Assembly (NCBI GenBank): GCA_001443365.1
Contig: LDXL01000008.1
Span: 142,659-206,658, forward strand
DNA: 64,000 nt
DNA from: Thaumarchaeota archaeon CSP1-1
GTDB lineage: Archaea > Thermoproteota > Nitrososphaeria > Nitrososphaerales > Nitrosopumilaceae
Reading direction: 5' to 3'
Shown: positions 1 to 64,000 of the stretch, piece by piece
Position numbering within the stretch: position 1 is the first letter of the stretch
How the letters are laid out: each line of letters begins with the position of its first letter
Program-made: the position numbers and the translations under genes
The notes under the pieces: generated by a model
What the model was told of the DNA's origin: nothing
The model's input: the letters and a program-made list of their open reading frames with translations, nothing else
Database searches by the model: none

Positions 1-1667
1 ACAAGCGAACTTGGTTGACTAGGTTTTGTTGTAGATACAGGAGGAGTCGAGATTACTGCAGGAGTTGCAGATGCCTCATTTGAAGAACCGCCGGTTCCTA
101 CTGAATTGATTGCATAAACCTTGTAAGTATAAGTTGTCCCTGTGGTTCTTTCTGCATGAGTATATGTTCTTGCTGTACTCCCAGTATTTTCTTTTAATGT
201 TATATATTCCCCAGTTCCAGTTTTTACATCGATTTTATATCCTGTTATTTGGCTGCCACCATCATTTGTTGGAGCATTCCAAATCAGGTCTATCTGTATT
301 GGAGAAGATGCAGTTGCAGCAAGTCCTGTTGGAGCATTAGGCACTGTGAACTTTGAAGGTGGCTTTGAGGAAGTGGTAGGAGTAGCTGATGCTGGGCTTG
401 AATAATCACTACTTGTACCAATATTGTATCTAGCTTTAACAGCAAAGGTATATTCATCTCCAGTATGAAGACCAGTGACAGTATAGCTTGTTTGTGGGCC
501 ATTTGTTTCTCCTATAGGATCATAAACGTCTGATGCAAATTTTTTACTGATTATATATCCTGCAATGTTGCCACCAAAAGTTTGTGATGGTGCAATCCAC
601 GTAAGTAGAATTTCTGTTGGAGAAATATCATCGGCTATTAAGTTGGTTGGTACAATGGTGTCACTTGGTTTTGCTGATGCTACGTTTGATACAACACTCG
701 TTCCCGCAGAATTAATTGCATAAACCCTATAGCTGTACTGAGTACCGGAAGTTAGACTAGTATGCGTGAAAGATGTAGTATTACCGGTAGTAGTTAGAAC
801 CGTATAGTCTCCTGTAGTCTTGGATTCTATTTTGTATCCAGTTATGGCAGGTCCATTATTTGGTGTAGGTTCTTTCCATGACAAAAAAATTTGAGTCTTA
901 CCTGCAGATTGTGCCGTAAGACTTTTTGGTGGATTTGGAGCAATGTTTTCGGTTGGAGGAGACGAAGTACTCTTTGGAGTAGCAGAGGCCTCATTAGAAG
1001 TAGGACTAAAGCCTACAGAGTTTTTGGCAGAAATTTTGTAAGTGTATTTAGAATTTGTAGTGAGACCTGTGTGGGTGTAAGTGTTAATTGTGCTACCAGT
1101 ATTTTCAACAAGAGTGGTAAATGAACCACTGTCTTTTTTGAATTCAATTTTGTAGCCTGTCACAGGAGGACCGTTATTTGTTGCAGGTATTACCCAAGTA
1201 AGTTTAATCGATGTTGAAGAAATGTCAGAAGCAACAAGTGATGTCGGAGGGTTTGGAACAATGTTTTCAAGTGGTTTGGAGCTAGAAGTTGGTGTTGCTA
1301 TTGCTTCGGTAGAAGCGATACTTATTCCCTGCGCATTAATAGCAAAAACCCGGTAAATGTATGAGGTACCAGTAGTTAGACCGGTATGAGAATACGTTGT
1401 TCCAGTACTTGCAGTATTTTCGTTTAACGTTACAAAATCTCCACTGCCAGTTCTTACTTGGATTTTATAACCGGTAATTGGATAACCGCCATTATTTTCA
1501 GGAGTGTTCCAAAACAGATCAACTCGGGTTGGAGAAACATCGATAGCCTGAAGGTTCGTTGGTCTATCAGGTATCGCCGCGTACGCTACCTGAGATTCCA
1601 AAGAAAGAACAGAGCATAAAGATAATCCTACTAATAGTAATAATAATTTCTGATTCATAAAAGTCAT
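1..1667 (-). CDS. Secreted multi-domain fibronectin type III protein (3' end beyond window)
   Basis: The reading frame is open from the start codon to the left window edge, so the C-terminus is missing. A short hydrophobic signal peptide (about residues 4-28, ending near VAYA) is followed by at least five fibronectin type III modules of about 95 residues. Each shows the L-x-W-x2-P strand, an N-G-G/P loop, TGYKI, the TYTHTGLT-x-GT turn and a closing A-x-AxP. Linkers such as SSKPLENIVPNPP separate them. FN3 arrays on archaeal surface proteins usually mediate adhesion or carry other domains; no catalytic domain is visible here. ATG at 1658 is an alternative start in the same frame. The surface location is inferred from the signal peptide. 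Confidence 0.85.
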   Translation of the reverse strand, partial: MTFMNQKLLLLLVGLSLCSVLSLESQVAYAAIPDRPTNLQAIDVSPTRVDLFWNTPENNGGYPITGYKIQVRTGSGDFVTLNENTASTGTTYSHTGLTTGTSYIYRVFAINAQGISIASTEAIATPTSSSKPLENIVPNPPTSLVASDISSTSIKLTWVIPATNNGPPVTGYKIEFKKDSGSFTTLVENTGSTINTYTHTGLTTNSKYTYKISAKNSVGFSPTSNEASATPKSTSSPPTENIAPNPPKSLTAQSAGKTQIFLSWKEPTPNNGPAITGYKIESKTTGDYTVLTTTGNTTSFTHTSLTSGTQYSYRVYAINSAGTSVVSNVASAKPSDTIVPTNLIADDISPTEILLTWIAPSQTFGGNIAGYIISKKFASDVYDPIGETNGPQTSYTVTGLHTGDEYTFAVKARYNIGTSSDYSSPASATPTTSSKPPSKFTVPNAPTGLAATASSPIQIDLIWNAPTNDGGSQITGYKIDVKTGTGEYITLKENTGSTARTYTHAERTTGTTYTYKVYAINSVGTGGSSNEASATPAVISTPPVSTTKPSQPSSL

Positions 1668-1757
1668 TTTATGAACATTCTTAGAAACTAGCGAATTAAG
1701 GTTTCTATTCTTTTGAATCAATTTTACTCAATGAAATAGAGTATGTGCTTTAGCTAA

Positions 1758-2969
1758 TTATTTTTTAGAAGCACTCACGAGGCAGATTACATCTCTATCT
1801 CGAAGTTGATATGTAACAGGAAGTCTCAATTTGTATCTCAAGTCTTTTCCATAGAGAAGTCCTTTGGGCAAATCAGTGTGTATCTCTTTTGCCAAGTCTG
1901 CGACTGTGGCACCATCTTTCATTAAAATCAAATCAGGTAAAACTCTTCCTTTCTTATCTGAAAGCTTTTCTTCATTTGCTACAGGATAGACAGAATTCAT
2001 CTTAAGTAATTTGAAAACTACAATATTTATTGCAAATTGCACCCCAGTTCTCATGTACTCGCCCATTATTCCTCGCTTGATAAATTCTAATGCATCTTTT
2101 TGTTTTTCGTTTAGTTCTTCTGGATGTACTATATCAAATTGTTCAGAGCCTGGTGAATATTTTATCAAACCTTTTTGCTCTGCTCTTCTTAAACTCAGCT
2201 CACTATCTGCACTTGCAGGAACAACTATCATGTCAATGTAACGTTCACGTAATCTATCAAAGATTTTGTCTCCACCTTCAATGTCAATTTTATTTGCAAC
2301 AATTAAAGTTGGTTTTGAGATCTTTCGAAGATACGAAGCAAATTTTTTGGTATCCTGTGAATCAAAATCATCAAATTTTTTGTCTTCTAAATTAGTTGCT
2401 TTTAATGTCTCCTTAACATGGTCTTTGTTTACTCCAATCCCGCGATAAAGTTCGGTAAATACCTCAACTTTATCAGATGCTGATTGAAGAAGTTTAGAAA
2501 CCTTGTCTCTGTTGCCTTCTAGAATTTTATGATACCACATTACCAGTTCTTCTTCAATATCAGCAAAATCTGATATTGGATCTCCAGAACCTTTCTCAGC
2601 TATTTTTCCTGACGAATCTACGCTTCCAGAAACGTCTACGATATGAAGTAAGGCATCGGATTGAGCAGCAATTGAAAGAAATTGATTCCCCAATCCTTTC
2701 CCTTTCCAAGCATCCTTAATCAGCCCAGGAAGATCGATTATTTCAATTGGGATGTATCTCCACCCATCACTACACTTGGAATTATTTGGATTATCAATTA
2801 CGTGAAATTCCGGATGAACACAGAGAGTTATAGCATAAGCAGTTGCAGTTTCTGCTTTTTTTGTTGTAAATGGATATGTGGAAATTTCAGATGAGGATAG
2901 AGTAGCTGCATTGAAAAAGGTAGTCTTGCCGGTATTAGTTTTGCCGATAAGACCGATTTTAATCGGCAT
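1758..2969 (-). CDS. YchF/Obg-like GTP-binding protein with C-terminal TGS-like domain
   Basis: A P-loop GTPase of the translation factor class, 403 residues. G1 is GKTNTGKTT at residues 9-17, G3 is DLPG at 79-82, G4 is NKID at 226-229, and a VPASA segment fits G5. The last 60 residues (DLAKEIHTDLPKG to the end) look like a TGS domain. Bacterial YchF has a changed G4 and binds ATP; the intact NKxD here predicts GTP. Archaeal members are thought to act with ribosomes, but the exact role is not settled. The two genes that follow on the same strand are spaced apart and may be co-transcribed. Confidence 0.88.
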   Translation of the reverse strand: MPIKIGLIGKTNTGKTTFFNAATLSSSEISTYPFTTKKAETATAYAITLCVHPEFHVIDNPNNSKCSDGWRYIPIEIIDLPGLIKDAWKGKGLGNQFLSIAAQSDALLHIVDVSGSVDSSGKIAEKGSGDPISDFADIEEELVMWYHKILEGNRDKVSKLLQSASDKVEVFTELYRGIGVNKDHVKETLKATNLEDKKFDDFDSQDTKKFASYLRKISKPTLIVANKIDIEGGDKIFDRLRERYIDMIVVPASADSELSLRRAEQKGLIKYSPGSEQFDIVHPEELNEKQKDALEFIKRGIMGEYMRTGVQFAINIVVFKLLKMNSVYPVANEEKLSDKKGRVLPDLILMKDGATVADLAKEIHTDLPKGLLYGKDLRYKLRLPVTYQLRDRDVICLVSASKK

Positions 2970-3003
2970 GTCTAAATTTTCCTCTGTGAATATTTATCTC
3001 TGT

Positions 3004-3375
3004 CTACCGGTCTTTCTGTAAATTTTCCTTTAGTTTTTTACATGTGTTTTTAAGCTCATCAATTGACCATTCAATTTCATCTAATTCCTCATTGGTTAGT
3101 TCATCGTTCCACTTGTCAAGCGAAATTTTTCCTATCTGTGTACAATGATATAAAAGCGCCCAATATGGGTGATGTTCTGCAGTAGTATAAGATAGCTCAG
3201 ATACATCCTCTATTCCATTTTTGGCACGAGATAAAGAATCAATATTTTCTCCAAAGATTTGAATAATATTTGATTCAAGGTTTTTTTCAATTTTTAACAT
3301 TATATTTTTTTTTTCAAAAGATTTTACCAGATCTAAGAGAGATTGATAGAAATCGGAAAAAGTTTTTTCTGCCAT
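3004..3375 (-). CDS. Hypothetical protein, mostly helical
   Basis: A 123-residue acidic and lysine-rich protein with long helices at both ends and a central TTAEHHPYWALLYHC segment. I do not recognise the family. The start follows closely on the stop of the CoA-binding protein gene at 3379, so the two are probably one operon. No signal peptide or membrane segment is visible. Confidence 0.7.
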   Translation of the reverse strand: MAEKTFSDFYQSLLDLVKSFEKKNIMLKIEKNLESNIIQIFGENIDSLSRAKNGIEDVSELSYTTAEHHPYWALLYHCTQIGKISLDKWNDELTNEELDEIEWSIDELKNTCKKLKENLQKDR

Positions 3376-3378
3376 TTG

Positions 3379-3789
3379 TTAGAATAAACGTTGATGTTCT
3401 GCAAGCATACATCTGTTAAATACAACTTTGATTCCTTCTTTTCTTGCTAGCTCTTCGGCTTTTGCGTTGTGGATTCCTTCTTGTAACCAAATAACCTTGG
3501 GTTTCATTTTGATGGCTTCTTGAACAACTGGCAATACCTGATCAGATGGTCGAAATACATCTACGATGTCAATTGGTTCTTCTACTTCTTGTATACTATG
3601 ATAACATTTTTTATCCAAAATTTCATCAGCCGTAGGATTTACTGGAATTATGTTGTATCCGTTTTGTGCCAGATATTTAGGCACGTAGTTAGCAGCTTTT
3701 TCTTGATTTTTTGACATTCCAATTACTGCAACATTCTTTAGTGAAAAAATTTTTTTTATTTCCTCATCAGAATATGAATCTCTTTCCAT
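3379..3789 (-). CDS. CoA-binding domain protein (YccU-like)
   Basis: A stand-alone Rossmann CoA-binding domain like the N-terminus of succinyl-CoA synthetase alpha. Visible landmarks are VAVIGMSKNQEKAA (nucleotide loop, residues about 16-29), the IIPVNP strand, the IDIVDVFRP motif, VIWLQEGIHN and the terminal CMLAEHQRLF. The length of 136 residues is normal for the single-domain family (COG1832). Family members bind CoA, but no reaction is established. It probably shares a transcript with the small gene downstream. Confidence 0.85.
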   Translation of the reverse strand: MERDSYSDEEIKKIFSLKNVAVIGMSKNQEKAANYVPKYLAQNGYNIIPVNPTADEILDKKCYHSIQEVEEPIDIVDVFRPSDQVLPVVQEAIKMKPKVIWLQEGIHNAKAEELARKEGIKVVFNRCMLAEHQRLF

Positions 3790-3806
3790 ACTCTAATTGA
3801 TTAAAA

Positions 3807-5321
3807 TTACTTTATAAGATATTTCCTTACTTTTACAACTGCAAATGCTGGACCAACTAAATACATTCCAAGATTTAGTAGAATAATTCCAATTCCATAA
3901 CCTAACATTTCTTCTTCAGAATCAATATCAACAACATTTAGAATTGAAAGTGAAGTAAGTAATGGAGTTATTGCAATTCTAACTGCGTTTTTAAAGATTG
4001 GGCTTTCTCTCTCCCAATCTGCAATGGTTGGAGAAAATGAGTAATAGATTGAATTGAATGTCTCCATAAACGAAGAACCTGAATCTGTGCCAAGTACAGT
4101 ATTATCTCTCATTTCCCTGAGGAATTGTACCTGCTGTGACATTTCTGAACCATATGCAGCAGTAGCAATTAGACATCCACCTCCTTTGCTGTTTGTAACA
4201 CATACTCCATTAACAAAAGTGGTTCCGGTTCCACAAATTCCTGTTTTTGGAGGTTCAACTCCAACTGCCTCGTATATGGTTTGATCTGGAAAGCTTTTGT
4301 CAAACCATGCTTTGTAGGAGGGCTCGTTGTTGTATCTATCAATGTAATACTGTGGGTCTTGGTTAGGATCTACAAATGGTGCAATATTTTTGGGAGGTTC
4401 AGGCTCTGAAAAAGAGCCAGGGATTGCCAACTCTATGGCTTCCTCAATGGTGTAATCTGGAAAGTTTGTATCAAACCAAGCTTTGTAAGATTTTTCATTG
4501 TTGTATCTGTCAAGATAATATTGTGCTCCCTTTTTGGGGTCAACAAAGTCTGGAACATTTGATTCTGGTTCAGGTTCAGGTTGTGGTGTAGGTTTAGGTT
4601 CTACCTTTGGAATGTCTGCTACTTCGTTAACAGTTATTGTGAGTGTTTCTCTATCTTCTGCCTTACCTGCTTTCACTACAATATCAAAAGTATACGAGCC
4701 AGGACCTTGAGATTCAGTTGGAGTCCATGAGAACGCACCACTTTTTGGATCTATTGAAGCGCCAGTTGGAAAATTATTGCCTAAACTAAAAGATAATGTT
4801 TCGTTTCCCCTGTATGAATTTACTAAAGCAGCTGTGAAAGCTAATTTAGTTTCTTCATTAGTTGTCAAATCATTTATGGATTTGAGTTCTATTGGTATTA
4901 CATATGCAGACGGAACAACAGGAGAACCGTCAACTGAAAAATCAAATAGCACCTTAAGTCCTTCTTCAAATGGTTGACCTTTTTCCAGAAACGCAGTAGC
5001 CGAATAGATCCCATGTTTTTTAAAAACGCCACTTGTTATTTGTATACTTTCTTCAAACTTTTTGTCGGAGCCAGCAATAGTACCCTTTGCAGTAACAAGT
5101 TTCTTGTTTCCTTTATCATCTGGAGGTTCATAAATCACAATTGAAATAATATCATATGCAGTATCAGATGTACCTGAGAACGTAATGGTATCACCAGCAA
5201 CGTAGAATGTATGCTTATCAATATCAAATGTCAATACCTTGGCATAAGCAGGGGGAACCACGATGACAGTCACTAGTACGAATATTAAGAGAGGTAATAT
5301 GAAATTCATCCTATTTAGCAT
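3807..5321 (-). CDS. Secreted Ig-like protein with tandem repeats and a CFI-box C-terminus
   Basis: A 504-residue surface protein. It has a signal peptide (residues 1-27, PPAYA cleavage region), a beta-rich N-terminal domain, a putative Ig domain at about 170-235 (FPTGASIDPKSGAFSWTP is typical of He_PIG), a Pro/Glu linker, two 40-residue repeats (about 258-300 and 316-355, sharing QYYxDRYNNExSYKAWFD) and a C-terminal module from residue 381. That module starts with GGGCLIATAAYGS and ends in a hydrophobic segment followed by KVRKYLIK. It is paralogous to the C-terminus of the protein at 58174. The CFI-box-CTERM name is known from sequence only; a sorting or anchoring role is inference. Confidence 0.8.
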   Translation of the reverse strand: MLNRMNFILPLLIFVLVTVIVVPPAYAKVLTFDIDKHTFYVAGDTITFSGTSDTAYDIISIVIYEPPDDKGNKKLVTAKGTIAGSDKKFEESIQITSGVFKKHGIYSATAFLEKGQPFEEGLKVLFDFSVDGSPVVPSAYVIPIELKSINDLTTNEETKLAFTAALVNSYRGNETLSFSLGNNFPTGASIDPKSGAFSWTPTESQGPGSYTFDIVVKAGKAEDRETLTITVNEVADIPKVEPKPTPQPEPEPESNVPDFVDPKKGAQYYLDRYNNEKSYKAWFDTNFPDYTIEEAIELAIPGSFSEPEPPKNIAPFVDPNQDPQYYIDRYNNEPSYKAWFDKSFPDQTIYEAVGVEPPKTGICGTGTTFVNGVCVTNSKGGGCLIATAAYGSEMSQQVQFLREMRDNTVLGTDSGSSFMETFNSIYYSFSPTIADWERESPIFKNAVRIAITPLLTSLSILNVVDIDSEEEMLGYGIGIILLNLGMYLVGPAFAVVKVRKYLIK

Positions 5322-5432
5322 AACGAATTATCTAAATGCTAGATTATTAAAAAGCGCGTATAAGTTATTCTGCTAAATTGTTCTGACCATTTCTATTAGA
5401 ACTTTATTTACCTGTATACCCAGAGGTAAATT

Positions 5433-5945
5433 GTGGAATCAGAACCTAAAGATGTAATGGTTTTAGGGGCAATTAAAGGCGGAGCAAAAAAATTCGATAA
5501 GATTAAAAATAAAACAAAGATTGACCCTGAAGAGCTTAATCAGATTCTTGAAAGGTTAGAAAATCGGGGTTTGATAAGAGTTGAAACAAAAAAAGGGCTT
5601 TTTGGACCCAAAGTTGAGATGTCAGTTACTGAAAAAGGTGAAAAAGAGATGCAGGAACGCATTCATGAACTTGAGGGAAATTGGAATCAAATGAATACGT
5701 TATTGAAATCAGGCGATAAACAGAAGCTACAGCAGTATATGGATGATAATAAGTCGATTCTTCCTACAATGTTTTTTTTTGGGATAATTGACATGATAAT
5801 GTTTTCAACTATGCTTGGCTTTTTGGGCTCACAAATGACTGATTACATGCCTGCAGATCAAATTCCTGAAGGTGCAGATGGGGGAGATGCTGGTGGAGGA
5901 GAGGGAGCTGGCGATGGCGGATTTGACATTGACATTGGATTTTGA
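5433..5945 (+). CDS. Winged-helix protein with a hydrophobic segment and Gly/Asp-rich tail
   Basis: The GTG start follows an AGAGGT ribosome-binding site. Residues 1-75 read as a winged helix (LGAIKGGAKKFDKI, then LNQILERLENRGLIRVETKKG and a beta wing), as in PadR or ArsR-type regulators. A helical part follows, then a hydrophobic stretch MFFFGIIDMIMFSTMLGFLG (about 113-132) and a Gly/Ala/Asp tail. The mix suggests a membrane-tethered regulator, but no ligand is predicted. The stop overlaps the TTG start of birA by three bases, so the two genes are translationally coupled. Confidence 0.72.
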   Translation: MESEPKDVMVLGAIKGGAKKFDKIKNKTKIDPEELNQILERLENRGLIRVETKKGLFGPKVEMSVTEKGEKEMQERIHELEGNWNQMNTLLKSGDKQKLQQYMDDNKSILPTMFFFGIIDMIMFSTMLGFLGSQMTDYMPADQIPEGADGGDAGGGEGAGDGGFDIDIGF

Positions 5946-6937
5946 TTTATACTTCTTTTGACAACGTTGGTTTAGTTAGAATACTTTCATTACTAAAATC
6001 TCATAACGCAGAATATCTATCGGGTCAAGATCTTAGTGATGTATTAAAGATTAGCAGGGTGGCAGTTTGGAAACACATCAAACGTATTCGATCATTAGGC
6101 TATAAAATAGAATCAAAACAAAAACTTGGATACAAGCTTGTTGGCAATACTGAACTGTTACTTCCTTGGGAAATTATAGATGGACTTAAGACAGATGTAA
6201 TTGGTAAACGAGTTTATTATTTTGATGATATTGATTCCACACAGAATTTTGCGTCATCAATTGCTAAAACCCCAAGAGAAAATGGAACCGTGATTGTTTC
6301 AAAAAAACAATCGAGTGGTAAAGGTCGATTGGGTCGCAAGTGGGTTTCTCCAGATGGGGGATTATGGTTTTCGGTGATTTTACATCCAAAGTTTGATGTT
6401 TCACTTGCAACACTTTTTCCGTTGGCAGCTTCATTGGCACTAGCTAATGCAATTGAAAAGACTCTAAAGAAAAAACCAGAGCTAAAGTGGCCAAACGATG
6501 TTACATTAAATCATAAAAAGGTTGCAGGGATGTTAGTTGATTTGTCTTTGAAATCAAACGATATTGAAAGTCTTATTCTTGGCGTAGGAATAAATTTCAA
6601 AATAGATCCTATCAAGCTTGAAAAAACAATCAAAAATACAAGAAATTTTTATGGAGTAGCTACATTAGTAAAAAAAAATGAAGATGCAGATCCTATCAAA
6701 CTAATGCAATCATTTCTTTTTGAGCTTGAAAAAATTTGTGAGGAACTAAACCAAGGCAATATTAGAAAAACTATCAAAGAATGGACAAAAATGTCAGCAA
6801 CCATTGGGAAAAAGGCTACTGTTTCCACGTCTTCTGGAAAAATTAGCGGAAAGGCAATTAGAATCGATGATGATGGAGCACTTGTAATATCCCAGGCTAA
6901 AGAGACTCATAGAGTTCTAGTTGGAGATGTTTCTTAA
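5942..6937 (+). CDS. birA: Bifunctional biotin-protein ligase / repressor
   Basis: The enzyme activates biotin to biotinyl-AMP and attaches it to the carboxyl carrier of acetyl-CoA/propionyl-CoA carboxylase, which the thaumarchaeal 3-hydroxypropionate/4-hydroxybutyrate cycle needs. Residues 10-68 form the N-terminal winged helix (LSGQDLSDVLKISRVAVWKHI). The ligase core shows the biotinyl-AMP loop GRLGRKW at 128-134, KWPNDV at 182-187, AGMLVD and GVGINFK. A small C-terminal beta domain follows. The start is TTG and overlaps the preceding stop. The helix-turn-helix suggests autoregulation as in bacterial BirA. Confidence 0.93.
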   Translation: MIYTSFDNVGLVRILSLLKSHNAEYLSGQDLSDVLKISRVAVWKHIKRIRSLGYKIESKQKLGYKLVGNTELLLPWEIIDGLKTDVIGKRVYYFDDIDSTQNFASSIAKTPRENGTVIVSKKQSSGKGRLGRKWVSPDGGLWFSVILHPKFDVSLATLFPLAASLALANAIEKTLKKKPELKWPNDVTLNHKKVAGMLVDLSLKSNDIESLILGVGINFKIDPIKLEKTIKNTRNFYGVATLVKKNEDADPIKLMQSFLFELEKICEELNQGNIRKTIKEWTKMSATIGKKATVSTSSGKISGKAIRIDDDGALVISQAKETHRVLVGDVS

Positions 6938-6947
6938 AGTTCTAAAA

Positions 6948-7343
6948 TTATCTTCGTCTTTTTCTTGGTTTACGTCTTCTAGGTTTTAATTTTCTTTTTC
7001 TGAATTTTTTTCTTGGTTTAGTTTTACTCTTTACTTTCTTTTTTATTTTTTTATGTATTTTAAAATGAGATTTTAGGTTATGTATACTGCCTTTAATGTG
7101 GGCAATATTAGAAACTAGATTTTCTAATTCATTAGTATACTCTTCATAAGCAATTAGCAATTGTGATTTTTTTTCATTTGATTTTTGAAGATATTCGTTT
7201 GACCTTAACATATTAGTTGTATTGATAAATTCTGGCAATGGTTGTTCAAGGATATTAATTTCAGAGAGTTCTTTTTTTGCTAGAACTATTTTCTTTTGTA
7301 ACTCATTTACTTTTTTTCCAATTGCTAACATTTCTATAACCAT
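6948..7343 (-). CDS. Coiled-coil protein with a very basic C-terminal tail
   Basis: The N-terminal 95 residues are helical with heptad-like Leu/Ile spacing. Residues 100-131 are almost entirely Lys, Arg and Pro. Such a tail would bind nucleic acid non-specifically, as in archaeal chromatin-like or ribosome-associated proteins. No named family is recognised. The stop lies only 10 bp from the convergent birA stop. ATG codons at residues 1 and 5 are both possible starts. Confidence 0.65.
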   Translation of the reverse strand: MVIEMLAIGKKVNELQKKIVLAKKELSEINILEQPLPEFINTTNMLRSNEYLQKSNEKKSQLLIAYEEYTNELENLVSNIAHIKGSIHNLKSHFKIHKKIKKKVKSKTKPRKKFRKRKLKPRRRKPRKRRR

Positions 7344-7372
7344 TTGAGAATATCCTATAATGATTAAATCTT

Positions 7373-7861
7373 TTACGAGAAGTGTTCTGGTTCAGTGAAT
7401 CCAGTGCTATGATCCCACGTAGCAAAATATTTTGGGGTAATCTCAAGTAATACGGAAAATCCGTTTTTGACTGCATTCATCAAAAATTTTGCAACTTCGT
7501 TATCTAGATTTCCAGTATATTTGATCATGATTTTTTTGGCAATTGGAATGTTTGCATTAATATCTTCAGATATCCTTACAGTTCCCTTACCTCGTACACC
7601 TTTGTATGGCATTTTTTCATCATCTATACAAAAATAAACAATATTTTTTTTCCTAGCATTATTTGCTTTTTTTGCTGTTTTAGATGTCTCGATGTAGAAT
7701 TTTCCATTTTCAAACAGATACCAAACTGGATGAACATTTGGTTCGCCTTTCTCATCGATTGTACCTAAAAGTAAATTCAGTTTACCCTTAGAAAGAAAAT
7801 CCAATGTTTGCTCTTCGCTAAATTTAGAACCAAATCCAGGACTGGCATGAACAATTTTCAA
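7373..7861 (-). CDS. Pyridoxamine 5'-phosphate oxidase-like flavin/F420-binding protein
   Basis: A split-barrel protein of 162 residues. LNLLLGTIDEKGEPNVHPVWYLFENGKFYIET followed by KxxNxRKKxxVxFCID is the classic PPOX-family N-terminal pattern, and KGVRGKGTVRI is the next strand. Family members bind FMN or F420 and reduce or oxidise small molecules. Thaumarchaea make F420, so an F420-dependent oxidoreductase is plausible, but the cofactor cannot be decided from sequence alone. Confidence 0.82.
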   Translation of the reverse strand: MKIVHASPGFGSKFSEEQTLDFLSKGKLNLLLGTIDEKGEPNVHPVWYLFENGKFYIETSKTAKKANNARKKNIVYFCIDDEKMPYKGVRGKGTVRISEDINANIPIAKKIMIKYTGNLDNEVAKFLMNAVKNGFSVLLEITPKYFATWDHSTGFTEPEHFS

Positions 7862-7924
7862 TTTAAATTATCTAAAATTTCAAACATAATATCTTTTTCT
7901 TTAAATTAAGAATAGATTAAGCAT

Positions 7925-8512
7925 CTAGCCCATATCGAGAGCTTTTGAGTGCATTTTGGTATGTGGTCTTTCTCCTGAATATTTTCGTCGCATGTGACCT
8001 GAAGGTCTTCCGTAAAGAAGTTCTAAGAACCATGACTCGTGTTCAATTTCTTCGGCAAGAATATGTTGGGCTATTTCATAGGTCATGGGATCTTTTCCAT
8101 GAGTCATTTTACAAACCTTATCCCAATTAATTATTGCACCCTGTTCAGCTTTAAGACATTTTTCTAAAATTGCTTTGAGATTTGTCGGATTATCTGGTAG
8201 TTGGAGAAATTCACATCCAGACATTTTGATATAATCAATGGCGTCTTTTGGAAGTTGCCCACCGAGTTGATAAATTCTTTCAATACAAGATTCAAAGTGG
8301 CTTAGATCTTCAAGTCTTGCGTCTTCTATGACACCCTTTATTCCTTCACCCTCCATTCCTGTACAATTTGCTCTTAGGAGAGTAAAGTAATAGTATGCAG
8401 TAAACTCTACTGAGGAATTAATTACTAGTTGGTTGATTAGTCCTTCTACGTCAACACCATTTTTTTTGAGGATTTCTACTCCAACAACATTTAGTTTTTC
8501 AGATTCTTCCAT
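7925..8512 (-). CDS. DPS-like ferritin (DPSL, thioferritin type)
   Basis: A four-helix ferritin-like protein that would store iron and consume peroxide, protecting DNA. Carboxylate and His ligands are visible at E36, E68/H72, E123 and E154/E155/H158 (AEEIEHESW). Two cysteines, C100 (SGCEFL) and C119 (EKCLKAEQ), flank the ligand region like the Cys pair that defines archaeal DPSL proteins of Sulfolobus and Pyrococcus. The length of 195 residues agrees with DPSL. The C-terminal extension is basic and His-rich. It has no clear copy of the 20-bp stress palindrome upstream. Confidence 0.88.
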   Translation of the reverse strand: MEESEKLNVVGVEILKKNGVDVEGLINQLVINSSVEFTAYYYFTLLRANCTGMEGEGIKGVIEDARLEDLSHFESCIERIYQLGGQLPKDAIDYIKMSGCEFLQLPDNPTNLKAILEKCLKAEQGAIINWDKVCKMTHGKDPMTYEIAQHILAEEIEHESWFLELLYGRPSGHMRRKYSGERPHTKMHSKALDMG

Positions 8513-8576
8513 TACCCTTCTAGATTATTTTTCATAAGGTCGTAATAAGGATTATTGAAATTCTTATTGTAAGAAA

Positions 8577-8717
8577 TTATTGTTGATGAATATGAATTTG
8601 CAAATCATTTGTTCTTCTACATTTAGGACAATGTGACCTAATGAAGTTTTTACAAATTTCACATATAAGATCAGGCTCCATATCTAATCCACAGTTTCTA
8701 CAACTTTCTTGACGCAT
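8577..8717 (-). CDS. Tiny zinc-ribbon protein, 46 residues
   Basis: An ATG-started frame with three CxxC pairs in 46 residues: C6/C9, C19/C22 and C30/C33. It ends IHIHQQ. Such four-to-six-cysteine miniproteins bind zinc and often pair with RNA or protein partners. It lies between the DPSL ferritin and TFB genes. The cysteine pattern makes chance unlikely, but no named family is assigned. Confidence 0.7.
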   Translation of the reverse strand: MRQESCRNCGLDMEPDLICEICKNFIRSHCPKCRRTNDLQIHIHQQ

Positions 8718-8878
8718 AGAATACAATGTTTTCAATTTTGGTATTAAATTAATTGAAAATTAGTGTAATCTAATTAGTATCACCTAATTTATTCTCATTC
8801 TAAGTAATGAGAATAACACTTAGGCTAAGCTACATACAAATAACCTGCATACAGTTGGATAAAACCATAATAACTTAG

Positions 8879-9814
8879 ATGACTAATACTATATGTGATC
8901 TTATGATGAATGAAGCTGTAGTTTCTCAGAGACGTTGTCCTAGCTGTGGTAAAACAAAAATACTATCAGATGAAAACACAGGAGAACTATTTTGTGGCTC
9001 TTGTGGTTTTGTTATTACTGAAAAGTTAGCAGATACTGGTGCAGAATGGAGATCATTTTCACAAGATGAAGGAAACAGAGCACGAACAGGAGCTGGTACA
9101 TCCCTTACTATGCACGACATGGGTCTTTCCACTGTGATTGGCAGTGTAAACAAAGATGCTACAGGAAAGCCTCTATCTTCAGCTATGAAAAGCTCAATTG
9201 AACGACTTAGAACTTGGGATAGTAGAACTCAAGCTCACTCTTCATCGGATAGAAATCTCAGACAAGCACTAAATGAAATGGATAAGATTAAAGACAAACT
9301 TGCACTTACTAATGCGGTAATAGAAAAGGCTGCATACATTTACAGAAAAGCTATGGAGAAAAAACTAATCCGAGGAAGATCAATTCATGGCTTAGTTGCT
9401 GCATGCGTCTATGCTGCGTGTAGAAATACTGAAACTCCAAGAACGTTAGATGATATTGCAAAAGGAATCAACATTAGAAGAAAAGATGTTGCAAGATGTT
9501 ATAGACTAATATTCAGAGAACTTGAACTAAAGATTCCAGTACCTGATCCTCTAAAAGGCGTCTCTAGAATTGCAAGTCTTGCAGAATTAAGTGAAAAAAC
9601 CAAAAGAAAAGCTGTAGAGATTCTAAATAAAGCTCGAAAGGTTGGTATGATTGCTGGCAAAGACCCGATGGGCATTGCAGCTGCTGCCTTGTACATTGCA
9701 TGTATCAGCAATGGTGAAAATAAATCTCAAAAGGAAATCTCAATAGCATCAGGAGTCACTGAAGTAACTATTCGAAACAGATGTGCAGGTTTAAGAACAA
9801 TTCTTGATACCTAG
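8879..9814 (+). CDS. tfb: Transcription initiation factor IIB (TFB), copy 1
   Basis: The factor bridges TBP-bound TATA DNA and RNA polymerase and recognises the BRE. The N-terminal zinc ribbon uses C20, C23, C39 and C42 (CPSCGK...LFCGSCGF). The B-finger region and the conserved ARTGAGTSLTMHDMGLSTVIG segment follow. Two cyclin repeats occupy about residues 115-205 and 210-305, each with the typical ARxCYR or IRNRCAG helix. The length of 311 is normal. A second, diverged copy lies at 39587, fitting the multiple TFBs of thaumarchaea, which may select different promoter sets. Confidence 0.96.
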   Translation: MTNTICDLMMNEAVVSQRRCPSCGKTKILSDENTGELFCGSCGFVITEKLADTGAEWRSFSQDEGNRARTGAGTSLTMHDMGLSTVIGSVNKDATGKPLSSAMKSSIERLRTWDSRTQAHSSSDRNLRQALNEMDKIKDKLALTNAVIEKAAYIYRKAMEKKLIRGRSIHGLVAACVYAACRNTETPRTLDDIAKGINIRRKDVARCYRLIFRELELKIPVPDPLKGVSRIASLAELSEKTKRKAVEILNKARKVGMIAGKDPMGIAAAALYIACISNGENKSQKEISIASGVTEVTIRNRCAGLRTILDT

Positions 9815-9997
9815 TCCACACTGTTAGGAAAATTCCGATACGCATCAGATTCTTTTCTCTATTTACATTAAGTAAAATATTATGAACCTAATTATTTGTT
9901 AAAATCTTAAATACATATCAGAAAAATAAGGAGGACTAACATTTTTTGTAAGAAAATCTATAATTATACTAAATGATTCATTGGAATAGTAAGTAAT

Positions 9998-10366
9998 TTG
10001 GGTCTATTCAGTAGGAAAGGATTATCGTTTGCAAAAATAAAACTATCGAAATCTAAAATAAATTCAGATAAAAATACAACGATAACAATTAACATTAAAA
10101 ACTATGAAGAAAAATTTAGAAATATTATAGTGGCAACTAAGACTGATGATCTAGAAAATCAATATCTGAAAATCGATAAACCATTAGTGCATCTCCCACC
10201 ACTAGATTTTCCAAATAGAAATACTGGCGATCATGAAATAACAATAAGTCCATACAATATACCACTGAGTAAAATGCCCTTTAAGATAACACTGGAAGTA
10301 TTTGTAAATAATAACGAAAAACCACTACTTCAAAAAGAATTTTCTCTGATAGTAAACAAAAAATAA
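9998..10366 (+). CDS. Hypothetical beta-rich protein (CARDB-like fold possible)
   Basis: The only start in this frame is TTG. The protein has 122 residues without a signal peptide. Alternating strands such as NTTITINIKNYEEKFRNIIVATKT, the HEITISPYNIP turn and MPFKITLEVFVNNNEKP resemble a single immunoglobulin-like CARDB domain, but the match is by eye. It stands alone, downstream of TFB. Start and function are uncertain. Confidence 0.6.
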   Translation: MGLFSRKGLSFAKIKLSKSKINSDKNTTITINIKNYEEKFRNIIVATKTDDLENQYLKIDKPLVHLPPLDFPNRNTGDHEITISPYNIPLSKMPFKITLEVFVNNNEKPLLQKEFSLIVNKK

Positions 10367-10493
10367 GAATATTGGCTCTGCTTTGCAATTATGAGAACGC
10401 TTGTAGTTTTAGATTTGAGATAATTAAGAATTTTGAAATATCTAGATATCTTATGAATATGTGCTAATTTAAAAAAATAGATTAGTTTTGTTA

Positions 10494-10742
10494 TTAGTTG
10501 TCGTTTACCATCATAGTAATAGCTGACTGAATTTTGTTTATTTGTTTTATTTTATCTAATGCTAAACGGCGAATATTATCATCAGAGTCTGAAGTAATTT
10601 TGACTATTACATCATAAATTCCAAAAACTCCTTGCAATTCATAGTCAATTGAATTTTCATTTTTTAGAATTTTTTTGATCTTTTCTATCACTTCTACTTC
10701 ATGATTAAGCGCCACATTTAACAAAAAATAAGCAGTGGGCAT
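10494..10742 (-). CDS. Lrp/AsnC ligand-binding (RAM) domain protein without HTH
   Basis: A stand-alone RAM domain of 82 residues. AYFLLNVALNHEVEVIEKIKKIL, then LQGVFGIYDVIVKI and the closing ITMMV strand reproduce the ferredoxin-like fold that binds amino acids or other small effectors in Lrp regulators. Without a DNA-binding domain it may form mixed oligomers with full-length Lrp proteins. It follows a paralogous gene after 7 bp, so the pair is an operon. Confidence 0.85.
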   Translation of the reverse strand: MPTAYFLLNVALNHEVEVIEKIKKILKNENSIDYELQGVFGIYDVIVKITSDSDDNIRRLALDKIKQINKIQSAITMMVNDN

Positions 10743-10749
10743 TTTATAA

Positions 10750-10989
10750 TCACATTTGACCTTTGATTCCCATCAAAGTAAGGGTGGACCTAATGTTGTC
10801 TATTTTACGAATTTTCCATGTAATTGTTTCTCTTAGATCTTCAACTCTATCAGACTCTATTTTAGCTAGAATATCATATGCACCAAAAATTCCGTGTACC
10901 TCTTTTACTCCTTCAATTGATTTTAGTTTAGAGATTACAGATTCCTCAGTACCTAATTCGCAATTCATCAGAACATATGCCTCTGCCAT
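10750..10989 (-). CDS. Lrp/AsnC ligand-binding (RAM) domain protein without HTH
   Basis: This is the first gene of a two-gene operon with the RAM protein at 10494. AYVLMNCELGTEESVISKLKSI, the VHGIFGAYDILAKIESD loop and RSTLTLMGIKG are the diagnostic strands. It is closer to the single RAM protein at 47000 (GTYGVYDIFAKLESD) than to its neighbour. The effector is unknown. Confidence 0.87.
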   Translation of the reverse strand: MAEAYVLMNCELGTEESVISKLKSIEGVKEVHGIFGAYDILAKIESDRVEDLRETITWKIRKIDNIRSTLTLMGIKGQM

Positions 10990-11198
10990 AATTAATTTAG
11001 GATTATTTGATATATAATATCGATCGTAATTTACCTGCTCAGATACCTGAATTTCGCCAAGTTTTGTACGTAATTTGGATATTTGTCTTTATTATATTCA
11101 ATCAAATTAACATCAGTTTGATTCAGATCCCCCAAATTGCTCGTGCCAGTACGATACAACTAGTTGTATATGCTTCCTGCGAATTTCTGAGTCGAATA

Positions 11199-11216
11199 AA
11201 TTTTTAAAAATTATTT
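11199..11216 (+). promoter_or_regulatory. TATA-like promoter for the RNA candidate
   Basis: An AATTTTTAAAAATTATTT stretch lies about 25 bp before the presumed 5' end (about 11226) of the structured RNA. It supports transcription from the plus strand. Confidence 0.4.
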
Positions 11217-11225
11217 GTATGTTTT

Positions 11226-11345
11226 AGACACACATGAATATACTAACTAATTTGTGTAGAGAGATCAGTGACTGTTGGGCCCGCCTGCCAATCCTTTCGT
11301 GTAGCTGGACCATAGCTATTCCCTGCGGCCCGACTAGTCATTACC
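11226..11345 (+). ncRNA. Candidate structured non-coding RNA, class unknown
   Basis: A GC-rich island inside a 431-bp gap of AT-rich DNA. Positions 268-281 and 327-341 (adding 11000) pair over 14 bp with one bulged T: GTGACT/AGTCAT and GTTGGGCC/GGCCCGAC. Inside lies a second hairpin, TAGCT (11302-11306) with AGCTA (11314-11318) around the loop GGACCAT. A weaker ACACA/TGTGT stem precedes it (11228-11257). There is no convincing open frame. It does not match tRNA, 5S rRNA, SRP RNA or RNase P features that I know. The 3' end is approximate. Confidence 0.55.
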
Positions 11346-11420
11346 TTCTATTTAGATTACAAAACAACATAAAATGTGTACAAAAATTAGTGATAAATGA
11401 TTTTCAAGATAGAAATTAAA

Positions 11421-11906
11421 TTACTTTACTAACATTACTGGACAAGGTGCTTTTTGAGAGGTGGCCATTGCAACACTGCCAAACATCAATCGGTTTGGGC
11501 CTCCTCTACCACGTGTTCCCATCACAATCAGATTCACTTTGTATGATGAGACAAATGATACAATGTTATCTACAATTGCAGATTCCATTAACATCTGTGT
11601 CTTTATTGGAACACCAAATTTTTTTGCTGCATTGTGTAGTCGTTTAAAAGATTTTTCCATTACTTTTTTTTTCTCATCATCTATTGTTGTTTGATGTTGT
11701 ATGTGAGTAGGCAGTGGTGAACTATACATTATTGAGATTACAGAAAGATCTGCACCATATTTTTTTGCCAGATCAAGAGCATAGACAAATGCTCTGTTGG
11801 AATATTGTGAATCATCATAAGGTACTAGGATGTGCTTTATTGTGGAATCTACTTCTTGACAATAATCTAAATCTCTACAAATAATCTGAAGTTTGGTTTC
11901 AGCCAT
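11421..11906 (-). CDS. Universal stress protein, UspA family
   Basis: A Rossmann-like stress protein with the ATP-binding signature G-x2-G-x9-GS visible as GTRGRGGPNRLMFGS near the C-terminus and the N-terminal HILVPYDDSQYSNRAF strand-loop. An N-terminal extension of about 25 residues (MAETKLQIICRDLDYCQEVDS) precedes the domain. An upstream ATG at 11930 in frame would add eight residues; the later ATG is preferred because it begins a typical hydrophilic terminus. Unlike most UspA genes here it has no clear 20-bp palindrome at the usual position. Confidence 0.88.
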   Translation of the reverse strand: MAETKLQIICRDLDYCQEVDSTIKHILVPYDDSQYSNRAFVYALDLAKKYGADLSVISIMYSSPLPTHIQHQTTIDDEKKKVMEKSFKRLHNAAKKFGVPIKTQMLMESAIVDNIVSFVSSYKVNLIVMGTRGRGGPNRLMFGSVAMATSQKAPCPVMLVK

Positions 11907-12016
11907 GAATAGTTTAATGGAAAAAAGCATAAAATCGTGTGTTCGTTTACTTTGGAAATATCATGAGCATGGTTGATTATGAAACGAATTTATCATGCCA
12001 GGTTTTTCAAGTCTCT

Positions 12017-12036
12017 GAAAATCAAATTTGAAAATT
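12017..12036 (+). promoter_or_regulatory. Stress palindrome upstream of cupredoxin 12080
   Basis: Reads GAAAATCA-AATT-TGAAAATT. Its centre is 53 bp before the ATG at 12080. Confidence 0.5.
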
Positions 12037-12079
12037 ATATGATGATTTTAATAAAATTCTCATGTTTTTCTAATTGCTG

Positions 12080-12517
12080 ATGATGAAAATTTCTGAGAAA
12101 ATGCATTGTATCTTTTTATTCTTTGTAATTTCAATTGTGGCTATGCCAGAAGTAATAGCAGAGGAAGAAGAAAACAAGGTAATAGTTCCTTATGGTGCCT
12201 ATTCTCCAGTTTGTGCAAAAACTTCCAATTGTTATGTTCCAAATAACATAGTAATTGATGAAGGTGATAAAATTATCTGGATAAATGGGGATTATGCACC
12301 ACATACTGTGACAAGCGGAAATCTCTGGTCTGGAAAAGATGGTTTATTTGAAAGTAAGATTTTGAATCATAATGATAGATTCGAGTTTACCTTTTCTGAT
12401 TTTAAATCTGGAATTTATCCATATTATTGCATAATGCATCCATGGATGAAGGGATTAGTTTCTATTGCTGAACAACTTAATTTTATGGTGAGCTCAAAAT
12501 CACATGGTTTCAGATAA
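12080..12517 (+). CDS. Secreted type I copper protein (plastocyanin/cupredoxin)
   Basis: A small blue-copper electron carrier. A signal peptide (hydrophobic core CIFLFFVISIVAMP, cleavage before EEEENK) leads into a single cupredoxin domain. Copper ligands are visible as the His in YAPHTVTSG and the Cys, His and Met of YYCIMHPWMKG, a complete set. Thaumarchaea use such proteins in place of cytochromes for respiration. ATG at 12080 is chosen over upstream TTG because it fits the distance to the palindrome at 12017. The gene overlaps the next by 14 bp, so this is an operon. Confidence 0.9.
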   Translation: MMKISEKMHCIFLFFVISIVAMPEVIAEEEENKVIVPYGAYSPVCAKTSNCYVPNNIVIDEGDKIIWINGDYAPHTVTSGNLWSGKDGLFESKILNHNDRFEFTFSDFKSGIYPYYCIMHPWMKGLVSIAEQLNFMVSSKSHGFR

Positions 12518-12977
12518 ACAATTCATAATTATTCTAATAATTGTTGGAGTTGGATCTCTTGGCATAATAATTGGAGTAGTTGGTCAAGGAAATGTTAGAC
12601 ATGTTCAAATTTTTTACCCAGAAAAGATTGAACAGACTGTTGCCTTTCATGATGTTGAAGGAGAGGTTAGATTGGTAGGGATATTAGGAGTTGATGGAAA
12701 AGAGAATCCTACTCTAATCATGCGAACAAGTTTTGCATATATTCTAACAGTAATTAATGACGGCAACACAGAACATCGATTATACATTGACGGTTTAGAA
12801 GTACAAACAGATCTTCTAAGTCCAGGTGAAAAAGAAACCATTACAATTTTTCCTAAAGAAGAGGGGGTCTACAACTATTATGATAAAAGACAGACCACAA
12901 AGTTGCTTGGCCAATTAAGGGCAGTAAGTGTTGTTCCAAGCGATGAGTTTGAAGGCATAATACGGGATTTAATCTGA
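12504..12977 (+). CDS. Membrane-anchored degenerate cupredoxin-like protein
   Basis: An N-terminal membrane anchor (FIIILIIVGVGSLGIIIGVVG) holds an extracytoplasmic beta domain of about 130 residues. The segment EGVYNYYDKRQTTKLLGQLRAV aligns with the copper loop GIYPYYCIMHPWMKGLVSI of the upstream protein, but the Cys, His and Met ligands are replaced. A His is kept in NTEHRLYIDG. It is therefore probably a non-copper or differently liganded relative. It overlaps the cupredoxin gene and lies 2 bp from the VIT gene, which suggests joint work in metal handling. Confidence 0.75.
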   Translation: MVSDKQFIIILIIVGVGSLGIIIGVVGQGNVRHVQIFYPEKIEQTVAFHDVEGEVRLVGILGVDGKENPTLIMRTSFAYILTVINDGNTEHRLYIDGLEVQTDLLSPGEKETITIFPKEEGVYNYYDKRQTTKLLGQLRAVSVVPSDEFEGIIRDLI

Positions 12978-12979
12978 AC

Positions 12980-13663
12980 ATGAAATGGCATTTTGAAGAT
13001 TTTATTTATGGTTCAATTGATGGTGCTGTAACTACCTTTGCGGTTGTTGCAGGAGTAGTAGGCGCATCACTTTCTCCAAACATCATTTTGATACTTGGCT
13101 TTGCAAATATGTTTGCTGATGGGTTTTCAATGGCAGTTGCAAATTATCAGGCTTCAAAGGCTCAAAAGGAATATGTCGAAATGAAAAGAAAACGAGAAGA
13201 GTGGGAAATTGATAATTTACAAGAACAAGAAAAGCAAGAAATTCGTGATATTTATGCACAAAAGGGATTCAAAGACGAATTTTTAGAAGAGATAGTTCGA
13301 ATGATTACTTCTCGAAGAAAGATTTGGGTCGATACAATGATGAAAGAAGAGCTTGGATTAATTGAGGACAAAAAAAGACCTTTAGATTCAGCATTAAGCA
13401 CATTTATTGGGTTTAATATTATTGGATTAATTCCATTAATTCCATTTTTAGTATTTTTTGGATTGGGAATTAATGCTAATTCTGAAGCGTTTTATTTTTC
13501 AGTAGCAGCAACCGGTACTGCATTCTTTATTGTAGGCATCATAAAAGGAAAGATTGTACAAAAATCACTTCTCAGATCAGGGCTCTACACTTTGATCATA
13601 GGGTCAATTGCTGCATCAGTTGCATATCTAGTAGGTTACGCGCTTAATATTTTGATAAGCTAG
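12980..13663 (+). CDS. VIT1/CCC1 family iron/manganese transporter
   Basis: A five-helix membrane protein of 227 residues. The N-terminal DFIYGSIDGAVTTFAVVAGVVGA helix and the second helix LGFANMFADGFSMAVANYQASKAQKEY are hallmarks of the VIT family. A charged cytoplasmic loop rich in Glu and Met (about 70-130, metal-binding in known members) and three C-terminal helices follow. Family members move Fe2+ or Mn2+ out of the cytosol. The tight spacing to the two cupredoxin-type genes argues for a metal homeostasis operon. Confidence 0.9.
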   Translation: MKWHFEDFIYGSIDGAVTTFAVVAGVVGASLSPNIILILGFANMFADGFSMAVANYQASKAQKEYVEMKRKREEWEIDNLQEQEKQEIRDIYAQKGFKDEFLEEIVRMITSRRKIWVDTMMKEELGLIEDKKRPLDSALSTFIGFNIIGLIPLIPFLVFFGLGINANSEAFYFSVAATGTAFFIVGIIKGKIVQKSLLRSGLYTLIIGSIAASVAYLVGYALNILIS

Positions 13664-13678
13664 TGAATTCATAAAGCA

Positions 13679-14578
13679 CTAACAAGAGTTAATGTATTCT
13701 TTTATTGTATCAGCGGATTTGTGGAGCAAATCTAATTCGGATTTGTCCAAGTTTATCTCTTCAATTTTAGAGATTCCAGTTTTGTTTATTTGAGTAGGAA
13801 TTCCTAAAGATACATCAGATATTCCATATTCGCCATTTAATAAAACGGAGACTGGTACGGAGATTTTTTCATTGTTTATTATTGCTTTTATGATATCAAA
13901 TGTGTTTTTTGCTATCCCAAAAACTGAAGGTCCTTTGTATTCTCTTAATATTTTCCAGTAGAATATCAGATCACCTTTAATTTTATGAATCTGTTCTTCA
14001 TCAAAGATATCTAAAATTGGTTTGCCTTTCCATTTTGCAAGTGAAAAAATTGGCACCATAGAATCTCCATGTTCTCCCAAAACCAGTGCATTTTTAATTT
14101 CAGATTGGTTTGTATCAAGTTCTCTTGCGATTAGATATCTGAATCTACTTGAATCCAGGCTAGATGCCATACCCATTACTCTTTCTCGTGGTAAGCCTGA
14201 TTCTTTTAGGAAAAGATAGGTAAGTACATCCACTGGATTAGAAATAATTAAAACTTTAGAGTTTGAAGCAAAATGTTTAATTTGCTTTGCAATGTCCTTA
14301 ATCATTTTAGATTGTTCTGAAAGTAATTCCACTCTATTTGCTGTGTATGTGCCAGTACTTGCACTGATTACTATTACTTCAGAGTTTTTAATTTCTGAAT
14401 AGTCAGATCCAACAATAGTTATTGAGGAATTTTCTGGAATGGCATTTGAAATGTCTAAAGCCTGTCCCAATGCTTTTTCTTTGTGACGGTTAATCAAATG
14501 AATATCATCAAGCGAATTAGATGCAGCAAGAAAGGCAGTTGCAGATCCAACCCGACCACTTCCAATAATGGAAATCAA
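13679..14578 (-). CDS. mdh: Malate/lactate dehydrogenase-family enzyme with atypical substrate loop
   Basis: A Rossmann dehydrogenase of 299 residues. The dinucleotide motif is GSGRVGSA (6-13), and the end of strand 2 reads LINRHKEK, with basic residues that favour NADP over NAD. N114 (NPVD), D142/R145 (LDSSRFR) and the catalytic H170 (LGEHGDSM) are in place. In the mobile loop only the second arginine (R82) is kept; the position of the first, which discriminates malate from lactate, is G76. The natural substrate may therefore differ from malate. The stop lies 15 bp from the convergent VIT gene. Confidence 0.85.
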   Translation of the reverse strand: MISIIGSGRVGSATAFLAASNSLDDIHLINRHKEKALGQALDISNAIPENSSITIVGSDYSEIKNSEVIVISASTGTYTANRVELLSEQSKMIKDIAKQIKHFASNSKVLIISNPVDVLTYLFLKESGLPRERVMGMASSLDSSRFRYLIARELDTNQSEIKNALVLGEHGDSMVPIFSLAKWKGKPILDIFDEEQIHKIKGDLIFYWKILREYKGPSVFGIAKNTFDIIKAIINNEKISVPVSVLLNGEYGISDVSLGIPTQINKTGISKIEEINLDKSELDLLHKSADTIKEYINSC

Positions 14579-14593
14579 AAAACTAACCTCATG

Positions 14594-15031
14594 TTATTTT
14601 ATTATGAGAACTGGACATTTTACTTTCTGAGATACTCCGTTTGCTACGCTACCAAGTAACAGTTTATCAAATCCTTTTCGTCCATGAGAACCCATAACAA
14701 TAAGATCAATTTTATGTGATTTTGAAAAATCTACAATCGTTTTTACGATTGATTTGGTGACAACTATTTCTGAATTAAATGACGCCTTTGCCTTTTTTGC
14801 AATTAATTCTAATTTTGAAATATGTTTTTTGGCTGCTTCCTTTTGTTGTTTCATAATTGTTTTTTCTACACGAGAATCATACCCATACCATGGTGCTCTA
14901 AAATCAATTTCTAAACAAGTAACTAAAGTTATTTTTGAGTCATATTTTTTTGCCATATCCAATGCAACTTTGAAAGCATGAATAGCATTTGAAGAACCAT
15001 CGTATGGGACTAGTATATTTGTGAAAAGCAT
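14594..15031 (-). CDS. Universal stress protein, UspA family
   Basis: The signature GSHGRKGFDKLLLGS fits ATP-binding UspA proteins, and NILVPYDGSSNAIHAF is the usual N-terminal strand. ATG at 15031 is preferred over TTG at 15046, because a TATA-like CCTTAAATTG lies about 26 bp upstream and the stress palindrome 49 bp upstream, which places the TTG before the transcript start. The gene ends 15 bp upstream of the dehydrogenase gene and may read into it. YGYD in the middle loop is an insertion not seen in the other copies. Confidence 0.9.
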   Translation of the reverse strand: MLFTNILVPYDGSSNAIHAFKVALDMAKKYDSKITLVTCLEIDFRAPWYGYDSRVEKTIMKQQKEAAKKHISKLELIAKKAKASFNSEIVVTKSIVKTIVDFSKSHKIDLIVMGSHGRKGFDKLLLGSVANGVSQKVKCPVLIIK

Positions 15032-15070
15032 GAATGAATTTACCAATGCTGAACAATTTAAGGCTATTAC

Positions 15071-15090
15071 AATTATCGTAAGTGATTATA
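15071..15090 (-). promoter_or_regulatory. Stress palindrome upstream of UspA 15031
   Basis: Reads AATTATCG-TAAG-TGATTATA on the plus strand, with its centre 49.5 bp from the start codon. Confidence 0.55.
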
Positions 15091-15117
15091 TGAAATGAAA
15101 TCAAGTTATGATAATTG

Positions 15118-15180
15118 GAGGCATTACCTCAAAATGGTGTATAGGTTTAGGGGCATATACAAATCAGAGGTAATGCGTCT
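15118..15180. repeat. Perfect 10-bp inverted repeat (hairpin or small RNA candidate)
   Basis: GCATTACCTC at 15121-15130 pairs perfectly with GAGGTAATGC at 15167-15176. Inside, TGTATA and TATACA can form a second stem around GGTTTAGGGGCA. The element stands between two divergent stress promoters. It could be a small RNA, a transcription barrier or a protein-binding site; no frame explains it. Confidence 0.5.
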
Positions 15181-15216
15181 TATTTGTTTGTAGTCAGTAT
15201 TAAATAAAAATATATT

Positions 15217-15236
15217 GATTTTCAAAATTGATAAGA
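15217..15236 (+). promoter_or_regulatory. Stress palindrome upstream of regulator 15291
   Basis: Reads GATTTTCA-AAAT-TGATAAGA. The centre is 64 bp from the ATG. A TATA-like TTTATAAAATT (15241-15251) predicts a transcript start near 15276, about 50 bp from the centre. Confidence 0.5.
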
Positions 15237-15290
15237 TGCTTTTATAAAATTTACTTAGTAACGTTAAGATCTGGCTCTAAATGAAGAAAA

Positions 15291-15710
15291 ATGCTCTGTA
15301 AAAACGCATGGCAGTGCATTGCAATGCAATCCTTCTCATTATATTCAAAAGGCCCCTATATCAAAACCATGCAAGCATTAGTTGAAGGAAGAAAAATCGA
15401 TGAAGATGAACGAAAAGACGCTATTCTCCAAATAATATCTGACAAGTACTGCAGAGCAATTTTGGAGACAACCATGGATAAACCAAAATCTGCTATGGAG
15501 ATTAGCGCAGAAAGCAAAATACCAATTAGTACGGTCTACAGACGATTACAAAGTCTGCACGACAACAAGCTTTTGGGGATATCAGGATCCATTAGCGATG
15601 ATGGAAAAAAATACTTTCTATACAGAAGTAGGATAAAGGCAATTTCTTCATCGTTTAAAGGAGGTTTCGTAGAAATCGAAGTAGTTCCTAATCCAGTTCA
15701 GATAAGCTAG
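15291..15710 (+). CDS. Winged-helix transcriptional regulator (ArsR-like)
   Basis: The HTH core is in the middle: DAILQIISDKYCRAILETTMDKPKSAMEISAESKIPISTVYRRLQSLHDNKLL, a standard winged helix, followed by a wing GSISDDGKKYFLYRS. No metal or ligand site is obvious. The first 26 residues may be untranslated, because an internal ATG at 15369 would give a normal terminus. It heads an operon with two CBS genes and an RHH gene, so it may respond to the nucleotide state that those proteins sense. It is one candidate reader of the 20-bp stress palindrome. Confidence 0.8.
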   Translation: MLCKNAWQCIAMQSFSLYSKGPYIKTMQALVEGRKIDEDERKDAILQIISDKYCRAILETTMDKPKSAMEISAESKIPISTVYRRLQSLHDNKLLGISGSISDDGKKYFLYRSRIKAISSSFKGGFVEIEVVPNPVQIS

Positions 15711-15745
15711 GGTTAGGAGTTTATTTTATTTCAAAGGTGATAATC

Positions 15746-16648
15746 ATGTTTGAGAATCAAAATTCTGCTTTAAATCATTTAATGTATCAGAATAATCACA
15801 TGCAGAAGTATACATCGCCAGTAATCATAGTTGAGCCAGAAGCATCAATCCATGATACATTGTTGCAAATGCAGACAAACTTTATCAAAAGAATAGTAGT
15901 GGCTTCAAAAAATAAACCTGTTGGAGTAGTAACTGAACGTGATATAAGCAAGTTTTTGGAACAAGATAAAACTGCAAAGGCTTTAGATGAAATTCCAATA
16001 AAATATGTAATGAAAAAAGATCCTATTGTAATTCCGGATGGCATAGATGACCATCTTGAGCAGTGTGCTACGAGAATGGAGACATTCAATATAGGTTCTG
16101 TAATGCTTGTAAATGATTCTGGAGACCTAATTGGGATAGTAACTAAAACTGATATCACAAAAGCTTATTCTAAGATTTATGGTGGGCAATACAAAGTAAA
16201 AAACTACATGACAAAAAAATTGGTTACATGTAGAAAAACTGATTCTCTAAGATTTGCACTAAATATGATTAATAAAAATAATATTTCTAGACTAATTGTA
16301 ACTGATAATAAAGGGAAACCTGAGGGTATAATTACAACAAATAATTTTCTAACACACAGTGATTATTTTTCAAAAGGAACAACAAGAACAAGAGATTATC
16401 TTCTTCCTCTAAAATCCCAAAATCTGCAGGTAAAAGACGTGTTAACTGATGATTTGCTAACCATTGAAGAGGGTGAAGATTTAGCAAAAGCTGCAACGCT
16501 GATGATCAAAAATAAGATAAGCGGGATTCCGGTGGTAGATGGTAAAAAAAACCTTGTCGGAGTAATTGACAAGTCTGACATTGTAAGGGCTTTTAATTAC
16601 GTAAAGACAGATAAAGAACTATCACAAAAATACGGCGATCTATATTGA
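15746..16648 (+). CDS. Four-CBS-domain protein
   Basis: Four CBS motifs form two Bateman modules: residues about 20-80, 85-145, 155-210 and 230-290. Each ends in a GV/GI-V/I-T-x2-D/N-I/F pattern (GVVTERDISKF, GIVTKTDITKAY, GIITTNNFLTH, GVIDKSDIVRAF). Such modules bind AMP, ATP or AdoMet and report energy status. ATG at 15746 has an AAAGGTGAT ribosome-binding site and is preferred to the GTG nine bases upstream. It follows the regulator gene and overlaps the next CBS gene, so it is part of one operon. Confidence 0.9.
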   Translation: MFENQNSALNHLMYQNNHMQKYTSPVIIVEPEASIHDTLLQMQTNFIKRIVVASKNKPVGVVTERDISKFLEQDKTAKALDEIPIKYVMKKDPIVIPDGIDDHLEQCATRMETFNIGSVMLVNDSGDLIGIVTKTDITKAYSKIYGGQYKVKNYMTKKLVTCRKTDSLRFALNMINKNNISRLIVTDNKGKPEGIITTNNFLTHSDYFSKGTTRTRDYLLPLKSQNLQVKDVLTDDLLTIEEGEDLAKAATLMIKNKISGIPVVDGKKNLVGVIDKSDIVRAFNYVKTDKELSQKYGDLY

Positions 16649-17235
16649 GTGTCACAGATATGCTAAATGAGCCAGTTTCAAAATATACTGATCACCACAT
16701 GACAACCATTGATAGTCATTTCAAGGTAAGTGATGCTGCAAAAGCCATGGTAGATTCTAAAGTTGAAAGCATTTTGGTATTTGAAAATAGTAGAGTAATT
16801 GGCATAGTTACTATAAAAGATATTTTTCGTGATGTCGTTGCAAAAGGAAAAGATCCAACTAAAGTGACATTAAAGGAAATTGCTCGCAAATCAATTATCA
16901 AGATTCACAAGGATGCAAAAGTTAAAGATGCAATTGATTTGATGAATAAAAACGATATTCGAAGATTGATAGTAACAAACGAGGAAAGACCAATTGGAAT
17001 CATTTCTCAAAAGACTGTTATTGGAAATCTAGGAAAGTTTGCCGCAGTATTACCTGAACTTGAAATTCCTGATAAAATAAGGTGTCCTTACTGCTCATCT
17101 CTATATGATGATAAAAAATCGCTCTCACGTCATATTGATGATATTCATATTGGCAAGGGTCTCTTTGAGGGAAATCTCACCCAAGCAGGAAAGTTAGGTT
17201 CAATTAAGACCGCAACGAATCCTAGGAGTCTATGA
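16645..17235 (+). CDS. CBS-pair protein with C-terminal C2H2 zinc finger
   Basis: A TTG start overlaps the stop of the preceding CBS gene. Residues 10-130 hold one CBS pair (GIVTIKDIFRDVV and GIISQKTVIGN). Residues 143-168, CPYCSSLYDDKKSLSRHIDDIH, form a classical C2H2 finger, followed by an unstructured tail. A sensor module joined to a nucleic-acid or protein-binding finger suggests ligand-controlled regulation. The stop overlaps the ATG of the RHH gene by four bases. Confidence 0.88.
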   Translation: MSVTDMLNEPVSKYTDHHMTTIDSHFKVSDAAKAMVDSKVESILVFENSRVIGIVTIKDIFRDVVAKGKDPTKVTLKEIARKSIIKIHKDAKVKDAIDLMNKNDIRRLIVTNEERPIGIISQKTVIGNLGKFAAVLPELEIPDKIRCPYCSSLYDDKKSLSRHIDDIHIGKGLFEGNLTQAGKLGSIKTATNPRSL

Positions 17236-17819
17236 GGGCTTCTACTGTACGTCGAAAAAAACATCTTCCAAAAAAAGAAAAAACACGCAGCATTACCTAT
17301 AGACTTCCAGAGAATCTTGTCGAAGAATTAGAAACGGAATCTATGGAAAAAAATATTTCCCAAAATGTTCTAGTCAAACAAATTTTAGAAAAGCATGTCC
17401 AATGGGATAGATATGCAGACAAGATTGGAATGATCCCAGTCCCCAAAAATATTCTTGATGAACTTGGTAAAGAGATGGAAGGGGAGGATATTGATAACAT
17501 CTTAAAGGTAATGCTACCAATGATCAAAGAATCTGTTCTTTTTATGAAGGGAAAATATGACTTGAAACGATGCATAGAGACATTAGAAGATTATATGAAG
17601 GCCTCTGGCATGAAATCTGACCACAGAATTGAGGGCAATCTGCACCACTTTATTGTACAACACGAACTTGGAGTAAAATGGTCATTACTTACTGAAAAAT
17701 TGTTTAAGGAGATTTTTAATGAGTTTGTACCTAACCAAAATGTAAAATGCCAAACAACTGAGAAGACAGTTATTGCAACAATTGCCCTTGGTTCAGACTT
17801 TAGTGAACATGATTATTAA
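17232..17819 (+). CDS. Ribbon-helix-helix protein with a helical C-terminal domain
   Basis: After a basic leader, RSITYRLPENLVEELETESMEKNISQNVLVKQILEKHV (residues 19-56) fits a CopG/MetJ ribbon-helix-helix DNA-binding domain. The remaining 140 residues are helical with HHFIVQHELGVKWSLLTEKLF near the end; I do not recognise this part. It overlaps the CBS/zinc finger gene by four bases. The operon thus combines two DNA-binding proteins and two CBS sensors. Confidence 0.78.
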   Translation: MRASTVRRKKHLPKKEKTRSITYRLPENLVEELETESMEKNISQNVLVKQILEKHVQWDRYADKIGMIPVPKNILDELGKEMEGEDIDNILKVMLPMIKESVLFMKGKYDLKRCIETLEDYMKASGMKSDHRIEGNLHHFIVQHELGVKWSLLTEKLFKEIFNEFVPNQNVKCQTTEKTVIATIALGSDFSEHDY

Positions 17820-17971
17820 TCCTGAAATCAACATACAGAAATTATATCTATTCGAATGATCTTTTTACTCTTTGTGTAAAAAATAAGAATAGAAACAAAT
17901 AGTGCGTATAAATCTGAGACCTCTCGTCAACGTTCTTAGATAATTCTTATCTTACAATTAAACAAATCTAA

Positions 17972-18406
17972 TTATGATGATTTCAAAACATTTAATGAAG
18001 ATTCTATAGTCTTTTTTATTTCTCCGAGAAGTTCTAAAAGGGTTTGCTCATTTCCTACAACTCCTCTTTGGTGTAACTCTGTGTTGTAATATCTCATCCA
18101 TGAGTAGCTGTGTTCAAAATTATTGATGAGTTCAAATGAAAGTAAGGTTTGTTTTCCTGACAAGATTATTGAATCCCAGACATTTGTAAAAAACGGTTTA
18201 TAGTCTTTGAATTTTATAGATTCTTCTAGAAATCTTTGTTTTCTTGTTAAATCTTCTTTTATTAATCGTAAAATCATCTTTTTTGTTTTCTCGTCTTCTA
18301 TTTTCTGATAACGTCGGTAATACCACAACTCTAGATAAACTGCCCCAAAAATTATTACAGCCAAAATAACAGATTCAATTATGATATTTTCAAATTCTAT
18401 AGCCAA
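17972..18406 (-). CDS. Hypothetical single-pass membrane protein
   Basis: One N-terminal membrane segment (IIIESVILAVIIFGAVYLELWYY, about 8-30) is followed by a charged helical cytoplasmic domain of 110 residues containing SYSWMRYYNTELHQRG. No family is recognised. It stands alone between the RHH operon and the APC transporter. Confidence 0.65.
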   Translation of the reverse strand: MAIEFENIIIESVILAVIIFGAVYLELWYYRRYQKIEDEKTKKMILRLIKEDLTRKQRFLEESIKFKDYKPFFTNVWDSIILSGKQTLLSFELINNFEHSYSWMRYYNTELHQRGVVGNEQTLLELLGEIKKTIESSLNVLKSS

Positions 18407-18561
18407 TTATCTGCATATGCATTATCCCATTATACACTTTCTTTTGTCCCATGAAGCGTAAAACTTGGTTGGAACTTGATGGCGTCAACCGCTTAGTTTG
18501 AATCCTAAATATGGAATCAAAAAACACATCGCTATAGGTGTTGTCTAAAAAGATAAGGAAC

Positions 18562-19845
18562 TTAGTCACTCCTGTTAATCATTTTACGTGATAAACCAAA
18601 ATAAAACGCAATTCCAATAAGGATGGAAATGGTACCAATAATTTTATCCCAAACTGATGTGTAGTAGATAAGAATCACACACATGCTGATGCCGATAAAT
18701 GGCAAAATTCTCTGTCCAACAAATTTAGTTTCTTTCTCTTTTTTTAATGCTATAAAAGACAAACATACAAAAATGTACATAAAAGCCAAGTTAAAGACTG
18801 AAAATGAAATCAGTTGAATTAATCCACCATAAGCTGAAAGAAAAAAAGCGATGACACCCTGAATAATCAATGCCATGTAAGGTGTTTTGTATTTCTCGTG
18901 AACATTGGAGAAAATCTTTGGTAACAGTCCTTTAATTGACATTGCATAATAAAGTCTTGAGACTCCCAAGGAAAAAGCTGCACTAGATCCAGATACGGAA
19001 GTTAAAGCACCAAATCCAACGATCGTTGCTCCGATATATCCTATAACAAGTGAGCCTGCTAATACTAAAGGAAACGTACTGCGTGAGAGTTCATTCCAGT
19101 TAACTGAACCATATACGACGAAATTTATTGTTAAATAAAATAAAATCACTGTTGTTATCCCAAGAATTATTGCTTTTGGAATAATCTTTCTTGGGTTTTT
19201 TACCTCACTTGCAGGTATGGTTCCCATCTCAAATCCCGCAAACGCCCAAAAAACTAAAACAAGCGCTACTCCGAAATTGTCGAATCCTAAAGGTGCAATG
19301 GGGGTATAATTCTCAATTAGTTTTTCTGGATTATTTGTTAAGAAGATAATTCCTGATACAATTACTAGAACTAGAGGGCAAAGTTTGAGTATGGTAAGTG
19401 CATCGTTAACCTTTCCACCAATCTTTACACCAATTATGTTAACAAAAGTCAATGAAAAAAGAAACAGTCCCTTAACTAAAAGATCCTCCCACAATTCTAA
19501 TTCAACAAAGTAATTGAGATATCTAGTAAACACAATTGCGAACACCGGCAAAGCCATCATTTCAGCACTCAACATAGCCCAACCTGTCAAAAAACCATAG
19601 AAATTACCAAATGCCTTTGAGACAAAGGCAAATGGTCCTCCCACTCTTGGAACATAATAACTAGTATATGAAAAAACTAAAGCGATAACTACAGCAAAAA
19701 TCCCAGCTACAATCCATACAAAGATTCCTGCAGGTCCCATCATCCCTGCTACTAGTGCAGGTGTAATGTAGATGTCAGCACCAATAACAGAGCCAACAAC
19801 TATACTGGTAAGATCAAATGAGGATAGTTCTTTTTTCAGATTCAA
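18562..19845 (-). CDS. APC superfamily amino acid permease
   Basis: A 427-residue transporter with about twelve hydrophobic helices. The first helix IVVGSVIGADIYITPALVAGMMGPAG carries the unwound G-x-G-x substrate loop of the APC fold. The VFWAFAGFEMGTIPASEVKNPRKIIPKAI segment in the middle is the family signature. Substrate is unknown; amino acids or polyamines are usual. A perfect palindrome lies 60-80 bp upstream. It differs from the second permease at 50679, which has another loop 1. Confidence 0.88.
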   Translation of the reverse strand: MNLKKELSSFDLTSIVVGSVIGADIYITPALVAGMMGPAGIFVWIVAGIFAVVIALVFSYTSYYVPRVGGPFAFVSKAFGNFYGFLTGWAMLSAEMMALPVFAIVFTRYLNYFVELELWEDLLVKGLFLFSLTFVNIIGVKIGGKVNDALTILKLCPLVLVIVSGIIFLTNNPEKLIENYTPIAPLGFDNFGVALVLVFWAFAGFEMGTIPASEVKNPRKIIPKAIILGITTVILFYLTINFVVYGSVNWNELSRSTFPLVLAGSLVIGYIGATIVGFGALTSVSGSSAAFSLGVSRLYYAMSIKGLLPKIFSNVHEKYKTPYMALIIQGVIAFFLSAYGGLIQLISFSVFNLAFMYIFVCLSFIALKKEKETKFVGQRILPFIGISMCVILIYYTSVWDKIIGTISILIGIAFYFGLSRKMINRSD

Positions 19846-20195
19846 TGAAACTATCTTTGATGTTTTGTCATTAAACCTTACTAGGACGTAGAACTAATTT
19901 AGATATACCAAAATTTCTTGGTATAAAATTAACAAAAATTTTAGAATCTTAGTTTGCAGATAAACCAAAAACCGGAAAAATGATTATAGGTAGATGGCCT
20001 TCGGATTCGATTGTAAAAAAGGTGCTGCTTTTAACTAAAACCATAAAACCCTCTTCCGGCACTGGAATTCATATCGTCATACTTTTAGTGATTCAAATTA
20101 ATTTTGCAAATATCTCTATAGTATTTTTTTAATTATGTGCTATATGACATTCAAAAACATCATTGTGTCATTTTATTTGTCTATGGAATGATATC
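19846..20195. other. 350-bp intergenic region
   Basis: No convincing gene is seen. The right side holds the end of the frameshifted UspA gene, the left side the permease promoter with the palindrome at 19904. CCGGAA (near 19974) and TTCCGG (near 20053) could pair, but nothing else supports an RNA there. Confidence 0.5.
19904..19925. promoter_or_regulatory. Perfect inverted repeat upstream of the APC permease
   Basis: TATACCAA and TTGGTATA are exact inverted repeats separated by AATTTC. The site lies 59-80 bp upstream of the permease ATG at 19845. It differs in sequence and spacing from the stress palindrome, so it may bind a separate regulator. Confidence 0.5.
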
Positions 20196-20629
20196 TTATT
20201 TCACTACAAGAACTGGAATTTTTGTACTCTGAAGTATACCATTAGCAACGCTTCCCAGATAACTAGCATTTGGATCTCCTTTGCCTCTTGAACCTATGAC
20301 AATTACATCACTTTTTGAATATTTTGCATAATTGGTAATTAGTTTCACAGTGTCATTTCCAAAAAGAGAATTTTGTGTTCAAAATCTATTCCATGGCGAG
20401 CCGCACTTGTTTTTGCCTTCTCAAGAAACTGATTTGCTAATTTGCCTTGGTATCTAACATAAGTATCAAAAACACCTAAAAGATTTTTTGGATAAATAGG
20501 TAATACATGTACTCCTAGTAATTGCGAACTACTCAGTCTTGCTAAGGAAATAGCCTCATTTAGACCTCGAATTGAGTTGAGTGAACCATCTAAAGGAACT
20601 AATATTTTTTTAAATCTATTTTTTAGCAT
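20196..20629 (-). pseudogene. Universal stress protein gene with a single-base frameshift
   Basis: The first part (FKKILVPLDGSLNSIRGLNEAISLARL...) runs in one frame to a TGA near 20345. The next frame continues with GNDTVKLITNYAKYSKSDVIVIGSRGKG and ends with an intact signature GSRGKGDPNASYLGS and VLVVK. Adding one T to a run of five T at the junction restores a full-length protein. It keeps a stress palindrome at 20669. Either the gene is freshly inactivated, or the read is wrong, or it uses a programmed shift. Confidence 0.85.
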
Positions 20630-20668
20630 ATTTTGTTGGAGGTAAATCTCTCAGATAAAGAAGTTCAG

Positions 20669-20688
20669 TATTACCAAAAGTGGAATTT
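20669..20688 (-). promoter_or_regulatory. Stress palindrome upstream of UspA 20629
   Basis: Reads TATTACCA-AAAG-TGGAATTT, centre 49.5 bp from the ATG. This is one of the weaker matches, but its spacing is exact. Confidence 0.45.
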
Positions 20689-20806
20689 GTATCTAACCCA
20701 TAAATAGAATTTAAAGAAATAACAGGGGCATTCATGGCAACTATGCAAACCACAGCTGAGGGCTTTCCTGTAATACTTCTAAAAGAGGGCTCAAGATTAA
20801 GTGAAA

Positions 20807-20953
20807 TCAAAATTTTGGGTGCTCCATGCCTATTTTTCCACAAGAACTGCAAACTTTGATATTGCAATCCGTCGTTCGTAGTAGAACTGTATTATCAAGT
20901 TCGATAAAATTCTCTGCTTGACAATGTTTGCAAAAAACTTGGTATTTCACCAT
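20807..20953 (-). CDS. Tiny zinc-binding protein, 48 residues
   Basis: An ATG-started frame with C8/C11 (FCKHCQ), C30 and C35/C38 (VCSSCGK), which fits one zinc ribbon plus a spare Cys. It ends GMEHPKF. A longer frame overlaps it in another register (to 20616) but lacks family features. Function unknown. Confidence 0.65.
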   Translation of the reverse strand: MVKYQVFCKHCQAENFIELDNTVLLRTTDCNIKVCSSCGKIGMEHPKF

Positions 20954-20980
20954 GGTTTCTCAAAAAACATTTTGGATTTT

Positions 20981-21334
20981 TCAACTCACTCTTTTGTAGG
21001 TCTGATGAAATTCTGTTTGAAGGGTATATGCTATGTCTTGCAAATGAATTATTTCATGGATGTGTTTTTTTCCTTTTGCAATTTCTCTCATAATCGTCAT
21101 ACATTTGCGCTCCTTTAGTGGATCTGGCTCTGTATCATCAGTCCAGATTTTAAAACAATCTTCAAAATCAAGGCAGAACCTCAAAACAATTACTTCCCAG
21201 TCCTTTGCGGTTCGAGGGATTCCAATCGCTTCTGCTAATTCTCTAAATTCATTACTTCTATCTCTTAGTAACAAGTTGAGTGTCTCTCTTACCTTTCTCT
21301 CATCGAAATCCTCAAGTAATCCAATACGACTCAT
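20981..21334 (-). CDS. Hypothetical helical protein, 117 residues
   Basis: A charged, helical protein (RIGLLEDFDERKVRETLNLLLRDRSNEFRELAEAIGIPRT...) of unknown family. ATG at 21334 is chosen because a strong GAGGAG ribosome-binding site sits 8 bp upstream; the longer open frame to 21511 would begin inside a repeated hairpin element. Cysteines in RFCLDFEDCFK and the His-rich KKHIHEIIHLQD segment are possible metal contacts. Confidence 0.6.
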   Translation of the reverse strand: MSRIGLLEDFDERKVRETLNLLLRDRSNEFRELAEAIGIPRTAKDWEVIVLRFCLDFEDCFKIWTDDTEPDPLKERKCMTIMREIAKGKKHIHEIIHLQDIAYTLQTEFHQTYKRVS

Positions 21335-21475
21335 AAGATAAACTCCTCTTTCATAGTTAAAAACCGCTGATATCATTTTCAAATATGAAAATAAACGGAA
21401 GCTAACGAGGGCATAGAGTATTGTACTCATCTCTAACATGAAAAAACCCTCTTCAATTAAGAAGCTTGTTTGAGA

Positions 21476-21540
21476 TAGGGCGTTAGCTTCCGCCCAACAT
21501 ATCGTAGGCATACACCATAAAAACTAATCTCATTTTTTGT
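21476..21540 (+). ncRNA. Two-copy hairpin element, copy 1 (small RNA or terminator candidate)
   Basis: GGGCG-TTAGCTTC-CGCCC forms a GC-rich hairpin, followed by AAC(A)TATCGT, a conserved CCATAAAA and, after a few bases, a run of T. The same order is seen at 25530. The T-run on the plus strand suggests a plus-strand transcript end. Confidence 0.45.
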
Positions 21541-21600
21541 AAGTTTTTGTTTATCAGGCTACATAAACAAAAAATTTTAAAAAATAAAAAATGGTGGAGG

Positions 21601-22140
21601 TTATTGCACCTTAATTGCTATAGGTTCTTCCATCCTGGTTGGAACCTTCTTTGGTAGATCTACTGTTAATATTCCGTTATTCATCTTGGCAGTAACTTTT
21701 GTGCTTACAATGTCCTCAGGTAAGGTCAGAGATCTATAGTATCTTACCTCAGATCTCTCCTTTCTGACATACCCCTTCTTTGTTTCGTCCTTTGATTCTT
21801 TGTGTTCAGCAGAGATCTCAATTTCGTTGTCTACTACATTTACGTTTACTTCATCTTTTTCCATGCCTGGTATATCTGCAGTTAAAACAAACCTGTCCCC
21901 TTTATCGGCAAGGTCACAAGTAATGTCCTTTGTGAATCTTCGTATGGCAGATGGAAGTTCTTCTTGAAATCTCTCCATATAGTCAAGGTAGTCGCCCCAT
22001 GATCTTTCTAGCTCCTCCCAAGGGTCTGCTCTAAACCATGGATGAGTCGTTCTTGAAGATGGGAAGAATGAGCTTTCAGACCATGGATCAAAACGTCTTC
22101 TCAAAGAAGGAAATCTTGGTCTATGAGTTATTTGAACCAT
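21601..22140 (-). CDS. hsp20: Small heat-shock protein, Hsp20/alpha-crystallin family
   Basis: An ATP-independent chaperone that binds unfolding proteins. An Arg/Trp/Ser-rich N-terminal arm (residues 1-70) precedes the alpha-crystallin domain (about 72-165): DRFVLTADIPGMEKDEVNVNV, RSEVRYYRSLTLPEDI, NNGILTVDLPKK. The tail contains IAIKV, the usual I-x-I/V motif for oligomer assembly. The gene has its own stress palindrome at 22180 and a TATA-like ATTTTAAGT. Confidence 0.95.
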   Translation of the reverse strand: MVQITHRPRFPSLRRRFDPWSESSFFPSSRTTHPWFRADPWEELERSWGDYLDYMERFQEELPSAIRRFTKDITCDLADKGDRFVLTADIPGMEKDEVNVNVVDNEIEISAEHKESKDETKKGYVRKERSEVRYYRSLTLPEDIVSTKVTAKMNNGILTVDLPKKVPTRMEEPIAIKVQ

Positions 22141-22179
22141 TGATAGTATATCTGCTATGAGACTTAAAATCCATTTCTA

Positions 22180-22199
22180 GAATTTCAGCTTTGAGAATT
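22180..22199 (-). promoter_or_regulatory. Stress palindrome upstream of Hsp20 22140
   Basis: Reads GAATTTCA-GCTT-TGAGAATT, centre 49.5 bp from the ATG. Confidence 0.6.
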
Positions 22200-22243
22200 A
22201 CTTTAGCTTAGCACTGATAAAAAAAGAAGGTTTGAATAAAAAT

Positions 22244-22465
22244 TCAAAATCTATTGTTTTTAACCTCTGTAGCTAACAAATCGTGCAGCAATCCTGCATG
22301 TTTTTCTTCATCGCTTTGAATGGTCTTCCAGATTTTTTCAGCTTTTTGATCGCCGCTTTTGTTGGCATCTTGAATGTATCTGTCAACATGGGACAAAAAT
22401 TCAAGTTTTTTGGATAACTGCTTTGTAATGTTGTAGCAATTATCACTCAGACATTGTTTTTGCAT
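22244..22465 (-). CDS. Small helical ferritin-like protein, copy 1
   Basis: A 73-residue two-helix protein: CYNITKQLSKKLEFLSHVDRYIQDAN, then KIWKTIQSDEEKHAGLLHDLLATEV. The EEKH motif with a downstream His resembles a ferritin or rubrerythrin half-site, so a dimer could hold metal; this is inference. A paralogue of nearly the same sequence lies at 27409. It has a stress palindrome at the same distance as its copy. Confidence 0.75.
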   Translation of the reverse strand: MQKQCLSDNCYNITKQLSKKLEFLSHVDRYIQDANKSGDQKAEKIWKTIQSDEEKHAGLLHDLLATEVKNNRF

Positions 22466-22504
22466 AACTTTTTTGTTCTAAAAGATTATTTCAATTGAGA
22501 TATG

Positions 22505-22524
22505 AATTATCAAACTTGAAAATA
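22505..22524 (-). promoter_or_regulatory. Stress palindrome upstream of 22465
   Basis: Reads AATTATCA-AACT-TGAAAATA, centre 49.5 bp from the ATG. Confidence 0.6.
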
Positions 22525-22528
22525 TCAC

Positions 22529-22549
22529 AGCGATCAAAAACTGATCGCT
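22529..22549. repeat. Perfect 8-bp hairpin beside a stress promoter
   Basis: AGCGATCA and TGATCGCT are exact inverted repeats around AAAAC. It lies 4 bp beyond the stress palindrome at 22505 and could be a terminator for the opposite strand or a second operator. Confidence 0.4.
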
Positions 22550-22798
22550 TTCATAATTGGCAATTAGCATAAGTTGTTTATACTAGATTAACTATACATA
22601 TCCAGTAACAGTCAACTAGATAGGAAAGTTGAGGTTGGCAACAACATTAACTGACTTCTAGTTTTCGGATTAGGAATCTACTTCTAGAAGGCTGTTCTTT
22701 ATTACAATGGGTTTTTACTAGTAAATTACTTCAATGGTGATCATTACTTGTTTTTTTGCATAATTTTTTTGACTACCTTGACACATTCTAATGGGAAT

Positions 22799-22818
22799 TA
22801 TTATCATATCTGAAATTT
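22799..22818 (+). promoter_or_regulatory. Stress palindrome upstream of the 22856 fragment
   Basis: Reads TATTATCA-TATC-TGAAATTT, centre about 48 bp from the TTG at 22856. It suggests that a functional CBS promoter once stood here. Confidence 0.45.
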
Positions 22819-22855
22819 AGATTCTATAATCATATAGTGGAAACAGGAAAAAAAC

Positions 22856-23083
22856 TTGTTGGAACTGAAAATCTCTGAACTGTGTAAGGCTAATTACATG
22901 ACGAACTCTAAAAAAATGAGAATTAAAGATGGAAGAAAGACTCAGAAGAAAGGGTTTAGTCTAGCAACAAAAAAAACTCCAAAACCAGAAAAAAGCCAAC
23001 TCTGGAACATAGGAAAGTTACCAAGAAACGTTCAACAATTAGGTAGAGAAGAGACTGGAAATAATGATAGATCTATTCTTTGA
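22856..23083 (+). pseudogene. Relic of a CBS-protein gene 5' end, possibly still a small basic protein
   Basis: The first residues LELKISELCKANYMT match the N-terminus of the CBS proteins at 24575 (GLKITDLPVANYMT) and 26395. After that the frame becomes a Lys/Arg-rich sequence with no CBS features and overlaps the next gene by 20 bp. A stress palindrome is kept upstream. I read it as a decayed duplicate; translation as a small basic protein cannot be excluded. Confidence 0.45.
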
Positions 23084-23792
23084 CATTGAAACCGTGCCCA
23101 ATTTTGGTTCTTCAGAAGAATATATCAGTACAAAAAAAATGATAGAGTCTAACCAACTCACTAAAAATTCTGAACAAAAGGATCTTTTCTGGAAATACCA
23201 CAGAGGAGCCTTAAATCCCTTTGATGGAAAAGTGATTCTTCTTACTTATAAAATCGATGAGGGACATACATTTTTCCTCAAGGAATGGGAGTTGGGCGAG
23301 GAGAGATTACTACAAGAATTTTTGAATGTTGTAAAAAATTTGGAATATGGATCAACTACCGAAGAACATCTAAAAATTATAGGACAGAATATCAGAGGTT
23401 TTGATTTAATTTTCATATTTGAGAGAATGAAACAGTATCAGCCTAAAAATGAGCGGTGGCTGTATTATAATTTTATTAAGAAACCAGAAATCTTGGATTT
23501 TATTCAAATGCATGTTCCACTAAACAATTTCCAAATTAAGGGACTCAATCACGATGTTTTATCACATGCATATAATTTTCATACAACTACTACTCATCCT
23601 ACCGAACTTGCTTTACAATATTACAGAAACGAATTTGATAAAATTCTTGCGTATGCAAATTCTAGATTTATCTATCCCATACTCTACAAAAAAATTCAAA
23701 AAGATGGGTTAGTATCAAAAGAAACATTGCAACATTCAATTCAATTTATACAATCTCAAAAAGATTCTCAAAAAATTGTTTCAGTAGGTTGA
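23064..23792 (+). CDS. Predicted 3'-5' exonuclease, DnaQ/PolB-like (DEDD)
   Basis: Motif I is LFFDIETVPN (D8, E10), motif II is the GQNIRGFDLIFIFERM segment, and motif III probably lies in LQYYRNEFDKILAYAN, where Asp follows Tyr/Asn. The middle has KPEILDFIQMHVPLNNFQIKGLNH, as in the predicted PolB-like exonuclease family. The protein has no polymerase domain. It may trim DNA or RNA 3' ends in repair. Motif III assignment is uncertain. Confidence 0.75.
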   Translation: MIDLFFDIETVPNFGSSEEYISTKKMIESNQLTKNSEQKDLFWKYHRGALNPFDGKVILLTYKIDEGHTFFLKEWELGEERLLQEFLNVVKNLEYGSTTEEHLKIIGQNIRGFDLIFIFERMKQYQPKNERWLYYNFIKKPEILDFIQMHVPLNNFQIKGLNHDVLSHAYNFHTTTTHPTELALQYYRNEFDKILAYANSRFIYPILYKKIQKDGLVSKETLQHSIQFIQSQKDSQKIVSVG

Positions 23793-23817
23793 ATGTATAG
23801 AGTATTGAAAGTTAGAC

Positions 23818-24147
23818 ATGGAAATAAAACCGGAAAATCTTGACAGATTGCCTGATAAAATAATTGTTCTTTTATCCTCAGGCAATTATCAAGAACAGGG
23901 ATTTACAGTGAAAAGAGTTGAACTTCGACTTTACCAACAAAAGATGTCTGAACAAACCGGGCCATACTCTATTATAACAACATATGTTGAAACTGACAAA
24001 GGTTCTGTTGAGAGGATTCTTGATCAAGGATATCGAGGTTATAATGCAATAGAAGACGCTACAGCTTTTGTGACGTCACATCCACTGATTTCAGATATTA
24101 TCCTCCGTTCAGTTTTGCAATTGAAAAATTCACTTCAAAAGGACTGA
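23818..24147 (+). CDS. Hypothetical protein, 109 residues
   Basis: A soluble alpha/beta protein with strands KIIVLLSSGNYQEQGFTVKRVELRLYQQK and YSIITTYVETDKG. No family is recognised. It follows the exonuclease gene after 25 bp. A half-palindrome GATTCTCA stands 45 bp upstream, too weak to call. Confidence 0.6.
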   Translation: MEIKPENLDRLPDKIIVLLSSGNYQEQGFTVKRVELRLYQQKMSEQTGPYSIITTYVETDKGSVERILDQGYRGYNAIEDATAFVTSHPLISDIILRSVLQLKNSLQKD

Positions 24148-24162
24148 ACCTTATTTTTGGAT

Positions 24163-24462
24163 TTATTCTCGCCCTCGTGGACGATATATTCTATCATATT
24201 TTCCCATTACCCAGTCATTAGGGTAATACTTGCCATCCTCTCTACTTACCCAAGAAAACGGATGGAACTTTCCATTATCTCCTCTTTCCCAGCCTCGAGG
24301 ATGTAATTCACCATTCTCTTCCCTCCATGACTCTTCCTCCTCTAACCCTAACTTAGCTAGCATGTCCTGATTCTCAAACCACCAGCATATCTCAGGACCG
24401 CAATGGCGACAAAAATCTTTGTGTCCTTGTAGATGTTGACCACAATGTGGACAAAACTCCAT
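24163..24462 (-). CDS. Zinc-ribbon protein with tandem G/K-x-HP/YP-x-x-W repeats
   Basis: Two CxxC pairs (FCPHCGQ and FCRHCGPEICWWF) form an N-terminal zinc ribbon. Four short repeats follow: NGELHPRGWERG, NGKFHPFSWVSR, DGKYYPNDWVMG and YDRIYRPRG, each with an aromatic/His-Pro and a Trp. I do not know the fold; the repeats resemble small beta hairpins. A well-spaced stress palindrome at 24502 puts it in the same regulon as the divergent CBS gene. Confidence 0.7.
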   Translation of the reverse strand: MEFCPHCGQHLQGHKDFCRHCGPEICWWFENQDMLAKLGLEEEESWREENGELHPRGWERGDNGKFHPFSWVSREDGKYYPNDWVMGKYDRIYRPRGRE

Positions 24463-24501
24463 TTAGTATATGGTAACGCCTTTTGATAAAAACACATTGG
24501 G

Positions 24502-24521
24502 TAATCTCGCCATTGATTATC
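24502..24521 (-). promoter_or_regulatory. Stress palindrome upstream of 24462 (left of a three-half-site array)
   Basis: Reads TAATCTCG-CCAT-TGATTATC, centre 49.5 bp from the ATG at 24462. It shares its right half with the site at 24515. Confidence 0.55.
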
Positions 24522-24534
24522 ATCCTTGGAATTT
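24515..24534 (+). promoter_or_regulatory. Stress palindrome upstream of CBS 24575 (right of the array)
   Basis: Reads GATTATCA-TCCT-TGGAATTT, centre 50.5 bp from the ATG at 24575. Confidence 0.55.
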
Positions 24535-24574
24535 AGCCTTATAATCAAATATCAAAAAGTTGTAGGAAAAGTCA

Positions 24575-25369
24575 ATGGGACTCAAAATTACTGATTTGCC
24601 TGTAGCAAATTACATGACTCCATACCCAATCTCAGTAAGTCCTGATATTTCGTTTGAGAGTGTAGTGGATTTTATGGCCAGTAGAGGTATTGGCAATCTG
24701 ATTGTAAGTGACAACTCGATTCCAAGTGGGGTTCTAACAGAAAGAGAGATACTACAATGCGCAGTTTCAACAGATGGTACTGCTAACAAAAAAGTTAAAG
24801 ATATTGGTTCACAACCTTTTCTCAAAATTACTCCAGATACCAGCGTTCTTCAAGCGGCAAAAATCATGATTTCAAAGCATTCAAGGCTTTTAGTATTTGC
24901 TGATGACGATAAATTGGTGGGAATAATTACAGCATCTGATATGGTAAGGGCTTTTAGAAAAACAGATGATACACCACCATTAGATAAGGTAATCAGTAAA
25001 AAAATTTACAAATGTTCTAGCAATGATTCTATTTTGGATGCTGCAAATCAAATGTATGAAAAAAAAATTGGTAGTGTGATAGTAACAGAGGCAAAAAAAT
25101 TTGGAATTTTTACAGAAAGGGATTTTCTTGTACATGTTTTAGCAAATGAAGTAGATATGAACAGGCCGGTTGGAGGTTATTCGTCTTGGCCATTACTTAC
25201 AGTAAAGGAAGGGATAACAGCAAATGCTGCAGCAAGTATTATGGCAGCTAACAATATCAAGAGGCTAGGATTGGTCCGAGACAGTTCATTGGTTGGTGTT
25301 GTGACTGCCAGAGACTTGGTTGATGCATATCAAAGTGGCTATTCAACCTCAAATCCATATGTAGACTGA
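24575..25369 (+). CDS. Four-CBS-domain protein, copy 1
   Basis: Four CBS motifs in 264 residues, with the loops GVLTEREILQ, GIITASDMVRAF, GIFTERDFLVHV and GVVTARDLVDAY. It would bind adenine nucleotides through its two Bateman modules. It is about the same length as, and clearly paralogous to, the protein at 26395 (shared NYMT-x-YPIS start and SIMAANNIKRL near the end). The gene is probably leaderless. Its 3' side runs straight into a UspA gene fragment. Confidence 0.92.
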   Translation: MGLKITDLPVANYMTPYPISVSPDISFESVVDFMASRGIGNLIVSDNSIPSGVLTEREILQCAVSTDGTANKKVKDIGSQPFLKITPDTSVLQAAKIMISKHSRLLVFADDDKLVGIITASDMVRAFRKTDDTPPLDKVISKKIYKCSSNDSILDAANQMYEKKIGSVIVTEAKKFGIFTERDFLVHVLANEVDMNRPVGGYSSWPLLTVKEGITANAAASIMAANNIKRLGLVRDSSLVGVVTARDLVDAYQSGYSTSNPYVD

Positions 25370-25371
25370 AA

Positions 25372-25511
25372 AAGAGATTATCAAATTTGCAAAATATTAT
25401 AATGCAGATTTAATCATAATGTCTAAGAGAAGAAAACGGGGATTCAAGGTATTTTGAAGCTTGGGAGTGTGTCTAGGAAAATTTTGCAATAGTTTAACTA
25501 TTACAATTTTA
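25372..25511 (+). pseudogene. Truncated UspA gene fragment plus flank, copied from the 28122 locus
   Basis: The sequence matches 28431-28545 almost base for base (AGAGATTATCAAATTTGCAA onward), then jumps to match 28619-28655, downstream of that gene. The 5' part of the gene is missing, a base is lost in TCAAGGT, and about 70 bp are deleted at a short AATTTTG repeat. It is a non-coding relic. Confidence 0.85.
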
Positions 25512-25529
25512 TCTCACAAGGCCATTGAG

Positions 25530-25590
25530 TAGGGCGTTAGCTTCCGCCCAACTAATCGTGAATAATACCATAAAACTGAACTTATTTTTT
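25530..25590 (+). ncRNA. Two-copy hairpin element, copy 2
   Basis: GGGCG-TTAGCTTC-CGCCC with the same flanking TAG, AAC, ATCGT, ACCATAAAACT and a T-rich end as at 21476. It lies between the UspA relic and the UspA gene at 25674. Confidence 0.45.
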
Positions 25591-25613
25591 ATATTTTTTA
25601 ATAAAAAATCACT

Positions 25614-25633
25614 TAAAATCATTAGAGATAATC
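25614..25633 (+). promoter_or_regulatory. Stress palindrome upstream of UspA 25674
   Basis: Reads TAAAATCA-TTAG-AGATAATC, centre 50.5 bp from the ATG. A TATA-like CTTTTAAGT lies about 27 bp before the start. Confidence 0.55.
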
Positions 25634-25673
25634 AGTTCTTCTACTTTTAAGTTAGATACCCAAATCTTGGTTA

Positions 25674-26105
25674 ATGCAAGTTAAGAGAATAATGGTTTGT
25701 CTTGATGGATCCAAAAATTCTCTACGAGGATTAGATGCAGCTATTTTTCTTGCTAAACAAAGTAACGCCACACTGATAGGGATTCACAGTGTTACTAAAT
25801 TCAGTCCTTTTACTGCAGTTCATACTCCTAAAATTAAAGAAAGCGATTGGTCAAACGAAGTAAGAGGAATAATCGGCGTTGCAAAGAAAGAAGTTGAGAA
25901 GGGTGGGATAAGTTTTGAACCAGTAGTAATTGCAGGAGCAGCAGCAGGGTATGATCTGACAACTTTTGCCAATAACCCAAAAAACAAAATTGATCATATT
26001 GTCATTGGTTCACGAGGACTAGGTTTTCCTAAGGAAATCTTTTTTGGAAGCACTTCAACTTTTATCTCACACAAAGCTAAAGCTCCAGTTACTATTGTAA
26101 AGTAA
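25674..26105 (+). CDS. Universal stress protein, UspA family
   Basis: A 143-residue member of the local subfamily that starts R-I-M-V-C-L-D-G-S-K-N-S-L-R-G. The ATP signature GSRGLGFPKEIFFGS is complete. The start codon immediately follows a TATA box at the leaderless distance. A small Cys-rich frame follows 8 bp after the stop, as a related one follows the UspA at 28122. Confidence 0.92.
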   Translation: MQVKRIMVCLDGSKNSLRGLDAAIFLAKQSNATLIGIHSVTKFSPFTAVHTPKIKESDWSNEVRGIIGVAKKEVEKGGISFEPVVIAGAAAGYDLTTFANNPKNKIDHIVIGSRGLGFPKEIFFGSTSTFISHKAKAPVTIVK

Positions 26106-26113
26106 TTCATACT

Positions 26114-26239
26114 CTGAAAACTAAGAAATGTATCTGCAATTGTGGTTGTGACAGAAAAATAATGAATGTCTATTATGATATATGCATCCATTGTTTACTA
26201 GGAAATCATAAACATCTGAGTAAAAATAGCCAATTTTGA
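26114..26239 (+). CDS. Small Cys-rich protein relic or CTG-started miniprotein
   Basis: An open frame with KCICNCGCDRK and DICIHCLLGNH. It aligns with the ATG-started 40-residue protein at 28661 (YCHCGSCGHEK...ECICCLSDH). No ATG, GTG or TTG is available upstream of the cysteines; CTG at 26114 is the nearest candidate. It may be translated from the UspA transcript or be decayed. Confidence 0.4.
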   Translation: MKTKKCICNCGCDRKIMNVYYDICIHCLLGNHKHLSKNSQF

Positions 26240-26335
26240 AAGTTAACTAAATCTTTTTGATCTAGTAAAGTATAATTTTTATCAGACTCAAATTTTGCTA
26301 AATTACTTTATGAATGAAAAACAGACTGATCTGGT

Positions 26336-26355
26336 AAATTCCATTTTTGATAATC
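26336..26355 (+). promoter_or_regulatory. Stress palindrome upstream of CBS 26395
   Basis: Reads AAATTCCA-TTTT-TGATAATC, centre 49.5 bp from the ATG. Confidence 0.55.
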
Positions 26356-26394
26356 AATTGCTATAATCAAATACTCTTTTTTTCAAATTAAAGT

Positions 26395-27189
26395 ATGGTG
26401 TTACACGTAACAGATCTTCCAGTTGGAAATTACATGACTGCTTATCCCATCTCCGTTCTTCCAGATGTTTCTCTTGGTGAGGCTATTGGTTTTATGGCAA
26501 GAAGAGGATTTGGCAATCTCATTGTAAGTGAAGAGGACGGAACTCCTTTAGGGATTCTTACAGAACGAGACATCTTGCAGCAAATAGTATCTACAAAAAC
26601 TCTTCCAAATGTGAAGATTAAAGAGGTTTCACAGCAACCTTTTGTGAAAATTAAGCCTGATACTAGCATACTAGATGCCGCAAAATCAATGATCTCCAAA
26701 AAAGCAAGATTGTTAGTTTTTGCAGATTCAGATAAGCTAGTAGGGATTGTGACAGCTTCAGATTTAGTCAGAGCTTTTAGAAGAACGTATGTCGCACCTA
26801 GCTTAGAGGAGGTAGTAAGCAAAAAGATTCACCGTATGTCATTTAACGAATCAATCTTAGATGCAGTCCAAATGATGTTTGAAAAAGGAATTGGCAGCGT
26901 TATTGTCGAGGGGTCTCATTCCGATTATGGAATTTTTACAGAAAGAGATCTTGTCTTCAAAGTACTTAACAATCACGTTCAGCTAGATGAAAAAATTGAA
27001 CTTTATTCATCATTTCCATTAATAACTGCTGAAGATGGCATACTGGCTAATGAAGCTGCGAGTATAATGGCAGCTAATAACATCAAAAGACTTGCATTAA
27101 AGGATCAGGATACAATTACTGGAATTGTTACAGCAAGAGATATTGTTGAGGCCTATCAAAACGAATCTCCTCATATAAAAAATTACTAA
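26395..27189 (+). CDS. Four-CBS-domain protein, copy 2
   Basis: A 264-residue protein with four CBS motifs (GILTERDILQQ, GIVTASDLVRAF, GIFTERDLVFKV, GIVTARDIVEAY), the same length and order as the protein at 24575. The two are products of a local duplication that also involved UspA and Cys-rich genes. Nothing distinguishes the ligand. Its promoter is of the same leaderless type with a TATA-like ATAATCAAATAC. Confidence 0.92.
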   Translation: MVLHVTDLPVGNYMTAYPISVLPDVSLGEAIGFMARRGFGNLIVSEEDGTPLGILTERDILQQIVSTKTLPNVKIKEVSQQPFVKIKPDTSILDAAKSMISKKARLLVFADSDKLVGIVTASDLVRAFRRTYVAPSLEEVVSKKIHRMSFNESILDAVQMMFEKGIGSVIVEGSHSDYGIFTERDLVFKVLNNHVQLDEKIELYSSFPLITAEDGILANEAASIMAANNIKRLALKDQDTITGIVTARDIVEAYQNESPHIKNY

Positions 27190-27408
27190 AACTTAATTTT
27201 TTACATTTAGAATTATAGTATTGAGAAAACAATATTGTTGCGAACCTAAGTGGGTTACACTACTTTTCTTACTTTTGTCACACTAAATAATTATCCAATT
27301 CATATTTAGACAAAGTATACTACTTGCATACTTGAGAATCAATGTTTTTCAGTATTATCTTGAATTGGTAATTTGACGTAATAAAAAAATAATGTTTTGA
27401 AGATCTAT

Positions 27409-27630
27409 TCAAAACTTGTTGTTTTTGACTTCTGCTGATAGCAAATCATGCAACATCTCTGCGTGTTTTTGTTCGTCGGTTTGGATAGTCTTCCAGGTCT
27501 TTTCAGCCTGAGTATCGCTACTTTTACTTGCATCTTCGATGTATCTGTTAACATGTGCAAGAAACTGCTGTTTTTTTGCTAACTGCTTTATAATGTTGTA
27601 ACAATTATCATTTAGGCATTGTTTTTGCAT
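27409..27630 (-). CDS. Small helical ferritin-like protein, copy 2
   Basis: A 73-residue paralogue of the protein at 22244, sharing MQKQCL-x-DNCYNI-x-KQL at the start and KTIQ-x-DE-x-KHA-x-LHDLL near the end. ATG at 27630 is preferred to one at 27645, because it aligns with the paralogue and lies 50.5 bp from the stress palindrome. Metal binding through E-x2-H is inference. Confidence 0.77.
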   Translation of the reverse strand: MQKQCLNDNCYNIIKQLAKKQQFLAHVNRYIEDASKSSDTQAEKTWKTIQTDEQKHAEMLHDLLSAEVKNNKF

Positions 27631-27670
27631 GATAATGTTAATCAATGATTTCTATTTGAATAACGAACTA

Positions 27671-27690
27671 GATTATCAAGCCTGAATGTG
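27671..27690 (-). promoter_or_regulatory. Stress palindrome upstream of 27630
   Basis: Reads GATTATCA-AGCC-TGAATGTG. The left half is perfect and the right half weak; the centre is 50.5 bp from the ATG. Confidence 0.5.
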
Positions 27691-28061
27691 TCATATACTA
27701 ATTACATCAATTCTACCGATCTTTTCAAATTAATTAGAATAAGATAGCTATTATCAGATTTGAAGATCATACCACTATGTTAAGTAAGATTTGTACATAA
27801 CACATTATGGCGAGAAAGTCAGAACATAGAAATATGTTAACAATTAAGCAAGGAAACAGGGAATTTTTCGGAAGGAACTGAAAACTCTTAAATGTTAGCT
27901 ACTCAGCAATGAGAAAGTACTGGCTTCTCGGCTATTTCTTAATTATTCCATAAAAATTTTAGTTGATTAATAGAAAAAATTACTTGTTGTACAATAACTC
28001 TTCTTTTTTTTCAAACTAGAACAGGTTTACTGATTTTTTCAATTCTCTAATTTTCATTTAA
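27691..28061. other. Gene-free stretch with a fossil of a CBS 5' region
   Basis: No gene is seen. At 27850-27900, GGAAACAGG, GGAACTGAAAA and a following CTCT-AA-TGT-AGCTA pattern align with 22838-22900, the upstream part and start of the CBS relic. It is probably another remnant of the same duplication. The remainder is AT-rich without clear structure. Confidence 0.4.
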
Positions 28062-28081
28062 TATAATCAATTTTGATAATT
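28062..28081 (+). promoter_or_regulatory. Stress palindrome upstream of UspA 28122
   Basis: Reads TATAATCA-ATTT-TGATAATT, centre 50.5 bp from the second ATG (28122) of an ATGATG pair. Confidence 0.5.
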
Positions 28082-28121
28082 TAACATCCTATTTTTTAGG
28101 ATCAGACTAAAATTTATCATG

Positions 28122-28586
28122 ATGAAACTAAAGAATATTTTAGTTCCTCATGCTGGGACACCAGGAGGAGATATAGCACTTAGAAAGGCAATTTATTTTG
28201 CAAAGCTATCAGGTGCCACAATTAACATTTTACATGTGGTTGAACCGATTTTAAAACCTCCAATATTTACTTTCAGCAAGTCAGAAGTAAAATCCATGCA
28301 AAAGGAATTAGATGCAACAACAAACAGGATCAAATCGGATATGGAGCAAGCAATGAAGAGACGTGCAACGCTTTGTCACTCAAAAAACATTAACGCCACT
28401 TACAAAGTCTCAGTTGGTTTGCCAGAACAAGAGATTATCAAATTTGCAAAATATTACAATACAGATTTAATCATAATGTCTAAGAGAAGAAAAATACGAG
28501 GATTCAAAGGTATTTTGAAGCTTGGGAGTGTGTCTAGGAAAATTTTGGAGAGTGTAAAAAGATCAGTTTTACTCTTTGACGCTTAA
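28122..28586 (+). CDS. Universal stress protein, UspA family, degenerate ATP motif
   Basis: The N-terminus LKNILVPHAGTPGGDIALRKA and C-terminal VLLFDA fit the fold, but the signature region reads MSKRRKIRGFKGILKLGS: the first two glycines are lost, so ATP binding is doubtful. It may be of the non-ATP-binding UspA type. A central helix is longer than in the other copies (QKELDATTNRIKSDMEQAMKRR). Part of this gene is the source of the pseudogene at 25372. Confidence 0.88.
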   Translation: MKLKNILVPHAGTPGGDIALRKAIYFAKLSGATINILHVVEPILKPPIFTFSKSEVKSMQKELDATTNRIKSDMEQAMKRRATLCHSKNINATYKVSVGLPEQEIIKFAKYYNTDLIIMSKRRKIRGFKGILKLGSVSRKILESVKRSVLLFDA

Positions 28587-28602
28587 TGTAGTTTTTAGAT
28601 CT

Positions 28603-28622
28603 CAAATTCAAATTTGAGAATT
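28603..28622 (+). promoter_or_regulatory. Stress palindrome upstream of the Cys-rich gene 28661
   Basis: Reads CAAATTCA-AATT-TGAGAATT, centre 48.5 bp from the ATG. It overlaps a longer inverted repeat TCTCAAATT/AAATTTGAGA. Confidence 0.5.
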
Positions 28623-28660
28623 TTGCAATTGTTTAACTATCACAATTCCACTTTACCAGC

Positions 28661-28783
28661 ATGAAAGAAGATCAATACTGTCATTGTGGCTCATGCGGTC
28701 ATGAAAAAGTAAATGAGTGTTATAAAAAAGAATGTATATGCTGTTTAAGTGATCACCAGGGCGCATTTGGTAAAAACCGATAA
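28661..28783 (+). CDS. Tiny Cys-rich protein, 40 residues
   Basis: An ATG-started miniprotein with C7, C9, C12, C20, C25, C27 and C28 (YCHCGSCGHEK, ECYKKECICCL). It probably binds zinc or another soft metal. Its own stress palindrome at the standard distance argues that it is a real gene. A degenerate relative follows the UspA gene at 25674. Confidence 0.68.
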   Translation: MKEDQYCHCGSCGHEKVNECYKKECICCLSDHQGAFGKNR

Positions 28784-28836
28784 AATTTTTCTAATTTAGG
28801 TTCATTGTCCATTTGTTTTAGTTTTTCAAAAAAAAA

Positions 28837-29349
28837 TTATTGCACTTGGATTGATTTTTTCTTTTGTACTTGGGTAGGGATAATTTTTGGTATTATTACA
28901 TCCAAAACTCCGTCAGTCAGTTTTGCTTGTGCTTTATCTGAATGAACCTTTTCTGGAAGTGGAAGTATTCTGTAATAAGAAACCTCACTTCTTTCACGCC
29001 TAAGGAAATTCTTTTTCTTCTCTTCAGCTTCTTCTTTATGTTTTGCTGAAATCTCAATAGAATTATCTGTTACGTTCAAATCTATTTCATTTTTCTTGAC
29101 GCCAGGAACATCCATCTTTATTCGTAGTTTATCCCCCTCGTCTATTATATCGCATGTACTTGGCACCATTTTTGGCATGGCAGGCATTGGCATTGATGGG
29201 AACTTGAAGGATGGAAATGATGCAAAGCTTCTTTCTAAGTCTCTTCTAAAATTTTCAAATGTCCTATCTAAATCTGTCCAACCGGAACCCCAAAATGGTG
29301 TCAATCCTTGTGCAGTTGATTTTGTAGGCTTTGTGGGTTTTTGTGCCAT
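28837..29349 (-). CDS. hsp20: Small heat-shock protein, Hsp20/alpha-crystallin family
   Basis: A 170-residue chaperone. After a disordered Pro/Thr/Lys N-terminus and a FASFPSFKFPSMPMPAMP stretch, the alpha-crystallin domain shows DKLRIKMDVPGVKKNEIDLNV, RSEVSYYRILPLPEKV and TDGVLDVIIPK. The tail IQVQ serves as the assembly motif. It is paralogous to the protein at 21601, but the arm differs. Confidence 0.95.
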   Translation of the reverse strand: MAQKPTKPTKSTAQGLTPFWGSGWTDLDRTFENFRRDLERSFASFPSFKFPSMPMPAMPKMVPSTCDIIDEGDKLRIKMDVPGVKKNEIDLNVTDNSIEISAKHKEEAEEKKKNFLRRERSEVSYYRILPLPEKVHSDKAQAKLTDGVLDVIIPKIIPTQVQKKKSIQVQ

Positions 29350-29387
29350 GAAGAATTATCTTCATCATTACTTAATTAGGTAACGAT

Positions 29388-29407
29388 GATTTCCTAAATT
29401 GATTCTC
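29388..29407 (-). promoter_or_regulatory. Stress palindrome upstream of Hsp20 29349 (weak)
   Basis: Reads GATTTCCT-AAAT-TGATTCTC, centre 48.5 bp from the ATG. Confidence 0.4.
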
Positions 29408-29439
29408 AACTTTGGAAATTAGACAAATTAAACAAAAAG

Positions 29440-29835
29440 TTATTCAACCTTAATTTTACTGCCACGAAATACTTTTGGTACATTAATTGTCAATCGTCCA
29501 TTTAAAAAATTGGATGTAATTTTCTTGTCATCTATTCCTCCTGGCAAAGTTACTCTCTTTTTGAAGTAATGAAATTCGCATTTAGACTCCAAATTCTCAT
29601 CACAATATGCTTCCCGTAATTTTGCTTCTATACTGATTACATTTCCAGTATCAAGAGCAACCGAAATACCGTCCTTATTCACAAGTGGAAGATCAAACTC
29701 TAATATCCATTTTGATTCAAGCTCTGTAATACATGAAAGAGGAGAAAGAATTTTTCCCTCTATATCATCAACTAATTTTGGATATAGAGCAGGGAAGATA
29801 TTTTTAATTTTAATTTTTTCGTTTCTTTTACTCAT
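29440..29835 (-). CDS. Divergent Hsp20-like protein
   Basis: A 131-residue alpha-crystallin-like protein: KWILEFDLPLVNKDGISVALDTGNVISIEAKL, then CEFHYFKKRVTLPGGIDDKKITSNFLNGRLTINVPK and the terminal IKVE. The N-terminal arm is short. It begins 7 bp after the PAC2 gene, so it is the last gene of the CBS-PAC2 operon rather than an independent heat-shock unit. Confidence 0.82.
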   Translation of the reverse strand: MSKRNEKIKIKNIFPALYPKLVDDIEGKILSPLSCITELESKWILEFDLPLVNKDGISVALDTGNVISIEAKLREAYCDENLESKCEFHYFKKRVTLPGGIDDKKITSNFLNGRLTINVPKVFRGSKIKVE

Positions 29836-29842
29836 TTTATAA

Positions 29843-30619
29843 TCATCCGTATATACGAGGCATCATACTACCAGGTTGTTTTCCTGCCTGTTGTTGCAGA
29901 GCAGATATAGTTTCTTGCATTAGATTTCTGTGCTGAATTCGTAAATGTTCTAACTTTTTCTTGATTTCAGTTGTGTCAATTTTTACCTTAAGTATTTTTG
30001 ATAAAACAGTAATAGCATGAACAGATGCTTCCGGATCTGGGAAAAATGGATGGCATTCACAATACAAAACTAAAGCTGGGATGTCAGATGCTCTAAAGGC
30101 AGAAATTACTACAGCGTCAGTACCAAATATTGTTCCAGAAATAAACTTTGGAATTTCATTATCATATAGCAACTTTTCAAGATTCTGGTGTGTTACTAGT
30201 CCGTATGCTTTAGGCGCATTTGGATCAGCATTTGGAGATTCTAAACCACTTACCATGATTGTCTTTCCAATATTGTTCTTTTTTGCAAATTCAATTACTG
30301 ATTCAGAAAAGTCATAGGCTAGTTCTGGGTCAAATGGTAAATCAGACGTTATCACATACAGATTGTCTTTGTTATAGACTCGAATAGGCCCAAAAATTTC
30401 ACCATTTTCAATAAAAAGTGTGGGTAAAATACCAGGATGCTCCATTTCACCAATTTGTTTCATTTTCAAATGATAAACAAGATAGGATATTGCAAAGGTG
30501 CCAATTAGTCCATTACTTGGAAAACCTACTAACAATACATTTTCTTTATTTTCAGATTGACTCAAGTAGACCAGGAGTCTCAATTTTTCTAATACTTGGT
30601 TTGAATCTTCTTTTTGCAC
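29843..30619 (-). CDS. PAC2-family proteasome assembly chaperone-like protein
   Basis: The domain runs from about residue 28: VLLVGFPSNGLIGTFAISYLV, then PTLFIENGEIFGPIRVY, TIMVSGLESPNADPN and an AxxLVLYCECHPFFPDPEASV strand, all typical of the PAC2 family. A C-terminal coiled segment ends QQQAGKQPGSMMPRIYG, reminiscent of the C-terminal tails that contact the proteasome. The first 23 codons overlap the end of the upstream CBS gene, so the real start may be later. Confidence 0.88.
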   Translation of the reverse strand: MQKEDSNQVLEKLRLLVYLSQSENKENVLLVGFPSNGLIGTFAISYLVYHLKMKQIGEMEHPGILPTLFIENGEIFGPIRVYNKDNLYVITSDLPFDPELAYDFSESVIEFAKKNNIGKTIMVSGLESPNADPNAPKAYGLVTHQNLEKLLYDNEIPKFISGTIFGTDAVVISAFRASDIPALVLYCECHPFFPDPEASVHAITVLSKILKVKIDTTEIKKKLEHLRIQHRNLMQETISALQQQAGKQPGSMMPRIYG

Positions 30620-31736
30620 GTTTAGATAATGTCCTACGCATTTTTTGGCTCAAAGTTTCAAAAACTTCGCCTAAATCCCACCCAGACTCTTTGAAGATAA
30701 AAGGTGCATAGTGAGGTGTAATGATCATTATTGATACTTCATACATTCCTTCTCTTCTTTTATTACTTCCAGTACGCTGCTTTTTTATTGACACTCTGGC
30801 TTCTTGTATTTCAGAGTAAACATTTCTAATTCTTTTAAGCGTATTAGAAAACTTTGATGTAATGAGATCAACATTTTTTTGCTCTTCTGGCATACCAACT
30901 ACATACAGTGGAATCTCGCTTTCAATTTTTGCTGCAAGCAAACTTAGAATGTCACGATATGTTATGATGCCTTGAAGCTTATCCCAAAGAGAAACTAGAC
31001 AACATGTTGTGTTAGTGTCAAGCATGCTTCGAATTATTGTATTAAGGTTATCAGTTGGTAAACATCTGGGAATGCGAGTACTGCCCATGTTTCCAATTCT
31101 GGCACCTAGATTTCCAACTTTTGTCATACTAAGAGATCTTTTTCCAAGTCTTTCTTGTGGATTTAGTGTTTGAAGTACATGGTATGAAGTCAAAACCTGG
31201 CGTACCGAGTTTTTGTCTATTACTGGGAGGTGGTCGATTTTTTTTGATATCATTAGCCTTCGAGCAGTGGCCAGGGGTTCGCTAGATTTTATTGTAATTG
31301 GATTTGCAGTGAGTATTAAATTGGCACCAATCCATTGATTACCCTTTTTTGAGAGAAGTTCAATAATGCTTTTTGCTGTGACACATCCAACAATTTTATT
31401 ATTTTCTAATACTGGGACTGCCCTAATCCTGTAGTGAGCAATTGTATTTGCAGCCTTTTGGACTAGATCATCTTTAGTGAGAGAATGAATTGGAGATAGG
31501 AATGGCCTAATGTTCATATCAGCAATATCCTTTCCTCCAAGAAGAGTCCTAACATTTGTAGTTAAAACATGGTCTCCTTCCATGCAAAAAACGTCATAGA
31601 CATCATTTTTAGTGATATCATGTATTACTCTGGAGACAGTAAATGATGGATCTATTTCGATAGCAGGGCTAACAAGAGGGCCTACCTTGGAGTTGTAAAT
31701 ATCCTTTAAATGCTCATAAATGGTTTCAGTAATCAT
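30552..31736 (-). CDS. Four-CBS protein fused to an HPF/RaiA-like domain
   Basis: Residues about 15-275 hold four CBS motifs (for instance GCVTAKSIIELL and GIITYRDILSLL). From about residue 285 the sequence EARVSIKKQRTGSNKRREGMYEVSIMIITPHYAPFIFKESGWDLGEVFETLSQKMRRTLSKR has the pattern of ribosome hibernation factors (sigma-54 modulation/HPF family), though this is a match by eye. A nucleotide-sensing module joined to a ribosome-silencing domain would link energy status to translation. ATG has an AGGAGA site 12 bp upstream, so this gene has a leader. Stop overlaps the next gene by 68 bp. Confidence 0.82.
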   Translation of the reverse strand: MITETIYEHLKDIYNSKVGPLVSPAIEIDPSFTVSRVIHDITKNDVYDVFCMEGDHVLTTNVRTLLGGKDIADMNIRPFLSPIHSLTKDDLVQKAANTIAHYRIRAVPVLENNKIVGCVTAKSIIELLSKKGNQWIGANLILTANPITIKSSEPLATARRLMISKKIDHLPVIDKNSVRQVLTSYHVLQTLNPQERLGKRSLSMTKVGNLGARIGNMGSTRIPRCLPTDNLNTIIRSMLDTNTTCCLVSLWDKLQGIITYRDILSLLAAKIESEIPLYVVGMPEEQKNVDLITSKFSNTLKRIRNVYSEIQEARVSIKKQRTGSNKRREGMYEVSIMIITPHYAPFIFKESGWDLGEVFETLSQKMRRTLSKRAKRRFKPSIRKIETPGLLESI

Positions 31737-31790
31737 TTGGGTATTCTCCTAGATTACCGAGATAAGAATTTTGCATTAAAAGAAATGCTT

Positions 31791-31810
31791 GATTTTCAAT
31801 TTTGATATTC
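31791..31810 (-). promoter_or_regulatory. Stress palindrome upstream of CBS-HPF 31736 (left of a three-half-site array)
   Basis: Reads GATTTTCA-ATTT-TGATATTC. The centre is 64.5 bp from the ATG, as expected for a gene with a leader of about 14 nt. Confidence 0.55.
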
Positions 31811-31823
31811 ATTAGTGAGATTC
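31804..31823 (+). promoter_or_regulatory. Stress palindrome upstream of CBS 31862 (right of the array)
   Basis: Reads GATATTCA-TTAG-TGAGATTC, centre 48.5 bp from the ATG at 31862. Confidence 0.55.
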
Positions 31824-31861
31824 TTATTCACATATTTAATAAATAAAATGAAAATAATCTC

Positions 31862-32725
31862 ATGTTATTAAGAAAAGCCGGATTAAATGATGTAATTGTT
31901 AAGAGGTCCATAACAGTAAAACCAACTACAACACTCTTGGAAGCAAGAGATATTTTATTTAAGCATAAAATTAGAAGGCTGATAGTTTTAGGTGCTAAAG
32001 ACAAACCTGTTGGGATAATTACTGAAAAAGATGTAGCAAAAACAGTTTACAGCCTTGGTGGAAAATCCATTAAATTAGTTAAAGTTGGAGATTTTATGTC
32101 AAAAAATCTAGTAACCGTCAAAAAAAATGCTACAGTGTATGATTGTGCTAAATTGATGAGTAATCGGAAAATTAGCTCAATAATAGTTCTTAACGAGAAA
32201 GGAGCTTTGGATGGACTTGTAACAAAAACAGATCTAGTTTCAGTATTTTTGACTCAAGCAACAAAACCTTTGAAGGTTTCTGATATTATGACCCGCAATG
32301 TAATTACTGTAACACCTTCTGATTCTGTTCTTTTAGTTGAAAGTTTGCTAATTAACAATAGAATTACAAGGATAGTAGTTGAGAGAAAAAGAAGACCTGT
32401 TGGAATTATTACTCATCGTAACTTTTTGCCTGCCAAAATACCTCACTGGATTGCAGAAACTGCAGACCCACAAGAATTAGAGAGATACCAAAAAGGCCAT
32501 CAACTAATGGAGCTGCAAACAAATCAGCTTAGCTATCTTCTTCCATTCAAAGCAGTTGATATAATGACATCAAATCCCATAACAGTAGATGCAAATGATG
32601 ATGTATCAGTGGCCGCCCTTCTTATGATTCGCCATGACATAAGTGGCCTTCCTGTTGTTAGAAAATCATCACTGGTAGGTATCATTACAAAATCAGATAT
32701 TGTAAATGCAATTGCAAAACGTTAG
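31862..32725 (+). CDS. Four-CBS-domain protein
   Basis: A 287-residue protein with loops GIITEKDVAKTV, GLVTKTDLVSVF, GIITHRNFLPAK and GIITKSDIVNAI. Between domains 3 and 4 an insert (PHWIAETADPQELERYQKGHQL) may form a linker helix. It starts an operon with a second CBS protein, YjbQ, a phosphoribosyltransferase and a small zinc protein. It is divergent from the CBS-HPF gene and shares its regulatory region. Confidence 0.92.
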   Translation: MLLRKAGLNDVIVKRSITVKPTTTLLEARDILFKHKIRRLIVLGAKDKPVGIITEKDVAKTVYSLGGKSIKLVKVGDFMSKNLVTVKKNATVYDCAKLMSNRKISSIIVLNEKGALDGLVTKTDLVSVFLTQATKPLKVSDIMTRNVITVTPSDSVLLVESLLINNRITRIVVERKRRPVGIITHRNFLPAKIPHWIAETADPQELERYQKGHQLMELQTNQLSYLLPFKAVDIMTSNPITVDANDDVSVAALLMIRHDISGLPVVRKSSLVGIITKSDIVNAIAKR

Positions 32726-32738
32726 AGAGGTTGTGGAT

Positions 32739-33575
32739 ATGACTATACAAAACTTGATTCAAAAACCAATATCGATTCTTCGTAGCTCAACAATATCAGA
32801 TGTAATCAAACAGATTCTTGAAAATAACGTTAGTCGATTGATTGTAAAAGATTCAGGAAAATCTATAGGAATTGTTACTGAAAAAGATATTGGATTTTTC
32901 TTATTCAAAGAAAATACAACCCAAAGTCTTGATGAGATTCCTCTCGATAAGATAATGAAGCCAATTGAATATGTCGATGTAACTGAATCCGTAAAAAATT
33001 GTGCAAAAATAATGACAGATAAAAAAATAAGTTCTTTGGCAGTTGGCAATGATCAAAATCTTAAAGGAATATTTACAAAAACTGATCTAACCAATTATTT
33101 TGCAAATAATTTTGCAGGAAAGAAAAAAGTAGCAGATTTTATGACACATGAATACATATCAACACATTACAGTGCAACACTTTCTCACGTAATGAAAAAA
33201 ATGCTTGAAAACCAGGTTTCAAGAATAATTACTAAAAATCAGGATAATCAGCCTGTAGGGATTATCTCGCTTAGAGATTTTTTTAGAGTTTCGTTGGATT
33301 TAGGTAGCGAAGGAGATGATGTTGGAGCTTATGCATTTTCAGACAATATGAGAAAAGGATTTCTTTCAGAATCTGGCTTTGGTGGGACCACTCTTGCAAG
33401 GGATGTCATGTCAAAGGAATTGATTTCAATAAAATTTGATCAAGACCTTGCAACTGCATCCAAGATAATTATTGAAAATGGGGTAAATGGGCTCTATGTC
33501 TTTGATGACGGTGATGGTCTTGATGGAATAATTAGTAAAACAGACATTACAAGAGCTTTGGCCTCTTTAGATTAA
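32739..33575 (+). CDS. Four-CBS-domain protein
   Basis: A 278-residue protein with loops GIVTEKDIGFFL, GIFTKTDLTNYF, GIISLRDFFRVS and GIISKTDITRAL. ATG at 32739, with a GAGAGGTTGTGGAT ribosome-binding stretch, is preferred to an upstream start at 32706 that would overlap the previous gene. It is paralogous to the four-CBS protein at 15746 (both share TKTDxT and FFSKG/SEG-type linkers). Co-transcription with 31862 is likely. Confidence 0.9.
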   Translation: MTIQNLIQKPISILRSSTISDVIKQILENNVSRLIVKDSGKSIGIVTEKDIGFFLFKENTTQSLDEIPLDKIMKPIEYVDVTESVKNCAKIMTDKKISSLAVGNDQNLKGIFTKTDLTNYFANNFAGKKKVADFMTHEYISTHYSATLSHVMKKMLENQVSRIITKNQDNQPVGIISLRDFFRVSLDLGSEGDDVGAYAFSDNMRKGFLSESGFGGTTLARDVMSKELISIKFDQDLATASKIIIENGVNGLYVFDDGDGLDGIISKTDITRALASLD

Positions 33576-33577
33576 CC

Positions 33578-33997
33578 ATGTCAGTCATTACAAAAACAAT
33601 TCAAGTGAAAACAAAAGGAGAAGATGACATTATTGACATTACTGATCAAACATCAAAAGGGATTGAAGGCTCAAAAATGAAAAATGGAGTTGTGACAATC
33701 TTTGTTTCTGGCTCTACTGCAGCTTTGACGACAATAGAGTATGAACCGGGACTCTTGTCAGACTTTCCAAAGATGCTAGAAAGGGTGGCTCCTAAGAATA
33801 TTGATTATGGACATGAGAAGTTGTGGCATGATGGAAATGGTCATTCTCATGTTAGGGCATCACTAGTAGGTCCTTCATTAACAGTGCCATTTTGTAATGG
33901 ACAGATGATGTTAGGAACGTGGCAGCAGATTGTTCTTTTAGAATTAGATACTCGAAGCAGAGAGAGAAATTTAGTCTTGCAGATATTGGGAGAATAA
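33578..33997 (+). CDS. YjbQ family (UPF0047) protein
   Basis: A 139-residue beta-sandwich protein: GVVTIFVSGSTAALTTIEYEPGLLSDF, then YGHEKLWHDGNGHSHVRASLVGPSLTVPF and GTWQQIVLLELDTRSRERNLVLQILG, the diagnostic UPF0047 pattern with conserved His. Bacterial YjbQ shows weak thiamine-phosphate synthase activity, but the physiological role is open. It is separated from the CBS gene by only 2 bp. Confidence 0.92.
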   Translation: MSVITKTIQVKTKGEDDIIDITDQTSKGIEGSKMKNGVVTIFVSGSTAALTTIEYEPGLLSDFPKMLERVAPKNIDYGHEKLWHDGNGHSHVRASLVGPSLTVPFCNGQMMLGTWQQIVLLELDTRSRERNLVLQILGE

Positions 33998-34011
33998 CAG
34001 GTTTCTGAATC

Positions 34012-34656
34012 TTGACAATTATACAAAATCGAAAGGTGGCAGGACAAAGGTTAGCAGAAAAAATTAGCAAGATCTTAAACGGAGAAAAACCAATTGTTCT
34101 TGCTATTCCACGAGGTGGAGTAGTAGTAGGTGAAGAAATTGCAAAAAAATTAGGATGTTCTTTGGATGTTATAATTTCAAAGAAAATTACTCCACCAAGT
34201 TCACCTGAATACGCAATTGGTGCAATAACACATGATGGAACAATATACCAAGGTCAATATTGGGATATGTTTTCACAAGAACCAAAATTTGAAGATGAAA
34301 TTAGCAAAAAGAAATCAGAGGTTAAAAGAAGACTTGAAGAGTATAGGGGGAGTGCTGACTACAAATTTGACAATAAGACTGTGATATTAGTAGATGATGG
34401 AATTGCAACTGGTTCAACAGTTTTTGTATTACTAAAATGGCTTTCTGAACGTAAAGTTAATCGAGTAATCTTGGCTGTACCAGTAATTCCGGCAAATACC
34501 TTCGAAGAAATGAGACCATTAGTAGATGCCATAGTAACCCTTGAGATGCCTGTTGAGTTTTATGCCGTAGGTCAATTTTACGAAGAATTTGATCAAGTAT
34601 CTGACGAAGAAGTAATGACAATACTTGAAAAATTCAAAAAAACTCCATATTGTTGA
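34012..34656 (+). CDS. Phosphoribosyltransferase-family protein
   Basis: The PRPP loop is VILVDDGIATGST, and the N-terminus holds PIVLAIPRGGVVVGEEIAKKLG with SLDVIISKKITPPSSPEYAIGAI, as in the stand-alone type I PRTase proteins often found near stress genes. A helical insert (KKKSEVKRRLEEYRG) precedes the loop. The start is TTG. Substrate is unknown; known relatives are predicted to act on nucleobases or related compounds. Confidence 0.9.
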   Translation: MTIIQNRKVAGQRLAEKISKILNGEKPIVLAIPRGGVVVGEEIAKKLGCSLDVIISKKITPPSSPEYAIGAITHDGTIYQGQYWDMFSQEPKFEDEISKKKSEVKRRLEEYRGSADYKFDNKTVILVDDGIATGSTVFVLLKWLSERKVNRVILAVPVIPANTFEEMRPLVDAIVTLEMPVEFYAVGQFYEEFDQVSDEEVMTILEKFKKTPYC

Positions 34657-34658
34657 TA

Positions 34659-34856
34659 ATGGAATTAGTTAAATCCATCAAAAGAGTATTTAGTAAATCA
34701 TTTTGTAGTATTTGTCTTTCTGAGGGAAGATTAAGTAAATGGGACAGGCTGGAGGTTTGCCCATCTTGTTTGGAAAAGATTAAAGAAATAGAATCTGAAG
34801 AACCTGTAAAAATTTCAAAAGAACAAACTGCAGGGGGTATAAAGAATGAACTTTAA
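34659..34856 (+). CDS. Small zinc-ribbon protein
   Basis: A 65-residue protein with FCSICLSEGRLSKWDRLEVCPSCLEKI, a clear two-pair zinc ribbon, and a charged C-terminus. ATG at 34659 is preferred to an upstream alternative. It follows the phosphoribosyltransferase with a gap of 2 bp, so it is the last gene of the CBS operon. Confidence 0.7.
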   Translation: MELVKSIKRVFSKSFCSICLSEGRLSKWDRLEVCPSCLEKIKEIESEEPVKISKEQTAGGIKNEL

Positions 34857-34868
34857 AATTTTTAACAA

Positions 34869-35153
34869 TCAGAATTTCTCTTGAGGAGAACCACTGTAGA
34901 AGATATAGATGTAATCTGGATCTCCAAAACCTGCTCCTTCAGATCTCATTCCTTTATCGACAAAATACGATTCTACTTTCTCTGCATCATCAGGCGTATT
35001 AGCATCCCAATCTCGCCAACTATCTGGATTTCCATGTTGAATTTTGCCCTCTCCAGCATCATTTGCCGTCCCTATTCTCCATTTGGAATAAACGCCATCT
35101 GTTTGTGACTTTACAATTTCATCTATCTCTGAGATAATCTCTGATGCTTTCAT
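34869..35153 (-). CDS. Hypothetical protein, 94 residues
   Basis: An acidic protein with WRIGTANDAGEGKIQHGNPDSWRDWDANTPDDAEKVESYFVDKGMRSEGAGFGDPDYIYIFYSG, a regular pattern of Asp, Gly and aromatic residues that I cannot assign. The stress palindrome at 35196 places it in the regulon. It is convergent with the zinc-ribbon gene. Confidence 0.7.
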   Translation of the reverse strand: MKASEIISEIDEIVKSQTDGVYSKWRIGTANDAGEGKIQHGNPDSWRDWDANTPDDAEKVESYFVDKGMRSEGAGFGDPDYIYIFYSGSPQEKF

Positions 35154-35195
35154 CTGATAACTTATTTCAAATTCCCCTTAAAATAGAGTGCAGAT

Positions 35196-35215
35196 TAAAA
35201 TCAAAACTGAAAATC
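35196..35215 (-). promoter_or_regulatory. Stress palindrome upstream of 35153
   Basis: Reads TAAAATCA-AAAC-TGAAAATC, centre 52.5 bp from the ATG. Confidence 0.5.
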
Positions 35216-35277
35216 GATTTTGATAATACAGATTAGCCTCAAATAGGTTCGATGTATTTTGGATTTAGGAGAATTCA

Positions 35278-35571
35278 TTGACACTTACTGAAAATTTTAA
35301 AAAAGAAGTTGCATTTTCGATTGAAGGCTATATTTCTCAGCTACAAAGTACTAGCTCTAAAGATTTGTTGGGAGTAAAAAAAGTTGGAAAATATGAAAAC
35401 CATAAAGATTTTTGGCATGGATATTTCTTGGGGACGATTGAAGGACAATTAATGCAGACCTTTTTCCATGATTTTAAACGTAAAATGACACAGTATGAAC
35501 GAGTTGAATTAGATCAAATCATCTCGCTTTATGACATCCACCTCCAAGAAGCAATCAGAAAATTAAAGTGA
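35278..35571 (+). CDS. Hypothetical helical protein, copy 1
   Basis: A 97-residue helical protein with TTG start. KDFWHGYFLGTIEGQLMQTFFHDFKRKMTQYERVEL matches the protein at 42649 (EFQIGYVFGKIEHKFISWFYSEYGRAQTDEEYEEF) in spacing of G-Y, I-E and aromatic residues, so the two are distant paralogues. Function unknown. Confidence 0.62.
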   Translation: MTLTENFKKEVAFSIEGYISQLQSTSSKDLLGVKKVGKYENHKDFWHGYFLGTIEGQLMQTFFHDFKRKMTQYERVELDQIISLYDIHLQEAIRKLK

Positions 35572-35580
35572 AAACTATAA

Positions 35581-36702
35581 TTAAAAAACAAATTCAAATC
35601 TTTTTTCTTGGAAATTTTTATCTAGCTTACCAACCATGTGTATCTTATTTCCACAGAATTTGCAGCAGTTATTATCATCTAAATTCCATTGTAAGATATC
35701 AAAACTGTATCTTCTAACAACAACTTTGTTACATTCAGGGCAATAGGTGTGCTCCAGTGGATGACCTGGGACATTTCCAACATATGCATACTTTAGCCCC
35801 TCTTTTTTTGCAATTTCGTAATGTTTTTCAAGTGTAGCTACTGGTGTTGGTTCAAAATCCATCATTTTGTATGAAGGATGAAATTGCAGGAAATGAATTG
35901 GCATTTCTGGGCCAAACAGATCATAGATAAATTTACATAATTTTTTGGCATGATCAAGATCATCTCCAACTTTTGGAACAATCAAATCTGTTATTTCTAC
36001 ATGAATGTTAGTTTTTTCCTTAAGCTCAACTAAAGAATCAAAAACAGGTTGTGAGCTTGGTATACCAACATATTGTCTTACGAATTTTTGTTCTCCATTT
36101 CCCTTAAAATCTACAGTGATGCAATCAAGAAACTCGTTCATCATCTTAATAGATTCTGGTGTCGCAAAACCATTGGATACAAAAGCATTGAAGAGTCCTT
36201 TTTTTCTGGCAAGAACGCCACAATCGCGTGCGTATTCAAGAAAAATACTTGGTTCATTGTACGTATATGCAATGCCTTGACATCGATAAAGCAATGCCTT
36301 TTCGACTACCTCTTCAGGTGAAATGTCAGCTCCCTCAACCTTTCTTCTTTGGCTAAGATCAAAGTTGATACAATATTTGCAAAGCCAGTTGCACCCAGTC
36401 GTACCAATAGAAAAAACCTTAGTTCCTGGCATAAAATGAGTTACAGGCTTTTTTTCAATTGGGTCTATGTGGCACGCTGCAACCTTGCCATATACAAAAA
36501 GAACAAGTTTTCCTTCCTTATTACCACGTATTCCACAAAGCCCAATCTGGTCTTTTCCAATTTCACAATACCTAGCACAGGCTAGACAACGTACCTTATG
36601 ATTTGGTAATCGCTCATAGAGAACAGCCTCCTTTTCCACATTTTTCAATGTGCAGGCGACGATAAAAGACTGACAATAATTATCAAGTGTGGTAATTATC
36701 AT
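35581..36702 (-). CDS. amrS: AmmeMemoRadiSam-type radical SAM enzyme
   Basis: A radical AdoMet enzyme of the pyruvate formate-lyase activase-like family. The cluster motif is GCNWLCKYC (CxxxCxxC); before it lie a Cys-rich segment CLACARYCEIGKDQIGLCGIRGN and ACHIDPIEKKPVTHFMPG typical of AmrS. Later motifs are AYTYNEPSIFLEYA and the C-terminal zinc ribbon CPECN...CCKFCGNKI. The family occurs in a three-gene AmrS/AmrA/AmrB set in other genomes; the partners are not seen here. The first 25 residues may not be translated. Confidence 0.9.
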   Translation of the reverse strand: MIITTLDNYCQSFIVACTLKNVEKEAVLYERLPNHKVRCLACARYCEIGKDQIGLCGIRGNKEGKLVLFVYGKVAACHIDPIEKKPVTHFMPGTKVFSIGTTGCNWLCKYCINFDLSQRRKVEGADISPEEVVEKALLYRCQGIAYTYNEPSIFLEYARDCGVLARKKGLFNAFVSNGFATPESIKMMNEFLDCITVDFKGNGEQKFVRQYVGIPSSQPVFDSLVELKEKTNIHVEITDLIVPKVGDDLDHAKKLCKFIYDLFGPEMPIHFLQFHPSYKMMDFEPTPVATLEKHYEIAKKEGLKYAYVGNVPGHPLEHTYCPECNKVVVRRYSFDILQWNLDDNNCCKFCGNKIHMVGKLDKNFQEKRFEFVF

Positions 36703-36741
36703 CTGAGAGGATTTAATTGGAGTTTAGAAAAATTAGGTAAT

Positions 36742-37947
36742 ATGAGTGCAGGGATTTTTCTAGAGCCAATAAGGAGTATGCCTACCTTTAAAAAGAGATT
36801 TGAAATCGTTGAGCGAAAGGGGATAGGTCATCCTGATACTATTTGTGATCTTGTCATGAATCAGGTTTCAATAGAATTATCTAAGATGTATCTGAAAGAA
36901 ACAGGTGCCATACAACATCACAACATGGATAAATCTCTATTAGTTGCTGGACAAAGCGAAAACAAGTTTGGAGGAGGAAAGATTACAAAACCAATGAAGT
37001 TAGTAATTGGGGATAGAGCAACATTTGAAGTTAAAGGACAGAAACTTCCAGTTGAGGATGTGACAATTTCAACTGCAAAAAAATGGTTTGATAACAATCT
37101 GAGATTTGTAAAAGAGGAACATGTAGAATATCAGCTAGAGGTTGGTACATCTTCACATGAATTACGTTCTATTTTTGAAAATCCAAAATCGTTTGTTGCA
37201 AATGATACATCAGCTTTAGTAGGTTATGCACCTTTTACAAAGACAGAATCTTCTGTGTTAGAAACTGAAGAATACATTAACTCACAAAATTTTAAAAAAG
37301 AATTTCCTGAATCTGGGGAGGATGTCAAAGTTATGGGATTCAGAAATGATAATACTTTAGATCTTACAATCGCAATGGCATTTGTTGATTCCCATGTCGA
37401 TTCAGAGAACCACTACTTTAAAAGAAAACAAGATATGTTGCAATCAATTTCTGAATTTCACAGAAAAAGAGGCGATTTTGATGAGGTCAAGATAACAATG
37501 AATAATCTTGATACAAAAAATAAGGGAATAGAGGGACTATATCTTACCGTTTTAGGAACATCAGCAGACAATGCGGATTCTGGCGAAGTGGGAAGAGGAA
37601 ATATGGCAAATCGAGTAATTTCTCTCACCAGACCTGCAGGCTCTGAGGCTACAGCAGGAAAGAATCCTGTTAGCCATATTGGTAAAATTTACAATGCATT
37701 GTCATTTAAGCTGGCAGAAGAGATTCAGAAAGCTGTTCCTGATTTAGAAGAAGTACTTGTTTGGATGTACAATGTGATTGGAAAGCCGGTAAATGAACCA
37801 AAAGCTATTATTATTCAACCTATTTCGGATAAAGAATTAGATTTAGCTAAATTTGAATCTGCAATTAAGGAAATAGTTGAACAGAACCTAAACAAAATGG
37901 ACGAGTTTTGTATGCAGCTAGCATCTGGTAAGATAGAGATTGCCTGA
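36742..37947 (+). CDS. mat: Archaeal S-adenosylmethionine synthetase
   Basis: It makes AdoMet from methionine and ATP. The 401-residue length and the motifs ERKGIGHPDTICDLVMNQVS, HHNMDKSLLVAGQ, GGGKITKPM, DNTLDLTIAMAFVD and GLYLTVLGTSADNADSGEVGRGNMANRVISLTRPAGSEATAGKNPVSHIGK fit the archaeal MAT family (COG1812). It is divergent from the radical SAM gene, with 39 bp between them, so an AdoMet maker and an AdoMet user share a promoter region. Confidence 0.96.
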   Translation: MSAGIFLEPIRSMPTFKKRFEIVERKGIGHPDTICDLVMNQVSIELSKMYLKETGAIQHHNMDKSLLVAGQSENKFGGGKITKPMKLVIGDRATFEVKGQKLPVEDVTISTAKKWFDNNLRFVKEEHVEYQLEVGTSSHELRSIFENPKSFVANDTSALVGYAPFTKTESSVLETEEYINSQNFKKEFPESGEDVKVMGFRNDNTLDLTIAMAFVDSHVDSENHYFKRKQDMLQSISEFHRKRGDFDEVKITMNNLDTKNKGIEGLYLTVLGTSADNADSGEVGRGNMANRVISLTRPAGSEATAGKNPVSHIGKIYNALSFKLAEEIQKAVPDLEEVLVWMYNVIGKPVNEPKAIIIQPISDKELDLAKFESAIKEIVEQNLNKMDEFCMQLASGKIEIA

Positions 37948-37967
37948 TTTTTTACAAATTAATACAG

Positions 37968-38087
37968 TCAATACTTATCGTAATGATTTCCCATCTTACA
38001 AAAATTACAAATGAATTCTTCATTTTGGTCAGCTTGCCCTTCAGTCATGCATTCACAGTCTAGACATTGGCACTTTATTTGGGTCAT
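37968..38087 (-). CDS. Tiny Cys-rich protein, 39 residues
   Basis: An ATG-started miniprotein with C6, C8, C11, C13 (KCQCLDCEC) and C27/C30 (FICNFCK). The cysteines could hold one or two zinc ions. It lies 12 bp downstream of the small acidic gene at 38100, so both are probably on one transcript led by the palindrome at 38279. Confidence 0.65.
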   Translation of the reverse strand: MTQIKCQCLDCECMTEGQADQNEEFICNFCKMGNHYDKY

Positions 38088-38099
38088 TTTTTGACGATA

Positions 38100-38240
38100 C
38101 TATTCTTCTGACTCTTCGTATTCTTCGTCTTTTTCGTATCCTTCTTTGAGATCAACCTGATGTGATTCTTCTTTCATTTCTTCTTGTTCGGTTTTTTTCC
38201 ATTTTTTTTCTAATTCTTTTTTTGAGTTGTTTTTTGACAT
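38100..38240 (-). CDS. Small highly charged protein, 46 residues
   Basis: Lys-rich at the N-terminus and Glu/Asp-rich at the C-terminus, with no hydrophobic core; likely unstructured. It would look like noise but for a near-perfect stress palindrome 48.5 bp upstream and a following zinc miniprotein gene. Function unknown. Confidence 0.55.
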   Translation of the reverse strand: MSKNNSKKELEKKWKKTEQEEMKEESHQVDLKEGYEKDEEYEESEE

Positions 38241-38278
38241 ACTTTGTAATCTTAAATGGTAAATATTAGAAAACGCTA

Positions 38279-38298
38279 GATTATCAAAGGTGAAAATC
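38279..38298 (-). promoter_or_regulatory. Stress palindrome upstream of 38240 (best match)
   Basis: Reads GATTATCA-AAGG-TGAAAATC, centre 48.5 bp from the ATG. Confidence 0.6.
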
Positions 38299-38311
38299 AG
38301 ACTCTATGAGA

Positions 38312-38443
38312 TTAATTTTGATTAATGGAATTACTAGAATTGGAATGAATTCCTTTTTTACAAGCCAAACAAGTTCCTCCTTCCATCTCAGCTTCAAAAA
38401 TACATCGGTCGCAGTCCCTACATTTGCATGCCAGTAGTGGCAT
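38312..38443 (-). CDS. Tiny Cys-rich protein, 43 residues
   Basis: An ATG-started miniprotein with C6, C8, C11, C14 (ACKCRDCDRC) and C25/C28 (TCLACKK), the same layout as the one at 37968. The tail is Ser/Asn-rich. It is a separate copy of this family, without a clear stress palindrome. Confidence 0.65.
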   Translation of the reverse strand: MPLLACKCRDCDRCIFEAEMEGGTCLACKKGIHSNSSNSINQN

Positions 38444-38510
38444 AGATTGTATTAGAATAAATTAAAAATAAACAGTATGAATGCATTGCACTCATTTTTA
38501 TATGGTAGAA

Positions 38511-38644
38511 ATGACGAGGACTGGAGTACTTTTCCTAGCAGGGGAAATCCTGATGTAGAACATAAACAGTCCAAGGCTTTCCTCAGAACTTTCTGTTCCT
38601 AATTCAGACGTAAACTGTATGTTTCGTCCGAACATCCTCGTCAT
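38511..38644 (-). ncRNA. Candidate multi-branched non-coding RNA, class unknown
   Basis: ATGACGAGGA (38511-38520) and TCCTCGTCAT (38635-38644) close a 134-nt element with a perfect 10-bp stem. Inside are GACG-T-AAAC/GTTTCGTC (38607-38628, loop TGTAT), TTTCC/GGAAA (38531-38547), GAAC/GTTC (38586-38598) and CTG/CAG (38521, 38567). On the minus strand a TATA-like CTTTAAGTATTATAA lies about 25 bp before 38644, so transcription would begin exactly at the stem. No open frame explains it, and it does not resemble SRP, 5S or tRNA. RNase P cannot be ruled out. Confidence 0.6.
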
Positions 38645-38705
38645 AACAGTTACGTCATTATAATACTTAAAGCATGATCATGATTTTTAGATTTGATTTT
38701 TATTA

Positions 38706-39269
38706 TTAGCTCACAGTAACTGAACCTGTCGCCCAAGGATGAATCATACAAAAATACCTGTATTCTCCAGATTTATCAAACATATGTGAAAACGTTTGTC
38801 CATTCCTTAAAAGACTGCTATCAAAATTCCCATCGGGTCCAGTAAGGACAACTCCACTGGTTACTGTGTGGGCAGATGAATCATCGTTTCTCCATAAAAT
38901 TTCTCCACCAACAAATATAGTCACATGGGGAGGATCATAGCAGAGATCCACTTTATCACATCCTGGCACAGAAGTTCCTTTGGGAATACTAACGAATTTT
39001 GCTGGAAGTTTTGCACTAACAGCTTCTTTTGTAATTTCTTGTGCTTTTTCTGTTGTCTGTTTTGCTTCTTTTGCTACTTGTTCGATATCCTCAGTCACTT
39101 TTTTGACCACCAGTGCTTCTTTTTCCAATTCACTTACTGGGGGCGATATCTTTTCAACATTTGGGGTTATATTATACATTGAGCCTAACCCTCCAGTTGC
39201 AGTAAATGCTACAGCTACACTAGTTATTGCAATAGCAAGAATAATTCCAACCTTATCCATTGATGCCAA
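38706..39269 (-). CDS. Membrane-anchored cupredoxin with a coiled linker
   Basis: An N-terminal membrane segment (VGIILAIAITSVAVAFTA) and a long Glu/Lys/Ala-rich helical stalk (about residues 40-88) carry a C-terminal blue-copper domain. Ligands visible are the His in SSAHTVTSG and the Cys and His of YFCMIHPWATG; the Met seen in the relative at 12080 is replaced by Ala, so the axial ligand is absent or different. A CDKVDLCYDPP loop adds a Cys pair. The start at 39269 lies 50.5 bp from a stress palindrome. Confidence 0.9.
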   Translation of the reverse strand: MASMDKVGIILAIAITSVAVAFTATGGLGSMYNITPNVEKISPPVSELEKEALVVKKVTEDIEQVAKEAKQTTEKAQEITKEAVSAKLPAKFVSIPKGTSVPGCDKVDLCYDPPHVTIFVGGEILWRNDDSSAHTVTSGVVLTGPDGNFDSSLLRNGQTFSHMFDKSGEYRYFCMIHPWATGSVTVS

Positions 39270-39309
39270 TGTTTTGTAAAAACAGACGAGTCTACATAAA
39301 GATGAGGTA

Positions 39310-39329
39310 AATTATCATTAGTAAGAATC
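39310..39329 (-). promoter_or_regulatory. Stress palindrome upstream of cupredoxin 39269
   Basis: Reads AATTATCA-TTAG-TAAGAATC, centre 50.5 bp from the ATG. Confidence 0.55.
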
Positions 39330-39352
39330 CACAGATGTTTCAATTTTGAATT

Positions 39353-39505
39353 TTAGATTTCTTCGATTGTAATTTTGATTTGTTTGCCTTCGTACTTTTT
39401 TGATATTTCTTTAACACGATCTGCTGGAACTATAATAATTCGTCTCTCATTACCGTTTGAATCACTGCCTGATTTTGCAATTTTTGTTACAAATGAGGTT
39501 GCCAT
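39353..39505 (-). CDS. Small AbrB-like protein, 50 residues
   Basis: ATSFVTKIAKSG, then RRIIIVPADRVKEISKKYEGKQIKITIEEI follows the V-x-K-I-x-K-S/N-G ... I-x-V/I-P ... G-x-x-I-x-I-x-I pattern of swapped-hairpin AbrB domains. ATG at 39505 is preferred to the longer frame at 39553, which would begin inside an inverted repeat. It is divergent from TFB copy 2, and could bind the palindromes between them. The assignment is by pattern only. Confidence 0.6.
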   Translation of the reverse strand: MATSFVTKIAKSGSDSNGNERRIIIVPADRVKEISKKYEGKQIKITIEEI

Positions 39506-39543
39506 GCAACCATTAGTTAAAGACACTATATAAAAATACACAT

Positions 39544-39586
39544 TTATACACAATGTATATATATGTATGATTGTGTATAATTATAC
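39544..39586. promoter_or_regulatory. Long inverted repeat and palindrome at the TFB 2 promoter
   Basis: TTATACACAAT (39544-39554) and ATTGTGTATAA (39570-39580) are exact 11-bp inverted repeats. GTATAATTATAC (39575-39586) is a perfect palindrome that ends at the ATG of TFB 2. They overlap the presumed TATA/start region, so a bound protein would block transcription. Confidence 0.6.
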
Positions 39587-40546
39587 ATGAATACGAAGCA
39601 AAAAGTCATGATAATTCCCAAGAATAGATGTAACAGATGTGGCAGTGGATCAAAGGTAACTGATGCGGAAAGTGGCGAGATTTTTTGCGGTAGTTGTGGT
39701 TTTGTAATGTCAGAAAAAATTGAAGATTTTGGACCTGAACATCGTAATTTTATGGATGGTGAAGATAGATCAAGGGCGGGTGCAGGAACATCTTTGAGTA
39801 GACACGATATGGGACTTTCAACCATAATAGGCCCTGTAAACAAAGATGCCACTGGTAAACCACTCTCTTCTTCAATGAAACACACCATAGGGCGTTTGAG
39901 AATTTGGGACAGTAGAAGTCAGGCCCATAAGTCATCTGACCGTAATTACAGATTAGCATTTAATGAACTCAGCAAATTAAAAGACAAGCTTGGACTTTCA
40001 GAGTCAACAGTTGAAAAAACAGCATACATTTACAGAAAAGCCGTAGAAAATAACCTGATTAGAGGAAGATCAATTACATCATTATTAGGCGCATCATTAT
40101 ATGCTGCATGTCGAGAATCTGAAACCCCTAGAACACTAAAAGATATCGAACTTGTAAGTAATGTTAAAAGAAAAGAGCTTTCCAAGTGTTATAGAGTTCT
40201 TGTAGAAAGATTAGATCTGAAAATGCCAGTAGTAAGTTCAGTATATTGTATTGCTAGAATAGCAAACAAAATAGGAATCTCAGAAAAATCAAAACGTTTT
40301 GCAGCAAAAATTCTTCATGATTATGAACAAAGTGGCGAAGTTGCTGGTAAAAGTCCAACAGGTTTGGCAGCAACTGCATTGTATCTTGCTTGCGTAAAGA
40401 TGGACGAACACTATTCTCAGAGAGATATTTCCAAGGCAGCTAACATAACCGAAGTTACAATTCGAAACAGAGCAGCAGCTATGCGAAGAACATTGAATCT
40501 CAATGACAAATCATATGAAAGAAAATCTTCAGAGGGAGAATTTTAA
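39587..40546 (+). CDS. tfb: Transcription initiation factor IIB (TFB), copy 2
   Basis: A 319-residue factor with zinc ribbon C15, C18, C34, C37 (RCNRCGS...IFCGSCGF), the conserved SRAGAGTSLSRHDMGLSTIIGPVNKDATGKPLSSSMK segment, and two cyclin repeats. It differs from copy 1 in the recognition helices (ELSKCYRVLVERLDL against DVARCYRLIFRELEL). The short C-terminal tail NDKSYERKSSEGEF is unique. The promoter carries strong inverted repeats, which suggests tight or autogenous control. Confidence 0.95.
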   Translation: MNTKQKVMIIPKNRCNRCGSGSKVTDAESGEIFCGSCGFVMSEKIEDFGPEHRNFMDGEDRSRAGAGTSLSRHDMGLSTIIGPVNKDATGKPLSSSMKHTIGRLRIWDSRSQAHKSSDRNYRLAFNELSKLKDKLGLSESTVEKTAYIYRKAVENNLIRGRSITSLLGASLYAACRESETPRTLKDIELVSNVKRKELSKCYRVLVERLDLKMPVVSSVYCIARIANKIGISEKSKRFAAKILHDYEQSGEVAGKSPTGLAATALYLACVKMDEHYSQRDISKAANITEVTIRNRAAAMRRTLNLNDKSYERKSSEGEF

Positions 40547-40547
40547 A

Positions 40548-41075
40548 ATGAAGATAAGAAATCCAGTTTCAATCTTAAAAAATAGGTATCAAGAATTAAT
40601 AAAATTTGCAAATCCAAAATTTTCTCTAAAAAAGAGCAAATCTACTCTAAGAATAGACCAAGAGCCTGATGCAGATTATGAGCTAGTCAAAATACACGGC
40701 GTGGGATTGGCAGATCCTTTTGCAGTACAAGGAGTTGTAGTTCTAAAAACTGATGATGGAAAAGAATTTCCAATATCGGCCTTTTCAGGAGAAGTGGCAC
40801 AATACATTTCAAATTTTATTGATGAGAAGCGGGATTCTCTTCCAACAATTTACAATATGCTAGAGCAGATTTGCGAAGAAAATGAATTATTGTTAGTAAA
40901 AGTAAAGTTGTATCAAAGTGGAAATGCATTACGATCAAATCTATATTTGGCAGGAAAAAAAGATATTATTTTGAGAAACTATCGTGCATCTGATGCTATT
41001 GCTCTTGCAACATTTTACAGTGCACCAATTTTAGTAAGAAAAGATCTACTAGTGGAAAAACCCACAGTAAATTAA
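40548..41075 (+). CDS. Bifunctional nuclease-family protein (DUF151)
   Basis: A 175-residue protein whose core runs DYELVKIHGVGLADPFAVQGVVVLKTDDGKEFPISAFSGEVAQYI ... SLPTIYNMLEQICEENELLLVKVKLYQSGNALRSNLYL ... LRNYRASDAIALATFYSAPILV, the DUF151/bifunctional nuclease pattern. ATG at 40548, 2 bp after the TFB stop, is preferred to the overlapping start at 40503. Plant relatives have DNase and RNase activity; archaeal function is unknown. It is probably co-transcribed with TFB. Confidence 0.88.
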   Translation: MKIRNPVSILKNRYQELIKFANPKFSLKKSKSTLRIDQEPDADYELVKIHGVGLADPFAVQGVVVLKTDDGKEFPISAFSGEVAQYISNFIDEKRDSLPTIYNMLEQICEENELLLVKVKLYQSGNALRSNLYLAGKKDIILRNYRASDAIALATFYSAPILVRKDLLVEKPTVN

Positions 41076-41125
41076 ATCAATCAAAAGAAAATTAGAGACA
41101 ATTAGTTAACATTTGCATATCTTAA

Positions 41126-41632
41126 TCAATCGTAAAAGTCATTTTTTTTAATTATCTGACTAACAACCTTTGCAGTTATGTGTGGAAGTTGAAGTGTGTT
41201 TGCAGTAATATGCATGCCTTTTACAGGTTCATAGATTTTTTTCATTTTCCTGTATACTGACACATCTGCATCAGACCAATCTGCTCTTCTTGATTTGAGC
41301 CTTGATATTATAACGTCTTCTGGACAAACGCATTCAACGATAAAAACCTGATTAGGTGATAGACCCAATTTTTTTATTACACCTTGTCTTGAGATTTCTT
41401 TGTTAAAGGTTGCATCCAGTATGCAGTTTTTTCTTGCTTTATGTAGATATTTTGCAATTAACGTCATCACATCGTAGATTAATTCTCTTTCATGTCTTTT
41501 GTAAGTAGGTTTTGCTATAAGCTGCTTTCGAATTTTATCAGTTGATAAAATTACTGCGTCAATTAATGGCGCAAGTTCTTTTGCAAGTGTAGTTTTTCCG
41601 GTGCCTGGGAGTCCACAAAATATTATAATCAA
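41126..41632 (-). CDS. P-loop kinase-like ATPase (zeta toxin/PNK type)
   Basis: Walker A is GLPGTGKTT at residues 7-15, with a lid-like RLKSRRADWSDADVSVY segment and ILDATF as an acceptor-site strand. The 168-residue length and the HERELIYDVMTLIAKYL helix fit AAA_33-type small-molecule or polynucleotide kinases. It lies 12 bp downstream of a UspA gene on the same strand, so it is probably controlled by the same stress promoter. Confidence 0.82.
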   Translation of the reverse strand: MIIIFCGLPGTGKTTLAKELAPLIDAVILSTDKIRKQLIAKPTYKRHERELIYDVMTLIAKYLHKARKNCILDATFNKEISRQGVIKKLGLSPNQVFIVECVCPEDVIISRLKSRRADWSDADVSVYRKMKKIYEPVKGMHITANTLQLPHITAKVVSQIIKKNDFYD

Positions 41633-41644
41633 TTCTTATCGGAA

Positions 41645-42112
41645 TTATTTTACAACTACTACTGGGACATTAGCACGATGTATAACATAGTTTGACGTAC
41701 TTCCAAAGAATAATTCTTTAGCTGCGCCTCTTCCCCTTGAACCTATTACAATAAGATCAATTTTGTTTTTCTTATCGTGAGCTACGCGGATAATATCCTG
41801 ACCAGGTTGTCCTTGCATTATTTTTGTTTTAAACAAAATACCTTGTCTAGCTGCCTTTAGTTTTGCAGATTCCAAAAAGCGTTTGGCGTTTTTCTTAAGC
41901 TGATTAATAATATCAAATGATTCTAAAGCAGAATATGCAGGCATAAAATCTGCAGGTTGAATGGCAGCAAATATTGACACAGGCATCACATTAATTCCGA
42001 TGACGATTGCATGGCACTGACGCGCAATATAGATTGCAGTATCTAAACCTCGAATCGAATTTTCAGAACCATCCAGTGGTACAAGAATATTCCTAACCTT
42101 CTTTTTTATCAT
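41645..42112 (-). CDS. Universal stress protein, UspA family
   Basis: A 155-residue member of the subfamily with VRNILVPLDGSENSIRGLDTAIYIARQ and the full signature GSRGRGAAKELFFGS. The middle loop (FAAIQPADFMPAYSALESFDIINQ) is longer than in its neighbours. It is divergent from the UspA at 42227, with a three-half-site regulatory array between. Confidence 0.94.
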   Translation of the reverse strand: MIKKKVRNILVPLDGSENSIRGLDTAIYIARQCHAIVIGINVMPVSIFAAIQPADFMPAYSALESFDIINQLKKNAKRFLESAKLKAARQGILFKTKIMQGQPGQDIIRVAHDKKNKIDLIVIGSRGRGAAKELFFGSTSNYVIHRANVPVVVVK

Positions 42113-42151
42113 GAATCAAAATCATTGTTCAAGTATATTTGTAGAAAAGGT

Positions 42152-42171
42152 TATTTCCAATAGTGATTTTC
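42152..42171 (-). promoter_or_regulatory. Stress palindrome upstream of UspA 42112 (left of a three-half-site array)
   Basis: Reads TATTTCCA-ATAG-TGATTTTC, centre 49.5 bp from the ATG at 42112. Confidence 0.6.
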
Positions 42172-42184
42172 AGTTGCGAGAATT
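42165..42184 (+). promoter_or_regulatory. Stress palindrome upstream of UspA 42227 (right of the array)
   Basis: Reads GATTTTCA-GTTG-CGAGAATT, centre 52.5 bp from the first ATG; a TATA-like GTTAAATTG lies about 27 bp before it. Confidence 0.6.
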
Positions 42185-42226
42185 GCCAGCGAGTTAAATT
42201 GCCTGAATGAACAAATCTTAGTAATT

Positions 42227-42646
42227 ATGATGTGGAAAAATATTCTTGTTCCTTTAGATGGTTCTAAAAACTCATTCAGAGGACTAGATATGGCAATTTA
42301 TCTTGCTAGGCAATGTGGTGCAACGTTAACAGGAATGTTTGTTCTACCACGAACACCAGAGAAAGCATTTCGTCGATTACAAAATCCAGAAAAAGAGGCA
42401 TTAAAAATTGCTGATAAAATTATGGAGAGAGCAAAACTGCGCTCAGCCCAAAATGGAATTGTGTTTAACAAAAAAATTGATTTTGGAGATCCTGCTTATA
42501 TGATAGTTAAATTTGCAAAATCCCTAAATTACGACATTATAGTAATCGGTGCAAGAGGACAAAGCGGCATAAAAGATATTTTTCTTGGCAGTGTATCAAA
42601 TTATGTTCTCCATAAATCATCGGCTCCAGTAGTAATTGTAAAATAA
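42227..42646 (+). CDS. Universal stress protein, UspA family
   Basis: WKNILVPLDGSKNSFRGLDMAIYLARQ and the signature GARGQSGIKDIFLGS identify the same subfamily as at 41645 and 47248. The 139-residue length is standard. An ATGATG pair gives two possible starts. It leads an operon with a helical protein, a LigD-type phosphoesterase and an MgtC-family protein, suggesting a stress transcript with a DNA-end repair element. Confidence 0.94.
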   Translation: MMWKNILVPLDGSKNSFRGLDMAIYLARQCGATLTGMFVLPRTPEKAFRRLQNPEKEALKIADKIMERAKLRSAQNGIVFNKKIDFGDPAYMIVKFAKSLNYDIIVIGARGQSGIKDIFLGSVSNYVLHKSSAPVVIVK

Positions 42647-42648
42647 TT

Positions 42649-42948
42649 ATGACTATAGAAAAAAAAGCAAAAGATCACTTAGATAGACTTCTTGAGATGT
42701 CACAAGAAAACTTTACTGAAATGTCTGAACGTTGGGAGGATTTAGATAAAGATTCGTTATTTAGTATAAGAAAGTCTAAGGAGTTTCAAATAGGTTATGT
42801 ATTTGGAAAGATTGAGCACAAATTTATCTCCTGGTTTTATTCTGAGTATGGGCGTGCACAAACTGATGAAGAATATGAAGAATTTTGGAATATAGTTAAT
42901 AAAATAATTTCCAAAAGTAACAATACAAAATCAGGCATGAGCCACTAG
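42649..42948 (+). CDS. Hypothetical helical protein, copy 2
   Basis: A 99-residue charged helical protein lying 2 bp after the UspA stop. EFQIGYVFGKIEHKFISWFYSEYGR matches the protein at 35278 in key positions. No catalytic pattern is visible. Confidence 0.72.
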   Translation: MTIEKKAKDHLDRLLEMSQENFTEMSERWEDLDKDSLFSIRKSKEFQIGYVFGKIEHKFISWFYSEYGRAQTDEEYEEFWNIVNKIISKSNNTKSGMSH

Positions 42949-42951
42949 TCC

Positions 42952-43401
42952 ATGTCTCAAGAAATTAATGCCAGTTTTTGTGAAGAGATTGTAAAAAAAA
43001 TTGATAAAAAAGATCTGAAAAGACCCGTTTATGTTATTCAAGAACATCATGCAAAAAGGCTACATTGGGATCTTAGATTTGAATTTGAAAATGTTCTAAA
43101 AAGCTGGGCTTTGCCAAAATCTCCTCCACAAAAGGAAGGTGAAAAACGACTTGCAGTTGTAGTCGATGATCATCCCTTGGAATATGCGTTGTTTGAAGGA
43201 GAAATACCGGAAGGCAACTATGGTGCAGGACATGTCAAAACTTGGGATATCGGTACTTTTGACATCAAAGAAAAAAGCTCAAAGAAGATGATTCTTAAAA
43301 TCAACGGCAAAAAGTTGAAGGGTAATTATTGCCTTTTACATTTTAGGCCAGCTGAGAAGAATTGGTTATTCTTTAAAGTAAAAAATATGAAGAAGGACTA
43401 G
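42952..43401 (+). CDS. Stand-alone LigD 3'-phosphoesterase domain protein
   Basis: The PE domain of bacterial LigD heals 3' ends by removing ribonucleosides and 3'-phosphates. Here it stands alone, 149 residues. The residues H32, H38, D40, R42 (EHHAKRLHWDLRFE), H74 and Y78 (DDHPLEYA) keep the spacing of the Pseudomonas LigD catalytic set, and EGEIPEGNYGAGHVKTWDIGTF and NWLFFKVKN complete the fold. It is 3 bp after the helical gene in a UspA-led operon, which hints at stress-induced end healing without NHEJ ligase nearby. Confidence 0.92.
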   Translation: MSQEINASFCEEIVKKIDKKDLKRPVYVIQEHHAKRLHWDLRFEFENVLKSWALPKSPPQKEGEKRLAVVVDDHPLEYALFEGEIPEGNYGAGHVKTWDIGTFDIKEKSSKKMILKINGKKLKGNYCLLHFRPAEKNWLFFKVKNMKKD

Positions 43402-43422
43402 TGATGAAATTGGAGTCAGCAT

Positions 43423-43866
43423 ATGGTTTTTGAGGAAATTGTTGCAAGTTTTGATCTTCAAACATTATTTCAATTGTTGTTAGCTATAGCACTTGGTGCA
43501 CTAATCGGCTTTGAAAGAGAATTAAAACGAAGACCAGCTGGACTTCGAACACATATGTTAGTTAGTCTCGGAGCAACAATATTCACCGTCGTTTCACTTT
43601 CATTTGATATTCAACCAGCTATAGTTGCTGCAGGGGTTGTTACAGGAATTGGTTTTCTTGGTGCAGGAAGTATAATCGCTCAACGTGGTCACGTAAGAGG
43701 AATAACTAGTGCGGCAACCTTATGGGCTGTAGCAGGAATCGGTCTTGCTGTTGGAATTGGCGAACATCTACTAGCTATAGTCGGTGCAATAATGATATTT
43801 GCTATACTCCAGTTAGGGAGATTAGAAAAATTCACAGGTGAGAAAGGATATGATAGTGTACTTTAG
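43423..43866 (+). CDS. MgtC/SapB family membrane protein
   Basis: A 147-residue protein with four to five membrane helices. LLLAIALGALIGFERELKRRPAGLRTHMLVSLGATIFTVVSLSF and VVTGIGFLGAGSIIAQRGHVRGITSAATLWAVAGIGLAVG are the diagnostic MgtC segments. Family members are tied to survival under low magnesium; direct transport is doubtful. It lies 21 bp after the phosphoesterase gene. Confidence 0.93.
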   Translation: MVFEEIVASFDLQTLFQLLLAIALGALIGFERELKRRPAGLRTHMLVSLGATIFTVVSLSFDIQPAIVAAGVVTGIGFLGAGSIIAQRGHVRGITSAATLWAVAGIGLAVGIGEHLLAIVGAIMIFAILQLGRLEKFTGEKGYDSVL

Positions 43867-44283
43867 TTACGCTTCGGCGCTATGAAGAAAATCAAAAAGT
43901 TCACTCTCATTAGTTGCAACAAAATCTGAAAAATTCACAGGCCAAGGAGTTGGTAATTCATTAGGGGAAAACAATATCACCTTTTTTCCCGATTTTTTAG
44001 CCACATACATCTCAATTCCTGTACCAAAACTTGGAATATCATCAGAAATTGCAATTACAGCATCGGCTTTTTCTAAATAACTTAGATCGTGCTCTACAAT
44101 TTTTTTTGCTAATTCCTTTTGTTCTCTAAAATCTTTGACATTAGAATAATCCATTTGTTTTTCATCAATATGATTTAGAACTTCAAATCCTGCTTTGGAG
44201 AGTTTAGAATAAAGTTCACGGATTTTGTTTATGCCCCCATACCCAATGGAAGCGCAGACCATTATTTTCATTATCTTATCCAA
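43867..44283 (-). CDS. Nucleoside 2-deoxyribosyltransferase-like protein
   Basis: A Rossmann-type protein of 138 residues: IMVCASIGYGGINKIRELYSKLSKAGFEVL, then DLSYLEKADAVIAISDDIPSFGTGIEMYVAKKSGKKVILFSP, where the D and GTGIE residues match the substrate-binding region of the family. It might cleave or move a nucleoside base; substrate unknown. ATG codons at residues 5 and 8 are alternatives. The stop is 1 bp from the convergent MgtC gene. Confidence 0.8.
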   Translation of the reverse strand: MDKIMKIMVCASIGYGGINKIRELYSKLSKAGFEVLNHIDEKQMDYSNVKDFREQKELAKKIVEHDLSYLEKADAVIAISDDIPSFGTGIEMYVAKKSGKKVILFSPNELPTPWPVNFSDFVATNESELFDFLHSAEA

Positions 44284-44311
44284 TGTTTTAACAAAGAAAG
44301 TAGTATATGAT

Positions 44312-44331
44312 AATTTTCAACCATGAGAATC
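44312..44331 (+). promoter_or_regulatory. Stress palindrome upstream of UspA 44372
   Basis: Reads AATTTTCA-ACCA-TGAGAATC, centre 50.5 bp from the ATG; a GTTAAATC element follows at the TATA distance. Confidence 0.6.
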
Positions 44332-44371
44332 TGCCAAAGAGGTTAAATCATAAACAATTATCATTTCATTT

Positions 44372-44800
44372 ATGATTAGAAATAGAATTAAAAAGATTCT
44401 TGTTCCTTTAGATGGTTCTAAAAATTCGATTCGAGGTTTAGATAATGCTATATCTATTGCTAGGGCATGTCAGGCAACTATTACAGGAATATACATCATA
44501 CCAATGTATCCTAGAAATCTGGCAGATGCAATTATTCCGTATTTTATTCAACCAGAAAGAGAGGCCAAGAAATTCATGAGAAGCGCCAAAATAAGGGCAG
44601 CACAAAAAGGAATTCTTTTCAGATCAAAAATCACTCGTGGAAGTCCCACATGTGAAATTCAAGAATTGGCAAATGCTAAAAGATTTGATCTTGTAGTTAT
44701 TGGTGCTCGTGGCAGAGGTTCTCTAAAAGAAGCATTTCTTGGAAGCGTCTCAAATGCAATTGTTCATAAGTGCAAAATTCCAGTAATGATAGTAAAATAG
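44372..44800 (+). CDS. Universal stress protein, UspA family
   Basis: A 142-residue protein: IKKILVPLDGSKNSIRGLDNAISIARA and the signature GARGRGSLKEAFLGS. It is the first gene of a two-UspA operon; the next gene starts 8 bp after its stop with its own AGGAG site. Confidence 0.94.
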   Translation: MIRNRIKKILVPLDGSKNSIRGLDNAISIARACQATITGIYIIPMYPRNLADAIIPYFIQPEREAKKFMRSAKIRAAQKGILFRSKITRGSPTCEIQELANAKRFDLVVIGARGRGSLKEAFLGSVSNAIVHKCKIPVMIVK

Positions 44801-44808
44801 GAGAAAAA

Positions 44809-45276
44809 ATGGCCTCAGAGATCTTATCGCGAATACTTGTCCCATATGATGGCTCTAAATATTCAAATCATGCCGTAAACAGAGCAATAGAGATTTCAAG
44901 AAAAGAACTATCTCAAATCTATTTCATTAGTGTGGTAAATGTAGATTACATTCAACCACCAGGCTCCCTTTTAGGGATGGTGAGTTCATCCTCAGTAAAT
45001 GCAATAAAGCGGTTAACAGATTCTGCAAAAAAAGAGACAAGCCAAATGTTAGCTTCACAAGTTTCAAAATGCAGGATCAAAGGAATAAAGGCAGATTCCA
45101 AAGTGGTGTCAGGAAACATTACAGATGAGATTTTAAAGTTTGCAAAACAAAAGAAAATTACATTAATTGTTATTGGAAGCCAAGGACTTCACGGAATAAA
45201 GAAGATCAAGGCCTTAGGAAGTACCAGCAGAAAAGTTTCAGAGTTTGCCAGCTGTCCAGTCTTGATAGTTAGATAA
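44809..45276 (+). CDS. Universal stress protein, UspA family, variant signature
   Basis: A 155-residue protein of another subfamily (SRILVPYDGSKYSNHAVNRAIEISRK). The signature is GSQGLHGIKKIKALGS, with ten rather than nine residues between G and GS. ATG at 44809 follows an AGGAGAAAAA ribosome-binding site; the earlier frame start at 44770 would overlap the previous gene. A paired UspA operon suggests heterodimers. Confidence 0.92.
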   Translation: MASEILSRILVPYDGSKYSNHAVNRAIEISRKELSQIYFISVVNVDYIQPPGSLLGMVSSSSVNAIKRLTDSAKKETSQMLASQVSKCRIKGIKADSKVVSGNITDEILKFAKQKKITLIVIGSQGLHGIKKIKALGSTSRKVSEFASCPVLIVR

Positions 45277-45319
45277 ATGAGATAAATAGAGGAGTTTTCA
45301 AAAATACAATCGAAATAAT

Positions 45320-45625
45320 GTGGTTAAATGGGCTGAATATCTGATTTCTGAGGTTCGATACAGTCCGGATCATAAACGTATCCTACAAGTGAAACAGCAC
45401 AAGGACCTTGATGGAGAGGTTAGCGAAGGGGAAATCGTTGAACGAGATGTTGTTTCATCTAACATAAAAAAAGGCACAACATACATGACCATCCATAATG
45501 GATCATCAGCAACTTGGAAAAGAGGAGACATGGTAAGAGCGTTCGCAGTTGATGGAGATTATTATATTCGCGTAGATAAGAATAAGGTAAATCTGGATAA
45601 CTTGGGAATGCTAAACGAATTCTAA
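45320..45625 (+). CDS. DUF3892-like protein
   Basis: A 101-residue beta-rich protein with GTG start. KKGTTYMTIHNGS, MVRAFAVDGDYYIRVDKNKVNLDNLGMLNEF at the end resembles DUF3892 (T-x-x-x, Y-I-R-x-D, D-N-L-x-x-L-x-x-F). Function is unknown. It stands between two UspA genes, but has no clear stress palindrome of its own. Confidence 0.7.
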   Translation: MVKWAEYLISEVRYSPDHKRILQVKQHKDLDGEVSEGEIVERDVVSSNIKKGTTYMTIHNGSSATWKRGDMVRAFAVDGDYYIRVDKNKVNLDNLGMLNEF

Positions 45626-45663
45626 ATTTTTTAATTCAATTCTGTTGTATTTAACTAGGGACA

Positions 45664-45683
45664 AGTTTTCAAAAGTGAAAATT
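45664..45683 (+). promoter_or_regulatory. Stress palindrome upstream of UspA 45724
   Basis: Reads AGTTTTCA-AAAG-TGAAAATT, centre 50.5 bp from the ATG at 45724; TTTATATC lies about 27 bp before that ATG. Confidence 0.6.
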
Positions 45684-45723
45684 ATCATTGTCCTTTATAT
45701 CATGTCATACAACAATAGAATTA

Positions 45724-46149
45724 ATGGCCGGAAAAATTAACAACATCTTAGTACCAATCGATGGTTCACAAAATGCCATTCGAGGGTTAGATAAAGCAAT
45801 AGATATTGCAAAGGGTTCAGGCGCTACTATTACAGCTCTTTTTGTATTTCAGTTACCATGGAAAGCTGGATTAAAATTCACAAAATCAATGGAAAATGAA
45901 GCGCAGGCCAGGGCAACTCGTGCAATTGGCATTGCACGGCAGAAAGTAGAAAGAAATGGGATTACATTCAAGTGGAAAACTGCTGGAGGAAAACCTGGTG
46001 ATGCAATACTTAATGTGGCAAAAGGCATTAGAGCTGACATCATTGTAATTGGTGCACGCGGTCTTGGTGCTGCAAAAGAAAAGTTTTTTGGCAGTACATC
46101 AAATTATGTGATGCATAAAGCAATCAAACCTGTTTTAGTAGTCAAGTAA
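45724..46149 (+). CDS. Universal stress protein, UspA family
   Basis: A 141-residue protein: INNILVPIDGSQNAIRGLDKAIDIAKG and the signature GARGLGAAKEKFFGS. ATG at 45724 is chosen over the in-frame start at 45688, because both the TATA element and the palindrome then take their usual places. Confidence 0.94.
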   Translation: MAGKINNILVPIDGSQNAIRGLDKAIDIAKGSGATITALFVFQLPWKAGLKFTKSMENEAQARATRAIGIARQKVERNGITFKWKTAGGKPGDAILNVAKGIRADIIVIGARGLGAAKEKFFGSTSNYVMHKAIKPVLVVK

Positions 46150-46194
46150 ATTAATCGGCCAATATGAAATAAGAAATAATTTTTTTTCTTTTTA

Positions 46195-46425
46195 TTATGC
46201 TTCTTCACCTGTGAAATGTGCCACACTATCTAAAACTAGAACAATTTTATCTTTAGGTACATGGAATAATTTTTTTGTTTCATTTGAAGATTCTATTAAC
46301 ATTTTAGAATATGGATCATGCGTTGCTTTGTAGGAAACTCCTCTTTCTGAAATTCCTTGCATCCAGTGGGTGCATTGAATAAGTTCCATATGTTGAAACT
46401 TTATTGTGTGACATGAATAGACCAA
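46195..46425 (-). CDS. Hypothetical protein downstream of a CBS gene
   Basis: A 76-residue protein, TTG start preceded by AAGGTGAT; ATG at 46389 is the alternative. WMQGISERGVSYKATHDPYSKMLIESSNETKKLFHVPKDKIVLVLDSVAHF has no recognised domain. It follows the CBS gene after 6 bp and shares its transcript. Confidence 0.6.
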   Translation of the reverse strand: MVYSCHTIKFQHMELIQCTHWMQGISERGVSYKATHDPYSKMLIESSNETKKLFHVPKDKIVLVLDSVAHFTGEEA

Positions 46426-46431
46426 TTGAGA

Positions 46432-46881
46432 TCACCTTGATGATTTTGTGTCTTTTATCCGCAATAGAATCTGATCACAGATATTTCGCATGCTAGAGTC
46501 AGAACCTAAGCTACAAATTTCAACCAAATCTGTAGTTGTAATTATTCCGATTACTTTGTTGCCTTCTTGTACAGGCAACTTATGGATTCCGTTTTGCTTC
46601 ATCATTTCAGCAGCCTCCCAAACAGTTTCATCTGGACCAATTATGGTTAAGGGAGCAGACATTACTTCTGATAGAGGAGTTAAAAGAGCCTTATTTTTTG
46701 ATGCTATTTTTTTTACAAAATCTCTTTCAGTCAATATTCCTGAAGGAGTATTGTCTTTTGTTATAATTATACAACCTACATTGGCGTCATCCATCATACA
46801 AGCTGCATCCTTAACTGTCATAGAAGAATCAATAGAAATGACGTTTGTTTTCATAACATCCTTCACAAATGTGTGTGCCAT
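46432..46881 (-). CDS. Two-CBS-domain protein
   Basis: A minimal Bateman module of 149 residues: KTNVISIDSSMTVKDAACMMDDANVGCIIITKDNTPSGILTERDFVKKI and APLTIIGPDETVWEAAEMMKQNGIHKLPVQEGNKVIGIITTTDLVEI. It binds an adenosine-type ligand by family knowledge. It is paralogous to the protein at 48458 in length and order. Confidence 0.93.
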   Translation of the reverse strand: MAHTFVKDVMKTNVISIDSSMTVKDAACMMDDANVGCIIITKDNTPSGILTERDFVKKIASKNKALLTPLSEVMSAPLTIIGPDETVWEAAEMMKQNGIHKLPVQEGNKVIGIITTTDLVEICSLGSDSSMRNICDQILLRIKDTKSSR

Positions 46882-46920
46882 AGAATTTTTTTTACATTTA
46901 CTAATTTAAAAACAAACCTT

Positions 46921-46940
46921 GATTATCAATAGTCAGAATT
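46921..46940 (-). promoter_or_regulatory. Stress palindrome upstream of CBS 46881
   Basis: Reads GATTATCA-ATAG-TCAGAATT, centre 49.5 bp from the ATG. Confidence 0.55.
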
Positions 46941-46999
46941 ACGTTTTACCTTTGATTTTTATGCATTCTTTTTAATATGGAAGTAAACCATAGAAATAC

Positions 47000-47245
47000 A
47001 TGGAAATAGCTTATCTTCTTATCCAGTGCGATATGGGTGCAGAAATCGAGATTATTAAGAAACTAACAAAAATACCAGAGGTAAAAGAGGTAAGGGGAAC
47101 CTATGGAGTTTATGACATTTTTGCAAAGCTAGAATCAGATTCTAGAGAAAAATTAGATGAGATATTGACTAACAATATCCGCAAGATTCCAAAAATTCGT
47201 TCAACTAACACGCTTTCTCCGATATTATCACAAGGCGGACGATAA
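47000..47245 (+). CDS. Lrp/AsnC ligand-binding (RAM) domain protein without HTH
   Basis: An 81-residue stand-alone RAM domain: AYLLIQCDMGAEIEIIKKLTKI, VRGTYGVYDIFAKLESD and RSTNTLSPIL. It resembles the protein at 10750. A leaderless start is likely. It is divergent from the CBS gene and convergent with a UspA gene whose stop is 2 bp away. Confidence 0.88.
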   Translation: MEIAYLLIQCDMGAEIEIIKKLTKIPEVKEVRGTYGVYDIFAKLESDSREKLDEILTNNIRKIPKIRSTNTLSPILSQGGR

Positions 47246-47247
47246 TC

Positions 47248-47676
47248 TTATTTTACGATTATGACTGGAATCAGAGATTTATGCATCACATAATTTGATG
47301 TACTGCCAAGAAAGATCTCTTTTAACACACTTCTTCCTCTAGCACCAATCACAATAACATCAAAATCATTATTTTTTGCAAAATTAACAATTTCTGGTCC
47401 TTCATCACCATAAACAACTTTACCATTAAACATGATACCATTTTGTGCAGCACGAGTTTTTGCTTTTAACATAAATTTTTTAGCTTGTTCTAAAAGATAT
47501 TTTTCGATTGGAGAGATAGGTATACTTTTAGATGGCAAAACAAGTGTTACAACATATAGTCCAGTAAGGGTAGTATGGCATTGTCTTGCAAGATAAATTG
47601 CTTCATCCAGTCCTCGAAAAGAATTTTTTGATCCATCCAGAGGAACCAGAATTTTTTTTATGTCAAGTGCACACAT
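47248..47676 (-). CDS. Universal stress protein, UspA family
   Basis: A 142-residue protein: IKKILVPLDGSKNSFRGLDEAIYLARQ and GARGRSVLKEIFLGS. It is the last gene of an operon with two P-II-like proteins, 6 bp after the second, and thus under the palindrome at 48389. Confidence 0.93.
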   Translation of the reverse strand: MCALDIKKILVPLDGSKNSFRGLDEAIYLARQCHTTLTGLYVVTLVLPSKSIPISPIEKYLLEQAKKFMLKAKTRAAQNGIMFNGKVVYGDEGPEIVNFAKNNDFDVIVIGARGRSVLKEIFLGSTSNYVMHKSLIPVIIVK

Positions 47677-47682
47677 GGTTTC

Positions 47683-48018
47683 TCAAAGGGCTTTAGAGTC
47701 CTTTTCTTTAGTAAATATGTCAAATGCATTATCAATAGTTGAAACAAAAATTTTCCCATCCCCTTTTGAACCACTATAAGCTGCTTGTGAAATTGCAGAT
47801 ACAATAGAATCCACTTTAGAATCATCAACAACTGTAACTATAGTATCAACTGCATTGTATTGAATCTCTTCTCCTTTTTTTCCACCAATTCTTGGTCTTT
47901 CCCCAGCACCTCTACCCAATGATCTGGTTACAGTCAGACCCCCTACACCTTGACTGACTAGAGCATCGATTACTGCTTTTTGTTTATCATTTTGAATAAC
48001 TGCTTCAATTTTTTTCAT
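47683..48018 (-). CDS. P-II family signalling protein, copy 2
   Basis: A 111-residue GlnB/GlnK-type trimer subunit: MKKIEAVIQNDKQKAVIDALVSQGVGGLTV, T-loop about 36-58 (LGRGAGERPRIGGKKGEEIQY) and B-loop SKGDGKIFVS (84-93). The T-loop sequence differs from bacterial GlnB and lacks a Tyr at the uridylylation site, although Y54 ends the loop. ATG at 48018 is preferred over an overlapping upstream start at 48111. P-II reads ATP/ADP and 2-oxoglutarate; no amtB is seen next to it. Confidence 0.9.
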   Translation of the reverse strand: MKKIEAVIQNDKQKAVIDALVSQGVGGLTVTRSLGRGAGERPRIGGKKGEEIQYNAVDTIVTVVDDSKVDSIVSAISQAAYSGSKGDGKIFVSTIDNAFDIFTKEKDSKAL

Positions 48019-48034
48019 GATTATACAGATTATC

Positions 48035-48349
48035 TCAAAGAGTGTGTATTCCTTTTTCTTTAGTGCAAATATCAGTTGATTCTTCAACGTTTGTAATGAA
48101 GATTTTTCCATCTCCCTTTGTTCTGGTACATGCAGTTTTTGCTATTTTCTCCATTATATCATCTACTTTTTCATCATCGACTACTACAATCACGATATTT
48201 TTAGAATAATATTCACCAACTAGGGGAGGTTCAGCAGCACCCTGGCCTTTTCCGTCAAGTACAGTAAATCCACCCACACCTGTTTTTCGCAATACCTTTA
48301 CTACGGCTTCTAACATATTTGGTTGGATTATTGCCTCAATTCTTTTCAT
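48035..48349 (-). CDS. P-II family signalling protein, copy 1
   Basis: A 104-residue protein: MKRIEAIIQPNMLEAVVKVLRKTGVGGFTV, T-loop about 36-51 (GQGAAEPPLVGEYYSK) and B-loop TKGDGKIFITN (77-87). Two adjacent Tyr, 47 and 48, fall in the T-loop. It is the first gene of a P-II/P-II/UspA operon, which suggests a link between nitrogen or energy sensing and the stress proteins. The C-terminus DICTKEKG is shared with copy 2. Confidence 0.92.
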   Translation of the reverse strand: MKRIEAIIQPNMLEAVVKVLRKTGVGGFTVLDGKGQGAAEPPLVGEYYSKNIVIVVVDDEKVDDIMEKIAKTACTRTKGDGKIFITNVEESTDICTKEKGIHTL

Positions 48350-48388
48350 GTTTTAATATGCCTCCCTAATCCTTTAAAACTCTCCACA

Positions 48389-48408
48389 GATTCTCGTCGG
48401 TGATTTTC
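48389..48408 (-). promoter_or_regulatory. Stress palindrome upstream of P-II 48349 (left of a three-half-site array)
   Basis: Reads GATTCTCG-TCGG-TGATTTTC, centre 49.5 bp from the ATG at 48349. Confidence 0.6.
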
Positions 48409-48421
48409 AGGCATGATATTG
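48402..48421 (+). promoter_or_regulatory. Stress palindrome upstream of CBS 48458 (right of the array)
   Basis: Reads GATTTTCA-GGCA-TGATATTG, centre 46.5 bp from the GTG at 48458, or 55.5 bp from the ATG at 48467. Confidence 0.55.
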
Positions 48422-48457
48422 TGGATCCCTCTCAAATAGGTCTAAATCTAATTTACC

Positions 48458-48928
48458 GTGAATCAAATGGGAAAAGAACCAAAAAAAATTCGCGTTAAAG
48501 ACATTATGACTAAAGCAGTCATCTCAGTAGATGCGACAGTCAATGTAAATGACGCAGCAAAAATGATGGAAGATGCTAAAGTTGGCGCAATAATAGTTAT
48601 GGAAAATAATACCCCTGTTGGAATAATCACAGATCGTGATTTTGCAGTAAAAATTGTGGCCCATGCTTATCCCATAACAACTCCTGTGAAGCAGATAATG
48701 TCACATCCTCTTATCGGCGTTGACCCAGAAGAATCTGTTTGGACGGTAGCAGATCTCATGTATGCAAGAGGAGTCAGGAAAATTCCGGTCATAGATGGGG
48801 AGACTTTAGTGGGAATTATCACGGCCACTGATTTGGTAAATCAGTTTGCAGTATCTACAGAGGAGGATATGAAAAATATGTACTACCAATCCCTTGCGAA
48901 AATCTTTGTTCAACGTCATTATGTGTAG
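48458..48928 (+). CDS. Two-CBS-domain protein
   Basis: A 156-residue Bateman module: KAVISVDATVNVNDAAKMMEDAKVGAIIVMENNTPVGIITDRDFAVKI and HPLIGVDPEESVWTVADLMYARGVRKIPVIDGETLVGIITATDLVNQF. GTG at 48458 or ATG at 48467 may start it. It is divergent from the P-II operon and shares its regulatory array. Confidence 0.93.
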   Translation: MNQMGKEPKKIRVKDIMTKAVISVDATVNVNDAAKMMEDAKVGAIIVMENNTPVGIITDRDFAVKIVAHAYPITTPVKQIMSHPLIGVDPEESVWTVADLMYARGVRKIPVIDGETLVGIITATDLVNQFAVSTEEDMKNMYYQSLAKIFVQRHYV

Positions 48929-48929
48929 C

Positions 48930-50018
48930 TTATTTTCTTGTTACTGTATAAACAACATATCCTTGTTCGTTATCAGGCATCAACTCATCCATTTTACTAA
49001 ATGAATATTTGTCAATTGATTTAACTGCGTTGTATAGTCCTTCATCAATCACTAAACCATTTTTTGGGGATAATCCGTTTATCTTTGCACATCGATTTAC
49101 TGTGGAACCAAAGATATCATTGACATCTGAAGTTGAGGTATTTGCTACTCTTACAGAGCCATATGTAGCACTAATTTTATAATCAACAATTGGGAGCCCT
49201 TTGTCTTCAAGCTTTTTACCAATTTTGTCATGTGACTCACACATACTTAAACAACAATCAATTACGTTTTTGAATGAAAGTGGATCAAGAGGATTTGTGT
49301 TTGGAAAATAAAATAGTAATGCGTCTCCAATGTTTTTTATCACTGTTCCCTTGAATTCCTGAACAATTATGGCCATTGCATTTAGAAATGTGCTGTAGAG
49401 GTTGCTGGCTTGCGAGTCAGTCATTTTGGCGGTAATTTGTGTAGAATCTTTGATATCAATAAGGCAAACACAGCCATTTTCACTTTGATCTGAGAAATTT
49501 AGCAGAATGTCCTCTTGCTGTTTAATTACATCCTCTTTTTGTTTAATAGTGATTAGAGATTCTTGAATCTTTTGCGCCATAATGTCAAATGATGCAGCAA
49601 GCTGTCCCACTTCATCCCTGGTTCTTATGTTCGTTCTTACGTTATAGTTGCCACTAGCAATTTGATTTGTAGCGTCTTTTAGTTTGATTATTGGTCTTGA
49701 AAGTAGTTTTGCCAAAAAGAAAGCTACTATTGCCATAACAATTGTGATCACAATACCTGTAAGAAAGATCCTATTTTGTAAAACCGAAACAGGCTGTAAG
49801 GTTTCATCCTCGTTGAATTCTGCAAGCAATACAAATCCTAAATCGCGTACACAATATGAAAAACCAAAAACCGAATTACCTCTATAATCTTGGTAGATTC
49901 CGCTTACTTGTTTACCATTTTCAAAACATTCTCTTACTGGTAAAGTATCTACAATTTGGTTAAAAGGAGCGTTTTCAATAAATCGGGATTCAGTTATCAT
50001 TAAATGATCTTTGTTCAC
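48930..50018 (-). CDS. HAMP-class III nucleotide cyclase, C-terminal part of a split sensor gene
   Basis: Contains the end of an extracellular Cache-like domain, a membrane helix (IFLTGIVITIVMAIVAFFLAKLL), HAMP (about 108-160), a coiled coil and a class III adenylate/guanylate cyclase domain. The catalytic metal Asp residues are in CLIDIKDSTQI and IKNIGDALLF. The N-terminal half lies in another frame upstream (50015-50689). One G added to the GGGG run near 50040 would join them. Alone it would lack its sensor and first membrane anchor. The product would be cyclic AMP or GMP. Confidence 0.85.
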   Translation of the reverse strand: MNKDHLMITESRFIENAPFNQIVDTLPVRECFENGKQVSGIYQDYRGNSVFGFSYCVRDLGFVLLAEFNEDETLQPVSVLQNRIFLTGIVITIVMAIVAFFLAKLLSRPIIKLKDATNQIASGNYNVRTNIRTRDEVGQLAASFDIMAQKIQESLITIKQKEDVIKQQEDILLNFSDQSENGCVCLIDIKDSTQITAKMTDSQASNLYSTFLNAMAIIVQEFKGTVIKNIGDALLFYFPNTNPLDPLSFKNVIDCCLSMCESHDKIGKKLEDKGLPIVDYKISATYGSVRVANTSTSDVNDIFGSTVNRCAKINGLSPKNGLVIDEGLYNAVKSIDKYSFSKMDELMPDNEQGYVVYTVTRK

Positions 50019-50689
50019 AAGATAGACTTCGCCAGTTTCCCCAAACCGCTACGATGCAACAAAATATCATTGAATTCATCAGTTCTCATGGTTGCAATAA
50101 CTACGCCAATTGGTTTTGCACCTTTTTCTTGTCCATAAATTGGGGTTCCTACAATTAATTTACTTCCGCCTTTTTCTGCTGGTTCAAAAATTGCAAAGGG
50201 TTCTTGTAAACCACGAAGAAACTTTGGATCTTTAGAAAAATTATCAGTTGTTTTTAGCCTTACTAGAGAAAAAAATACCCGCCCTTCTTTTCCAATAATT
50301 TTTACATCCTCAAATCCTATTGAAAATCCAACTAGTTCCTGGAACGCTTGAATTTGAGTGAGAAAATCGCGTCTTTTTTCTTGAATTGTTGAATAGTAGG
50401 TAGCAGGATCATAATGTATGCCATTTAATTCAGTAACCAAATTTCTAATCATTGGATCAGTTGAGATTACTTGTGTCTCTTTGATTCGCGTGTGAATAAA
50501 TGACAAGACGGAATTGCCACGAAGTGTTGATTCACTAAGTAATCTCTCCTCCATTCTCTCTTGCAAAACTTCAGTAGCAGAGGTAAAGCTCAAGTAAGCA
50601 CTTGCAGAAATTGTAACAATAGATACAATCATGACTAGGAAAATGAGTTTCTTGTCTATACTAAATGAGATTACTTTATTACGCTTCAT
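50015..50689 (-). CDS. Membrane sensor (Cache-type), N-terminal part of the split cyclase gene
   Basis: A membrane helix (KKLIFLVMIVSIVTISASAYLSF) leads into an extracellular Cache-like domain with GNSVLSFIHTRIKETQVISTDPMIRNLV and KLIVGTPIYGQEKGAKPIGVVIATM. At GLG the frame runs into KLAKSIL and a stop, while the next frame reads GETGEVYLVNKDHL, as expected for a Cache domain. ATG at 50689 overlaps the end of the permease gene by 11 bp. Confidence 0.82.
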   Translation of the reverse strand: MKRNKVISFSIDKKLIFLVMIVSIVTISASAYLSFTSATEVLQERMEERLLSESTLRGNSVLSFIHTRIKETQVISTDPMIRNLVTELNGIHYDPATYYSTIQEKRRDFLTQIQAFQELVGFSIGFEDVKIIGKEGRVFFSLVRLKTTDNFSKDPKFLRGLQEPFAIFEPAEKGGSKLIVGTPIYGQEKGAKPIGVVIATMRTDEFNDILLHRSGLGKLAKSIL

Positions 50690-51989
50690 CTGGTTGATGA
50701 TTTTTCTTCTGTCTGGTATATATGATGTAAAACAAAATTCCAGCTCCGATAATTCCTCCTCCAACAGCTAATACAGGAAGTTCAAACTGAAATCCCATGT
50801 ATACAGAAAATCCTAGGCCAAAAAGTGGCAGTATTGGAAATTTTCCAATGTTTAATGGAACTCTAAACGGTCTTTCAATAGCTGGCTCTGTATATCGAAG
50901 TACAATTACAGCTAAATTCACCATGGCGAAAGTTATCACTATTGCAAATACAGAGATATTTGCAACAAGTACAATGTCTCCGACAAATGCAAATGCCATT
51001 GAGACTAGCATTATTCCAATAATTGCAATCCATGGAGTTTTTGTTTTGAAATGAATTTTTCCAAGAGGTGAAGGCAAAGATCTATCACTTGCCATGCCAT
51101 AGAGTATACGAGCTCCTGCAATTAAGATAATGAGAACTGTGTTTGTTGTTGCAAAAAGGGCAATTGATGATAATAATACATGTCCTCCAGAACCCAGTGC
51201 TCTTTCTGCTACAGCAGCTAGAGGAGCGGCTGATGCACCCAAGTCTTGCCAGCTTACCACTCTGACTGCTGCCAAAGAAACAAGAACATAGATGACTCCA
51301 GTAATTGATATTGAGAGCAAAATTGCTTTTGGAATGGTTCTTGATGGTTTTTTGACCTCTTCTGCAACGTTTGCCATATCCTCAAAGCCAACAAAAGCAA
51401 AGAAAATCAGGACAAAAGCAATAACTATTCCACTCATGCCGGTAGGGGATTCAAAATAATTAACAGGCTCTGGAGTAGCGTATGTAAATCCAATGTAGAT
51501 AATTATTACAAGGCCTGCAGCCTCAACAAGTGTCAAGACAATATTTGTCCAAGAAGATTCTCTGATTCCAAAAAAATTGATAATAGATAATGCCCCTAGT
51601 AGCAAAATTGCACTAACCACTATTGGTAGGTCAATAAATTGTGCAAGATATCCTCCAAATCCTAGCGCTACCACTGAAGCTGTAATAATTGAGGTAATGG
51701 CTGTTAGCCATCCAATGATGAATCCCAAAAAATTACTTTTGAAAGAATTTTTTATAAAAGTATATTCAGCTGCTGCCTTTGGAAAAACTGAAGAAAGCTC
51801 TGCATAACTTAATCCTGCAATAACTGCTACGATTGCAGCTAAAACAAATGAGATCCAAACAGCGTCACCGGCTATCCCTGCGGCTTCTCCGATCAAAACA
51901 TAAATTCCAGCTCCTAGAATTAGGCCTACGCCATACATTGTAATTTGAAAAAGGCCCATATGCCGTTTTAGCTCAGACATTGATACCAA
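50679..51989 (-). CDS. APC superfamily amino acid permease
   Basis: A 436-residue transporter with twelve helices. Helix 1 reads ITMYGVGLILGAGIYVLIGEAAGIAG, the unwound G-A-G-I-Y loop of the cationic amino acid/APA-type permeases. FAFVGFEDMANVAEEVKKPSRTIPKAIL is the central signature. The stop overlaps the start of the split cyclase gene, so transporter and sensor are co-transcribed; perhaps the sensor sees what the permease carries. Confidence 0.92.
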   Translation of the reverse strand: MVSMSELKRHMGLFQITMYGVGLILGAGIYVLIGEAAGIAGDAVWISFVLAAIVAVIAGLSYAELSSVFPKAAAEYTFIKNSFKSNFLGFIIGWLTAITSIITASVVALGFGGYLAQFIDLPIVVSAILLLGALSIINFFGIRESSWTNIVLTLVEAAGLVIIIYIGFTYATPEPVNYFESPTGMSGIVIAFVLIFFAFVGFEDMANVAEEVKKPSRTIPKAILLSISITGVIYVLVSLAAVRVVSWQDLGASAAPLAAVAERALGSGGHVLLSSIALFATTNTVLIILIAGARILYGMASDRSLPSPLGKIHFKTKTPWIAIIGIMLVSMAFAFVGDIVLVANISVFAIVITFAMVNLAVIVLRYTEPAIERPFRVPLNIGKFPILPLFGLGFSVYMGFQFELPVLAVGGGIIGAGILFYIIYTRQKKNHQPDEA

Positions 51990-52059
51990 TCAGGAAACAT
52001 GCTATCTATAAAAAATAAATCAAGAATTCCTAATCTGATATTAAAAAAACAGTCTTGTT

Positions 52060-52476
52060 TTATTTTTGGAATTTTTTCATTCTCTTGTGCTCAAATCGAT
52101 CCCATGGATATACCATGTATTCATTTCCTTTGGTTTTTTGCGCGAATATGAGTTGTTTTGGATATCGTTTACCTTTTCTTGCAAAAAGTGTTGCATATAC
52201 TAGGTTGTTTGGGTTTTCAACCTTTGATAAGACTTTCTTGAAGGTATCTCCAGAATCATAAATATCGTCAACAAACAAAGAATCTGAAGTAACCTTATTT
52301 TTATCAACTTGTATTTCATTAATGTCAAGCCTGTCTGCCATCAATCTTGAGGGGACAAGACCGCCTCGAGTAATAGTTGAAATGCTATTGAATTTTTTTC
52401 CTGTTGCTTTGATTTTATCTGAAAGCAGTTTGGTTAGAGTATCAATTTCTTTCCAGCTAATAGCATCGGATTCCAT
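52060..52476 (-). CDS. Phosphoribosyltransferase (xanthine/hypoxanthine PRT type)
   Basis: A 138-residue type I PRTase. The PRPP loop is SLFVDDIYDSGDT; NSISTITRGGLVPSRLMADRL supplies the N-terminal strand and pyrophosphate loop; MVYPWDRFEHKR matches the C-terminal hood of the Gpt-like family. It would salvage a purine base. Confidence 0.9.
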   Translation of the reverse strand: MESDAISWKEIDTLTKLLSDKIKATGKKFNSISTITRGGLVPSRLMADRLDINEIQVDKNKVTSDSLFVDDIYDSGDTFKKVLSKVENPNNLVYATLFARKGKRYPKQLIFAQKTKGNEYMVYPWDRFEHKRMKKFQK

Positions 52477-52514
52477 TTAATAGATTTCTTGTGAGTAGTA
52501 TTAAAAGTGTAAAA

Positions 52515-52892
52515 CTAGATTCCAGCAATTTTCTTTATTTTCTTAGCGGTGGCATCTATGTCCACATCGGGATTAGCAGATACAAGTAAGACCTTGTTAT
52601 CAATTGGAAAACTCATAACAACTGCTTTTTTTCTTCGAGAAGCTGAATACTCGACTTCGCCTAGGCTTTGATCAAATTCTTGTCTAGTTGAAACTCTTAA
52701 AATTAATTCCATGTAGAGTTTTCTCATGTCTGCGTCATCCTCTAAGGGTTTCATACCCTTTTTCATTCCCCCTGCAACTAAATGTCCCATAGGGTTAATT
52801 AGTCCAGCAAATCGGATTTCAGGCTCTTTGAGCAAATTCTGGCATTTTTGATCAAACATATAGTATTCGTTTGATTTTTCGACTTGAGACAT
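52515..52892 (-). CDS. DUF6659-like protein
   Basis: A 125-residue roadblock-like alpha/beta protein: EIRFAGLINPMGHLVAGGMKKGMKPLEDD, then LYMELILRVSTRQEFDQSLGEVEYSASRRKKAVVMSFPI and VLLVSANPDVDIDATAKKIKKI. Relatives in this window are at 53281, 59892 and, more distantly, 57744. ATG at 52892 is preferred over an upstream start at 52949. Function is unknown; the fold hints at a regulatory dimer. Confidence 0.82.
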   Translation of the reverse strand: MSQVEKSNEYYMFDQKCQNLLKEPEIRFAGLINPMGHLVAGGMKKGMKPLEDDADMRKLYMELILRVSTRQEFDQSLGEVEYSASRRKKAVVMSFPIDNKVLLVSANPDVDIDATAKKIKKIAGI

Positions 52893-53013
52893 GTTGTGGC
52901 TATTACAATATGAGAATAAAAACCATTGTCCAACTTTTTTGATACACAAGGGTTCACATTGTTTTCATTTTTAATTAAGAAAAGGTTATCTTTTTAGCAT
53001 ATTCTCTGAGGGT

Positions 53014-53286
53014 ATGAGAGAGTTTGATGTTTTAAAGTGCAAAAATACCCACAAGCCAAAGTATTATCTCCTATACTCTACTGGGGATTCTAAAAGACCA
53101 ATACAAGCTTATTTTGTCTGCGAGGACTGTTCAAATAATCCGATATACAATGATCCTAATTCGATTATACACATGGAGGAATTAAGAGAGGGTACAAGGA
53201 TTACTGTTCCAAACCTCAAAGAATTAAAATTCCCTGATGATTTTCCTGTAGATTTTCTTAAGGATAAAAGAGGAATTTATTTATAG
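53014..53286 (+). CDS. Hypothetical protein with Cys pair
   Basis: A 90-residue protein with LKCKNTHKPKYYLLYS and YFVCEDCSNNPIYND, a probable single zinc site, and a Pro-rich end. No named family. It is convergent with the DUF6659 gene at 53281 and overlaps it at the stop codons. Confidence 0.7.
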   Translation: MREFDVLKCKNTHKPKYYLLYSTGDSKRPIQAYFVCEDCSNNPIYNDPNSIIHMEELREGTRITVPNLKELKFPDDFPVDFLKDKRGIYL

Positions 53287-53661
53287 ATTCTTGATTGATT
53301 TTTTAGGAGATTTTTCAATAATTTTTAATATTTTAAATGGAATTTTTCCAAAATCAGCTTCTCTAGAAGAAGATACTAACAGAACGTTTTCATCAGGTAG
53401 GGGAAAACTGTAGATAATTACCTTCTCCCTGTATGATAATGAGAAACGTACTGGTCCAAATTCCTTATCGAACTCATGGCGCATTCTTACCCGGAGTGCA
53501 ATTTCCATAAACATCATCTCATCTTGCTTTTCGTTTTCTAGAGGCATCATGCCCTTTTTCATGCCCCCAGCAACCAGATGTCCTCTATTGTTAATTACAC
53601 GAGCAGATCGCATGTTGGGGTCTAGAATCATGATCTTTTGGCAAACCTTGTCATAATCCAT
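53281..53661 (-). CDS. DUF6659-like protein
   Basis: A 126-residue relative of the protein at 52515: RSARVINNRGHLVAGGMKKGMMPLENEKQ, FMEIALRVRMRHEFDKEFGPVRFSLSYREKVIIYSFPL and VLLVSSSREADF. The GHLVAGGMKKGM-x-PLE block is conserved in both. The C-terminus is extended and basic. Confidence 0.8.
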   Translation of the reverse strand: MDYDKVCQKIMILDPNMRSARVINNRGHLVAGGMKKGMMPLENEKQDEMMFMEIALRVRMRHEFDKEFGPVRFSLSYREKVIIYSFPLPDENVLLVSSSREADFGKIPFKILKIIEKSPKKSIKNL

Positions 53662-53715
53662 GTTCTAAATAATACATATCGATCTATTTATTGCGAGCTT
53701 TTGTAATATAATGTC

Positions 53716-54294
53716 GTGAAAAACGACTTACAAAAAGACCCAGCAGAATTTTATAAACACCTTTCCTTGTTTTGGACGGACTTGATATATCTAATGTCAA
53801 GTAAACCTCAAGCCCTAACATCTGTTGGTCCGATGAGAAATTTTTCAACAAATGCAAAAAAAATTGCTACTGAGTTGCTAGATGCAAGTGAAGATCTTGC
53901 AGAATTTAACAAAAGATTGACAGAATATTATCAACAACTTGCCGATACCTGGGCTAATGCACAAAAAAAGGTCAATGCTAAGATACCAAAAATTCCAAAC
54001 GACCAGGAACAATTTGATTCATACAAAAGAATTTGGATTGATATGTTTGATAATGATTTTACTGAGTTATTTGATTCACATAAATTTGGAGAGAATTATG
54101 GGAAACTAGTTGCTAGTGAGCTTGAACTTTCAAAGCACTGGGAGCAGATGGTAAATGTAATGCTCCAGTCTGCTAATCTACCCAACAAAAAAGAAATTGA
54201 TGAGGTCTACAAAGAATTACATGCATTACGAAAAAGAATTTCAAAATTAGAATCACAGACAAAAGAATCAAAAATAAGGAGCAAGGAAAAATGA
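53716..54294 (+). CDS. phaE: PHA synthase subunit PhaE-like protein
   Basis: The small subunit of class III polyhydroxyalkanoate synthase. It is helical, 192 residues, GTG start, with FYKHLSLFWTDLIYL, SYKRIWIDMFDNDFTELF and a C-terminal coiled segment EIDEVYKELHALRKRISKLESQ that usually ends PhaE. Sequence conservation of PhaE is low, so the call rests mainly on the four-base overlap with phaC. Confidence 0.85.
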   Translation: MKNDLQKDPAEFYKHLSLFWTDLIYLMSSKPQALTSVGPMRNFSTNAKKIATELLDASEDLAEFNKRLTEYYQQLADTWANAQKKVNAKIPKIPNDQEQFDSYKRIWIDMFDNDFTELFDSHKFGENYGKLVASELELSKHWEQMVNVMLQSANLPNKKEIDEVYKELHALRKRISKLESQTKESKIRSKEK

Positions 54295-55367
54295 TAGAAG
54301 AAAATAATAGACTAGATCCAAAACTTGTAGAAGAATTTCTCAAATTTGGAAAAAATATGATAGAGGCTCCTAAGCTTGTCCCAGCACTAGATGAAATTAA
54401 TTTAGAAGTTACTGAACACGAAGTTGCATATACTGAGGATAAAGTAAGATTGCTACACTACAAACCAAGAACGAGTACGCAGATTAAGACTCCTTTGATA
54501 ATTGCATATGCATTAATCAACAGATATCATATTTTAGATATTCATCCTCAGAAAAGCTGGGTTAGAAACTTACTTGATCAAGGAATTGATGTGTACATGG
54601 TGGATTGGGGAACTCCAACAAATATGGACAAGTATTTAGATTTGGATGATTATGTCAATGGTTACCTGGATAATTGTGTGGATTTTGTAAGAGATGAATC
54701 TGAGGTTGATAACGTTTCCTTACAAGGATATTGTACTGGTGGAACTATCGGAACTGTTTATACTTCACTGCATCCTGAAAAGGTCAAAAATTTTGTTGCA
54801 ACTGCTCCCGTCATTGATGGATGGCGTGACACAACAGTAGTTAGCAATCTTGCAAAACATATCGATGTTGATAAAATGGTCGATTCAATTGGAAACATGC
54901 CTCCAGAATTTATGTACTATTGTTTTTCAATTCTAAAACCCTTTGAGCAAGGTATTGAAAAATATACCAATTTTTTCAGAAATATTGAAAATGAGAGTTA
55001 TGTTGATAATTTCTTAAGAGTGGAAAAGTGGTTAGGCGATACGCCTCCTATTCCTGGAGAGCTTTTCAAGCAATGGATTAGGGATATCTATCAGGATAAT
55101 CTTCTGATTCAGGATAAAATGTATGTTGGTGGAAAACACATTTCGTTAAAAAATATCACAATGCCAATTTTCACCCAAGTTGCAATTGGAGATCATCTGG
55201 TTTCCCCTGAATGCAGTATGCCATTACATTATGCAGTAGGTAGTGAAGATAAAACATTGAGAGTTTATCCTACGGGTCATGTAGGAATGATTGCAAGTTC
55301 ATTGTCTCAGAAAAAAGTTCTCCCAGAGTTGGGACAATGGCTAAAAGAACACTCTGAACTTAGATAA
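54291..55367 (+). CDS. phaC: Class III PHA synthase catalytic subunit
   Basis: It polymerises 3-hydroxyacyl-CoA to a storage polyester. The alpha/beta hydrolase core has the lipase-like box GYCTGG with nucleophile C148, and D301 (IGDHLVSP) and H330 (TGHVGM) complete the triad. VDWGTPTNMDKYLDLDDYV and SWVRNLLDQGIDVYMVDWG are typical of PhaC. At 358 residues it fits class III, which needs PhaE. It starts within the phaE stop. Confidence 0.95.
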   Translation: MIEENNRLDPKLVEEFLKFGKNMIEAPKLVPALDEINLEVTEHEVAYTEDKVRLLHYKPRTSTQIKTPLIIAYALINRYHILDIHPQKSWVRNLLDQGIDVYMVDWGTPTNMDKYLDLDDYVNGYLDNCVDFVRDESEVDNVSLQGYCTGGTIGTVYTSLHPEKVKNFVATAPVIDGWRDTTVVSNLAKHIDVDKMVDSIGNMPPEFMYYCFSILKPFEQGIEKYTNFFRNIENESYVDNFLRVEKWLGDTPPIPGELFKQWIRDIYQDNLLIQDKMYVGGKHISLKNITMPIFTQVAIGDHLVSPECSMPLHYAVGSEDKTLRVYPTGHVGMIASSLSQKKVLPELGQWLKEHSELR

Positions 55368-55419
55368 AAATAGAAAAAAGAGAAAAATTCTCTTTTGATT
55401 TTACACTTGGGATTAACAC

Positions 55420-55848
55420 CTAGTTATTTTTTGGTGTGAAGGTGCTAATCCAAGATTGTACTATGTTTTTGTTCAAATCAGCAAATGCTTTTGCATTTTC
55501 ATTGAATGTCTTGATGTTTTGCTGTGCTGAATCAATTGCTGCTAGTGCAACTTTGTTTTGTACATCATAGGCTTTTACAACCTCTTCTGTGGTATCGCGA
55601 ATTACTTTTAGTACTGCAGAAGGTATGTTAGTTGTAATACCTGCTTTAGTTGCATAGTCTTTTTGCAGTGCAATTGTTGAATTGATTACATTCTCTACTG
55701 CATCAAGGTACTCTTGCTGTACGTTAGTTACTGATTGATGATAACGTGGTACTGATTGCTTGATACCGCTAAAGTATTTGTCAACATTTTGCTGATATAC
55801 TGCAAAGATGTCTTTTTGATTAGGTTTGGATTGTGCTGTGTTACTCAT
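55420..55848 (-). CDS. Phasin-family protein
   Basis: A 142-residue amphipathic helical protein: IFAVYQQNVDKYFSGIKQSVPRYHQSVTNVQQEYLDAVENVINSTIALQKDYATK, ending QNIKTFNENAKAFADLNKNIVQSWIS. Such proteins coat PHA granules. It follows the AbrB-fused gene after 4 bp, so both form one operon convergent with phaEC. Confidence 0.82.
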   Translation of the reverse strand: MSNTAQSKPNQKDIFAVYQQNVDKYFSGIKQSVPRYHQSVTNVQQEYLDAVENVINSTIALQKDYATKAGITTNIPSAVLKVIRDTTEEVVKAYDVQNKVALAAIDSAQQNIKTFNENAKAFADLNKNIVQSWISTFTPKNN

Positions 55849-55852
55849 ATTT

Positions 55853-56263
55853 TCACCCCCTTTTTGATTTCTTTTCTATAGGAAGAATTACAACTTGAAC
55901 CAAGTCGCCTTCCTTTAATCCGAGTGCATCTCTTTCTGCCTCTGGAATCGAAATTCGCCCGTTGCTTCCAACAGTCGTTTTGTAAGCTCCCCATGTGAGG
56001 AAGTTTGGCATCATTTGTGCCATGTTAAACATTTTATTCATGCCTTTTGATTGCATTGAACCAAGATTTTCCATAAAGTTTGATTGTGCCTCTACAGTCT
56101 TGTTTGAGATTTCCTTTAGTGTTCCAAGTGGGTCAAATTGTTGACTCTGAGGATTCATCATTGAGCTAAAGTTTTTCATGAATTCGGTTTGAGCCTTTCC
56201 ACTTTTTTGGATCCATTCCTTGAACATTTCTGCCGGATTGTATTGGTAACTATTACCACTCAT
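55853..56263 (-). CDS. Phasin-like protein fused to an AbrB/MazE-type DNA-binding domain
   Basis: Residues 1-88 are Met/Gln/Asn-rich amphipathic helix (AEMFKEWIQKSGKAQTEFMKNFSSMM, FMENLGSMQSKGMNKMFNM), like phasins. Residues 92-130, YKTTVGSNGRISIPEAERDALGLKEGDLVQVVILPI, are a textbook swapped-hairpin AbrB domain. A granule-binding helix joined to a DNA-binding domain would let PHA content control transcription, as PhaR does in bacteria with unrelated domains; this is inference. It stands first in the phasin operon. Confidence 0.85.
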   Translation of the reverse strand: MSGNSYQYNPAEMFKEWIQKSGKAQTEFMKNFSSMMNPQSQQFDPLGTLKEISNKTVEAQSNFMENLGSMQSKGMNKMFNMAQMMPNFLTWGAYKTTVGSNGRISIPEAERDALGLKEGDLVQVVILPIEKKSKRG

Positions 56264-56307
56264 AGGTAATGGTAGGAATATAGAGGTATTTAAACGGTTT
56301 GGTTGTT

Positions 56308-57096
56308 CTAATTTTCTAGAAAGTCTAGCACCAGTTTTGCAAATCTTTTGGGATCATCAACATATGGAGTATGACCACAATTATCCATCATATAGAATCT
56401 ACAATCCTGTATACTAGATACAAACTCATCAGCATATTTTACTGGAATAACAGGATCGTCTTCTCCCCAGATAATTAGCGTGGGCACTGATATTTTTTTT
56501 AATGATTTTGTGATTGTCTCTGCATTTCTCAAACCTAGCAATGTAGACATGAAAGCCATTTTTGCATTTGGTAGTTTCATTCTTTCAACAAAATTTTCAA
56601 TTATTTTTTGATTAATTTGCCTAGCTGGACCTGCCATCATTTGAAAAGCATTTTTTGCCACTTCTATATCTGGGTACAAGGCAGCCATCACATAGGCATC
56701 TAGTGCGGGAGTTGAATGTTTCATTATTCCAGAGGGAGAAACTAAAACTAGGTTTTCTATTACCTCTTGGTGCTGGGAAGCATATTTAGCTGTAATTTGA
56801 CCTCCCAAAGAAGACCCGATAATGTTGGTTCTGGCAATTCCCAATTTTTGCAAAAAGGAGGATAAGAAATCTGAGAAAAACTCTGTAGTATAATCTACTA
56901 GAGGTTTATCGCTGTGTCCAAATCCGATTAGATCAGGAACGATGACCTTGTAGTGTTTACTAAATTCAGGGATAACAAATTCCCATCTTTCAGCAGAGGC
57001 GCCAATTCCATGAAGTAAAACTATAGTTTTATCTGTGCCACCTGACTCTAAATAGCGAATTTTGTTTCCATCAATAGTGATGAATTTTTCTTCCAT
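56308..57096 (-). CDS. Alpha/beta hydrolase
   Basis: A 262-residue hydrolase: TIVLLHGIGASAERWEFVIPEFSKHYKVIVPDLIGFGHSDKP, nucleophile Ser in IGSSLGGQ, Asp in IWGEDDPVIP and His in NCGHTPYVDDP. The length and cap suggest an esterase or C-C hydrolase. Its place beside the PHA genes suggests a polyester or hydroxyacyl hydrolase, but no depolymerase-specific motif is seen. Confidence 0.9.
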   Translation of the reverse strand: MEEKFITIDGNKIRYLESGGTDKTIVLLHGIGASAERWEFVIPEFSKHYKVIVPDLIGFGHSDKPLVDYTTEFFSDFLSSFLQKLGIARTNIIGSSLGGQITAKYASQHQEVIENLVLVSPSGIMKHSTPALDAYVMAALYPDIEVAKNAFQMMAGPARQINQKIIENFVERMKLPNAKMAFMSTLLGLRNAETITKSLKKISVPTLIIWGEDDPVIPVKYADEFVSSIQDCRFYMMDNCGHTPYVDDPKRFAKLVLDFLEN

Positions 57097-57161
57097 CTAT
57101 TCTAGCTGGCTACATTTTTCATATAGATAAATTTTTGTGTAAAACGATTATAGTAAATTGT

Positions 57162-57181
57162 GAATTTCACCACTAAAATTT
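57162..57181 (+). promoter_or_regulatory. Stress palindrome upstream of UspA 57221
   Basis: Reads GAATTTCA-CCAC-TAAAATTT, centre 49.5 bp from the GTG start. Confidence 0.5.
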
Positions 57182-57220
57182 AGGTTTATGTTTTTTAACA
57201 GGTAAGAGAAAGCCCTAGAC

Positions 57221-57655
57221 GTGATATCAACAAAAATTAAAAAAATTCTTGCCCCTCTAGATGGCTCTAAAAGTTCGCTTCGAGGCTTGGATATGGCAAT
57301 TGCTCTAGCCAGACAATTTAATGCAATTATCGTTGGTATTTGTGTGATATATTCTGCCCCTAGATCAGAATTCAGAGGCGCCGGTTCTGTTGAAAAAGGG
57401 TCTTATGAAAAAGTAAAAAAATTCATGAATGCTGCCAAAACCCTGGCTGCTCAAAATGGCATTGTCTTTGATGAAAAGATCTCTTATGGAGATGCTGGAT
57501 ATAATATTGTAAAATTTGCTCATAATAAAAAGAATAAAATCGACATGATTGTTATCGCTTCTAGAGGCAGAGGAGCAGTAAAGGAGATGTTTTTTGGAAG
57601 TGTTTCACATTATGTCCTACATGCATCAAACCTGCCAGTACTTGTTGTAAAATAA
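57221..57655 (+). CDS. Universal stress protein, UspA family
   Basis: A 144-residue protein: IKKILAPLDGSKSSLRGLDMAIALARQ and the signature ASRGRGAVKEMFFGS, in which Ala replaces the first Gly. GTG at 57221 is supported by the palindrome spacing. It is the most isolated member of the set, next to the PHA cluster. Confidence 0.93.
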   Translation: MISTKIKKILAPLDGSKSSLRGLDMAIALARQFNAIIVGICVIYSAPRSEFRGAGSVEKGSYEKVKKFMNAAKTLAAQNGIVFDEKISYGDAGYNIVKFAHNKKNKIDMIVIASRGRGAVKEMFFGSVSHYVLHASNLPVLVVK

Positions 57656-57743
57656 GTTAGAAATTAAATTAGATTTTTTGAACTTGTAGATAATTAGGGC
57701 TAAAAGAATTAAAAAAATAATTAGAAAAAAAATTTCTAACTAT

Positions 57744-58091
57744 TTATCGGAATTTACGAACTCTAGCAATTATGCCAGCATGGTTCGCTTTTGGATCTGT
57801 GGTGATATAGATAATATGATTTTGTCCAGCAGGCAGTGTAATACGCTTTACTCGATCATACTCTGCTAGAACATATTTACATCGACCAATCTTTTTTGCT
57901 AATGATTTTCTTAGCTTCCATGCACGAGCTGCCATTATCAATGATTGTCTACTTTCAGCTTTAGAAAGAGTGGTTTTGACAGTTTTTCTGTGTGCAGAAA
58001 TGACTAGTTTGCCACTCAGTGATGCAATTGTTACATAACGGATGGATTTGCTAGTCTTGAGAATCTTAGCTGCTAGTGTTGATACGTCCAT
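57744..58091 (-). CDS. Basic DUF6659/roadblock-like protein
   Basis: A 115-residue basic protein: SIRYVTIASLSGKLVISAHRKTVKTTLSKAESRQSLIMAARAWKLRKSLAKKIGRCKYVLAEYDRVKRITLPAGQNHIIYITTDP. The order of strands and the helix between resemble the DUF6659 proteins at 52515 and 53281, but the charge is reversed. ATG at 58091 is preferred to 58097. Function unknown. Confidence 0.7.
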   Translation of the reverse strand: MDVSTLAAKILKTSKSIRYVTIASLSGKLVISAHRKTVKTTLSKAESRQSLIMAARAWKLRKSLAKKIGRCKYVLAEYDRVKRITLPAGQNHIIYITTDPKANHAGIIARVRKFR

Positions 58092-58173
58092 TAACATTCC
58101 ATTATTTTGCTATGTTAAAGGTTTTTTGAATTAGTGGTGAGATTTATCTAATAGTCACTTTCATTTCTGATTA

Positions 58174-59031
58174 GTGAAAAAGTCACCATTTTTTGCCCTG
58201 ATTACTTTAGTTTCAATAATTTTTAGTGCATATCCAGCATATGGCGCAACTGTTTTTTACGCAAACGGTGCGTTTACTAAAAATGGCATAGAATGGTGTG
58301 AAGAAAATAAACCACTTTATGATTTACTGGGAGATGAGTTCTTTGAACACCACAAGCATAGTATTGAATCAAGAGTTTGTGCAAATTTGATTGAAGATCC
58401 GTTATGGAGTTATTCTGGTCCAGATAGAGTTGAAAAATTAATCGAGCAGAGTCGTTATTTTTCTGAACTAGAAATTGCTGAAAGTCGTGAAGAGGCCAAA
58501 GTTGGAGTAGTAGACCCCACTCCTGCCCAAGTACCTGGAAATAAGACTGAAGAAAAAATAGAAGAATCAGTAGAAAAACAAATAGAACAATTAGCAAAAG
58601 AACAAGTAGAAGAAACACCAAAACAAAATGAGGTTCAAGATGTTAATGAAGACGGAGGCGGATGCTTGATTGCCACTGCAGCGTATGGTTCGGAATTATC
58701 AACAAATGTACAGATGTTAAGAGAGGTAAGAGATACTCAAATAATGAATACCCAAGTTGGTGCAATGTTTTTGTCAGGATTTAACCAATTTTACTATTCA
58801 TTTTCGCCAACAATAGCAGATATGGAACGTCAAAGTCCTGCATTCAAAGAATTTGTAAAAATTACCATAACGCCTTTGTTAACAACTCTTTCACTTCTAA
58901 ATCATGTAGATATTAATTCAGAAGGAGAGATGATAGGATGGGGGATAGGAATTCTATCTCTTAATGCAGGGTTTTATTTTGGAATTCCATTTTTTGTTGC
59001 TATAAAATTAAAACGTAATTTACTGAGTTAA
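58174..59031 (+). CDS. Secreted protein with a CFI-box C-terminus
   Basis: A GTG-started, 285-residue protein with a signal peptide (FFALITLVSIIFSAYPAYG), an N-terminal domain with Cys42 and Cys69, a Glu/Lys/Gln-rich linker (about 105-158), and a C-terminal module from residue 161, GGGCLIATAAYGS. The module continues with FYYSFSPTIADMERQSPAFKEFVKITITPLL, nearly as in the protein at 3807, and ends with a membrane helix and KLKRNLLS. The N-terminal domains of the two proteins are unrelated. Confidence 0.8.
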   Translation: MKKSPFFALITLVSIIFSAYPAYGATVFYANGAFTKNGIEWCEENKPLYDLLGDEFFEHHKHSIESRVCANLIEDPLWSYSGPDRVEKLIEQSRYFSELEIAESREEAKVGVVDPTPAQVPGNKTEEKIEESVEKQIEQLAKEQVEETPKQNEVQDVNEDGGGCLIATAAYGSELSTNVQMLREVRDTQIMNTQVGAMFLSGFNQFYYSFSPTIADMERQSPAFKEFVKITITPLLTTLSLLNHVDINSEGEMIGWGIGILSLNAGFYFGIPFFVAIKLKRNLLS

Positions 59032-59128
59032 TTTTCTTTCTTGGAAAATTTGAGCCATGTCAGATAATCTATAAAGTAAATAGTAGACCTTTCAATTCAT
59101 TTGATCATAGAATCCTTATAATTTTAAA

Positions 59129-59875
59129 ATGAACAAACATCACCATAATAATTCCTCGTGGATAATGTTAATGAAAATGCATAATTTTGGGAAAGTAAAA
59201 TTGCATACAGAGTATGGGGCGTTAGGTTCAAAAGAAGATTTTCTTGATAGAGCAATAGATGCACTTTCGGTTCTAAAGATTTCAAACTCTTATCTCGAGT
59301 CAACCTTAGCCAAGGAGGATGCAAATCAGAAGACTTTGACTACATTTACAATGATAAAAAAATCCATTTTGAAAATTGAGGCATTTTTAGATAGCGCAAA
59401 ACACGAAGAAAAACATTTGTCTAAAAATCATAATGATGTCCATTCTCCAGAAAACATCAAGAAAAGATGGTTTGCATTATCAGAATTAACGAGTATGATA
59501 ATACCAAAAAACTGTCCACCGAACATTCAAATCAGTTTACCAAAAAATGATTTCCAATTATTTGGAAATTTTTACAAATTAGTTGTAGTTTTTTCGAATT
59601 TAGTTGAAAACTCTATTGAAGCTATGAAAAATAATGGTGTTATCAATATTTTTGCTCGCGAAGGAACTGACTTTATAATGATAGACCTAAAAGATTCAGG
59701 CCCTGGATTCCCGCCTGAAAGTCTAAAAAAAGTATTTTCATCATTGTTTACTACCAAATCAGGCGGAAATGGGCTAGGCCTCAAGGTTGCAAAAACAATT
59801 ATCGAGACACATGGTGGCACTATCTCTGTTAGAAATAATCCCACTACTTTTTCAATAAAGCTGCCAAAAAATTAA
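59129..59875 (+). CDS. Histidine kinase-like ATPase domain protein
   Basis: A 248-residue protein with a GHKL domain: N-box NLVENSIEAMKNNG, G1 DSGPGFPPE, F-box VFSSLFTTKSGGNGLGLKVAK (with G2) and GGTISVRN. The N-terminal helical half has no H-box that I can identify, so whether it autophosphorylates is unclear. There is no receiver nearby. The start is the ATG of MNKHHHNN. Confidence 0.85.
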   Translation: MNKHHHNNSSWIMLMKMHNFGKVKLHTEYGALGSKEDFLDRAIDALSVLKISNSYLESTLAKEDANQKTLTTFTMIKKSILKIEAFLDSAKHEEKHLSKNHNDVHSPENIKKRWFALSELTSMIIPKNCPPNIQISLPKNDFQLFGNFYKLVVVFSNLVENSIEAMKNNGVINIFAREGTDFIMIDLKDSGPGFPPESLKKVFSSLFTTKSGGNGLGLKVAKTIIETHGGTISVRNNPTTFSIKLPKN

Positions 59876-59891
59876 TGTTTTAAAATAATAT

Positions 59892-60269
59892 TTATCGAAT
59901 GCCACTAAAAATACCTACTACTTTTGTAGCTAATTTTTCAATGTCTACTGAGGGATTTGCTGATACTAATAAAACAAATTTGCTAACGGGGAATGGAAAA
60001 CTCACAAGCACTGCTTTATCTCTTCGCGCTGCCAGATAATTAATTGGTCCAAGGGTTTGATCATATTCTTTTCGTATTGAAACTTTAGAAACAAATTCCA
60101 TAAACGATTTGAGTCTTGTTTCGTCTTCTTCTAGTGGGGTAATGTCTTTTTTGAATCCGCCAGATACTAGAGTTCCTACTTCATTAATTATGCCAGCAAA
60201 TCTTATTTCATCTTCTTCAAGTAGCTTTTTACATTTATCGTCATATGCTTGATAATTAATCTCAGTCAG
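59892..60269 (-). CDS. DUF6659-like protein with an apparent CTG start
   Basis: Homology to the protein at 52515 extends through DDKCKKLLEEDEIRFAGIINEVGTLVSGGFKKDITPLEEDE, upstream of the first ATG (60101). A stop lies three codons before CTG at 60269, and no ATG, GTG or TTG lies between that stop and the conserved region. A TATA-like CATATTATTA about 25 bp before the CTG suggests a leaderless transcript beginning there. The remainder (IRKEYDQTLGPINYLAARRDKAVLVSFPF) is intact. Confidence 0.7.
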   Translation of the reverse strand: MTEINYQAYDDKCKKLLEEDEIRFAGIINEVGTLVSGGFKKDITPLEEDETRLKSFMEFVSKVSIRKEYDQTLGPINYLAARRDKAVLVSFPFPVSKFVLLVSANPSVDIEKLATKVVGIFSGIR

Positions 60270-60317
60270 TTTAGTTCACCAATCGTAATAATATGAAAGA
60301 TAAAAATCTAGCCAAAT

Positions 60318-61022
60318 TTATTCAAAATTCTTTTTTGCAATAAGAAAAAGCTGGGAAAGTAAATCAGAGACCTCAGTTTGAGAATAGTTACCTAAATCAT
60401 CTCGGTCTACTTTGATTCCTTTCCATGAAGAGGTGTGCCATTTGCCTATTGGAAGATTGTATTGAGTTACTTTGGGATTAAATGGATAAGGATTCATGTA
60501 AAGATACGGGTCTGCGTATTGTTCATCGCCAGGGGATATTCCTGTACCAATTTGTTCGCCCATTTTTCCTGTAAACCATTCTACAGAAAAATCAAGGTGG
60601 TGAGGCCATAGGTGAACTAGAGTAAAATTTCCATCCAATGTCATTCTGAAAAGCTCAATAGTTCGTTTTGCTTTTACGGCATAGCTATAAAATTCAGAAA
60701 GTTGGCCATGACTAACATTATCAAGTTTTATTTCAGGCATTATCAAATTGTACTTTTTTGTAATGTTTGATAATTTTTCATAGATGTTGTCTTTAGTAAG
60801 ATCTATAAAATGCCCTACCTCGTTATGAAAATAAAGCAGCTGGCCAGTAAGTAAGTGAATTTTAATTTCAGTTTTATTGTTTACTAGCCCTGTTGTAATT
60901 TCATCATTTTCAAAGTATAGAGATTGATGGCCATTGTGAGGAAGCACTTCAGTCTGTTGTGATTTTAATTCGCCTATTGCCATGCAAACATTTTGTAGTT
61001 GTTTAATATCTGAAGGATTCAT
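60318..61022 (-). CDS. DUF5996-like protein
   Basis: A 234-residue soluble protein: TEIKIHLLTGQLLYFHNEVGHFIDLT, KAKRTIELFRMTLDGNFTLVHLWPHHLDFSVEWFTGK and ADPYLYMNPYPFNP. The LWPHH-x-D motif and the Pro/Tyr-rich strand suggest DUF5996. No activity is known. It is divergent from the RDD gene. Confidence 0.75.
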   Translation of the reverse strand: MNPSDIKQLQNVCMAIGELKSQQTEVLPHNGHQSLYFENDEITTGLVNNKTEIKIHLLTGQLLYFHNEVGHFIDLTKDNIYEKLSNITKKYNLIMPEIKLDNVSHGQLSEFYSYAVKAKRTIELFRMTLDGNFTLVHLWPHHLDFSVEWFTGKMGEQIGTGISPGDEQYADPYLYMNPYPFNPKVTQYNLPIGKWHTSSWKGIKVDRDDLGNYSQTEVSDLLSQLFLIAKKNFE

Positions 61023-61151
61023 CTAAATCATAAACTTGAATTTTGTTTGATTTATCCTGTATAATAACAAAATGCAAATTCGGATTCGGAGCAATTTTGT
61101 TCAAAAAAATTGGCAGAAACATTATTAGTGGATTCTCAATGAAATGCGTAC

Positions 61152-61658
61152 ATGTCAGATTCAGAAGATACTGCTTTGTCAAAAGAGCCAACTGAATTAA
61201 CTATCGCTAGATGGAGTGATCGATTTTTTGCTTGGTTAATAGATTATGTCATAATCTTTGCAGCAGCCTTTACTGTATTTTTTATAGTAATTGGTACAGC
61301 AAACTTTGAAGAAATTATTAGTGGCAATTTTGAATATTCACGTTCATTTCAATTTGCTCCAATTAGTATCGTGTTTTTTTTGTATTGGCTGATTTTAGAA
61401 TACAAAACAGGCCAATCAATTGGCAAGATAGTATTTCGTCTTAAAATTACAAATTTGAAGGGGGAATCTGCTGATTTTAAAAGCATCGCCATTTCAAGTT
61501 TTGGCAAAGCCGTGCTACTGCCAGTTGATGTAATTTTTGGTCGTATATTTACAAATAAAAAACGACAGAGAATCTTTAACAGACTAGGAAATACTATAGT
61601 GATAAAGGTTCAACAGACGGATGATGAACCAGAAAACATTTCTTACAAAAAAGACTAG
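61152..61658 (+). CDS. RDD family membrane protein
   Basis: A 168-residue protein with three to four membrane helices. ARWSDRFFAWLIDYVIIFAAAFTVFF carries the R and D pairs of the family, and FFLYWLILEYKTGQSIGKIVFRLKIT is the second signature. Some RDD proteins act as Na+/H+ antiporters in bacteria; the role here is unknown. Confidence 0.9.
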   Translation: MSDSEDTALSKEPTELTIARWSDRFFAWLIDYVIIFAAAFTVFFIVIGTANFEEIISGNFEYSRSFQFAPISIVFFLYWLILEYKTGQSIGKIVFRLKITNLKGESADFKSIAISSFGKAVLLPVDVIFGRIFTNKKRQRIFNRLGNTIVIKVQQTDDEPENISYKKD

Positions 61659-61961
61659 ACATTAGAGTTTACTTGTTATACTCTGGAATTTTTTAAAACT
61701 TTCTTTGTAGAGTTTTTTAGATTTTGATTTATTTGTCCATGTAAGAAATCTAGAGTATGTGCCTGTTTTTGATGAAAAATTCAATTCAAAGTTTAAAAAT
61801 AAAAATAATTTGATGTCTTGATCCAAAATGATCAAATTTTCAAGAGTAAAATTAAGTTATGAATAATATAAACCAGTGAATTACTGATTTTCGAATTTTG
61901 ACCCGTTGGTAATAAATGAACACACAGTTGATTATTATTGAGAATTTTACAAGTGTAAAGT

Positions 61962-62132
61962 ATGAACCCAAAACTTTGCAGACATTGCGGAGAGGAAACT
62001 ATAGAGGCTGACAAGTGTAAACTGTGCCAGCGAGTCTTCAAATTTGTATGCCCAGAATGCAATATTGTCTACGAAGAGCATCACTCAAACTGTACCGATA
62101 CTCGTATTTTACAAAAAATAATTATTGATTAG
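61962..62132 (+). CDS. Small double zinc-ribbon protein, 56 residues
   Basis: Three CxxC pairs: LCRHCGEE, KCKLCQRV and VCPECNIV, followed by HHSNC, enough for two zinc sites. The order resembles short zinc-ribbon proteins that bind RNA or other proteins. ATG at 61962. The convergent DUF1059 gene ends 1 bp away. Confidence 0.75.
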   Translation: MNPKLCRHCGEETIEADKCKLCQRVFKFVCPECNIVYEEHHSNCTDTRILQKIIID

Positions 62133-62133
62133 A

Positions 62134-62337
62134 TTATGCTGTCTGCATATAGAGATCTTCGTACTTGCTAGAGTTGTATTTTCTAAGCATAAACTGCATC
62201 AATGCTTCTTTTGAATATTCGATTCCATGTTCGTCTAAGGTATGCTTTGCAAATTCTTCAATCATCCCAGAGGTATCTTTGGATTCTGCAACAAAGTCAC
62301 ACTCAAACCCATAGTCTACACAACAAAGTTTTCCCAT
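62134..62337 (-). CDS. DUF1059-like protein
   Basis: A 67-residue protein: LCCVDYGFECDFVAESKDTSGMIEEFAKHTLDEHGI fits DUF1059 (C-x-D-x-G-x-x-C-x-F, then a helix ending EHG). The family is widespread in archaea, often with predicted metal binding. Function unknown. Confidence 0.85.
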   Translation of the reverse strand: MGKLCCVDYGFECDFVAESKDTSGMIEEFAKHTLDEHGIEYSKEALMQFMLRKYNSSKYEDLYMQTA

Positions 62338-62479
62338 AGAATCCCTACGTAGCAGGATCTAATAACCAAATGTTTGTAATATTTTCCATACATAATGGAG
62401 CTCGCAGTAAGCTAATCAATTGAATATTTAACAAACTAGCTTATTCTACATTATCTATCATAACTGATTAGTTATTCCA

Positions 62480-62755
62480 ATGGTTGGTATTGATTTTGTA
62501 GATACCATAGTTGTAAGGCGAGTAGCTGATAAAGGCACAAAAATAATTGAAGAAAAAATCCAAGAATCAAATTGGTCAGGCAAAAATTTCAAACAATACG
62601 AAAAGAAATTGCGGGAACTAGCAGGAGATCGTGGGTTAGCTAGTTGCAAGGGGACAAAAACACTTCGTATAAAGCAAATGAGGGAAACAACAATTCCAGA
62701 TGCGTCTGGTCTTCTGATGAGTACAGGTAGAGGCACTGGTCTTAGAATTGGTTAA
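62480..62755 (+). CDS. Hypothetical basic protein, 91 residues
   Basis: VGIDFVDTIVVRRVADKGTKIIEEKIQESNWSGKNFKQYEKKLRELAGDRGLASCKGTKTLRIKQMRETTIPDAS, with a Gly/Arg C-terminus. No family is recognised. Composition is like that of a real protein, and the frame is not overlapped by a better one. Confidence 0.62.
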   Translation: MVGIDFVDTIVVRRVADKGTKIIEEKIQESNWSGKNFKQYEKKLRELAGDRGLASCKGTKTLRIKQMRETTIPDASGLLMSTGRGTGLRIG

Positions 62756-62808
62756 GTGGCAAATAGAAATGCCACATCCTTTTCTTTTTTTAAACGAGTC
62801 AGTGAAGA

Positions 62809-63387
62809 TTATGCTCTAAGTTGGGGTTCTAGATACTGAGTGCCTTTTTTGATAAAGGGTTTTTGTTCTGATTTTTTTTGCATAAACTGCATAAATGCAT
62901 GAAAGTCCTTTTCCTCAAATAGCTGCCATCCAAACTTGTAAACATCTAGATCATATGACTGATAATCTTCTATGATATCGCCAAACCAGGTTCTGTAAAG
63001 GTCTGCCTCTGCGTTTGCCTGCTCTATATTATTGAAAAATTTCAGCTCTATCCAATCAAAGCTGCCATTAGACCTTGCAGAAAAATCACAAAATGGGGCA
63101 CTAGCCAAATACTCTTTCATGTCAGCTAGTCTTTGAACAAAATCAGCAGGTGATGATAGTTTTACTGTGACTAGCCTTGGAACACCCATGTTTACCCTTT
63201 TCATATCTACTATAGCAGTATATCCTGTGATTATTTTATTATGTTCTAGTCTTGCTATTCGCTTTCCTAGTCCCCTTTCAGAAATCTTGATTCCTTCTTG
63301 GGATAATTTTTTTGTAATCTCTCTTGATGATTGCCTTCCATTTGCTATTAGCATGTTTAGAATTTTTTTGTCAAGGTCATCGATCAT
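62809..63387 (-). CDS. Lrp/AsnC-type transcriptional regulator
   Basis: Residues 1-58 form the HTH: DDLDKKILNMLIANGRQSSREITKKLSQEGIKISERGLGKRIARLEHNKII. The RAM-type domain follows (VNMGVPRLVTVKLSSP, then SARSNGSFDWIELKFF), and the C-terminus is extended by about 40 residues (VYKFGWQLFEEKDFHAFMQFMQKK). The ligand is unknown. It could regulate the neighbouring gene or partner with the RAM-only proteins of this window. Confidence 0.9.
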   Translation of the reverse strand: MIDDLDKKILNMLIANGRQSSREITKKLSQEGIKISERGLGKRIARLEHNKIITGYTAIVDMKRVNMGVPRLVTVKLSSPADFVQRLADMKEYLASAPFCDFSARSNGSFDWIELKFFNNIEQANAEADLYRTWFGDIIEDYQSYDLDVYKFGWQLFEEKDFHAFMQFMQKKSEQKPFIKKGTQYLEPQLRA

Positions 63388-63532
63388 GCGATATAATCCG
63401 TTTTAGAACAATATGCCCAGGGGTTCAAAAGGTGAACTTTTCTTGTAAAATAGTTTAGCTTTTGAACTATGGGGAGCTCATTTGTTTAGTCCTATTCAAA
63501 TAGCTGCATAATGGCTGCTCTATCGATTAGAC

Positions 63533-63754
63533 ATGAACAACCAAATTCAGCAAAAACAGGGCGAGTCAAGTATCTCAAAATACAAGACCGTCATAATTCT
63601 GGCCATTTTGCCAGTAATATTAGCACTGTACGCAAACAGCGTAAATGTCTCTGAAATTCCCCAGACAATATCTAGTGGGATGTATCCAGTTGCATTTACC
63701 CTACTGTCGTGGGGAATAGCAGTACAAGAGCTAATGCACATTAGAAAAAAGTAA
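63533..63754 (+). CDS. Small two-helix membrane protein
   Basis: A 73-residue protein with helices at about 19-37 (TVIILAILPVILALYAN) and 47-65 (ISSGMYPVAFTLLSWGIAVQEL), and a basic C-terminus. No family is recognised. A T-rich stretch after the gene (63790-63808) may be its terminator. Confidence 0.65.
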   Translation: MNNQIQQKQGESSISKYKTVIILAILPVILALYANSVNVSEIPQTISSGMYPVAFTLLSWGIAVQELMHIRKK

Positions 63755-64000
63755 GAAATAGACCTCTCCTGCAATAAACAGACGCTTACTTTTTTTCTTT
63801 TTTTTATAACATACAAAAACAGAGTAATTTTTGCCAAAAAAAATCCTACCAAAAGATCTATTAACCACCTTTGATCAGAGTCGGCGGGGAAAAATGTCAA
63901 ACGAGGTAAAAAATTGGTGGAATGACTTGCAGGATCTAGAGCATGATATCGAAGATTCATGATACCCTATAATCCACTATAAAAATTCTAACAGTTGCAG

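Follow-up and report, generated by a model that had tools for sequence, protein, structure and literature searches.

A structured RNA family with a conserved closing helix and its own promoter in Nitrosopumilaceae

The RNA gene and its surroundings

The DNA analysed here (the window) is a stretch of 64,000 nucleotides from Thaumarchaeota archaeon CSP1-1. Its minus strand carries, at 38511-38644, what we consider a structured, free-standing RNA gene; this assignment is well supported, and expression of the gene is inferred. The gene itself can be drawn at 38511-38643 on the basis of its fold z-score, its match to a family model and the spacing of its TATA box, with a predicted transcript of ~132-133 nt that starts at the first base of the closing helix P1 (38643 +/- 1, predicted without transcript data). 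On its own strand, the RNA lies 61 nt past the end of a cupredoxin-like gene, and tiny zinc-protein genes (38312-38443 and beyond) follow, the one for a 43-aa protein lying 67 nt downstream. The original prediction, made from this sequence alone, had placed the RNA downstream of tiny zinc-protein genes, but on its own strand it lies upstream of them. The segment 37968-38443 (minus strand), downstream of the RNA, holds a cluster of tiny proteins of 39, 46 and 43 aa, two of them with CxxC zinc-ribbon-like motifs.

The minus strand folds at -50.3 kcal/mol, as against -30.6 +/- 3.5 kcal/mol for 200 dinucleotide shuffles, none of which folded as well (0/200; z -5.58), while the plus strand of the same segment folds less well (z -3.9). 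P1 is composed of AUGACGAGGA (5' strand, 38635-38644) and UCCUCGUCAU (3' strand, 38511-38520), where 38644-38635 pairs with 38520-38511 as a perfect helix of 10 bp. Four internal hairpins or arms are predicted on the minus strand, with a probability above 0.8 for most pairs. The P2 hairpin, UUCGGACG...CGUCUGAA (38602-38633), has pair probabilities of 0.84-1.0. The P3 arm (38557-38599), also drawn from pair probabilities, consists of an outer helix GGAACA/UGUUCU and an inner hairpin UCUGAGG-AAAG-CCUUGGA, and it includes the GGAA found throughout the family (38582-38579); the P4 hairpin, CAGG...CCUG (38539-38552), reaches 0.93-0.96. Hence, the perfect closing stem and the minimum of three internal hairpins that had been read from the letters hold up. 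The subfamily of the window RNA has two members only, and its inner helices therefore rest on two sequences.

The promoter is represented by the TATA box TTTAAGTAT (38663-38671, minus strand), whose TTAA begins 27 nt upstream of the first base of P1; originally, a distance of about 25 bp had been suggested. A GATCA element is located just upstream of it (38675-38679, minus strand). The initial reading that the span has no open frame has to be corrected: a 48-aa ORF starting with ATG (38644-38498, minus strand) covers the whole RNA. In the other 65 family members that we aligned, this frame is mostly interrupted by stops or devoid of an ATG, and for this reason we do not regard it as a conserved coding sequence.

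Comparison with known RNA families

In Rfam, 38511-38644 had no match at the gathering threshold, and under a relaxed threshold only chance-level matches to other stretches appeared; tRNA and other Rfam families were rejected for want of a match. RNase P RNA (RF00373) did not match the locus either, and its genuine gene was found elsewhere in the same genome (G000:C5:38880-39158, 181.8 bits). Here the likeness is that of a structured stable RNA, and the window RNA contains short look-alikes, GAGGAAAG and ACAGAAA, of the archaeal type. Archaeal SRP (7S) RNA (RF01857), which resembles the window RNA in its closed stem with apical GGAA-like hairpins, was likewise rejected, giving no match at the locus and being encoded by a separate gene of 314 nt (G000:C10:7828-8141, 112.1 bits). 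Thus, both the absence of a recognisable known RNA and the survival of the candidate against RNase P RNA or another known family, a match to which would have refuted it, are borne out.

Y RNAs are similar in function only, combining a conserved closing helix as a protein handle with a variable interior, and no Rfam sequence match to them was obtained. A Y RNA/Ro RNP was rejected, as the TROVE/Ro domain (PF05731) is absent in 9 genomes bearing the family and was detected in the control genome. Members of the family end in the P1 helix without a terminal D box or ACA, and no Rfam match was found, so they do not qualify as box C/D or H/ACA guide RNAs. Nor do they qualify as riboswitches or cis-leaders, because the downstream genes differ between members. 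The RNA Tan1 (PMC5069720) is comparable in being a lineage-specific structured archaeal ncRNA without known function; it differs in its length of 229 nt, its occurrence in MG-II Euryarchaeota and its discovery via metatranscriptomics, and no sequence-level comparison with the new family was made. Carriage by viruses or plasmids received no support, as neither four viral-contig patterns nor blastn against phages and plasmids yielded a match.

No description of the family was found in the literature that we searched, although an unnamed prediction in the 2010 N. maritimus genome paper cannot be excluded, and the same literature yielded no regulatory RNA of ammonia-oxidising archaea. Overall, a free-standing structured small RNA is a known kind of molecule, and the family itself is new as far as the tools reach.

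Homologue, paralogue and third copy

A genome of the same genus (G001) encodes a homologue of the same outline, in which UACGAGG.../...CCUCGUA replaces GACGAGG/CCUCGUC. It keeps the P2 hairpin, has the P3 outer helix changed to ACGAC/GUCGU in a compensatory way and folds with z -6.2. The genes around it bear no relation to those beside the window RNA, an O-methyltransferase gene lying downstream. A clear paralogue was found in the window's own genome, 40 kb away (C8:220738-220878; fold z -3.9).

With the covariance model R3, for which 30 members were used and only P1 was paired, this genome gave three matches: the window RNA (minus strand), the paralogue at 220738 and a weaker third member at 27777-27934 of the window (plus strand). 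The first of these scored 91.6 bits over 38511-38673 (E 1e-13 for the sequence searched), and it should be kept in mind that the window RNA itself was among the 30 training sequences. The third member is intergenic (30.9 bits, E 0.002-0.003) and comprises a promoter, TTAAGTAAGATTT, and an RNA at ~27808-27934; its P1, GGCGAGAA/UUCUCGGC, has one mismatch and belongs to the CGAGA type (see below). The window RNA is thus a member of a paralogous family, which could not be seen from a single sequence.

Distribution and types of the family

The covariance searches that the original prediction had proposed as its check, negative for Rfam, revealed a family in Nitrosopumilaceae when models were built from related genomes. 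Model R1 found members in other genera; its weakest matches (G053, G009, G030, G024:C5) were noise-like when read and folded, and we set them aside. The same applies to the extra matches of model R2 (G299, G287, G155; E 6e-4 to 0.04), which was built from subfamily B alone and proved too narrow. A pattern that contained only the TATA box, the spacing and the P1 strands (ACGAGGR ... YCCTCGT) was run over 400 genomes and gave 28 matches, which fall in 26 of them; its reversed control gave 10. These matches fold as closed multi-branched RNAs of 115-140 nt. GGAA is kept in 29 of 30 members although it was absent from the search pattern. R3 matched 102 of the 185 Nitrosopumilaceae genomes that were at least 80% complete; over the whole order, 111 of 399 genomes matched, all of them Nitrosopumilaceae, and the ~170 genomes of the order's other families, serving as a negative control, gave no match. 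Nearly all matching genomes have only one to three copies.

We distinguish interior types A to G, with the window RNA assigned to type A, its paralogue to B and the copy in the apparent N. maritimus genome to C. Across subfamilies only P1, GGAA and the promoter align, the interior arms being too divergent. We gave up the attempt at one consensus for all inner helices because subfamilies A and B pair the same segment differently: B forms P2 (CUCGGA/UCUGAG) and P3 (GAACGC/GUGUUC), and A folds that segment into a local hairpin. A B/C-like P3 imposed on the window RNA costs ~10 kcal/mol. Type C copies have the same flanks in several genomes, indicating stable sites. In the apparent N. maritimus genome (L160 4831-4946), the type C RNA runs at its 3' end into that of a convergent ORF (4917-5216, minus strand) for a small acidic protein (...EEFDEDFVPEES), and the 3' strand of P1 is antisense to codons of this ORF. 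In type D copies (L127, L128, L130, L134, L135, L138, L139), P1 is immediately followed by a conserved CCTATTTCGT that may mark the 3' end or signal termination.

The weaker R3 matches represent a second type, distinguished by its P1, AACGAGA/UCUCGUU, by the conservation of a hairpin, UCUGCGUCGUAGA, and by an arm GGAAAAC...GUUUUCC that contains UCAUGUUA. Complete Nitrosopumilus genomes often have two copies, one of the CGAGG type and one of the CGAGA type. Of 28 CGAGA-type copies, 23 have GATCA at a distance of 3 nt upstream of the TATA box; among 25 CGAGG-type copies, the window RNA alone has it. The element is a possible binding site for a transcription factor.

Covariation and inferred independent transcription

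Comparison of the members demonstrates selection on the structure of the family RNA. Across 66 members, 92.9% of the P1 cells are paired, as against 32-73% in slid controls, and 35 two-sided changes are seen where shuffles gave 9.2 (0/500). The alignment was fitted to P1, but the spacing to the promoter fixes the position of the helix independently. Between the window RNA and its G001 homologue, P1 shows a G-C/U-A change, and between the CGAGG and CGAGA types a G-C/A-U change, so that the lack of compensatory changes that would have refuted the candidate was not encountered. Among these otherwise covarying pairs, the P1 core CGAG/CUCG is nearly invariant.

The inner helices add to this picture. 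Two-sided changes affect five pairs in 25 CGAGA copies (shuffled 1.0, 0/500), and G-C/A-U changes occur in P3 of this type. When the halves of the lower P2 were swapped between CGAGA sequences, which requires no alignment of the stem, cognate halves gave -8.3 kcal/mol and swapped ones -5.9 kcal/mol (0/2000 permutations). In subfamily B, P2, P3 and P4 all carry two-sided changes. The window RNA displays what defines the new family: the TATA spacing, the covarying P1 with its CGAG core, the GGAA-headed arm and the closing P1'.

In 63 of 64 members, TTAA precedes P1 by 26-28 nt, a slightly smaller distance than that from TTAA to tRNA 5' ends in the window's genome (mode 29-31 nt). With a TATA box at such a fixed spacing, the first base of P1 is the expected start of transcription. 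Each copy thus has its own TBP/TFB promoter, as the comparison establishes, and its transcription from this promoter is inferred. The comparative evidence thus upholds the original idea of a structured RNA that has its own promoter. A comparison of flanks revealed no neighbouring gene shared between types, which argues against regulation in cis and favours action in trans.

Possible function

An own promoter, a discrete gene and no conserved coding frame, which are among the marks of a trans-acting archaeal sRNA, are all present in the family. We lean towards an sRNA that acts in trans and has a common P1-binding protein, giving this reading about an even chance; expression, protein partner and targets are all inferred. 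The RNA closes on itself via P1 and bears two to four arms, one headed by GGAA. Under such a scenario, a common protein would bind the P1 handle (CGAG/CUCG) and stabilise the RNA; the near-invariance of this core amid covarying P1 pairs suggests protein recognition. The exchangeable arms and loops would exert their effect in trans, in the simplest case through base pairing with mRNA, and the diversified arms with conserved exposed segments do suggest effector modules. Such segments, namely UCAUGUUA, UUCAUGA and UACCAUG, could mask start codons, although for this seed-to-start-codon idea there are no data. Counting against the sRNA reading, there are no transcript data, and neither a protein partner nor a target has been identified.

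A real but lesser possibility is that the RNA is the scaffold of a lineage-specific RNP without mRNA pairing, serving some housekeeping task such as RNA processing, translation or DNA maintenance, so that P1 and GGAA would be protein-binding sites and the arms would merely shape the particle. The sequence invariance of CGAG/CUCG and GGAA across 30-66 members fits this, as do the roughly two copies in many complete Nitrosopumilus genomes and the tRNA-like promoter spacing. However, about half of the Nitrosopumilaceae genomes lack a detectable copy, the fast divergence of the arms is unusual for a housekeeping RNP, and the Ro/TROVE protein was missing from the 9 genomes tested. A role in cis, as a leader or riboswitch for the tiny zinc-protein genes on the minus strand, we consider improbable, even though the RNA precedes one of them by 67 nt on the same strand and riboswitch aptamers typically have closed multi-branched folds. 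Elsewhere in the family, the RNA stands before unrelated genes (the O-methyltransferase gene in G001) or ends convergent to one (the acidic gene in the apparent N. maritimus genome), no downstream gene is conserved, and there is no switching terminator or RBS hairpin.

Even less credible is a MITE-like inverted-repeat DNA element whose terminal repeats form P1 by chance. Such an element would agree with the terminal inverted repeats, the patchy detection and the presence of several copies in a genome at separate locations, but compensatory changes lie inside P1, P2 and P3, and the promoter stands at a fixed spacing outside the repeat. Moreover, the type C sites are stable, nearly all genomes have one to three copies, and phage, plasmid and viral-contig comparisons gave no match. 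As for a small protein gene with accidental structure, the 48-aa ORF does span the whole stretch from an ATG, yet in most other members the frame is broken or has no ATG while base pairing is conserved, and hardly any room is left for this explanation.

We can speculate further that the family supplies the RNA component of an RNP or regulatory system that is undescribed so far and specific to Nitrosopumilaceae. A common protein would sit on the CGAG/CUCG helix, while each cell would have two or three paralogous RNAs with different effector arms, the CGAGA type with a dedicated GATCA promoter element, making up a global regulatory layer in marine ammonia oxidisers. This wider picture is tentative, and we think it less likely than not. 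Ammonia-oxidising archaea are among the most abundant microbes of the ocean, and the family could open their post-transcriptional control to experiment. The copies in the apparent genome of the cultured model Nitrosopumilus maritimus provide exact loci that can be checked in existing RNA-seq data, namely G071:C1 ~1468830-1468945 on the plus strand and ~630618-630723 on the minus strand, with predicted transcripts of ~116 and ~106 nt, and the closing helix with its invariant core offers a defined bait in the search for a protein partner.

Sequences near the paralogue and a genome-wide repeat

Directly upstream of the paralogue in the window's genome lies a stem-closed element, GGAAGCTAA...TTAGCTTCC (L024 5509-5610, i.e., G000:C8:220508-220609), possibly another structured RNA. 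An intergenic repeat, TTCCAATTTCGCTAAAT, occurs across the genome, for example, at L024 5449-5465 and 5635-5651 and at L002 1668-1684; when up to 3 mismatches are allowed it has 50 matches, and the reversed pattern has 12. Several of these repeats adjoin the small RNA genes.
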